Origin: an uncultured Saprospiraceae bacterium | GTDB taxonomy: Bacteria; Bacteroidota; Bacteroidia; Chitinophagales; Saprospiraceae | Reading direction: 5' to 3' | NCBI GenBank assembly: GCA_937921595.1 | Contig: CAKZTD010000398.1 | Coordinates: 1-32,962, forward strand | DNA length: 32,962 nt | Part shown: piece after piece, positions 1-32,962 of the stretch | Layout of the letters: every line of letters begins with the position of its first letter | How positions within the stretch are numbered: position 1 is the stretch's first letter | The notes under the pieces: generated by a model | Told to the model about the DNA's origin: nothing | Database searches by the model: none | Seen by the model: only the letters and a program-made list of their open reading frames with translations | Translations under genes and position numbers: made by a program

Positions 1-1
1 A

Positions 2-1396
2 TGTGAAGAAAGTACTTACACCATTAACTATTGTAATCATGGTACAATTGACGCAGAGAGTATTGAAGTAGGTTTAATTCTTTCAAATAATTTAACCTAC
101 ATTTCTTCTCCTACTCCATCTCAAATTGATGATAGCTTATATATTTTCGAAGTTAACAATTTAGATGTCGGAGAATGCGGTTCTTTCACCATTACTGTCG
201 AAGCATCATGTGATGCTCTATTATCAGAAACACACTGTGTAACAGCAAATATAACACCTGACGATATTTGCCCTTTACCTAGCGAACCAGTATATGATGG
301 CCCTAGCCTAGAAGTAAGCGGTTACTGCGACAATGACTCTGTCCGTTTTCAGATCAAGAACGTTGGAACTGCTGTTATGAATCAGCAACTAGATTATATT
401 GTAATTGAAGATATAGTAATGGGCTTATACGAAGGAGAAGATCCATTACAACCAGATGAAACATTAGAAATTGCGATCCCAGCAAATGGTGCAACGCAGC
501 GCCTGATCGTAAACCAAAGTACAGGTCATCCCGGAAACAGTACTAGCCCTACCATCGCAGTCGAAGGCTGTGTAGCAGGTGGAGGCACTGATTATTCAAC
601 AGGGTTTTACACCCAACTCCCAGAAGATGATGCAGATCATTTCCTGGCCACTGATTGCCAGGAGAACATCCCAAGCACTTTTGATGCAAACGTCAAGAGG
701 GGCTATCCCAAAGGCTACGGCGACAGCTTAAAGATCGCCAGCACAACCGATTTAAAATACCACATTAAATTCCAGAATACTGGAACTGACACGGCAATCA
801 GGGTGGTGATTCGGGATACTATCTCGCCATTATTGGACCCACAAACGGTGCGTCCAGGAGCGAGTAGTCATGACTACGATTTCGAAGTATATGACAATGG
901 TATCCTGAAGTTCACCTTTAACAACATAATGTTATTGGATAGCAGTACCAATGATGCTGCTTCTCATGGATTCGTCAAATATCGGATAACCCAAAAACCG
1001 GACAATCCAGAAGGAAGCATCATCAAAAATGGTGCAGCTATCTATTTTGACTACAATGTGCCACTTACTACCGACAGTGTATGCAATATCATTGGCGGCA
1101 TGGAGTGGACTGACTTTATAATTTTAAGTGATCACAAGATCTACATTCCACAAACAGAAATCAAGATTTACCCCAATCCGGTATCACAGTTCGCTACGTT
1201 CGAGTTAGAAGGACCCTCTATCCAACCCCCATTGGATTTTAATGTTTATGACGTCGCTGGTAAGCTCGTTCGTAGCGAACGCTTTTATGAAACAACTTTT
1301 GAATTTGATAGAAAAAATCTTCCTGGCGGAATGTACTTTTACCAGATTTCGCACAGAAACCAATTGATTAGTACAGGCAAGATTGTAGCAAAGTAG
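2..1396 (+). CDS. T9SS-exported surface protein, 3' part (5' end outside window)
   Basis: The reading frame is open from base 2, so the ATG at 377 is internal and the gene is cut by the window edge; 464 codons are visible. The visible part begins with Cys-rich DUF11-like beta-sandwich sequence. It continues with a DUF7619-type domain, recognisable from HIKFQNTGTDTA, a DTISPLLD stretch, SHGFVKYRI and AAIYFDYNVP. The last ~80 residues are a type A T9SS sorting domain (IYPNPVSQFATFEL, then YDVAGKLVRSERF, then LPGGMYFYQI, ending in GKIVAK). Proteins with this tail cross the outer membrane through the type IX system, are usually cleaved before the tail and are released or anchored. Its exact role is unknown; adhesion or a surface layer is an inference. 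A terminator-like hairpin follows at 1530. Confidence 0.9.
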   Translation, partial: CEESTYTINYCNHGTIDAESIEVGLILSNNLTYISSPTPSQIDDSLYIFEVNNLDVGECGSFTITVEASCDALLSETHCVTANITPDDICPLPSEPVYDGPSLEVSGYCDNDSVRFQIKNVGTAVMNQQLDYIVIEDIVMGLYEGEDPLQPDETLEIAIPANGATQRLIVNQSTGHPGNSTSPTIAVEGCVAGGGTDYSTGFYTQLPEDDADHFLATDCQENIPSTFDANVKRGYPKGYGDSLKIASTTDLKYHIKFQNTGTDTAIRVVIRDTISPLLDPQTVRPGASSHDYDFEVYDNGILKFTFNNIMLLDSSTNDAASHGFVKYRITQKPDNPEGSIIKNGAAIYFDYNVPLTTDSVCNIIGGMEWTDFIILSDHKIYIPQTEIKIYPNPVSQFATFELEGPSIQPPLDFNVYDVAGKLVRSERFYETTFEFDRKNLPGGMYFYQISHRNQLISTGKIVAK

Positions 1397-1529
1397 ATAT
1401 TATAATTACAGCAAAGTAAATAATGTGTTTAAGCAAAATATAGCAGCCGATTGATTACCGGAACTGCTCTCCTCGAAAAGAGGATATGAGATTCTAAATA
1501 GGTGATTTTATTTTCATGAGATTACTTAC

Positions 1530-1571
1530 AAAAAGCCTGACCATCAGCCTCCCCGATGCTCAGGCTTTTTT
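1530..1571. terminator. Probable bidirectional terminator
   Basis: AAAAAGCCTGA (1530-1540) pairs with TCAGGCTTTTTT (1560-1571). An inner CATC/GATG pair (1542-1545, 1555-1558) extends the stem. A/T runs on both flanks let it work in either direction. It sits between convergent genes: 134 bases after the plus-strand stop at 1396 and 38 bases beyond the minus-strand stop at 1609. The short distance to the minus-strand ABC gene makes it the better match for that gene. Confidence 0.8.
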
Positions 1572-1608
1572 TAGTTTTAACCTTCTTGATTTGAGAACAA
1601 TAATTTAA

Positions 1609-2277
1609 TCATCTTTTATTATCAACAACTCTCCCTCCTTTCAATCTAATCATCTTCTGTGTCTTCGCTGCTAATTCTAAATCGTGCGTCACTAAAACTA
1701 ACGTTGTTCCCGAAGCTTTATTCAATTCAAAAATTAGCGCTTCTACTTTTTGGGAGGTCTCTTCATCCAGGTTACCAGTTGGCTCATCTGCGAATAATAT
1801 TTTTGGCTTATTCGAAAAAGCTCGAGCTAAAGAAACACGCTGCTGCTCTCCTCCACTCAACTGCGTTGGATAATGATCATGACGATCACCAAGCCCTACT
1901 TTAACCAATAAATCCATGGATCGTTTTGCCGCATCTTTTTCTCCTCGAAGTTCTAATGGAACCATCACGTTTTCTAAAGCAGTAAGCGTAGGAATCAATT
2001 GGAAATTTTGAAATATAAACCCAACATCCTCATTTCGAAGCGCAGAACGTTGATCCTCGTTGAGCCCTTCAAGCGCTTTGCCATTCAACTCTACCGAACC
2101 ACTCGTAGCACGATCTAATCCCGCACATAACCCAAGCAAGGTTGTCTTCCCACTTCCAGAAGACCCGACAATAGAGATCGTCTCCCCTTGTTTTACATCA
2201 AATGAAACATCGTCTAAGACTCTTAGTGACTTACTGCCACTATTATATTCTTTGGTAAGATTTTGAACTTTTAGCAT
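1609..2277 (-). CDS. ABC transporter ATP-binding protein, LolD/YbbA/MacB-type
   Basis: A complete 222-residue ATPase of the family that works with FtsX-like permeases (lipoprotein release, antimicrobial-peptide or macrolide export, YbbA/YbbP). Walker A is GSSGSGKT (38-45), the Q-loop Gln is at 90, the signature LSGGEQQR is at 140-147, Walker B ILFADEP is at 160-166 with the D-loop following, and the H-loop His is at 198. The stretch FIFQNFQLIPTLTALENV is typical of this subfamily. No permease gene is adjacent on either side, so the partner must be encoded elsewhere and the substrate cannot be named. ATG start; transcribed away from asnS, with a terminator hairpin between them, so it probably has its own promoter. 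Confidence 0.88.
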   Translation of the reverse strand: MLKVQNLTKEYNSGSKSLRVLDDVSFDVKQGETISIVGSSGSGKTTLLGLCAGLDRATSGSVELNGKALEGLNEDQRSALRNEDVGFIFQNFQLIPTLTALENVMVPLELRGEKDAAKRSMDLLVKVGLGDRHDHYPTQLSGGEQQRVSLARAFSNKPKILFADEPTGNLDEETSQKVEALIFELNKASGTTLVLVTHDLELAAKTQKMIRLKGGRVVDNKR

Positions 2278-2306
2278 AGGTATTTTTAAACGTATAATTT
2301 ACAAAT

Positions 2307-2350
2307 AAAGAAACGCTTATTAAATCTAAATGTTCAATAAGCGTTTCTTT
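2307..2350 (-). terminator. Terminator of asnS
   Basis: A perfect 15-bp stem (2307-2321 with 2336-2350) with a 14-base loop. The minus-strand side ends in a T-rich stretch (TTTCTTTATTTG). It lies 38 bases beyond the asnS stop and just before the ABC gene start at 2277. Confidence 0.85.
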
Positions 2351-2387
2351 TATATTTCAATTCACTCCTCACCTTTCATCCCCTTAT

Positions 2388-3821
2388 TTAAAATTCTGCT
2401 TTCCCAGGTGTCCGAGGAAAAGGAATTACATCTCGAATATTTTCCATTCCGGTGATAAACAAAACCATTCTTTCAAAACCTAATCCGAAACCAGCATGTG
2501 GACAACCTCCGAATTTTCGAAGTTCAAGGTACCACCAAAGTTCTTCTTGGTGAACATCCATCGCTTTCATCCGCCCTACTAAAACATCATGACGTTCTTC
2601 TCTTTGCGCACCACCGATTACTTCTCCGATACCAGGGAATAAAACATCCATCGCAGCAACTGTTTCATTATCTTCATTCAACCGCATATAGAACGCCTTG
2701 AATCCTTTTGGATAATCTCGAACAATCACTGGTCTTTTAAATTTCTTTTCTACTAAAAATCGCTCATGCTCAGCTTGCAAATCTTTACCCCATTCTGGTT
2801 CAAATTCAAATTTTCCTTTTTTGAAAGGTTTTGAATTTCTCAGAATATTGATCGCTTCGGTGTAGGTAATTCTTTCGAAATTATTCTCCACAACAAATTT
2901 CAAAGTCTCCACCAATCCCATCGGACGGCGATCTTCTTTTTTCATATTTTTCTCTAACTCTTGAATACGCTTATCCAAAACAGCAAGATCATCTGGATAG
3001 TTATCCAAGACATAGTTGATCAGATATTTAGAGAAGTCTTCTGCCAAGTCCATATTTCCATGAATATCACAAAAAGCAACTTCTGGTTCTATCATCCAAA
3101 ACTCAGACAAGTGTCTAGAGGTATGAGAATTTTCCGCTCTAAAGGTCGGCCCAAAAGTATAAATCTTACCAAGCGCCAAAGCGCCAATCTCTCCTTGCAA
3201 TTGGCCCGAAACCGTCAGGTTTGTAGCCTTTCCAAAAAAGTCCTCTTTATAATCTACTTTTCCATTTTCATCCTTTGGAGGATTTTCAACATCAAGGCTC
3301 GTTACCTGAAACATTTCACCTGCCCCTTCAGCATCACTTCCCGTGATGATTGGAGTATGCAGATAATAATAACCATGATCATTGAAATATTTATGAACAG
3401 CAAATGAAATCGCATGACGAATTCGAAAGACAGCACTCAAGGTATTGGTTCGCATCCTCAGGTGAGCCTTTTCTCTCAAATATTCCATCGTCTGACGCTT
3501 AGGCTGAAGACCATATTCTTCTGCATTATTATCACCTAATATCTCGATAGATTCTACGACTAATTCTACTGCTTGTCCAGAACCTTGAGATTCTATCAAT
3601 TGTCCATTTATCTGAATACAAGAATGGAAAGAAACTCTTTTCAAAAGCTCGCTATCGAAATTTTCAAAATCTACAACCGCCTGAAGATTATTTATCGTTG
3701 ATCCATCATTGAGAGAAATAAATCGGTTGGCTCGAAAGGCTCTCACCCATCCTTTTACAGTGTAGGCTTCCCCTATTTTAGGATCAGCAAGCAATTTTGA
3801 AATTTCAGTGTGTTTTGACAT
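2388..3821 (-). CDS. asnS: Asparagine--tRNA ligase
   Basis: A full-length (477 residues) class IIb aminoacyl-tRNA synthetase that attaches asparagine to tRNA-Asn in the cytoplasm. An N-terminal OB-fold anticodon-binding domain (about 20-100, VKGWVRAFRANRFISLNDG) is followed by the catalytic core. Motif 2 is FRAENSHTSRHLSEFWMIEPE with flanking residues (227-247). Motif 3 with the ATP-binding Arg is GFGLGFERMVLF (from 444), followed by DVIPFPRTPG. The length fits bacterial AsnRS. ATG start at 3821. A weak promoter-like stretch (minus-strand TTAATTTCGC, near 3880-3890) is close to the Bacteroidota TAnnTTTG box but not exact. Its presence argues that this organism charges Asn directly. Confidence 0.97.
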   Translation of the reverse strand: MSKHTEISKLLADPKIGEAYTVKGWVRAFRANRFISLNDGSTINNLQAVVDFENFDSELLKRVSFHSCIQINGQLIESQGSGQAVELVVESIEILGDNNAEEYGLQPKRQTMEYLREKAHLRMRTNTLSAVFRIRHAISFAVHKYFNDHGYYYLHTPIITGSDAEGAGEMFQVTSLDVENPPKDENGKVDYKEDFFGKATNLTVSGQLQGEIGALALGKIYTFGPTFRAENSHTSRHLSEFWMIEPEVAFCDIHGNMDLAEDFSKYLINYVLDNYPDDLAVLDKRIQELEKNMKKEDRRPMGLVETLKFVVENNFERITYTEAINILRNSKPFKKGKFEFEPEWGKDLQAEHERFLVEKKFKRPVIVRDYPKGFKAFYMRLNEDNETVAAMDVLFPGIGEVIGGAQREERHDVLVGRMKAMDVHQEELWWYLELRKFGGCPHAGFGLGFERMVLFITGMENIRDVIPFPRTPGKAEF

Positions 3822-3996
3822 GATAATTATTTTAAAAAGAAATACGCAAATGCCTTAGCTTTAGTTCCAAAGCGATGCGAAATTAAGGATTAAAATCCCT
3901 ACTCGAAAATAGATCTTAAAAAAATAATCACTTTTTAATCAGAATCAGTGTTATCGCTTAGAAGATATTAGAAAATAGAAGTAAAAAAATGATTTT

Positions 3997-4413
3997 CTAA
4001 CCCAGAAAACGGGCTCGAATCTCAGGAGAGGGAATCATACAGCTTTCTTCTTTACCAAACCAGCGGTATCGATTCTTTGAAATAAAATTATAAACTCCAT
4101 CCCTCACGGGTTTCGGGACAATGATAAAAGCATAAAGCAAAGGCCATAAACCTCCGAATGTTTTAACTAATTTCAGACCAGCTGTAGATCGAGTGTAAAC
4201 CTTATCATTTTCAATAAAGATAAAAGTTTTGAGTTGGCTTTCATCAATACCATATTTTCGCATCAATAGCTTAGCGGGTTCAGATTGCAAGGAAGCAAAA
4301 TGTAGAACGTTCTCCTTATCTCTTTTTATTGCAAATTTCACCACTCCTGTGCAGAGGTTACAAACCCCATCAAAGAGAACAATTGGATATTTTATATTTT
4401 TTAAATCAGTCAA
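3997..4413 (-). CDS. DCC-family (DUF393) thiol-disulfide oxidoreductase-like protein
   Basis: A 138-residue protein of the DCC family, named after the DxxCxxC signature seen here as DGVCNLC (residues 15-21, Cys18 and Cys21). The family is predicted to have a thioredoxin-like fold and redox role, but its substrate is unknown. The later FASLQSEPAKLLMRKYGI and FGGLWPLLYAF stretches are typical. The start is TTG: the codon TTG (minus strand, 4413-4411) directly precedes TDLKNIKYP, an in-frame stop lies two codons upstream, and no ATG occurs before the catalytic motif. It lies 61 bases downstream of radA on the same strand, so co-transcription is possible. Confidence 0.85.
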   Translation of the reverse strand: MTDLKNIKYPIVLFDGVCNLCTGVVKFAIKRDKENVLHFASLQSEPAKLLMRKYGIDESQLKTFIFIENDKVYTRSTAGLKLVKTFGGLWPLLYAFIIVPKPVRDGVYNFISKNRYRWFGKEESCMIPSPEIRARFLG

Positions 4414-4474
4414 GAGTTAAGTCTTTATTACAAAACAAAAAAGCATTCCAAAAGTTTAGAACCCACACAGGCAT

Positions 4475-5860
4475 TTATTCTGCATCCTGAAAGAGGTTTC
4501 TATATAGTTCTTCCACTTTTGCAATTGTAAAAATATCTATAGAAAACCGCTCGAGGTCGAGTCCTTTAAGGTTGTATTTTGAAATAAACACTTGTTTAAA
4601 CCCTAAACGTTCCGCCTCCTGAATTCTTTGCTCAATTCGATTAACTGCTCGGATTTCTCCTGAAAGCCCTACCTCTCCAGCAAAGCAAGTATCACTTGGA
4701 ACTGATACATCCATCAATGACGAAATCAAGGAGGCAACTATCGCTAAATCGATTGCTGGATCAACTACTTTTATGCCTCCAGCGATATTTAAGAAAACAT
4801 CATTTTGCCCAAAAGGAAAGCCCATTCTTTTTTCTAAAACTGCTAGCAACATACTCAACCTTCTCAGGTCAAATCCAGTAGCCGAACGCTGTGGAGTTCC
4901 ATAAACAGCAGTACTCACTAAAGCTTGTGTTTCGATCAACATTGGCCGCATCCCTTCCATCGTTGCAGATATTGCACTCCCACTCAATTCTTCCTCCGTT
5001 TGCGAAAGCAATAATTCTGAAGGATTCGAAACTTCTCTTAAACCTGCCGCTTGCATTTCATAAATCCCCATTTCATCTGTTGAGCCAAAACGATTTTTTA
5101 TCGTTCTCAAAATCCGGTACGTATAATTACGATCTCCTTCAAATTGCAAAACCGCATCTACGATATGTTCCAATATTTTCGGACCAGCGATTGCTCCATC
5201 TTTTGTAATATGGCCAATAATAAAAACTGGGATTCCGGTATCTTTTGCAAAACGCTGTAACTCTGAGGTACTATCCCGAATCTGAGAAACAGTCCCTGGA
5301 GCAGAATCCAAATGTGGTGAAGAAATCGTTTGAATAGAATCAATGATAATTAATTCCGGATTCAATGATTTTGCATGAGCCAGAATCTTACTAGTGTTCG
5401 TTTCCGTTAGGATAAAACAATTTGACTGTAAAGCCCCAATCCGGTCAGCTCGCATTTTTATTTGCTCTTCGCTCTCCTCCCCTGAAACATATAAAATCTT
5501 TACCGGAACAGAAAGTGCTACTTGAAGCATTAAAGTAGATTTACCGATTCCGGGTTGACCACCTATCAATACCAAAGAACCGCTGACGATACCTCCACCT
5601 AAGACTCTGTTTAATTCATTATCAGGTGTGATTAATCGCTGAGTTTTCCCCGCCTTTATTTCGGTTAACGCTACCGGAGTTGGATCACCTCCACTTCCTC
5701 CGTCTTGCCAAACCTTTCTTTTTTCTTCTTGTGGAGTACTCTTTAATAGCACTTCTTCGTGATAGGTATTCCACTCATTACAACTTGGACAATTCCCAAT
5801 CCACTTAGGAGAATTCGCTCCACAGTTGGTACATACGTATATTTTCTTTACTTTTGCCAC
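4475..5860 (-). CDS. radA: DNA repair protein RadA (Sms)
   Basis: A full-length 461-residue RadA, a hexameric RecA-like helicase that extends recombination intermediates by branch migration. It has an N-terminal C4 zinc finger (Cys10, Cys13, Cys24, Cys27), Walker A GQPGIGKST (101-109), Walker B LIIIDS (170-175), the RadA-specific KNRFG motif (255-259), and a C-terminal Lon-protease-like domain without protease function. The start is GTG (minus strand, 5860-5858): the zinc finger begins only ten residues in and no ATG is available before it. The DCC-family gene follows 61 bases downstream. A small hairpin (TTAACAC/GTGTTAA, 5918-5937) lies in the upstream region. Confidence 0.96.
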   Translation of the reverse strand: MAKVKKIYVCTNCGANSPKWIGNCPSCNEWNTYHEEVLLKSTPQEEKRKVWQDGGSGGDPTPVALTEIKAGKTQRLITPDNELNRVLGGGIVSGSLVLIGGQPGIGKSTLMLQVALSVPVKILYVSGEESEEQIKMRADRIGALQSNCFILTETNTSKILAHAKSLNPELIIIDSIQTISSPHLDSAPGTVSQIRDSTSELQRFAKDTGIPVFIIGHITKDGAIAGPKILEHIVDAVLQFEGDRNYTYRILRTIKNRFGSTDEMGIYEMQAAGLREVSNPSELLLSQTEEELSGSAISATMEGMRPMLIETQALVSTAVYGTPQRSATGFDLRRLSMLLAVLEKRMGFPFGQNDVFLNIAGGIKVVDPAIDLAIVASLISSLMDVSVPSDTCFAGEVGLSGEIRAVNRIEQRIQEAERLGFKQVFISKYNLKGLDLERFSIDIFTIAKVEELYRNLFQDAE

Positions 5861-6145
5861 AGTACTCTCTTTTATTTATTTCTCAGATAAAGCAATTAAT
5901 TAAATTTTAACAAATCCTTAACACTTCTACGTGTTAACGCCCCAAATAGAATTCTATTTGAATGCGAATTTAAGAGGATTTTTAGAATATTTGTTGATCT
6001 TACACTACTATTTCGTTATTTTATTTTGCATTCTACATATTTATGCAAATAACAAAAGAAATAGCTTAATTCAACAAAAATTGAAAGAGAATGCTTTTTA
6101 CGTTAAATTTTCTTAATTTTAATCAAGATTGGTCGCTTGATAAAC

Positions 6146-6174
6146 ACATTTTTTAAGTCAAAAAATGTTTTTTC
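6146..6174 (+). terminator. Terminator-like hairpin with no known upstream gene
   Basis: ACATTTTTT (6146-6154) pairs perfectly with AAAAAATGT (6160-6168) around a 5-base loop, then runs into T6 and TTC on the plus strand. No plus-strand gene ends before it. It is either chance in AT-rich DNA or the end of a short untranslated RNA from the 5861-6145 interval. Confidence 0.35.
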
Positions 6175-6374
6175 TTCGAAATTTGTGACCTATCAAAAGT
6201 GTCCTCGTCATAAGAACGAACATTGCAAAGGAGCAATATTAACGAGATTAAAATTAAGTAAAGAAATATATTACAGTAAATAGGGTTAAAGAATTTTTAA
6301 ACTCTTTCACTGTAAAACTGTTCTAATAAAAAGGAACAAAAGAAATTGTTTTCATTTGGTTTTTTGGGGTTATA

Positions 6375-6411
6375 CAGGGTATCACGTAATTTATTTTACG
6401 CTGGTGCCCTG
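6375..6411 (+). repeat. Long imperfect inverted repeat (RNA-like hairpin)
   Basis: CAGGGTATCACGTAA (6375-6389) faces TTACGCTGGTGCCCTG (6396-6411) across a 6-base loop. All positions pair except one bulged base if two T-G wobbles are allowed. The wobbles favour a plus-strand RNA; on the minus strand they become C-A mismatches. It lies 31 bases beyond the stop of the minus-strand zinc-finger gene but has no good T run for either direction. Confidence 0.5.
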
Positions 6412-6441
6412 TTCTTTTGTGGTCATTGCTAAACCTCCTAA

Positions 6442-6777
6442 TTACCGATCTGCACATCTCACACACCTCGTACTCTCCGGCATATACATTAATCTAGCTG
6501 GTCGAATTTTATTCTTACAAAAAACACAAATTCCGAATTCTGGCTTATCCAGTTTAGTTAGAGAGATTTTAAGCTTCGAAAGTTTTTGCCTTGAAGAGCG
6601 GAGTGCTGCTTCTGCAACGCTTTTATTATTAATAGCATCCATTCTACTAATTCGCCCAATTGAGTTTTCAGGACTTATTGGTTTTGTAGCATCTTCAAGA
6701 CTCCGAATCTTTTCCTCTGTTAGCTGAATAGCCTCTAATATTTTTGCTTCCAACACGTCTATTTCTTCTTTTTTCAT
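6442..6777 (-). CDS. DksA/TraR-family C4-type zinc-finger protein
   Basis: A 111-residue small member of the DksA/TraR family, whose members bind the secondary channel of RNA polymerase and modulate initiation. An N-terminal helical coiled-coil region (MKKEEIDVLEAK, LTEEKIRSLEDATKPIS) leads to SRMDAINNKSVAEAAL. A C-terminal C4 zinc finger follows with Cys84, Cys87, Cys105 and Cys108 (FGICVFC, then STRCVRC). The frame extends upstream to 6849, but the extra 24 residues are hydrophobic, Cys-containing and unlike the family, so the ATG at 6777 is preferred. Classical DksA is longer (about 150 residues) and has an acidic DxxDxA tip that is not seen here. A general transcription role is therefore likely but its targets are unknown. 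Confidence 0.85.
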   Translation of the reverse strand: MKKEEIDVLEAKILEAIQLTEEKIRSLEDATKPISPENSIGRISRMDAINNKSVAEAALRSSRQKLSKLKISLTKLDKPEFGICVFCKNKIRPARLMYMPESTRCVRCADR

Positions 6778-7075
6778 AATAAAACTGATTATTCTAAATA
6801 AAATACTACAAGTTAACAGACAGCTTTTCGTTAAATCTTTATAATCCATCTAATGACTTTATCAGATAAGGCTTGTAACTGGTGTTCTTTTTGCAGGATT
6901 AAAATTGCTATCCAAGTTAATTCTTTCTACTTACATCCGTATCTTTTACAATGTTTTTGTGTTATGTAAGTAATTGAGTTCTAGTAAGTGGTGATACACT
7001 TGGCGTGAAAACATCATTTTTCTAATATTTATATTAAAAAACCAATTTTTAGACCCTTAAACCTTTACACGATAC

Positions 7076-7963
7076 TTGAATCGATTTACGTGGACATACC
7101 TTGCTGATATGGGCAAAAAGCATCACATAGGGTTGATGCATGGTGCTGAAAGTGGACACCTTTTGGTCTATTGTGACGCCAATATTATTCTGATCGATTT
7201 TAAAGTTCTCGATGATAAAACTTATACTTTTTTTATTGATGAACAATTGTGTGAAATCTCTATCGAATTAATGAACGGCCAGTTTTATTATGGATTCGAA
7301 ATCAATAAGACAGCTGACACTCCCAGAAATCGGCAACGAAAAAAAATTGAGACCAAGCATCTAAAGCAAAGTCTTTTATTTGTTGCTGGAATCATCATCC
7401 TTGTATCTACTTTTACCTATTTCATCGTTCGAAAGGATTACCCAACTACATCCGTAGCAGACTATCATCAAAACATTTTGCAAAAAAATGGACAAGAAGG
7501 TAAAGCTCAAATCATGAAAGTTGAGCCTAATGAAATCACCTACCTCTATATTGTCGATGGGCAATCCTACTCCGCTGAAACCAAATCAACAGATAAGTCC
7601 ATTGTCGTTTTAGAAAATGGAATGCCGATGGAGGAAGGCGATGAATTCATTATAACTTATGCTCCAAACAATCCTAATCTTAATAAAATAGACTACAACC
7701 GCCCAACTCCTGGTCAGGTTAAAAAATACAGGGAAAGAGCGATCGACCAACATTTAAACTTAAACCCATCCCTAGATGCTTTGCATATAGCCTGTTTGGT
7801 TGATATTGCATTTGAAACCAAAGGGATTAAGGGCTTCGCTGATATTTATTTTCAACAAGCAAATCCAGATGAAAATCCCCGGAACAACAAACAAACCTAT
7901 GGTAAGCTTGTCCGAGCGATTCCTTTCCAGAATGAAGTATCCAAACGATGCTGGAATAATTAG
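7076..7963 (+). CDS. Single-pass membrane protein of unknown function
   Basis: A 295-residue protein of no named family I can assign. Residues 1-90 look like a soluble beta-rich domain (WTYLADMGKKHHIGLMHG, LLVYCDANIILIDFKVLD, FYYGFEINKTADTPRNR). One membrane segment follows at about 97-116 (LLFVAGIIILVSTFTYFIV), then a positively started tail with a second beta-rich domain (IMKVEPNEITYLYIVDGQSYS, GDEFIITYAPNNPNLNKID) resembling DUF3592-type extracytoplasmic modules. TTG at 7076 is the first possible start after an in-frame stop at 7058. ATG at 7109 is the alternative, but it would remove RFTWTY, which looks like part of the first strand. It sits 80 bases before scpB on the same strand. Confidence 0.7.
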   Translation: MNRFTWTYLADMGKKHHIGLMHGAESGHLLVYCDANIILIDFKVLDDKTYTFFIDEQLCEISIELMNGQFYYGFEINKTADTPRNRQRKKIETKHLKQSLLFVAGIIILVSTFTYFIVRKDYPTTSVADYHQNILQKNGQEGKAQIMKVEPNEITYLYIVDGQSYSAETKSTDKSIVVLENGMPMEEGDEFIITYAPNNPNLNKIDYNRPTPGQVKKYRERAIDQHLNLNPSLDALHIACLVDIAFETKGIKGFADIYFQQANPDENPRNNKQTYGKLVRAIPFQNEVSKRCWNN

Positions 7964-8043
7964 ATTTAATTACCTTATCTACAAGAATTTCTGTAATTTT
8001 GCTGGCTAATATTGATAATATTTTGGCTTAAACAAATTGACTA

Positions 8044-9066
8044 TTGGAATATCTTGCACAACATATAGAAAGTCTAATTTTTACGACTGAACATCCGATC
8101 TCAACAGAAGACATTCAAGCTGTTTTAGAAGAAACTTTTGACACAGCTTTTGAAGTGGAAACACTCGAAAAGACGCTTGAAGAGTTAAAAGATCGATATA
8201 AAGAACCAACTTTTGCTTTTGAGCTAGTCGAAATCGCAAATGGTTTCCAGTTTCTAACCAAAGGATCTTACCACCAGACGGTAGGTACTTACCTAAGACA
8301 AACGACTAAAAAGCGTCTTTCCAGAGCAGCTATTGAAACGCTTTCCATGGTTGCATACAAGCAACCCGTTTCAAAAGGAGAGCTTGAAAAAATACGTGGT
8401 GTCAGCTGTGATTACTCTATTCAAAAACTTTTAGAGAAGGAATTGGTTACTATACTAGGAAGATCTGATTCTCCCGGAAGACCATTACTATATGGAACAA
8501 CGGAAAAATTCATGGATTACTTTGGTATCAAAAGCTTAAAAGAACTTCCTAAACCTAAGGATTTTAAAAATCCGGATAGTGAAATTGGAGAAGCAGCACC
8601 AATAGAGGAAGATGTTATAGCGAATGGCCAAGAACCAGGAATTGGAAACGCTGTATCTGAAACAACGGAAGAAAAAGAAGGATTTGTGATTGATGATGTT
8701 GTTGCTGTCATCGCAGCCATTGGAGGTGAAGTTGTTGCTAGAAAAAGTCAGGTAAAAGCTGTAGTCAATAATGATGAAGAATCGGAGGTATTAGTCATTG
8801 AGCCTGATACTGAGCTTGAATCTGATCAGGAAGATCAGCATGAACTTGATGTTGACAACGAACTTGATACTGATACTGATGTTTCGAGTGAAGTAGAAGG
8901 AACAAGTATAGACGCAGCATTAACAGCGCAAGATGAAACCGAAGCTGAGTCAATAGAACAAGAAATAGCAGAAGTCCTCGATGCAGATAAAACCGATGGA
9001 ATTTCCAACGCTGATGTTTCTATTGAAACTTTGGATGGTGCTTTTGAACAAGACGAACAAGAGTAA
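8044..9066 (+). CDS. scpB: Segregation and condensation protein B with long acidic tail
   Basis: ScpB binds the kleisin ScpA in the SMC condensin complex and helps chromosome segregation. Residues 1-165 are the two winged-helix domains (LAQHIESLIFTTEHPIS; GFQFLTKGSYHQTVGTYLR; SRAAIETLSMVAYKQPVSKGELEKIRGV; LGRSDSPGRPLLYGTTEKFMDYFG). Residues ~175-340 are a Glu/Asp-rich, low-complexity extension with no fold. Most ScpB proteins end soon after the second domain, so the tail nearly doubles the size. The start is TTG: an in-frame stop lies six bases upstream and the next Met is deep in the first domain. The DUF2480 gene follows after 49 bases, probably in the same operon. Confidence 0.93.
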   Translation: MEYLAQHIESLIFTTEHPISTEDIQAVLEETFDTAFEVETLEKTLEELKDRYKEPTFAFELVEIANGFQFLTKGSYHQTVGTYLRQTTKKRLSRAAIETLSMVAYKQPVSKGELEKIRGVSCDYSIQKLLEKELVTILGRSDSPGRPLLYGTTEKFMDYFGIKSLKELPKPKDFKNPDSEIGEAAPIEEDVIANGQEPGIGNAVSETTEEKEGFVIDDVVAVIAAIGGEVVARKSQVKAVVNNDEESEVLVIEPDTELESDQEDQHELDVDNELDTDTDVSSEVEGTSIDAALTAQDETEAESIEQEIAEVLDADKTDGISNADVSIETLDGAFEQDEQE

Positions 9067-9115
9067 TACAGGAGTAGTGAGAAACGAGAGAATTTAAACG
9101 TGTTAAAAAATATTC

Positions 9116-9634
9116 ATGGATAAACCTTTGGTAAATAAAGTTGCGAATAGTGGTTTGATTACGATCAACCTAGAGGACTTTTTCCCTGCAGGAGAGGTTA
9201 TGGTCTTTGACCTAAAAGATCATTTATTCATGGAATTGATTCTAAAAGAGAAAGATTTTAGAACAGCATTAAAAGAATATGACTGGACTCAGTACGAAGG
9301 TAAAAACATGGTCGTTTATTGCTCTACGGACGCAATCATTCCAGTCTGGGCTTACATGCTTGTCGCAGCCTATGCTGAACCATTTGCTGCTCAAATCTTC
9401 CAAGGAGATAAAGAGACTTTCTATCAAGTAACATTTATGAAAGCACTTGAGCAAATTGATGCTAGCCAATATGATCAAAAAAGAATCGTCATCAAAGGTT
9501 GTAGTGATAAACCTGTTCCTCCTTCCGCATATGTAGAACTGACCAGAAAACTTCGTCCTTTTGCGCAAAGCATTATGTATGGAGAACCTTGTTCTACTGT
9601 TCCAATTTTTAAAAGACCGAGAATAGTTAAATAG
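9116..9634 (+). CDS. DUF2480 family protein
   Basis: A 172-residue cytoplasmic protein matching the Bacteroidota-specific DUF2480 family from end to end: LVNKVANSGLITINLEDF, a FDLKDHLFMELILKEKDFR block, the WTQYEGKNMVVYCSTDAIIP block, WAYMLVAAYAEPFA, KGCSDKPVPPSAYVE and SIMYGEPCSTVPIFKRP near the C terminus. No signal peptide or membrane segment. Three conserved Cys (in CSTDA, GCSD and PCST) suggest structural or metal-binding use, but no function is established. ATG start, 49 bases after scpB. Confidence 0.88.
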   Translation: MDKPLVNKVANSGLITINLEDFFPAGEVMVFDLKDHLFMELILKEKDFRTALKEYDWTQYEGKNMVVYCSTDAIIPVWAYMLVAAYAEPFAAQIFQGDKETFYQVTFMKALEQIDASQYDQKRIVIKGCSDKPVPPSAYVELTRKLRPFAQSIMYGEPCSTVPIFKRPRIVK

Positions 9635-9939
9635 TTGGTTTTTATGCCAATCTGGGTTTAAAAAGGTATTAGTTTTTAATTTGCTCTAAGCCAAGGAAAA
9701 AGGCATTAGGTATTAGATTTTCGGGCTCTCCTAATGCAGAATCTCTAATACCGTTTACACTCCTATTAAGAATTAAGCACTTAGATTCCAGGGTAGATTC
9801 AAACCTGGTTTGCATTAGTTGTAAGTAGTCTTTTCTTTTAAGATTTCCTTAGTAGACAATTCCATATATTTTTTCGAACTTTAGGAAAACCAATACGTAT
9901 GTACTTGGAGTCACTCATTTTCTTTTAAAATAACATATT
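9635..9939. other. Gene-free interval between DUF2480 gene and lytic transglycosylase
   Basis: 305 bases without a credible reading frame. It contains three direct GGYATTAG words (9665, 9702, 9709) and two inverted counterparts (9731, 9745), described separately as a periodic inverted-repeat array. The remainder (9780-9939) must contain the promoter of the transglycosylase gene, but I see no exact TAnnTTTG box. Confidence 0.6.
9702..9752. repeat. 7-base-periodic self-complementary array (GGYATTA words)
   Basis: GGCATTA (9702) is followed directly by GGTATTA (9709). Their complements appear as CCTAATGC (9730-9737) and TCTAATACC (9744-9752). GCATTAGG pairs over 8 bases with the first, and GGTATTAGA over 9 bases with the second, giving overlapping, mutually exclusive stems. 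It begins 67 bases after the DUF2480 stop. Its weak T run makes terminator function uncertain. Confidence 0.55.
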
Positions 9940-10872
9940 ATGTCTAGTCTAAAATCTATCTCTTTATACCTTATAGCATTCTGTGCATTTGGTGGATTAT
10001 TTTTATTCAGTTCTTATACTGGAGAAAAAGAAAACACTGCCTCTAAATTATTTACTGGTGACGACGACTCCAAACTTCCACAAGTTGTAAAAAGCATTTC
10101 TCTTGACAAGGAGTTCAGCTTTGCCGGAGAGATTGTACCAACCGATAATTTTGATGTAAAAGAAAGACTGGATCGAGAATTACTTCGAGATGCTTACTGG
10201 CATTCAAGTACGGTGTTAAGTATCAAAAGAGCAAAGAGATATTTTCCAACCATCGAAAGGATTTTAGCAGAAGAAGGGATACCAGATGATATGAAATATC
10301 TTGCTGTTGCTGAAAGTAATTTGAGTAATGCCGTTTCTCCATCTGGAGCAAAAGGTGTTTGGCAATTCATGAAAGGAACAGGTAAAGAATACGGCTTGGA
10401 AGTCAATAATGAGGTTGATGAAAGGTACCATTTCGAAAAAGCAACTTACGCTGCTTGCAAATACTTAAAGAGATTGAAGAAGAAATTTGGTAATTGGACC
10501 ATGGCTGCCGCCGCTTATAATGTTGGAGGAGGTAAGTTAAACAAAGAGTCTACTCTTCAACGTTCTAATTCTTATTACGACCTCAACCTCAATCAAGAAA
10601 CCGCTCGTTATGTTTTCAGAATTTTAGCAATCAAAGAAATCATGAGTAATCCTGAGGCTTTTGGTTTTTATATTGATGACGAAGATAAGTACCCTGCATT
10701 GGATAGTTTTTACGAGATGGAAGTAACAGGGTCAATCGCTAACTGGGGTGATTATGCTCAACAATACAAAACAAGTTACAGACTTTTAAAAGTATACAAT
10801 CCTTGGTTGTCTTCTTCTTCTTTGACCAATAAAGCGAAGAAGAAATATATTGTGAAGCTTCCGAAGGAATAG
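9940..10872 (+). CDS. Membrane-anchored or periplasmic lytic transglycosylase (SLT domain)
   Basis: A 310-residue enzyme predicted to cleave the MurNAc-GlcNAc bond of peptidoglycan non-hydrolytically. An N-terminal hydrophobic segment (residues 8-25) acts as signal or anchor. The SLT (lysozyme-like) domain spans about 95-235: YFPTIERILAEEGIPDDMKYLAVAESNL contains the catalytic Glu at 125, followed by SGAKGVWQFMKGTGKEYGL and the AAAYNVGGGKL block. It resembles the MltD catalytic domain but lacks LysM repeats. ATG start with an A/T-rich leader and no Shine-Dalgarno. An AT-rich hairpin downstream at 10948 may end the transcript. Confidence 0.9.
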   Translation: MSSLKSISLYLIAFCAFGGLFLFSSYTGEKENTASKLFTGDDDSKLPQVVKSISLDKEFSFAGEIVPTDNFDVKERLDRELLRDAYWHSSTVLSIKRAKRYFPTIERILAEEGIPDDMKYLAVAESNLSNAVSPSGAKGVWQFMKGTGKEYGLEVNNEVDERYHFEKATYAACKYLKRLKKKFGNWTMAAAAYNVGGGKLNKESTLQRSNSYYDLNLNQETARYVFRILAIKEIMSNPEAFGFYIDDEDKYPALDSFYEMEVTGSIANWGDYAQQYKTSYRLLKVYNPWLSSSSLTNKAKKKYIVKLPKE

Positions 10873-10947
10873 AAAGCCTACCTACAATTCGCCCTTCTCT
10901 ATATTGGCTTAATACTTGAATCAATCGATGTATTAGGTCACCCCGAT

Positions 10948-10980
10948 CTATAATTAGAAATAATTATAGAAATCTTTTTT
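10948..10980 (+). terminator. AT-rich hairpin with T run, directly before the giant gene
   Basis: CTATAATTA (10948-10956) pairs perfectly with TAATTATAG (10961-10969) around a GAAA tetraloop. An AAATC spacer and T6 (10975-10980) follow. It fits a terminator for the transglycosylase gene, 75 bases after its stop. However, the giant gene's ATG is only four bases beyond the T run, so any promoter for that gene must lie upstream of the hairpin. It could instead act as a 5'-leader structure. Confidence 0.5.
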
Positions 10981-10983
10981 ATT

Positions 10984-13900
10984 ATGCAAAACCGACTCCC
11001 GATTTTGATAACATTGCTTGTTATCTTATCAACCCAATTAAAAGCACAAATCATTACTTGGGGCCCTTCTAGCCCTGCCGCTACCTCAGAAAATATTAAT
11101 ACTTGTTATGAAAATGGAGCTCTATCTGTTGAATTTACTAACAGTGGTTCAGCATTAGTTGATGCAAGTATTGAGATTCAACTAGATACTGGAATCTATT
11201 ATTTAACAAGTTCATTATCTTTTACTTCTAGTGGATCAGCCACAGTAATTGAAGACGACCTTTCCAATCTTAATCGTCCAACATTTTATATTGGAAGCTT
11301 AGCTGCTGCAGAAGAAGTGGAAATAACTATCAATAGAACTGCTAATTGTGAAGCAAGAACTTTAAAGATAAACGGGAGTTCTTTTATCGATACAACAAGA
11401 ATATATGAATCAGGCATTGAGGCAAGTTATTCAAATGGCATTAACTCTGGTATTGTAAATTATGATATCATATATGGTTCTCTTAGTATTACTTCTGTAG
11501 AAACAGATCCTGAAATCAATAATTTGCAAAGCACCTCTGTACGATCAATGAATATTACAAATGGATCTTTTGGTGTAATTGAGGAATTCTATTTCGCTGA
11601 TGTGTTCAATGCTGGAGATTTAACACTTTCTAATTTTAGAATAAATCCATCTGGAATTAACTATTCAATTCCATCAGGTAATATTTCAACAATTGGCGAT
11701 TCCGTTATTATTCAATTTACAGCTACGGAGATTGCAGCTATTAATGGAGACGGAGGCACAGTCGGAGACGGGGATAATATCTTTGAAAAAGATGAAACTT
11801 TTATTTTAGAATATGAAGTTATTTCCAACAATTGTGGATTAAACAATACTATAGCTTCAGAACTTTTAGCGTGGTTTGGTTGTAGTTATACAGACCGATG
11901 CCAATATGCTGAAAATGCAACAAATCTAGGTTTAACCAGCAGCACTCCTTCGCTAACCATTTCCGAGGTATTAGCACCTGGATTAGAATTTTGCGATACC
12001 GTAACTTATAGTTTAAAATTAACAAATAGTACCCCCGAAACGACTCCTACAGGAGGCAGTTTTGCTAAAGATGTTACTGCTTTTTTAGGATTAAGAGCGA
12101 ATACAACTACTATATCTACCTTAGACAATATCACTCAATGGGGATCAGGACATAAAAATACTCGCTTTTTTTCAGACCATAAACTCAATGGAAATACTGT
12201 AACTCTACCTACTATTTCAGGAGTTCTCAGCACCGTAGTTCCTTACCTTCCACCAAATCATTTCGATTTTGATCCTGATGGTCCAGGAGGTTTAACAGAT
12301 ATGGACGGAGATGGATATTTTGATGATTTACCAAAAGATTCTTCTTTAATCATTAGTTATGGCGTACACCTAATTCCAGATAATCAAACCTGTGGCCTAG
12401 GCCGAGCTGATTATATTCATTGGGAGCATATTTCAGCAGATATTAGTTGGTCTAACCAATGTGGGACTTTGATGTCTCCAATTCGACAAGAGTTTAACTA
12501 CACCAATCATATCAGAGATTATTTAAACTCAACCTACTTTGATGGTCCTACTGATATTGTAGATGGCGATTCATTACAATTAGGAATTAAACCATACATG
12601 AGAAATAATGGAATAACCTGTGATGGCGAAGATGGATTAACTGGTTCGAATGTTAAATGGGTTACACAAGTAATCTTACCCGCTGGACTAACAATGAAAC
12701 CTGGTTACGATACTATGGTATATACCGTAAATACTGACACCATAATTACAACTGATTCATATTCATATGATTGGACCTATTTCCCATTAACGTTTGATTG
12801 TGCCACTTGGGATGGCTCTAATCCGGTCTCAATAAATTTTACAACCACGTATATTTGTACAAATGGAATGGACACTTGTTATCAAGAAAACGTTCACTGT
12901 TATGATTATAACATAGTTCCACATTGCCCGGGGCTTTGCATTGGTGTTAGTCCATTAGAATTTACAAGTAAAAGAGTTTCAGAAAGCTGGACCGACAATA
13001 CAAAAAGTGCATTAGTTGATCTAGATGATCCAAGTATTGTCACTGATATTGTTTACCCTTATGATACCGTAGAACTGTATACTGCTGCCGTGTTTAATGA
13101 CACTATGGCTGACCAGCTTTTCTTAAGAATTACTTATTCTCCAGAAAGTGGTGGAGATATCTTTTCTTTTGAGGAAGGCTCTATAGAAATTGTAGACATA
13201 GATGGACAGTATAATTCCGGAACGACTAATTACACAATTCCGCTTTCTACTGGACCAACGATAAACTCTCTTGGAGGCGATGATTACGAAATGATTTTTG
13301 ATCTATCGTCCTATCGGACTTCTGTTGATCCTTTATATCAATATGGTCAAGATAGTGGAGGTCCTCCTAATTATGATCCCGACTCAATCAAAGTCAGCGC
13401 AAGAGTGGTTATTTCCAATACGATGGAAGTAGCAAGTGTTTGGGAAGTCAATAACTTTAGGTCCGAATTCTTTATTTACGATGCCGCAAGCATGGAAGTA
13501 AGCTGTAATTCCTGGGGAAGTAGTTTGTCTTTTCATGGTCCTGATGCTTATGCTGGTGATCTCAAAAATACAAGCTCCGGATGTTCAACTACTACTCAAA
13601 GATTTTATCTAACTCATAGATCTTTTACAGGTGATGATCATCCTAACGAATACAGACCTCCATTTCAAATTGACTCTGCCATTATTAGTATTCCACTAGG
13701 GTGGGATATTCAAGATGTTTATTGGATAGATAACTCCTTAATGGATATAAGTGAGTATGAATTCAAACCTGATAGGACATTAATACTAAGAAGACCCACT
13801 GATTATAAAGACTACGATAAAAAAAATACCTTCTATCCAAGATTCTCTATAGACCTAAAACCTAATTGTAGCGCTATAACAGGAAAAAATTATTTTGACT

Positions 13901-16371
13901 ACACTTGTTATTATAAACTATATACTTATTTAACTGATTCTACTAGTCATGTATCGATCACCTCTAGTGATAATGAAGGCAATATTAATTATACTGCTCC
14001 AACTTTTACATTGACACCATTAAATCAAACAGCTACAGCCTATGAAGATACGGTTCAATGGACTGTTAGAGTCTGTAATTCTACTAGCGATATGGACTCG
14101 GGATTCAATTGGTTATTATTAGAAAATGTAGGAAATCAAATTCAAGTCGATAGTGTAATAGACAAGACAGGAGGAGGATCTGTTGTACTAACGGATAGTA
14201 CAACTGCTAGTGGCCAAACATACGTTCAAATAGGATCTTTAAATCATGGTGATTGTGCTGACCTTGTCATATACAGTAGCTTCAGTTCTTGCGATAAGGA
14301 TACCTTACAAATAAGTCATGGATGGTCTTGCAACGCTTACCCAACTAAAGACGAAGTGACAACATGCGGAGCTGAAAATGAGGTTTATATCTTGCCCCAA
14401 TCAGCTCAAATTTCTGCAACAATTACTACATTAACAAATACTCCATCTAACCCCGCTAACCCAGGAGCGGGAATATGGGGAAGTTCAACAGTAGATATGT
14501 GCTCCGTCTTCCCAGCTGAAGCAATGGTCATCAATGCTCAACCCGCTTATTTATATGATGTAAATTTAAAAATCAAAATACCTTCTACAGGTACAGGATT
14601 AACATATGTACCAGGAAGTGCAACAATAGAAATCGAAGGCCTTGATGCTGTCAATACTCCACGGTCTATTGGTGCTGCAGCTGAATCTGCTCTTATCTTA
14701 GCAAGTAGCAATGGTGATCAATTTTGGAATATTAATTTAGCTCAACTTGATCCTACAAATTATGGAAATGGAGAGCCATTTTCAGGAACGTTAAATTCAT
14801 CCAACAATGAGTTTATACTTCGATGGGAAATGGAAACGACCTGTGATTTGATTTCAGGAGATTTTTTCAACTTAATAATTGAAGGGAATGACCCTTGTGG
14901 TACGCCTGCCTCAGGAAGTGGAGAACAAGTCAACGGCCCTCCTATTAATCTTAATGGAATATCAGCACCTTATTTTTCATTTATTACTGTTGGAGTATCT
15001 CCTGACAATAGAATAGAAGGTTGTGATGATTCAAAAACTATTGATGTCGAACTACTACTAACAAGTGGAACAACTGGTTCAACAGATACACTAAAAATTA
15101 TTTTACCTGACGGCATAGGATACAACGGAGGTTATGTTTGTAATACTCCAGGTAAATGCCCTACTTATGTTGGATCAAGTATCATTAATGATAAAGAGGT
15201 TTTGACTTTTAAATATCCAAGTGGTCAAACAGGAAGCATAGACTTTACTTTTGATATTACCACCGATTCTAGAGGAAGCTGTAATACTAATGATGTTATT
15301 ACCTTTCAAAGTACTACAACTGTAACAGGCTTAGCTTGCGGGGGAGGTAGTTGTGCAAGTACCGAGGTTTTCACAGGAAATGAAGAAGTGAGTTTATCTG
15401 TTGAAAAGCCAATCCTGGGTGTTGTATTTAATAATCTAATCGCAAATACAGCAAGTACACCGTACGCTTATGAATATGACATACAACTTTTCAATACCGG
15501 GATTGATACAGAAAACGATATCATTGTTGAATTCTATTGCTTAAATGCTACCGGTGATGATATTTCTGGCAGTGCACTTGCAAGAGACACTGTTAAATCT
15601 ACAATCGCGAATGGGGGGAACGTAAATTTAAATGGAGAATTTGGTACACTTTGCGATCCAACAGATGGCATAGCAGTACTAATTGTACCAGAATATGAGA
15701 ATTGTTATTGCTCTGCCATAGAAAGCATGGGAGATAAATCATCGGGCTTGAGTGAAATACCACATGACAAAATCATTACTGTTTCCTTACCAATCAGTCT
15801 AAGTGAATTTTCTGCAAAAAGTAATGAATGTAAAATTTCTATCCAATGGAAAACAGAAGCTGAAGTAGAAAATAATTATATAGATTTGCAAAGAAGTTTT
15901 GATGGAAACTATTTCAGTACCATAAAAAGATTTCAGGGTACTGGTAATAGTCAGACAGAAAAATCATATGAATATATCGATCAACAAGAAAATTTCATAT
16001 CGAAAGTATATTATAAATTAAAGCAAGTTGATCTAGACGGAAGTATCCATTACTCAGAAATTATTCAAGTTGAACTGAGCGATTGTAATTTACAAAAAGA
16101 CCAAAAGCTTGTCATTTATCCTAACCCGGTTAAGCGAGGAAATGAGGCTTATATTACTTTTAAAAATACGATTGTGGAAAACGAAGTAACGGTTAACATT
16201 ATTTCTATTAGCGGTGTTACTATTCAATCATTCCCACTCACAGATATTCGAGAGGGCAGAAATACTTTCACATTGGATTTAACAAAATTTCCGGGAGGGA
16301 CTTTTACCGTTTTAATTAATCAAAAATTTGGTAAGCCTTTAAGTGGTAAAATGTCAGTCATGAAACTTTAA
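10984..16371 (+). CDS. Giant T9SS-exported multidomain surface protein
   Basis: A 1795-residue exported protein. A Sec signal peptide (MQNRLPILITLLVILSTQLKAQ, residues 1-22) is followed by about 1550 residues of repetitive Cys-containing beta-sandwich sequence of the DUF11/conserved-repeat kind, with strong Ser/Thr/Asn/Asp enrichment. Two Asp/Gly-rich loops look like calcium sites: GDGGTVGDGDNIFEKDE near 255-270 and DMDGDGYFDD near 440. About 1600-1707 is the fibronectin-like module that often precedes T9SS tails (ISLSEFSAKSNECKISIQWK; YYKLKQVDLDGS). Residues 1708-1795 are a type A sorting domain starting KLVIYPNPV. It probably acts as an adhesin, matrix or S-layer-like component; this is inferred from architecture only. 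Its last codons lie inside an exact palindrome at 16360-16423. Confidence 0.92.
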   Translation: MQNRLPILITLLVILSTQLKAQIITWGPSSPAATSENINTCYENGALSVEFTNSGSALVDASIEIQLDTGIYYLTSSLSFTSSGSATVIEDDLSNLNRPTFYIGSLAAAEEVEITINRTANCEARTLKINGSSFIDTTRIYESGIEASYSNGINSGIVNYDIIYGSLSITSVETDPEINNLQSTSVRSMNITNGSFGVIEEFYFADVFNAGDLTLSNFRINPSGINYSIPSGNISTIGDSVIIQFTATEIAAINGDGGTVGDGDNIFEKDETFILEYEVISNNCGLNNTIASELLAWFGCSYTDRCQYAENATNLGLTSSTPSLTISEVLAPGLEFCDTVTYSLKLTNSTPETTPTGGSFAKDVTAFLGLRANTTTISTLDNITQWGSGHKNTRFFSDHKLNGNTVTLPTISGVLSTVVPYLPPNHFDFDPDGPGGLTDMDGDGYFDDLPKDSSLIISYGVHLIPDNQTCGLGRADYIHWEHISADISWSNQCGTLMSPIRQEFNYTNHIRDYLNSTYFDGPTDIVDGDSLQLGIKPYMRNNGITCDGEDGLTGSNVKWVTQVILPAGLTMKPGYDTMVYTVNTDTIITTDSYSYDWTYFPLTFDCATWDGSNPVSINFTTTYICTNGMDTCYQENVHCYDYNIVPHCPGLCIGVSPLEFTSKRVSESWTDNTKSALVDLDDPSIVTDIVYPYDTVELYTAAVFNDTMADQLFLRITYSPESGGDIFSFEEGSIEIVDIDGQYNSGTTNYTIPLSTGPTINSLGGDDYEMIFDLSSYRTSVDPLYQYGQDSGGPPNYDPDSIKVSARVVISNTMEVASVWEVNNFRSEFFIYDAASMEVSCNSWGSSLSFHGPDAYAGDLKNTSSGCSTTTQRFYLTHRSFTGDDHPNEYRPPFQIDSAIISIPLGWDIQDVYWIDNSLMDISEYEFKPDRTLILRRPTDYKDYDKKNTFYPRFSIDLKPNCSAITGKNYFDYTCYYKLYTYLTDSTSHVSITSSDNEGNINYTAPTFTLTPLNQTATAYEDTVQWTVRVCNSTSDMDSGFNWLLLENVGNQIQVDSVIDKTGGGSVVLTDSTTASGQTYVQIGSLNHGDCADLVIYSSFSSCDKDTLQISHGWSCNAYPTKDEVTTCGAENEVYILPQSAQISATITTLTNTPSNPANPGAGIWGSSTVDMCSVFPAEAMVINAQPAYLYDVNLKIKIPSTGTGLTYVPGSATIEIEGLDAVNTPRSIGAAAESALILASSNGDQFWNINLAQLDPTNYGNGEPFSGTLNSSNNEFILRWEMETTCDLISGDFFNLIIEGNDPCGTPASGSGEQVNGPPINLNGISAPYFSFITVGVSPDNRIEGCDDSKTIDVELLLTSGTTGSTDTLKIILPDGIGYNGGYVCNTPGKCPTYVGSSIINDKEVLTFKYPSGQTGSIDFTFDITTDSRGSCNTNDVITFQSTTTVTGLACGGGSCASTEVFTGNEEVSLSVEKPILGVVFNNLIANTASTPYAYEYDIQLFNTGIDTENDIIVEFYCLNATGDDISGSALARDTVKSTIANGGNVNLNGEFGTLCDPTDGIAVLIVPEYENCYCSAIESMGDKSSGLSEIPHDKIITVSLPISLSEFSAKSNECKISIQWKTEAEVENNYIDLQRSFDGNYFSTIKRFQGTGNSQTEKSYEYIDQQENFISKVYYKLKQVDLDGSIHYSEIIQVELSDCNLQKDQKLVIYPNPVKRGNEAYITFKNTIVENEVTVNIISISGVTIQSFPLTDIREGRNTFTLDLTKFPGGTFTVLINQKFGKPLSGKMSVMKL

Positions 16372-16423
16372 AAAAAAAGGTGTGGAAGTAATTACTTCCA
16401 CACCTTTTTTTTTAAAGTTTCAT
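16360..16423. terminator. Exact 64-bp palindrome, bidirectional terminator
   Basis: Arms of 32 bases (16360-16391 and 16392-16423) are perfectly complementary with no spacer. Each arm contains GGTGTGGAAGTAA or its complement, flanked by a 9-base A/T run and then ATGAAACTTT or its complement. The stem and T9 tract make a strong terminator for the plus-strand giant gene (stop 16369-16371, inside the palindrome) and for dsbD on the minus strand (stop 11 bases away). Confidence 0.93.
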
Positions 16424-16433
16424 TTTCTAACTA

Positions 16434-19142
16434 CTACTTTTGCCCAATACTTCCTTTCTTATATTCGACATGTGTACTCAATCCACAATCTAAAAAGTCA
16501 TTGTAATCCTCCCATCCTTCTTCGTATCCTCTTGGATGAGCAAGAACTTTTTCATCAGCAGACATGATCACATAAAGTGGTTGAGCATTTCCTTCAAAGT
16601 TTACAATTTGGAAATCCGCCCATTTATTACCAACGTTTCGAATCTTACTCTGACGAGATTCTGAAACCAAGATTTCATCTAGCTTAGTAGGATCATCAAC
16701 ATATAATGAAATCAAAACATAATTCTGATCTATTTTTTCTCGGACAGGAGTTTCTGACCAAATAAAATCTTCTGTCTTTCTACAATTCACACAACCATAT
16801 CCAGTAAAATCTAAAAGAACGGGCATATCTATTTCTTTTGCATAAGCCATTCCTTCATAGTAATCTTTAAAACAATCCAAATCATTAGCACATTTCGTCA
16901 ATGAAGGAAATCTCTCTTTCAATGTTTTATCTACCTTTGGTCCATCTAAGAAAAAGTTATAACTCGCTGGTGGAGCTAATCCACTCATTAATGCTGGTGG
17001 CGAATAAGATTTCGTTACATCATCATAAGTAAATCCAGTAGCCAAATACAAAGTCAAGACTAAAGATCCCAAAGCAAAAGCCCATCTCGTTGGAGATAAT
17101 TTTGTCACTTTGCTATCATGTGGAAAACGGATAAATCCAAAAAGATATAAAGTCATTGCTGCTGCAATTACCACCCAAAGCCCCATAAATAATTCATATT
17201 TTAAGATTCCCCAGTGGTAAGTATAATCTGCTACACTGAAAAATTTCAAAGCCAATGCTAGCTCAACAAAACCAAGTACAACTTTTACATTCGTCATCCA
17301 GCTACCAGAGCGAGGCATTGAATTCAACCAAGCTGGGAAAGCTGCAAACAATCCAAATGGCAAAGCCAATGCGGTTGAAAATCCAAGCATCACAAAGAAC
17401 GGTCCTACTGGGTTATCTGCGGTTTCCACCAAGGCGGTTCCGACAATCGGGCCCGTACAACTAAAGGATACAATCGCTAACGTTGCTGCCATAAAAAATA
17501 TCCCAACAAAGCCACCTTTGTCTGCCATTTGATCACTCTTATTGGCTAAAGAGCTAGGCAAGGTGATTTCAAAATATCCAAAGAATGAAATTGCAAATAC
17601 AATAAATACTGCAAAGAAAATCAAATTCGATAACCAGTGTGTGGATAATTGATTCATGGCTTCAGGCCCAAACGCCGCAGTGATTGCCAATCCTAATGCT
17701 ACATATATCGCGATGATGGAAGCACCATAAATTAATCCGTTTCTAATTCCCGCTGCACGGCTGTTACTTCCTTTTGTAAAGAAGGAAACCGTTAAAGGAA
17801 TCATTGGAAATACACATGGCGTAATCAAGGCAACCAATCCTCCTCCAAACCCAAAAATAAAAGCCCAAATCCAACCTTCATCATCTTGTCCACCACCACC
17901 ACAACTTCCAATCGGATTGTCGAAAGTCGATCGAATATTATCAATTTCCTGATTAATCACATTACCAGTTCTCTTTGGCCCAGCTTCCGCACCAGCGACA
18001 GATGGATTATTAAAAGCATCTGTCAACTTCATCGCTTCCTCGCCAAGGACAGATTGACCTTTTGCTGGATCAGCGTAAAAATCAATATCGTATTTTTTAC
18101 AACTTTTATCATCACAAACCTGGAAGGTAAAATATCCAGTAATTGGTTTCGACGGATCAGTCACCTCTAATTCTTGTGTAAAGATTGCATCATGCGCAAA
18201 CTTATTCACGTCCATTTCAAAGACCTTATCATATGCCTTTTTTATTCCTCCTGATTCTATTGCCGCTCCTACTAATTTATAATTTGTTGCTTCATCATAT
18301 TCAAAAGAAGTTGCTAGTGGTCCATCGTCACTCTCTTGATGTTGTGAATAGACATACCAACCGTCTTTAATTGTTCCGTTAAATTCTAATTCATAATTTT
18401 CAGAACCTGCTTTCTTTCGGCTTTTAAAAGTCCAAGTTACCGGATCTTCAAAACCTCCACTTCCTCCACCTGGCACTTCTGCCTGATGTGTTTCTGCAAC
18501 TGTATTATTAGTCGGGACTTCCTTTTTTTCAACAGGTTTAGCTGCTATCTTTTCTTCTACTTTCTTCGTAACTGTTTCTTGCTTGGTTTCTATTTTTTTC
18601 TTTACTTCTTCAACAGGAGCCTTTGCCACTTCTTCAACCGGAGCTTTTTCTATTACTTTTTCAACTTGAGTTGTAGAAGTCTTTGGTGCTTCGATTTTAA
18701 ATTCAAAATCTACATCCGTTGGAGGAAGACATCGCTTATCATCACAAGTCATGAAAGTTAGGTAACCAGAAATTGGTTTAGAATAATCCGATATATTTAC
18801 TTTTTGAGTAAAGATCCCGGTATGTTTAAACTTAACCAGATTCATTTGAAAGACTTCATCAAAAGCTTCTTTCTTCTCTCCTGATTCAACATTTTTACCT
18901 TTTATAGCAAAATGGTCTCCTGGGTCATATTCAAAAGAAGTTTTAACGGGGCCATCGTCACTCTCTAAATATTGAGAATAAACAGACCAACCGTCATCAA
19001 TTGTTGCGGTATAGATTAATTCGAATTCATTACCACTTAGATGCTTCGCTTCCCAATTCCATTTGACTGGTTCCAGAATCTGAGCAAAAGAAGAAATCGA
19101 AAATATCGAGAGTACAAGTAGAAGTGTAGCGATACGACGCAT
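16434..19142 (-). CDS. dsbD: Protein-disulfide reductase DsbD with duplicated N-terminal domain
   Basis: DsbD carries electrons from cytoplasmic thioredoxin across the inner membrane to periplasmic partners. This 902-residue protein has a signal peptide (1-21) and a first nDsbD-like domain (about 24-151, TCDDKRC with Cys133/Cys138). A Lys/Glu/Pro/Val-rich linker (about 155-225) follows, with a repeated KAPVEEV unit. A second nDsbD-like domain (about 232-357, VCDDKSC with Cys343/Cys348) comes next. The membrane domain has about eight helices with redox Cys443 (TPCVFP) and Cys562 (SFSCTGP). A C-terminal thioredoxin domain carries CVNC (Cys784, Cys787). E. coli DsbD is about 565 residues with one N-terminal domain, so the duplication is unusual. 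The stand-alone domain gene upstream (19315-19767) is closely similar. ATG start; a TATTTTTG promoter box lies 36 bases upstream. Confidence 0.93.
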   Translation of the reverse strand: MRRIATLLLVLSIFSISSFAQILEPVKWNWEAKHLSGNEFELIYTATIDDGWSVYSQYLESDDGPVKTSFEYDPGDHFAIKGKNVESGEKKEAFDEVFQMNLVKFKHTGIFTQKVNISDYSKPISGYLTFMTCDDKRCLPPTDVDFEFKIEAPKTSTTQVEKVIEKAPVEEVAKAPVEEVKKKIETKQETVTKKVEEKIAAKPVEKKEVPTNNTVAETHQAEVPGGGSGGFEDPVTWTFKSRKKAGSENYELEFNGTIKDGWYVYSQHQESDDGPLATSFEYDEATNYKLVGAAIESGGIKKAYDKVFEMDVNKFAHDAIFTQELEVTDPSKPITGYFTFQVCDDKSCKKYDIDFYADPAKGQSVLGEEAMKLTDAFNNPSVAGAEAGPKRTGNVINQEIDNIRSTFDNPIGSCGGGGQDDEGWIWAFIFGFGGGLVALITPCVFPMIPLTVSFFTKGSNSRAAGIRNGLIYGASIIAIYVALGLAITAAFGPEAMNQLSTHWLSNLIFFAVFIVFAISFFGYFEITLPSSLANKSDQMADKGGFVGIFFMAATLAIVSFSCTGPIVGTALVETADNPVGPFFVMLGFSTALALPFGLFAAFPAWLNSMPRSGSWMTNVKVVLGFVELALALKFFSVADYTYHWGILKYELFMGLWVVIAAAMTLYLFGFIRFPHDSKVTKLSPTRWAFALGSLVLTLYLATGFTYDDVTKSYSPPALMSGLAPPASYNFFLDGPKVDKTLKERFPSLTKCANDLDCFKDYYEGMAYAKEIDMPVLLDFTGYGCVNCRKTEDFIWSETPVREKIDQNYVLISLYVDDPTKLDEILVSESRQSKIRNVGNKWADFQIVNFEGNAQPLYVIMSADEKVLAHPRGYEEGWEDYNDFLDCGLSTHVEYKKGSIGQK

Positions 19143-19177
19143 GACTTTGATTTTAATTATTTATAAAATAAGTTGTA

Positions 19178-19210
19178 CAAAAATAAAATATATTGTCGGT
19201 ATAAACAATT
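19178..19210 (-). promoter_or_regulatory. Predicted dsbD promoter
   Basis: On the minus strand, TATTTTTG (19185-19178) is an exact match to the Bacteroidota -7 box TAnnTTTG. AATTG (19210-19206) about 20 bases upstream fits the -33 element. A start of transcription near 19175 would leave a leader of about 33 bases before the dsbD ATG. The -33 element lies inside a hairpin arm (19198-19247). Confidence 0.55.
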
Positions 19211-19247
19211 GGCAGTATGTCGCGGAACATACTGCCAGTTGTATACC
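19198..19247. repeat. Long hairpin between the nDsbD-like gene and dsbD
   Basis: GGCAGTATGT (19211-19220) and ACATACTGCC (19227-19236) pair perfectly around CGCGGA. The stem continues outward imperfectly to GGTATA (19198-19203) and TATACC (19242-19247). It sits 68 bases after the nDsbD-like gene on the minus strand and overlaps the dsbD -33 region. It could end the upstream transcript or be an operator; there is no clear T run. Confidence 0.6.
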
Positions 19248-19314
19248 TTCTCAAATTTAAGCCAGTTTTTGACTAAATGGAAGTTTTTTTAACATTCATT
19301 AACCTGAAAGAGGA

Positions 19315-19767
19315 TTAATTAAGATTAAACTCAAAATCTATATCCTTGGGAGGAAGGCAACTTTCATCATTACAAGTCATAAAAGTCAAATACCCTTTTA
19401 CGGATTTTACAGAAGTATCTACCTTTATTTTTTGAGTAAACTTCACTTCATCTGAATATTTGATGAGCTTCATTTCAAATAGTTTATCAAATGACTCTTT
19501 CTTATGATCTCCTGCTTCCTCGATTTTCCCAATTGCCTCTAAACCTGTAGCTTCCTCTAGAGAAAACGAGGTAGGTATTGGGCCACCATCTTCTAGGAAT
19601 TGCGAATAAACAAACCAACCACTTTCTATCTCTGCTGTAAAAACAAGGTTATATTCTTTATCATTAAGCTTCTCTGCTTTAAATTTCCAATTTACTGGTG
19701 AAAATTGAGCAGTAGCAAAAGTTGCCAACATCATCAATATGGAAAAACTGAATAGTCTAAATTTCAT
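19315..19767 (-). CDS. Stand-alone exported nDsbD-like domain protein
   Basis: A 150-residue exported protein consisting of a signal peptide (MKFRLFSFSILMMLATFATAQ) and one domain homologous to the periplasmic N-terminal domain of DsbD. It aligns with both copies in the neighbouring DsbD: the VNWKFKAEKLNDKEYNLVF start, GWFVYSQFLEDGGPIPTSF, FTQKIKV, and GYLTFMTCNDESCLPPKD with Cys132 and Cys137 as the presumed redox pair. nDsbD passes electrons to disulfide isomerases and cytochrome-maturation proteins; here the domain is free of the membrane transporter. The frame reaches 19818, but residues before MKFRLF are Asn/Lys-rich and not signal-like, so ATG at 19767 is preferred. It lies upstream of dsbD on the same strand, 172 bases apart. 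Confidence 0.85.
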   Translation of the reverse strand: MKFRLFSFSILMMLATFATAQFSPVNWKFKAEKLNDKEYNLVFTAEIESGWFVYSQFLEDGGPIPTSFSLEEATGLEAIGKIEEAGDHKKESFDKLFEMKLIKYSDEVKFTQKIKVDTSVKSVKGYLTFMTCNDESCLPPKDIDFEFNLN

Positions 19768-20285
19768 GCTGTTTTTATTTTTAAATAATTTATGCGAATT
19801 GGAGATTAAAAAATGCATAACCTCTGATTCTCATAATTTACCATTTTGGTATATTTTATAATCGCAATTACTTTGCCAGACACATCAAAACTATTTGATA
19901 TGTCTGATTTCTAAAAATAAGAAAAGACTCTATCAAACATAAAGTCTTTCCTTATTTTAACCTGATTTTAATAACGTAAATAAGGCATTAGGGATTGTGT
20001 GTGGATGCCTCTTTGTAAATATGTGGGTGTGTTTGTTCAGATCATTGAGTGTAGGTAGTTAGACGGAATTATCTGCCCGTTATTTTTTTAGGATATTTGA
20101 AATATCACCTCATAAATCCTTTCAGTCTTTATTTCGATAATCTTTCAAAATCAAAATAACGTATAGATAATTATGTCCCGTCACTTATAGACTCAACAAG
20201 CCAAGCACGAATATAACAATACTTTAGCACATATTAAATATTTTATCGATAGGAAATCATGCCCTGATATAGGCAAATGATAGAA
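19768..20285. other. Gene-free interval rich in inverted repeats
   Basis: 518 bases between two minus-strand genes. It contains a 13-bp hairpin with one mismatch (19877-19889 with 19894-19906) and a 16-bp hairpin with one mismatch (19914-19929 with 19943-19958). A GGCATTAGG word lies near 19984 (also seen at 9702), and an asymmetric inverted-repeat element spans 20047-20194. No credible coding frame or tRNA. The 19914-19958 hairpin reads into a T-rich stretch on the minus strand and could terminate the DUF6427 transcript. Confidence 0.6.
20047..20194. repeat. Asymmetric inverted-repeat element, copy A
   Basis: A 148-bp element bounded by GAGT/GACTC ends. The left arm has TAGGTAGTTAGACGGAATTAT (20052-20072) and the right arm ATAATTATGTCCCGTCACT (20167-20185). 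GACGG/CCGTC, AATTATCT/AGATAATT and CGTTATTTT/AAAATAACG pair, and the right arm carries four extra bases between the first two blocks. Copy B at 27710-27806 has nearly the same two arm sequences around an unrelated, shorter interior. Confidence 0.65.
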
Positions 20286-21272
20286 TTATCTCAACCACCA
20301 AGGATGGAATTGCCAAATCAGTATACCTACAAAAAGTAGTAAGTGAAATGCTTCAGCTTTCTGAGACTTCATTTTTAAAAACTTAAAAGACAAGAAGATT
20401 CCCAATGGTACCATAAAAATCAAGAAATGATAAAACTGAATATTCGCCTGAAAAACAATAGAAATCATGGCAAAAAAGAGCGTCCAATAGAGTACAGTTA
20501 TATTTTTTTGTACCTGAATATTTTTCTTAGCATAATAACTATTAAACCCGAAAAGTACTATCAAAGCAACCAAAGCAATCATGGCTAAATTGATATAGGT
20601 TACTAAACCAGGTTTTAAACTTAAATTAAAAAAGGAGACATTATCTATAATATGTGTTTGCCAAAAAACACCTAAATGGTCATACCAAAAGAAATATACA
20701 GCGCTAAATATATACGGAACTAAGAAGCCGATAAGCAACATCAATACTTCTTTCACACGAAATGCTCTAAGCACAATGAGTCCAATAATAGCTAATAACA
20801 AAAAGATGACTTCTGAGAAATAGAATAAACTGGCGACACCTACCCAAAAACCTATATTGACAATATGCCCGGCTACATCTGTTTTTCGATAAGATTCAAA
20901 CAATTCCCAAAGTGCCAATATAAAAAAGGTATTAGCCAGCAAGGCAGGGGAAAGCGCTAAAAACTCAGGAATCATACTTACTAAAAGCGCATAAAATAAG
21001 CCTGGTAATAAACTTACTGATATCGCCAATCTAAATTTTGCACAAATAATATTGATCAATAACGATTGTATAAAAACAATAATAATCCCAGCAAGAACTG
21101 CTGCTCCACCACTCGTCCCAAAATATCCCTGAAACCAATTACTCAAAACACCTTGCCCAGAATATGCTTCCTCTGGTGCAGCAACAAAGAATGCACTACT
21201 TCTGACTAACAGAATGTATACAATTAAAAGTAAGTTGAAAGCGATCTGATTGGTTCTAAATAAACTTAACAC
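20286..21272 (-). CDS. DUF6427 family polytopic membrane protein
   Basis: A 328-residue inner-membrane protein with about nine to ten hydrophobic helices, starting LFRTNQIAFNLLLIVYILLVRSSAFF and ending GILIWQFHPWWLR. The pattern, including the NQI start and the short charged loops (ESYRKTDVAG; AFRVKEVLM), matches the uncharacterised Bacteroidota family DUF6427. Function unknown; no catalytic motif is visible. GTG start (minus strand 21272-21270): an in-frame stop lies four codons upstream and no ATG is available. It is divergent from the polyprenyl synthase gene, with a large hairpin in the shared 329-base intergenic region. Confidence 0.75.
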   Translation of the reverse strand: MLSLFRTNQIAFNLLLIVYILLVRSSAFFVAAPEEAYSGQGVLSNWFQGYFGTSGGAAVLAGIIIVFIQSLLINIICAKFRLAISVSLLPGLFYALLVSMIPEFLALSPALLANTFFILALWELFESYRKTDVAGHIVNIGFWVGVASLFYFSEVIFLLLAIIGLIVLRAFRVKEVLMLLIGFLVPYIFSAVYFFWYDHLGVFWQTHIIDNVSFFNLSLKPGLVTYINLAMIALVALIVLFGFNSYYAKKNIQVQKNITVLYWTLFFAMISIVFQANIQFYHFLIFMVPLGIFLSFKFLKMKSQKAEAFHLLLFVGILIWQFHPWWLR

Positions 21273-21444
21273 AGTATGGTTTTAATGTTGAGAAGATCAA
21301 ATTTAAAAAAATTGCTTCGGTTTGATTCATTAATCTCAAAATAACTTATCAATAACCAGCCCGTTCGCAACCTAGAGTATATATACATAAGTATTAATTG
21401 GAGATCTGTTTGTACAAAGTTTAATCTATTAAATTTTGTAGTCT

Positions 21445-21506
21445 CCGCGTTTTCTCTTTTTCTCAGCGGTTTGTCTGCTTACCGCCGAGAAGATGAGAAA
21501 ACGCGG
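21445..21506. repeat. Large GC-rich hairpin in a divergent intergenic region
   Basis: Two 26-base arms (21445-21470 and 21481-21506) around a 10-base loop. The outer 12 pairs (CCGCGTTTTCTC with its complement) are perfect; the inner 14 have three mismatches. It is much more GC-rich than its surroundings. It lies 66 bases upstream of the predicted synthase promoter, so it is outside that transcript and more likely in the DUF6427 leader or an operator. The rest of 21273-21601 shows nothing else but the promoter. Confidence 0.7.
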
Positions 21507-21571
21507 GGGTAAACCAATTGCCGAAATTTCCCACAACAATTACATTTCGCAGCTGTTTCAATATAAAGCTG

Positions 21572-21579
21572 TATCTTTG
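21572..21579 (+). promoter_or_regulatory. Predicted promoter (-7 box) of the polyprenyl synthase gene
   Basis: TATCTTTG is an exact Bacteroidota TAnnTTTG box, 22 bases before the ATG at 21602. A TTTCG at 21545-21549 is a weak -33 candidate with a slightly long spacer. The leader would be only about 17-20 bases. Confidence 0.55.
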
Positions 21580-21601
21580 AATCAAATTCAAAAAATCGAA
21601 T

Positions 21602-22576
21602 ATGGTCAAGTCCTTGGACAAAATAAAAGGGCCGATAGAACAGGAACTTATACATTTTGAAACGCATTTTCGGGAATCCATGAAAAGCCATGTTGCGCTA
21701 TTGGATACGATCATGCACTATGTAGTTAAGCGAAAAGGAAAACAGATCCGGCCCATGTTCGTTTTTTTATGTGCCAAGCTCTTTGGCGAGACTAATGAAA
21801 GTACTTACGTTGCTGCTTCAATGGTCGAATTACTCCATACTGCCACCCTGATACATGATGATGTTGTTGATGATGCAAACGAAAGAAGAGGTTTCTTTTC
21901 TGTCAATGCTTTATGGAAAAATAAAATTGCAGTTCTTGTTGGAGATTTTCTATTTTCTCAAGGCTTATTGGTTGCTCTAAAAACTAAAGATTTTCAAGCA
22001 TTAGAAATATTATCTGGTGCAGTGAAATCTATGATTGAAGGAGAATTACTTCAAAGTCAAAAAGCTCGCCGTCTCGATATTGATGAGTCCATCTATTATG
22101 AAATCATTCGTCAAAAAACGGCTTCTTTAATCGCTTCTGCTTGTAGTGCTGGTGTTGCTTCTACGACAAAGGACGAAGCGATCATTGAGCAAATGAGATT
22201 GTTCGGTGAAAAAATTGGGATCTCTTTTCAGATTAGAGATGATTTGTTTGATTTTGGATCTGATGATGTTGGCAAACCTTTGGGAATCGACATCAAAGAG
22301 AAAAAGATGACGCTTCCTTTAATCTATGCTTTGAACAATGCTAATACAAGCGACAAACGGAAGATACTTCGGATCATCAAAAAAGATCATGATAAAAAAG
22401 ATAAGGTTCAGGAAGTCATTCAATTCGTAAATCAAAGCGGTGGAATCGAGTATGCTCAAAAGGCCATGATTAAATATCGAGAAGAGGCTTTTGAAATCTT
22501 ATTGACTTTTCCAAAAAGTCCTTCGAGAGATGCACTTCAACAGTTGGTTCTGTTTGTTACGGAGCGGAAGAAATAA
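21602..22576 (+). CDS. Polyprenyl diphosphate synthase (IspB/HepT-like)
   Basis: A 324-residue all-helical trans-prenyltransferase that lengthens farnesyl- or geranylgeranyl-PP with isopentenyl-PP, most likely making the side chain of menaquinone. The first Asp-rich motif is HDDVVDDANERRG (Asp86, Asp87, Asp90). The second is QIRDDLFDF (Asp213, Asp214, Asp217), followed by DDVGKPLGIDIKEKKMTLPLI. GKQIRP (46-51) binds the allylic diphosphate. Length and motifs are complete. Chain length cannot be set from sequence by eye; small residues before the first motif (LLHTATLIHDD) suit a long product. ATG start after a good TATCTTTG box. Confidence 0.92.
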   Translation: MVKSLDKIKGPIEQELIHFETHFRESMKSHVALLDTIMHYVVKRKGKQIRPMFVFLCAKLFGETNESTYVAASMVELLHTATLIHDDVVDDANERRGFFSVNALWKNKIAVLVGDFLFSQGLLVALKTKDFQALEILSGAVKSMIEGELLQSQKARRLDIDESIYYEIIRQKTASLIASACSAGVASTTKDEAIIEQMRLFGEKIGISFQIRDDLFDFGSDDVGKPLGIDIKEKKMTLPLIYALNNANTSDKRKILRIIKKDHDKKDKVQEVIQFVNQSGGIEYAQKAMIKYREEAFEILLTFPKSPSRDALQQLVLFVTERKK

Positions 22577-22640
22577 TTCTCGACTTCGCTCGAATTGATA
22601 AAAATTGCCTGTGCTTAGTTTCAGAAAACACTACTCTGTT

Positions 22641-23306
22641 TTACACCGTAATCTCTTTTCCGGAATATTGAAACCCAAACTCCTTCCCTTCTATTTCGAC
22701 TTCCATTTTAAATGGTACGGGAACAGCTGGCAATTCAGTAGGAAACCATTTTTTCACTTTTTGATCAACAATGATTAATAAGCCTTCTTCGTCTCCCATC
22801 GCACAGAAATAATCTTGATCTCCACTGTATTGTATCAATCCTAGTTCGTCAATTATTTTGCTATGAGTCAATCCAACATCCATCACAGGCATTCCTATTT
22901 CACTTACACCAAGAATGCTTTTCTCAGAAAACTCTTCCTTCGATTCAATAGCCATATTTTTTCTAGCAATTAGCTCGGCAATATTCCCATCCGCATCATA
23001 AAAATAGACAGCAGCTGCATTCCAACTTTTAAAATCAATAAAATAAGAATCTTCGTTGGTAATAAATTCGATAGCTTTGGTTTTCAACCAATCGAAAGCT
23101 TCTTGAATTTGAAAAGAGGGGATATTAAATGCGAAATGATAATAATTGTGCTCAGTATTTTTTTCAAAAGTAATTTGAGTCACACCAGTCTGAATCGTAA
23201 ATTCATTTTCCGAAGACTTCAATAATTCAAAACCTAATTGATCGGTATAAAAAGCTTTTTGAGCTGCTAGTTTTTTACTGTAAAGGTGAATCTTTTTTAT
23301 CCTCAT
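22641..23306 (-). CDS. VOC (glyoxalase/bleomycin-resistance) superfamily protein
   Basis: A 221-residue protein with a full N-terminal VOC module: IKKIHLYSKKLAAQKAFYTDQLGFELL, then HFAFNIPS, then AVYFYDADGNIAELIA. Candidate metal ligands are His7, His56-region and the Glu of AELIA. A second, shorter module (ILGVSEIGMPVMDVGLTHSKIIDELGL, then EGLLIIVDQ) follows. The superfamily includes lyases, dioxygenases and resistance proteins, so the reaction cannot be stated. It follows the GNAT gene by 15 bases and they are very likely co-transcribed. ATG start. Confidence 0.82.
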   Translation of the reverse strand: MRIKKIHLYSKKLAAQKAFYTDQLGFELLKSSENEFTIQTGVTQITFEKNTEHNYYHFAFNIPSFQIQEAFDWLKTKAIEFITNEDSYFIDFKSWNAAAVYFYDADGNIAELIARKNMAIESKEEFSEKSILGVSEIGMPVMDVGLTHSKIIDELGLIQYSGDQDYFCAMGDEEGLLIIVDQKVKKWFPTELPAVPVPFKMEVEIEGKEFGFQYSGKEITV

Positions 23307-23321
23307 AGAATGCTTTTTATT

Positions 23322-24167
23322 TTACAATATTTTCAACATTTCAAATTGGCTTACCGTTTTCTGAAATCCATTTTTTATAAAAAAATCATGGCTAGATTGA
23401 TCCCCAGCATCCACATTGATTATTTTCAAAGGCACTGATTTTCCATCCGCAGCTTTTGCGAAAAGAGATTTTCCAATCCCTCGTTTTCGTTGACTTTCTT
23501 TTACTGCAAACTGAAAAATATTTCCATCTTTAGAATTTTCATCAAAAATAATATAGCCCAATAATTCGTCCTTTTCGAAAGCACCAATTACGCGCATACT
23601 ATCTCTCAGTATATTTATTTTCTGATTGCTATTTTGAAAGGTAGGCTCCCATGATCGACAAGTTTCTAAAACAGACCAGTCGATCTGATCAATCATTTTA
23701 AAATCAAGATCATCAGGACCATTTTCATCAGTCAGCTCACCTTTATAGCAATCCAATTTCCTAGTTTGCTCAAATCCATTTTTTTTATAGACATGAATGG
23801 CAGGATCATTTCCTTCAATTACTTCTAAAACAGTTCGATCAAAACCTTTGTTTCGAAGCATTGGAATTATATAATTATAAAGTTGAGTCGTCACACCTTT
23901 TCCACGCTGAGTCGGGACCACTCCGGTACCACCATTCCATACGATAGGTTTACCTTCACGTTTTCCAATACAGTGAAAAATAAATCCGCAGAGTTTTCCA
24001 TCAACAAAAAAACCTGGTGACAAACTTAAGTCAATATTATCTCCTTTAAATTTTCTAGCAGCAATCTCTTCAGTCCATTGGAAAGGAATGATGTAATCTG
24101 AGAAAGCTTCGTTAAAGGCTGCGGTGAGATCCGCAAGAGAAGTATTTTCGAGGGTTTTAATTTGCAT
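23322..24167 (-). CDS. Tandem-GNAT N-acetyltransferase
   Basis: A 281-residue protein with two GNAT folds. The N-terminal one has the acetyl-CoA loop VVPTQRGKGVTTQLYNYII and the typical end IHVYKKNGFEQTRKLDCY. The C-terminal one has QFAVKESQRKRGIGKSLFAKA and SHDFFIKNGFQKTVSQFEM. The substrate is unknown; tandem GNATs act on small molecules, aminoglycosides or peptides. ATG start at 24167. The start codon lies at the foot of a periodic hairpin (24166-24234), which could restrict initiation. The VOC gene follows after 15 bases. Confidence 0.87.
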   Translation of the reverse strand: MQIKTLENTSLADLTAAFNEAFSDYIIPFQWTEEIAARKFKGDNIDLSLSPGFFVDGKLCGFIFHCIGKREGKPIVWNGGTGVVPTQRGKGVTTQLYNYIIPMLRNKGFDRTVLEVIEGNDPAIHVYKKNGFEQTRKLDCYKGELTDENGPDDLDFKMIDQIDWSVLETCRSWEPTFQNSNQKINILRDSMRVIGAFEKDELLGYIIFDENSKDGNIFQFAVKESQRKRGIGKSLFAKAADGKSVPLKIINVDAGDQSSHDFFIKNGFQKTVSQFEMLKIL

Positions 24168-24241
24168 AGTATTTGTTTTTATGAATATTCGGCATTCGGC
24201 GTTTTAAGACCGAACACCGAATACCAAATACTATCTAATTA
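24166..24241 (-). repeat. 7-base-periodic self-complementary array overlapping a start codon
   Basis: Heptamers follow one another from 24186: TATTCGG, CATTCGG, then after the turn AGACCGA (24207), ACACCGA, ATACCAA and ATACTAT (to 24234). The arms pair as CGG/CCG-containing words, and an outer 10-bp stem ATAGTATTTG (24166-24175) with CAAATACTAT (24225-24234) closes the structure. It lies after the DUF937 stop and its base includes two bases of the GNAT ATG. Confidence 0.65.
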
Positions 24242-24256
24242 GTTCTTTGACTAATT

Positions 24257-24874
24257 TTATTTTCTTAGCCACTTGCCAAACATCTTCATTCCCATTCCAG
24301 CAACATCATCCATGATACTACCATCACCGTCTTGATCAAGAAACTTACCAATGAAACCCATTTCATCTTTAGCAACTTCTTGGTGTTTTTGAACAGAACC
24401 TCCAAGGAAAGAAGATAAATCTTCGATACCCATGTTTTGCTCTTTTTTAGCTTTTCCTAAAGTTCCTAAAACCATAGGAGCTAAGATTGACATTAGGTTA
24501 CCAGCTTTATCTCCTCCTAATCCACTCATCTTTGCAATCATATCGATCGCACCATTTTGCTTACCTCCAAGAACATGCTTAAGGATACCAGCTCCATTCA
24601 TTGCACGACTATTAGTAGGTTGAGCTTGTCCACCTATCATATCCATAAAATTATCTAATACACCACCATCGTGGTCATTATCCAAAGCAGAAGCTAATGC
24701 AGAAGCACCGTCATTAGAAGATGCGTTCTTCGATAATGCGCCCATTAAAGTAGAAAATATACCTGAAGCAGCTGAAGCAGTTTGCTCTCTGTCAGCACCG
24801 CCGAGTTGTTTACTTAATTGATCGACCACACCTTCGGTCAATTGGCTTTGTAATAAGTCCATTAAATTTGCCAT
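24257..24874 (-). CDS. DUF937 family protein
   Basis: A 205-residue Gly/Ala/Met-rich protein of the DUF937 (YidB-like) family, recognisable from MANLMDLLQSQLTEGVVDQL, ASAASGIFSTLMGALSKN, and LMSILAPMVLGTLGKAKKEQ. Two Asp-rich loops, DNDHDGGVLDN (65-75) and DQDGDGSIMDD (180-190), look like EF-hand or dockerin-type calcium sites, the second near the C terminus as often in this family. No signal peptide. Function unknown. The frame could start at TTG 24880, but ATG at 24874 gives the usual MANLMDLL start. Confidence 0.82.
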   Translation of the reverse strand: MANLMDLLQSQLTEGVVDQLSKQLGGADREQTASAASGIFSTLMGALSKNASSNDGASALASALDNDHDGGVLDNFMDMIGGQAQPTNSRAMNGAGILKHVLGGKQNGAIDMIAKMSGLGGDKAGNLMSILAPMVLGTLGKAKKEQNMGIEDLSSFLGGSVQKHQEVAKDEMGFIGKFLDQDGDGSIMDDVAGMGMKMFGKWLRK

Positions 24875-25239
24875 ATTCAAATTTGTTTACTGTGAAGAAA
24901 TAATTGTTCTTATAAAATCATCCTGCATTTATATTAAAAACCAGGATATCTTTTAGTTAATTTACTGTTGGACAGGGAATATACTACATTTTCTAATAAT
25001 TATTACCAAATCAACAACTGTTTATTGTGTGACGGGATTTACTTCAAAAAGTCTCACATTCTTTAAAATTCTTTTACAATAGAGTCTATTTGGGCATTAA
25101 TGCATAATTTTTTGTAATTTTCGGATAGGGAAGAATATCTGATGATATAAGCTGGTTTTTTATCATCCAAGAATTACAGCATTCTACGTTTTTTGAAGCG
25201 TTAGAATAACCAAAACTTACTAGGAGGAACAATTTTATC
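24875..25239. other. Gene-free divergent interval
   Basis: 365 AT-rich bases between the divergent DUF937 and Pycsar-effector-like genes; both promoters must lie here. A weak hairpin ATCCTG/CAGGAT (around 24920-24953) and a TACGTTTT near-match to a -7 box (near 25184) are the only signals seen. No coding frame. Confidence 0.55.
25222..25227 (+). promoter_or_regulatory. Shine-Dalgarno site AGGAGG
   Basis: A perfect AGGAGG lies 12 bases before the ATG at 25240. Such sites are rare in Bacteroidota, where translation usually does not depend on them, and no other gene in this window shows one. The spacing is longer than the optimum of 5-9 bases. Confidence 0.5.
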
Positions 25240-26496
25240 ATGTTTGAAATCGAAAAAGAGAATTTCTCTGAAAAACCGATGGCGGAAACCAATGGCCAGA
25301 TTGTAAATCGTTGCGCCGATTTTGTCTTAGAACTTTTCAATGAAAAGGCAGATTCGCGTTTAACTTTCCACAACTACCAACATACAACAGGAATCGTTGC
25401 ATTAGTTGAAAAGATCGCCCACTCCCCTATTCCTGATCACGCTTCACAAAATATTTCTAAAAGCTCAATAGAAATTGCTCAACTAGCAGCTTGGCTTCGT
25501 AATACAGGCTATTTGATTGATTATAATAATCCACAAGATCGGAGTATTCATATTGCCAAGGAATTTCTTAGTCAGAATAATTATCCAACCGCTAATTTTG
25601 AAAAAGTCATTAATTGTCTAGTTGCTTCTGCAAGTAACCGAGCAAGTACGATCGAAGAGCAATTACTTTTAGATGCCATCAATGGTTATCATTATACGTC
25701 TGATTATTTCCAACAACATCCATTACTTCGTTTGGAATGGGAACTCATCCAAAACAAAAAGATTTCGACTTTAGATTGGAATCAAATTCAGTTGCAATAC
25801 TTATTGAAAACAAAATTCTTTACACCTTATGCGAAACTGAACTTTGAACCTGTCTTAGCGAATAATATTTTTACTCAAAAAAATAAAGTTCAAAAGAATC
25901 TTCGAACGGGTGAAGTATCAATGGAAGAGGATGGAAGTCTTAGAAAATTTCAAGGCTTGGAACGAAAACTTCCGAGCGATGCAACACAAACTTTTTTTAG
26001 AACGAATTATAGAAATCATATTAACCTAAGTGCTATCGCTGACAACAAAGCGAATATCATGATTAGTGTAAATGCGATTTTGATCTCTGTATTAATTTCT
26101 CTTTTGACTTATCAAAACATTGCAGAGACAAGGCCAATGGTTTTATTACCTGTGGTTATTTTCCTTTTCACAGGATTAGTTTCTTTGATCTTTGCCGTGC
26201 TTTCGATTCGCCCAAAAGTTACTTCTCTTAACCCTGAAGGCACTCAAACGGAAATCGCTAAACGTAATATTATTTTCTTTGGAAACTTCGTCCATATGAA
26301 GCTTGAAGAATATGAATCAGCGATGGATGCTATGTTCAGAGATGGAGAATTGATCTATGGGAATATGGTTAGAGATCTATATTTTTTAGGAAAAGTACTT
26401 GACAAAAAATATCGTTACCTAACGCTTTCGTACAATACTTTTATGATTGGTTTTGTCGCAACAGTAGTTACTTTTTTAGTGGCGATTTTTATGTAG
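25240..26496 (+). CDS. HD-like domain fused to Pycsar-effector (DUF5706/PycTM) membrane domain
   Basis: 418 residues in two parts. Residues ~20-200 resemble an HD phosphohydrolase fold: FHNYQHT holds His44 and His48, and LLLDAINGY holds Asp145. At the usual HD-dyad position (AAWxHDTGY in relatives) this protein reads AAWLRNTGY, with Arg87-Asn88, so metal binding is probably lost. Residues ~250-418 are the Pycsar effector domain: FFRTNYRNHINLSAIADNKANIMISVNA, then membrane helices at about 274-290, 301-322 and 400-416. In Pycsar defence, cCMP/cUMP made by a cyclase activates PycTM to damage the membrane. No cyclase gene is near, so this chromosomal fusion may have another nucleotide-signal role. 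ATG with an unusual AGGAGG site. A periodic hairpin array follows the stop. Confidence 0.83.
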   Translation: MFEIEKENFSEKPMAETNGQIVNRCADFVLELFNEKADSRLTFHNYQHTTGIVALVEKIAHSPIPDHASQNISKSSIEIAQLAAWLRNTGYLIDYNNPQDRSIHIAKEFLSQNNYPTANFEKVINCLVASASNRASTIEEQLLLDAINGYHYTSDYFQQHPLLRLEWELIQNKKISTLDWNQIQLQYLLKTKFFTPYAKLNFEPVLANNIFTQKNKVQKNLRTGEVSMEEDGSLRKFQGLERKLPSDATQTFFRTNYRNHINLSAIADNKANIMISVNAILISVLISLLTYQNIAETRPMVLLPVVIFLFTGLVSLIFAVLSIRPKVTSLNPEGTQTEIAKRNIIFFGNFVHMKLEEYESAMDAMFRDGELIYGNMVRDLYFLGKVLDKKYRYLTLSYNTFMIGFVATVVTFLVAIFM

Positions 26497-26512
26497 GAAA
26501 AGTTATAAAAAC

Positions 26513-26589
26513 AACAAGTTAAGAAGTTAACAAAGGCTCCGATATTCTGCTTACTTCTTAACTTGTTACTTTGCTTACTTGTTTTACCT
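26513..26589. repeat. 8-base-periodic self-complementary array, likely terminator
   Basis: Left arm octamers AACAAGTT (26513) and AAGAAGTT (26521). Right arm octamers CTTACTTC (26550), TTAACTTG, TTACTTTG and CTTACTTG (26574). A perfect 15-bp stem joins 26513-26527 with 26553-26567. It starts 17 bases after the plus-strand stop at 26496 and ends at the minus-strand stop at 26589, so it probably serves as terminator for both convergent genes. Confidence 0.7.
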
Positions 26590-27614
26590 CAATCTCTCCA
26601 ATTCATAGTCTTCAAATCCCAGCTACCATCATCTCGTTCCACTAATTTTGCTTTAAGCTTTTTACGCTTTTCCTCAGAATCAAAAGGTATAAAATCAAAC
26701 TCGATCGTTTTTTCATCTACCCAAACTGGACGCATTGGCTCGTAATGATCAAGTTCTTCCTCAAAAAGAGGTTCCTGACTAAAGCCTTCGTCGGTGATTG
26801 CGAATAATTGAATGCCATTAAATTCAAAACCGCCAGCTCCACCGGCATTACTAATTAATATTTTTCTCTTATCTGGAGACAATCTCGGCATCCCAGAAAT
26901 AGGGATTGCATACCCGAATTTATCATCTAACATCAGGTAGTTACCTGACTCATAACCAATGATTCTAAAAACGAAATATCCGATTTTGTCCAAATAATAC
27001 CGATAAGCATATTCTCGATATTCTTGTTCATCAGACGTTCCTTTTTCGTTCACTAGGTTTTTAGTCTCTCCACTAAGCAATGTCACTTGGTACCCTGTCG
27101 GAGTCACCTTTATATATCGAGCATCCTTTTTCGTTTGTTCTTTTGCGACTTTAACATAGCAATCATACCAGGATTTATAATTCCCTTGCTTCGCATGAAC
27201 TGCATCACATTCATCATAAGGCATTTTTGAAAAATCTACTTTAGGAGCCTCATCCGTCACAGCCCCTCCAAAAACCCAACCTTCGTTACCTTGCTCAGAT
27301 CTTACTTTCAACCATGGCTCTTCAAACCAGCGATTTCTTAGCTTTATTCTTTCTTTCGAATCTGTTTTTTCATTTAGAAAAAGCAATGGCCCACCTTCCT
27401 CGATTTGCTCCACCACAGCTGCTTCTTTCGTTGGTTTAGCTCTCAATCTCAATTTATCTACGGTTGCATAATACCATAATTCTGCAGGCTCTATCTTCTC
27501 CTCACTTATTAAAGTATCAACTTCTATTGCCGGATTCTTTGGAGTCTCGGGGGAGTTTGTATTTTTACACGCAAAGAAAAGTGTTAAAATTAGGATCGAT
27601 TTGAGTAATTTCAT
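26589..27614 (-). CDS. Probable lipoprotein with SH3-like domain
   Basis: A 341-residue predicted lipoprotein: MKLLKSILILTLFFAC has a signal peptide ending in a lipid-accepting Cys16, followed by a Ser/Pro/Asn/Thr linker. Residues ~45-120 are a bacterial SH3-like domain (WYYATVDKLRLRAKPTKEAAVV, then WLKVRSEQGNEGWVFGGAV), often a cell-wall or ligand-binding module. The remaining ~220 residues (GNYKSWYDCYVKVAKEQ, LLSGETKNLVNEKG, MPRLSPDKRKILISN, FEFNGIQLFAITDEG) show no family I can name but look like a beta-rich sensor. Probably on the periplasmic face of a membrane. ATG start; divergent from the glucosaminidase gene. Confidence 0.75.
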   Translation of the reverse strand: MKLLKSILILTLFFACKNTNSPETPKNPAIEVDTLISEEKIEPAELWYYATVDKLRLRAKPTKEAAVVEQIEEGGPLLFLNEKTDSKERIKLRNRWFEEPWLKVRSEQGNEGWVFGGAVTDEAPKVDFSKMPYDECDAVHAKQGNYKSWYDCYVKVAKEQTKKDARYIKVTPTGYQVTLLSGETKNLVNEKGTSDEQEYREYAYRYYLDKIGYFVFRIIGYESGNYLMLDDKFGYAIPISGMPRLSPDKRKILISNAGGAGGFEFNGIQLFAITDEGFSQEPLFEEELDHYEPMRPVWVDEKTIEFDFIPFDSEEKRKKLKAKLVERDDGSWDLKTMNWRD

Positions 27615-27709
27615 CTATGTTTCAAATTAAAAATACGTTAAATATAAAAAAGTAATTTCACCATAAACGATAACTAAGTCTAAGTTTATACGATTTTGGA
27701 AATAAATTT

Positions 27710-27806
27710 GATAGTATAGGTAGTTTGACAGAATTATATTAATTTATTTTTTCTCAAGATTTCGAAATATTTTAACATAATTCTGTTCCGTCACTAAGAA
27801 CCTATC
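27710..27806. repeat. Asymmetric inverted-repeat element, copy B
   Basis: A 97-bp element with GATAG/CCTATC ends. The left arm has TAGGTAGTTTGACAGAATTAT (27717-27737; two differences from copy A in 21 bases). The right arm has ATAATTCTGTTCCGTCACT (27777-27795; two differences in 19). AGAATTAT/ATAATTCT and GAC/GTC pair, with five extra bases in the right arm between them, as in copy A. The interior is unrelated to copy A. It lies in the divergent region between the lipoprotein and glucosaminidase genes. Confidence 0.65.
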
Positions 27807-27849
27807 AAAGTACCGATAACAAACACTCGACACCATAAAAAGTAATCCT

Positions 27850-29259
27850 ATGTCAGGCAAACGCAATCTCATCATTATCCTCTTGGCAATAGTCCTACCA
27901 AGTATCCTTCCTGCTCAAACCGCTGCAAGAAATGATTATATCAATCGTTTTCGAAAAATCGCGATTAGCGAAATGGAAAGAACAGGGATCCCTGCAAGTA
28001 TAAAACTTGCTCAGGGTATCCTCGAATCCGGAGACGGTAAAAGTACCTTAGCGAGAAAGGCTAAAAATCATTTTGGTATAAAATGCCATAGCACCTGGAA
28101 TGGAAAAACTCATTATATCGAAGATGATGATTATGATGACAATGGAAAGCTCATCAAATCCTGTTTTAGAGTTTATAAAAACGCAGATGCTTCTTATATT
28201 GCACATTCTGAATTTTTAAGAGATCCTAAAAAGAAATATCGCTATGGCTTTCTATTTAGTTTACCTTCGACGGATTATAAATCTTGGGCTAGAGGATTGA
28301 AACAAGCTGGTTATGCAACTAGCCCAACCTATGCTGAAAAACTAATTCGGATTATTGAAGGTTCTGAGCTTTATCGTTTTGATGAGATGGGAATCACAGG
28401 GGTTGCTGCAGGTGAAAAAACCGAAGCAGAGATTAAGCGTTTAAATATCAAAACGGTAAATGATGTAAAAATCACCGTGGCTGAAGAAGGAGAGACGGTT
28501 GTCGATATTGCTGAGCGTACCGAAAAATCTGTCGAAAGAATTTTAAAATATAATGAAAAACTTACACGGAAAAATCAACAGATAGAAAAAGGTACTCGAG
28601 TATTTTTACAAAGAAAACGGAACAACTCCAGAGGTAAAAAGAAATGGCACTTTGTCAAAAAAGGAGAAACCATGTTTGATATCTCTCAACGATATGGAGT
28701 TAGCTTAGAGAAATTACGACATAAAAATAGAATCCCTAATCGAGCAGAACCCGCCGTTGGTGAAAAGATTAAGATTAGAGGTTGGTTTAAGGTTGGCAAA
28801 AATGAACGTCCTCAGACTCGTAAAAGATCTGATCTCTTCGAAGAGGAAGAAGAACTCAGAAACGAAGAAGAAGAAAAGATAAATGATGAAGATTTTATCG
28901 AAATAGAAATTCCGACGAGTAATTCAGACGATGAAGAATTTGACGAAGACATCGTTCCTGAGACTCCCGATTCTGAAATTTTCGATGAACCTATTTTCGA
29001 AGAAGAAACAGGAAGTGGGGAAACGGAAACACCCAATACAAATACAAACACCGGCACAAATACCAATACGAATTCTGGTAATACGAATACGAATCCTCAA
29101 AACGATCAACCAACGACAGGAGTTTATTATTCAGCAGTAAAAGGAGATACACTTTTTAGTATTTCCAGAAAGTATGGAACGACAGTTGAAGCTATAAAAA
29201 GATTAAACAACTTGACTAATAACACCATTAGTATTGGACAAAGACTTAGAATTTTTTAA
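27850..29259 (+). CDS. Exported glucosaminidase (GH73/FlgJ-type) with LysM repeats
   Basis: A 469-residue exported peptidoglycan hydrolase. The signal peptide spans ~1-22 (MSGKRNLIIILLAIVLPSILPAQ). A GH73-like glucosaminidase domain at ~30-175 has the likely catalytic Glu59 in LAQGILESGDGKSTLARKAKNHFGIK and the typical FRVYKNADASYIAHSEFL and YGFLFSLPSTDYKSWARGLKQAGYAT blocks. LysM modules lie at ~204-255 (divergent), ~266-310 and ~425-469. An acidic stretch (~328-395) and an Asn-Thr repeat linker (~396-420) separate the last LysM. It probably splits septal or side-wall peptidoglycan. ATG start; a 22-bp hairpin 10 bases after the stop marks its end. Confidence 0.9.
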   Translation: MSGKRNLIIILLAIVLPSILPAQTAARNDYINRFRKIAISEMERTGIPASIKLAQGILESGDGKSTLARKAKNHFGIKCHSTWNGKTHYIEDDDYDDNGKLIKSCFRVYKNADASYIAHSEFLRDPKKKYRYGFLFSLPSTDYKSWARGLKQAGYATSPTYAEKLIRIIEGSELYRFDEMGITGVAAGEKTEAEIKRLNIKTVNDVKITVAEEGETVVDIAERTEKSVERILKYNEKLTRKNQQIEKGTRVFLQRKRNNSRGKKKWHFVKKGETMFDISQRYGVSLEKLRHKNRIPNRAEPAVGEKIKIRGWFKVGKNERPQTRKRSDLFEEEEELRNEEEEKINDEDFIEIEIPTSNSDDEEFDEDIVPETPDSEIFDEPIFEEETGSGETETPNTNTNTGTNTNTNSGNTNTNPQNDQPTTGVYYSAVKGDTLFSISRKYGTTVEAIKRLNNLTNNTISIGQRLRIF

Positions 29260-29269
29260 AATAACCTTC

Positions 29270-29325
29270 AAGAGATGCTGTCAATTTGATTACCTTTTCA
29301 ATAAATCAAATTGATAGCACCTCTT
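29270..29325 (+). terminator. Terminator-like hairpin after the glucosaminidase gene
   Basis: A 22-base stem (29270-29291 with 29304-29325) with two non-Watson-Crick positions and a 12-base loop, ten bases after the stop, followed by AAGTTTTATG. The T run is weak, but size and position fit a terminator. Confidence 0.7.
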
Positions 29326-29367
29326 AAGTTTTATGATAAAGTTTTACAATTATAAATCACAAATCTT

Positions 29368-30096
29368 ATGAAAAAATACTTACTCCTTTGCTTTATCTTA
29401 TCCATTTTTACAAACATCTCTTTCGCACAGAGTTATGCCTTTGGTGTCAAAGGAGGCTTGACCGCTAGTTTTCAAAAATGGAATAACTACGAAAGAGACC
29501 CTCTTTTCGCTTATCATGGAATTGTATTTATTGAATCAGCTCAAGAAGAAAATAAAGTTGCTGTTTTTGCTCAGATAGGCTACCATGTAAAAGGAAGCGC
29601 ATTAAGAAATAGAAATTTTTTCAATCCCATCAATGGGCAAACTTTTCGTCCGCCTACGACAAAATTTTTATTCAACAACATATCACTTACTCTTGGTGGC
29701 AAACAAAAATATGATTGGGGAGAAAGTAACAAAATGTACTATCTTTTTGGCTTACGTGGAGACTTCACTATCAGTACCAATTTTGATCAGTATGAATCAA
29801 TAAATCGTATGTTTAATACGCTTTATTATCCTGATGATTCCTTTGTTAGAAAATGGAATTACGGCGCGACCTTAGGCGGAGGCTTCGAATTTGCTATCAC
29901 TGATTACGTTGCAGGTATTGTTGAATTTACTGTAAACCCAGATTTTTCAAGACAATATTTCCAACAGCCTATTCCTAACATACTTGATCTTCGAACTGGT
30001 CAAAACAGAACTTTAAGAGAAACAGAAATTAGAAATACTACTTTCGAAATCACTGTTGGTCTTCGATTCCTTCATGAGATTGAATATATAGATTAG
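29368..30096 (+). CDS. Outer-membrane beta-barrel protein (porin-like)
   Basis: A 242-residue exported protein: signal peptide MKKYLLLCFILSIFTNISFAQ, then alternating amphipathic strands typical of small barrels (YAFGVKGGLTASFQKW; NKVAVFAQIGYHVKGSAL; ISLTLGGKQKYDW; YYLFGLRGDFTIS; WNYGATLGGGFEFAI; AGIVEFTVNPDFSRQY), ending in EITVGLRFLHEIEYID with an aromatic-hydrophobic last strand. It resembles the general outer-membrane-beta-barrel (OMP_b-brl) group of Bacteroidota. Transport or structural role unknown. ATG start with an A-rich leader. A periodic repeat array begins ten bases after the stop. Confidence 0.78.
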   Translation: MKKYLLLCFILSIFTNISFAQSYAFGVKGGLTASFQKWNNYERDPLFAYHGIVFIESAQEENKVAVFAQIGYHVKGSALRNRNFFNPINGQTFRPPTTKFLFNNISLTLGGKQKYDWGESNKMYYLFGLRGDFTISTNFDQYESINRMFNTLYYPDDSFVRKWNYGATLGGGFEFAITDYVAGIVEFTVNPDFSRQYFQQPIPNILDLRTGQNRTLRETEIRNTTFEITVGLRFLHEIEYID

Positions 30097-30105
30097 AACA
30101 TTTAC

Positions 30106-30204
30106 CAAGTAGTTAAGTGGTCAAGAGGTCAAGGGCGGAATGTTCTTGACCTCTTGGCATTTTAACCACTTAACGACCTGATCTATTGACTACTTGACTA
30201 CTTT
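30106..30204. repeat. 8-base-periodic self-complementary array after the barrel gene
   Basis: The left arm (30106-30133) contains AAGTGGTC and AAGAGGTC octamers; the right arm (30145-30204) is a longer run of CTTGACTA-like octamers. CAAGAGGTCAAG (30122-30133) pairs perfectly with CTTGACCTCTTG (30145-30156). AGTTAAGTGGT-type pairing resumes after exactly eight extra bases (30157-30164) on the right. It starts ten bases after the stop and may terminate the upstream transcript. Confidence 0.7.
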
Positions 30205-30314
30205 CTTCCACCAAAACATTAGGTCAAAAAACAAACACACACTCACTAAACAACTGTAAATCAATAAATTAAATCAACTCAACGTATTTTTTAGTTATAA
30301 ATCGTAATAAATAG

Positions 30315-30345
30315 TTGCAAAACTATAAAAAGCGTCTTACCTTTG
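30315..30345 (+). promoter_or_regulatory. Predicted promoter of the TPR gene, near-leaderless
   Basis: TACCTTTG (30338-30345) exactly matches TAnnTTTG, with TTG at 30315-30317 about 20 bases upstream. The ATG at 30353 is seven bases after the box, so transcription would start within a few bases of the start codon. Confidence 0.65.
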
Positions 30346-30352
30346 AAATAAC

Positions 30353-31534
30353 ATGATAAGTATCCGATTTATTATCAGCTTTCTCTTTTTAATAATCAGC
30401 TCTACCTTGAAAAGTCAGGAGACCGTTATTATAAAAATGGATATCGAAGAATCCTATAAAAAAGGAGTAGAGTTGATGAATGCCAATCGATATGCTGAAG
30501 CATTCGATTATATTTTTGAATGCCAGCGGAGCGACTCCAAGAACTTAGACTATATGAATCGTCTAGGTTATTGTTACTTCCACCTAGGAAATTATCGCGA
30601 AGCTAAATGGGTTTTCGAAACACTTTTAAAAGAAGACTCTTTGAATATTTCAGCATTGGGTAACCTTGCATCTATTGCAAATGCAGAATTAAATTACACT
30701 GCCGCTAGTGATTATTTTAGTCAGCTTATTCAAATCGATTCAACCAATAGTTACTATTTTCGACAGCGTGCATTAATCGCAAAAAAGAAAAAAAATCTTA
30801 TCGCTGCAACCGCGTTTTTTAACAAGGCACATTCGCTCAATGAAAATGATATTGCAACCATCGCAGATCTTGCAGGAATGTATCTCGACATAAAAGCGCT
30901 CGATTATGCACAACAAGTCATAGACAAAGGCATGCAAAAAGATTCTTCGAATATTCGAATTCTTCAAACGAATGCTCGTGTTCAAAATGCAGTTGATGAT
31001 TATCCAGGAGTGATCCGTTCTATCAGTCGAGCAATGGAATTAAAAGACTCTAGCAATTATTTTGCAATGATGATTAGTGTCGCTTATTTAAAAACAGATC
31101 AGCCAGACGAGTGTATTTACCATCTAAACAGAGTGGTCGCCAGAGAACGAGATTCAGAATATACACATCATTACCTGGCTATGGCTTACGAAGAAAAAGA
31201 TGATTTTAAAAAAGCAGCGGAACATTATCAGATCGCAATCGAAAAAGGAATTTCAACACAAGTTCCTCGTTCGCATGAAGACTTGGCTAAGCTTTTTGAA
31301 AAAAACAACAAATATTATAAAGCTTATGAAAACTATAAAGCAGCTCACAATTACAAACCAGACAACGAGTTACTTTTCCATATCGCTCACAATGCAGATC
31401 GTTATTACAAAGATAAAACCATTGCCATGCGGTATTACAAAAAGTATTTAAAAACCAAAGACGAAAAGTATCAACAGTATTCCAAACAGAGAATTGATCA
31501 GCTGAAAGAAATTATTCATCAGATGACAAAGTAA
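30353..31534 (+). CDS. Exported tetratricopeptide-repeat protein
   Basis: 393 residues: signal peptide MISIRFIISFLFLIISSTLKSQ, then about ten TPR units from residue ~30 to the end (for example ANRYAEAFDYIFECQRSD, GYCYFHLGNYREAKWVFETLL, ANAELNYTAASDYFSQLIQID, AMAYEEKDDFKKAAEHYQIAIEKG, LFEKNNKYYKAYENYKAAH). TPR arrays bind partner proteins; exported ones often support envelope assembly or secretion in Bacteroidota, but the partner is unknown. No catalytic motif. ATG with an exact -7 box seven bases upstream. The stop overlaps the first base of a periodic repeat array that separates it from the BlaI-like gene. Confidence 0.85.
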   Translation: MISIRFIISFLFLIISSTLKSQETVIIKMDIEESYKKGVELMNANRYAEAFDYIFECQRSDSKNLDYMNRLGYCYFHLGNYREAKWVFETLLKEDSLNISALGNLASIANAELNYTAASDYFSQLIQIDSTNSYYFRQRALIAKKKKNLIAATAFFNKAHSLNENDIATIADLAGMYLDIKALDYAQQVIDKGMQKDSSNIRILQTNARVQNAVDDYPGVIRSISRAMELKDSSNYFAMMISVAYLKTDQPDECIYHLNRVVARERDSEYTHHYLAMAYEEKDDFKKAAEHYQIAIEKGISTQVPRSHEDLAKLFEKNNKYYKAYENYKAAHNYKPDNELLFHIAHNADRYYKDKTIAMRYYKKYLKTKDEKYQQYSKQRIDQLKEIIHQMTK

Positions 31535-31621
31535 ACCAAGTCAACAAAGTAACAAGAGAACAAGAGAACAATAAACTAAGCCTTTGTTAACTTACTCGCT
31601 TATTGACTTGCTAACTTGCTA
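31534..31621. repeat. 8-base-periodic self-complementary array, eleven units
   Basis: 88 bases divide exactly into eleven octamers. The left half has words such as CAACAAAG (31542), GAACAAGA (31558) and GAACAATA (31566). The right half has their approximate complements, such as CTTTGTTA (31582), GCTTATTG (31598) and two identical ACTTGCTA units (31606, 31614). It begins on the last base of the TPR stop codon and ends ten bases before the BlaI-like start, so it fills the entire intergenic space. Confidence 0.75.
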
Positions 31622-31631
31622 AATTAAATTC

Positions 31632-32021
31632 ATGCTCATGAAACGTTTAACAAAAGCAGAAGAAGACATCATGCAAATTATCTGGCAGCTTGATCGCTGT
31701 ACAGTAAGTGATGTTCGTGACTATATTCAAAAAGAAACTGGAGGAGAAAAACCACCTCATAGCACCATTTCTACGATAGTTCGCATCTTAGAAGAAAAAG
31801 GCTTTGTAGACCATAAAGCTTACGGTCGTACCTATGAGTATTTCTCAACAGTAAGCAAAGCTGATTATAGTCGTCGAACACTCAAAAAATTTGTCACTGA
31901 TTATTTTGAAGGTTCGATGAATGAATTGGTCTCTTTCCTTGTAAAAGAAGAAAAGATCGACATGGAGGAGCTCAATAAAATACTCCGTGATTCTGAATCA
32001 AAAACGAACGATCATGATTAG
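31632..32021 (+). CDS. BlaI/MecI/CopY-family repressor
   Basis: A 129-residue winged-helix repressor. LTKAEEDIMQIIWQLDRCTVSDVRDYI and STISTIVRILEEKGFVDHKAYGRTYEYF form the DNA-binding domain (1-75); the C-terminal half dimerises and contains the usual protease-sensitive region. In this family the repressor is inactivated when a BlaR1-type sensor protease is triggered. The partner gene starts eight bases before this gene ends, so the two are translationally coupled. ATG at 31632 or at 31638 (MKRLTKAEE); the second matches the family start slightly better. No beta-lactamase gene is visible; many Bacteroidota pairs of this kind control unrelated genes. Confidence 0.92.
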   Translation: MLMKRLTKAEEDIMQIIWQLDRCTVSDVRDYIQKETGGEKPPHSTISTIVRILEEKGFVDHKAYGRTYEYFSTVSKADYSRRTLKKFVTDYFEGSMNELVSFLVKEEKIDMEELNKILRDSESKTNDHD

Positions 32022-32962
32022 TTACATTACTCAAGTCACTATCTGCTGGGGGTTATTCTATGCATTATATGCCTTATGGCTAAGCAAAGAAACCTTTTTT
32101 AATACCAATCGATGGTATTTACTAAGCACCCTGATTGCTGGATTAGTCATTCCTTTAGTCGAATTTCAAACGCCATTTCTTTCAAGTCAGGGAGCAACAC
32201 TCGACCCTATCAATTATCTGGAAACCATTACCGTAACTGCTCAGGCGATTGAAGCAAATCTCGAAGAAATCGTCATCACTCCAGTTAATGAAAGTTGGAG
32301 TATGCAATTTATCCTCTTGAGTATTTATTGGTTGGGGGTATTGTTCTTTGGTAGCCGATTCCTATATGGAATGTCCCAAATTTTAAGCCTAGCTTATAAT
32401 GGAAAAATGGTAAAAAAGAACAATTATTTTCTTATAAAAACAAATAAAGTTCATCTTCCTTTTTCTTTTTTAGACTTTATGTTTTGGAGCGAAGAAGTGG
32501 AATTCAACAAAGAAGATCGAGAAAAAATATTTCGCCACGAATTTAGTCACATCAAAGAGAAACATAGTATTGATGTTTTAATCACAGAACTCCTTTGCAT
32601 CTTTTTATGGTGTAGCCCTTTTATCTTTTTATATAAAAATGCTTTAAAAAACATCCATGAGTATCTCGCAGACCATGCGGTTTTAAAAGATACTCCAACA
32701 AAAAAATATGGCCAATTACTGCTCAAGCAATCACAATCCGGATTACAGATTGCTCAGGCAAATAATTTTATTCATTCACAATTAAAAAATCGTATCATAA
32801 TGATGACTAAAACCAAATCGCAACGATACTCTTTACTGAAGTACACTGCGATATTACCCTTAGCTTTATTGCTTATATTTTCTATCTCTGCAAAAAATGC
32901 AATAGCAGGACTTACCACTGATCAATCTCCAGGCATTGCAATTGAACAAGATACCGTTCCTC
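32014..32962 (+). CDS. BlaR1-type M56 family metallopeptidase, 5' part
   Basis: The frame is open to the window edge (316 codons visible). Membrane helices near the N terminus (MISYITQVTICWGLFYALYALWL; YLLSTLIAGLVIPLVEF) and around 100-120 precede the gluzincin motif HEFSH (His175, Glu176, His179), with the third ligand in HEYLAD (Glu216) and a further membrane helix (ILPLALLLIFSIS, about 288-300). M56 proteases are sensor-transducers that cleave or trigger loss of the BlaI-type repressor encoded just upstream. The start overlaps the repressor gene by eight bases. The extracytoplasmic C-terminal part, which in many Bacteroidota carries a TonB-like or carboxypeptidase-regulatory domain, is outside the window. 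Confidence 0.9.
   Translation, partial: MISYITQVTICWGLFYALYALWLSKETFFNTNRWYLLSTLIAGLVIPLVEFQTPFLSSQGATLDPINYLETITVTAQAIEANLEEIVITPVNESWSMQFILLSIYWLGVLFFGSRFLYGMSQILSLAYNGKMVKKNNYFLIKTNKVHLPFSFLDFMFWSEEVEFNKEDREKIFRHEFSHIKEKHSIDVLITELLCIFLWCSPFIFLYKNALKNIHEYLADHAVLKDTPTKKYGQLLLKQSQSGLQIAQANNFIHSQLKNRIIMMTKTKSQRYSLLKYTAILPLALLLIFSISAKNAIAGLTTDQSPGIAIEQDTVP

Follow-up and report, generated by a model that had tools for sequence, protein, structure and literature searches.

The nearest described counterpart of the elements treated here is found in Geobacter metallireducens, whose multicopy classes 1-3 (Gmet_I, Figure S8g) consist of tandem octa- and heptanucleotides filed as putative IHF/HU sites (PMC2700814). 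As there described in text and captions, which are the basis of the likeness drawn here in place of alignments, these arrays resemble ours in having 3-5 tandem octa- or heptanucleotides, mostly in opposite-strand pairs at variable distance, and in occurring in many copies per genome while being absent from a congener; they differ in belonging to a Deltaproteobacterium and in the binding role under which they are filed (PMC2700814). Further multicopy intergenic families are reported for G. bemidjiensis in the available text of a second paper (PMC2996986). Tandem heptamers in general are abundant in prokaryotic intergenic DNA, with function unknown, and period 7 is there, as here, the commonest short intergenic period, but in the accessible parts of these papers they are direct repeats with no inverted partner, and period 8 is not singled out (PMC6344855, PMC4692102, PMC6749651); one of them refers to a 2007 study (its reference 33) on the excess of heptamers and on the idea of polymerase-footprint slippage, a hypothesis thus already in print (PMC4692102). 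Heptamers on both arms that pair into a hairpin, degenerate and variable in copy number and word class as here, are described in excerpts on the P6b stem of the Nostoc trnL intron, although this is a group I intron of one cyanobacterial gene and not a genome-wide intergenic class (PMC3488679). The TAACTGA repeats likewise are short-period, intergenic and patchy (five Bacteroidetes included), close relatives' spacers lack them, and their indels between two Cyanothece strains are mostly 7-nt steps; in the portions available, however, they comprise one word in direct repeats (with one indirect set) and lie, in the main genome, for the most part immediately ahead of start codons (PMC4679880). Tandem heptamers and, in G. 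metallireducens, paired hepta-/octamer arrays are thus already published, and the sequence-only reading that no named family fits stands in the narrower sense that, among the matches listed (titles and abstract starts of mainly open-access literature), none describes inverted arrays in Bacteroidota, and falls for the tandem heptamers (PMC6344855) and the Geobacter pairs (PMC2700814).

The locus followed up here lies in a window of 32,962 nt, the whole stretch of DNA that was analysed, from an uncultured Saprospiraceae bacterium. Between a TPR gene (30353-31534, forward strand; an ORF call whose name comes from the sequence-only reading and from inspection by eye), which ends in the TAA at 31532-31534, and a BlaI-like gene (called at 31632-32021, forward strand, with relatives' alignments suggesting a start at 31638), the forward-strand positions 31535-31622 comprise 88 nt, or 11 octamers, of AACAAG type first, followed by a turn-round and then by the complement (CTTG type), and ending with two identical units CTTGCTAA, as had been read from the sequence beforehand. 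In the best dyad, a 5' arm of AACAAG-type octamers (31537-31571) faces a 3' arm of complementary CTTG-type octamers (31584-31618) across a 12-nt loop (31572-31583), and lag-8 identity inside the arms is 38/54. The units stand head to tail, as in simple sequence repeats, and are degenerate; together they form the inverted pair of tandem units on both strands that the published captions give for the Geobacter type. Neither the dyad score of 14 nor the lag-8 count of 48/80 is reached by any of 1000 dinucleotide shuffles, and the octamer array with its complementary array is confirmed as a real pattern. Upstream of the TPR gene, a block at 30282-30317 (forward strand), kept by eye in the genome of the window (G000) and in its relatives G001-G004, would represent the promoter/operator of the TPR, blaI-like and sensor-like genes; these three are adjacent in G001-G004 and probably form one operon with the array inside it, which would make this a poor place for an efficient terminator.

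Four other arrays had been pointed out in the window. Two are built of octamers: one in a convergent gap (26500-26580, without assigned strand; arms 26500-26532 and 26548-26580) and one on the forward strand (30107-30203; arms 30107-30137 and 30174-30203), both delimited by dyad and shuffles, with scores over 26497-26588 (dyad 19, lag 41/84) and over 30097-30208 (dyad 18, lag 55/104) that none of 1000 dinucleotide shuffles reaches on either measure. The other two have period 7 and no assigned strand. An element of ATTCGG-type heptamers (24186-24230; arms 24186-24203 and 24213-24230), defined by dyad, gap comparison and shuffles, has a dyad reached by 7 and a lag count reached by none of 1000 dinucleotide shuffles of 24168-24256, and a degenerate heptamer element at 9660-9780, recognised by repeat clustering and shuffles, sits within a longer dispersed repeat whose family has common flanks. 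At the latter (the 9702 locus) the lag count is again reached by no shuffle, and the dyad is matched by 241 of 1000, so that the locus is periodic and its dyad alone not significant; the shuffle test that the sequence-only reading had named as a possible refutation thus does not reproduce the window loci, this one dyad excepted. The hairpin at 24168 uses the same heptamer words as the family of the 9702 locus, yet falls outside that cluster.

From the genome of the window (8.04 Mb, 465 contigs), we took a sample of 678 kb, called its genes with our own hexamer ORF scorer and looked at 340 gaps of 30-400 nt; gaps outside these lengths are excluded from most counts given here. A dyad score of at least 11 was found in 182 of the 340, and the arms of these dyads were periodic (p < 0.005, positions being treated as independent) at lag 8 in 17 and at lag 7 in 10, where about 0.9 would be expected per lag; lag 12 gave 3, lags 6 and 14 gave 2 each, and the remaining lags in the range 5 to 15 gave none. 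Several word classes coexist in the genome, among others the CAAGTTAA-type octamers of the reported array (4 gaps clustered by BLAST, no common interior or flank by eye), GAATGAGY octamers (a cluster of 15 gaps with conserved interior) and ATTAGG/ATTCGG heptamers (11 gaps that cluster together and whose flanks are conserved). An exact pattern of three AACAAGWN-type units proved too strict and had no match in the genome, and CAAGT at period 8 matched 5 times, at 4 places, in G000 and in none of 23 relatives; the reversed-pattern control matched once each in G009 and G025 and 12 times in G006, where the control is therefore not clean. A word of the CAAGT class at period 9 occurs once each in G012, G029 and G031 and not in G000. 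In samples of the congeneric G002 and G004, lag 8 is weak or absent (z 2.2 and -0.1; lag 7 in G002, z 3.2), so that even members of one genus differ in how far they have the octamer class. The control matches in G006 suggest a separate TGAAC-type octamer word class in that genome.

The window's gaps were compared with those of relatives, absence being judged by eye and by length. The genes that flank the reported array are only 0-53 nt apart in four relatives, and the array is absent from all of these orthologous gaps (0-3 nt in G001, 1 in G003, 33 in G004 and 53 in G002); the array at 26497 is absent from the orthologous gap of G002 (32 nt), and the one at 30097 is absent in G001-G004, with ordinary hairpins in its place in G003 and G004. 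The converse also occurs, G001 having an octamer hairpin at the site of an ordinary hairpin in G000, and in G002, too, there is a heptamer element in the gap that corresponds to that of the 24168 element. Judged from these comparisons, the octamer copies of the window look recent, and their lack in orthologous spacers, which the sequence-only reading had named as an outcome counting against the class, speaks against a conserved function at these places within the genus. In the G002 gap orthologous to 24168-24256 (G002:C24), inverted ends (ATGAGTCATCCCAAATTTT-like and AAAATCCGGGATGATTCAT-like) enclose the heptamer element, which gives it the look of an insert within a MITE-like element.

Beyond the genus, we collected 80 named loci via the asparaginyl-tRNA synthetase of the window, the nearest being that of a Saprospiraceae MAG (83% identity). 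Of 91 dyads from flavobacteria, 8 had arms periodic at lag 7 and 0 at lag 8; the corresponding figures were 11 and 3 of 74 from Cytophagales-type loci, 1 and 1 of 21 from Saprospiraceae-type loci, 1 and 1 of 38 from other Bacteroidota, 1 and 0 of 71 from Firmicutes and 1 and 0 of 28 from Gammaproteobacteria, with at most 2 in each group at lags other than 7, 8 and 14; the most extreme named locus is that of Sandaracinomonas limnophila. Three 400-kb samples of Flavobacterium genomes gave 5 and 3 of 116, 6 and 2 of 115, and 13 and 2 of 135 dyads, other lags again not exceeding 2 (lag 14 excepted). When strong tandem segments were counted regardless of dyad in 1395 Bacteroidota gaps, lag 7 accounted for 68 and lag 8 for 22, their multiples 14 and 16 for 41 and 12, and each other lag from 4 to 20 for at most 9; about half of the period-7 and period-8 segments (30/68 and 11/22) fall inside the arms of the best dyad of their gap. 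The conjecture of a genome-wide class with different words and a common period, dyad and position after the stop codon was accordingly sound and even too narrow, as the class extends from G000 to Flavobacterium and Cytophagales. A single word dictionary per species can be ruled out, G442, G477 and G483 each having several word classes.

The gap between asnS and rpoN was readable in 23 of 34 Flavobacterium loci (7 lack the asnS end and 4 a recognised rpoN start), and the arms of its best dyad are periodic (p < 0.02) in 21 of the 23, at lag 7 in 13 and at lag 8 in 8, L174 and L209 being the exceptions. Between some species the words are wholly different (GTTTAAG, GTTATGA, GTTAGAA, GTTAATCG, CTAAGTTG, GGTACTAA). 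Such occupancy suggests selection or a hotspot at this site, where a hairpin may be useful. Among 171 orthologous gap pairs from the three Flavobacterium samples, both members have an array in 10, one member in 17 and neither in 144, which is an enrichment (odds ratio 20, p 6e-7). Only 6 distinct gaps underlie the 10 pairs, and asnS-rpoN, as the sample centre and the reason for the choice of region, contributes 3. Half of these 10 pairs have at most 10% of their 6-mers in common (3 distinct gaps, with asnS-rpoN again contributing 3 of the 5 pairs), and three combine period 8 on one side with period 7 on the other. Not counted are 151 pairs in which one member is shorter than 40 nt, 3 of which have an array on the other side, and pairs longer than 400 nt. 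A gap can thus keep its kind of element while the words are replaced, with few independent cases, and orthologous spacers, which lack the octamer arrays in the genus of the window, hold arrays in Flavobacterium well above expectation. Five close Flavobacterium gaps (L171, L203, L207, L208 and L165) are all 83 nt long, show no change in copy number and differ by point changes, mostly uncompensated.

The words of the two arms are related slot by slot. Across 92 elements that contain two or more whole units, the match is 0.822 between facing units, 0.686 between non-facing ones and 0.702 between units of the same arm. In 73 elements, a shuffled order of units brings the mean dyad score down from 19.4 to 16.0; the real order beats all 40 shuffles in 11 of the 73 and is matched by at least 20 of the 40 in 15. 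Since the elements were chosen by dyad score, this signal is inflated; the arms have common words and match slot by slot to a moderate degree, and to that degree the in-register likeness of the arms pointed out in the sequence-only reading is upheld.

At about even chances, in our estimate, the arrays are inverted minisatellites, tolerated at gene ends, whose renewal comes from slippage in 7-8-nt steps together with copying by fold-back. A short hairpin-forming sequence directly after a stop codon would be the start; replication slippage would then duplicate units within an arm in steps of 7 or 8 nt, and in a single-stranded phase the arms would fold back on each other, which would let the polymerase switch template and copy one arm in register onto the other. 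In this way the element would renew itself, its words drifting and being replaced while period, dyad and place stay, and it would be tolerated in promoter-free spacers, mainly right after stops, with no function required for its existence. Slippage with fold-back copying would be the engine and no function essential; the period of 7 or 8, the inverted arms, the slot-wise match, the turnover of words, the missing RNA-level signs and the exclusion from promoter gaps are mostly covered by it. Against it speak the five close Flavobacterium gaps, in which copy number does not change, and the only moderate, inflated slot-wise signal.

A rival account, on which selection keeps the arrays as hairpins at RNA 3' ends (mRNA terminators or 3'-end protectors) and slippage is only the source of their sequence, we regard as possible yet rather unlikely. 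Position speaks for it. Among the pooled Bacteroidota gaps (60-400 nt), 75 of the 909 that are codirectional or convergent hold a periodic dyad, against 5 of 263 divergent ones (p 1.3e-4), a bias that other dyads with a score of at least 14 do not have (p 0.26). In codirectional gaps, the periodic dyads begin a median of 6 nt past the stop (others 20), 87% of them within 30 nt (others 62%). The recurrence in orthologous gaps and the high occupancy between asnS and rpoN also fit, as do three pairs altered on both sides in seven aligned Flavobacterium gaps, a weak covariation signal whose score 22 of 500 shuffles attain, and a heptamer family with an AGAGC loop followed by T-runs in several copies. 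At the RNA level itself, however, the signs are missing. Stem mismatches in the sense RNA show no excess of G.U over A.C in the arrays (82 vs 78), unlike those of other dyads (240 vs 179, p 0.003); at least 5 T in the 8 nt after the stem are found in 11% of 61 periodic stems vs 17% of 186 others; a terminator scan of 20000-32962 returned 6 sites, vs 8.3 in shuffles, and none at the arrays of the window; and the reported array, within its probable operon, folds with only a mild advantage (31530-31631, z -1.82, 10 of 200 shuffles equally good). The terminator role that had been suggested is thus not supported as a general account. A guard against read-through by stop codons in all frames, conceivable because neither 7 nor 8 is divisible by 3, was rejected as not specific, since the excess of stops is larger in the 3' arms (512 vs 370 expected) than in the 5' arms (580 vs 530).

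It is improbable that the arrays are instead parts of self-copying, MITE- or REP-like dispersed repeats. The GAATGAG cluster with its conserved interior and the ATTAGG cluster with its conserved flanks have this appearance, GAATGAG at period 8 has 22 matches in G000, 7 in G007 of another genus and none in the other 22 genomes, four of the genus of G000 included, and the arrays of G000 are missing from orthologous gaps. Against this, the octamers of the reported array lack a common interior or flank, as noted above, and different words occupy one and the same Flavobacterium gap, which transposition does not predict. Dispersed repeats of other kinds were encountered alongside the arrays. A family of 12 clustered gaps (L001 16619-16752, L002 16164-16400, L012 9077, L016 18568, L075 446, L084 3548) has constant ends (GGGATAGAT ... 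ATAG) round a short hairpin in which the stem letters vary and pairing is kept. Another, of 7 clustered gaps (window 27615-27849 and 19819-20285, L016 1365 and 3504, L078 19147, L081 7158), has a MITE-like shape in four of its copies (window 19819 and 27615, L016 1365 and 3504), with inverted ends (GACGGAATTAT-like ... ATAATT..CCGTC-like), and a longer repeat, whose ends are likewise inverted (GAACCTGTCCAAA-like ... TTTGGACAGGTTC-like), occurs at L077 915, L007 15915, L088 14235 and L009 10293.

The arrays are also polar. In 96 elements (98 before removal of two duplicate gaps), the 5' arm has more G than C in 77 and less in 18; in other dyads with a score of at least 13 it is G-richer in 212 and poorer in 242 of 486 (asnS loci L205, L213 and L217 omitted from this set, as they lie in the three samples). 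AGTT occurs in the 5' arms of 57 of the 96 (33.5 expected) and its complement in 12, and CAAGTT in 19 (0.8 expected) and its complement in 2. The frequency of CAAGTT, and the proposal of such sites in the available text on the paired arrays of G. metallireducens (PMC2700814), speak for the idea that the arrays are sites for a nucleoid or global regulator of IHF/HU type reading the 7-8-nt units; the variation of words between loci and species, and the location of the arrays after stops and not in divergent gaps, speak against it, and we hold it to be improbable. Least of all, a chance pattern in AT-rich spacers, for which the unremarkable dyad of the 9702 locus could be cited, has negligible probability and is refuted by the controls, the lag count being reached by no shuffle at any of the five loci and lags 7 and 8 exceeding other lags in independent genomes.

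Two observations are left unexplained by slippage and fold-back copying, namely the polarity (G first, with AAGTT bias) and the high occupancy of the gap between asnS and rpoN. A broader and decidedly doubtful proposal is that the bacterial intergenic excess of hepta- and octamers is largely one self-renewing class of inverted arrays at gene 3' ends. On this view, a 7-8-nt step at the level of the polymerase and fold-back copying would preserve site, period and dyad even as all words are exchanged, and the G-first, AAGTT-biased polarity across word classes would point to one specific enzyme or recognition step. The arrays have a bearing on why bacteria have so many 7-letter repeats, an excess without an explanation so far for which the 2007 study, reportedly by Mrazek et al., is cited. 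That about half of the period-7/8 segments lie in dyad arms, that these sit after stops and that they can survive full replacement of their words make a mutational or functional mechanism testable, and the arrays offer a natural system for fold-back template switching.

An Rfam scan at gathering score gave no match in the window, and one match, to SRP RNA (L016), in 116,731 bases from 6 sources. The long gap between a radA-like and a DksA/TraR-like gene (window 5861-6441), likewise without a match in the window scan, has blocks conserved in L091 and L092, ends in a hairpin and a T-run, and is possibly a small RNA gene.
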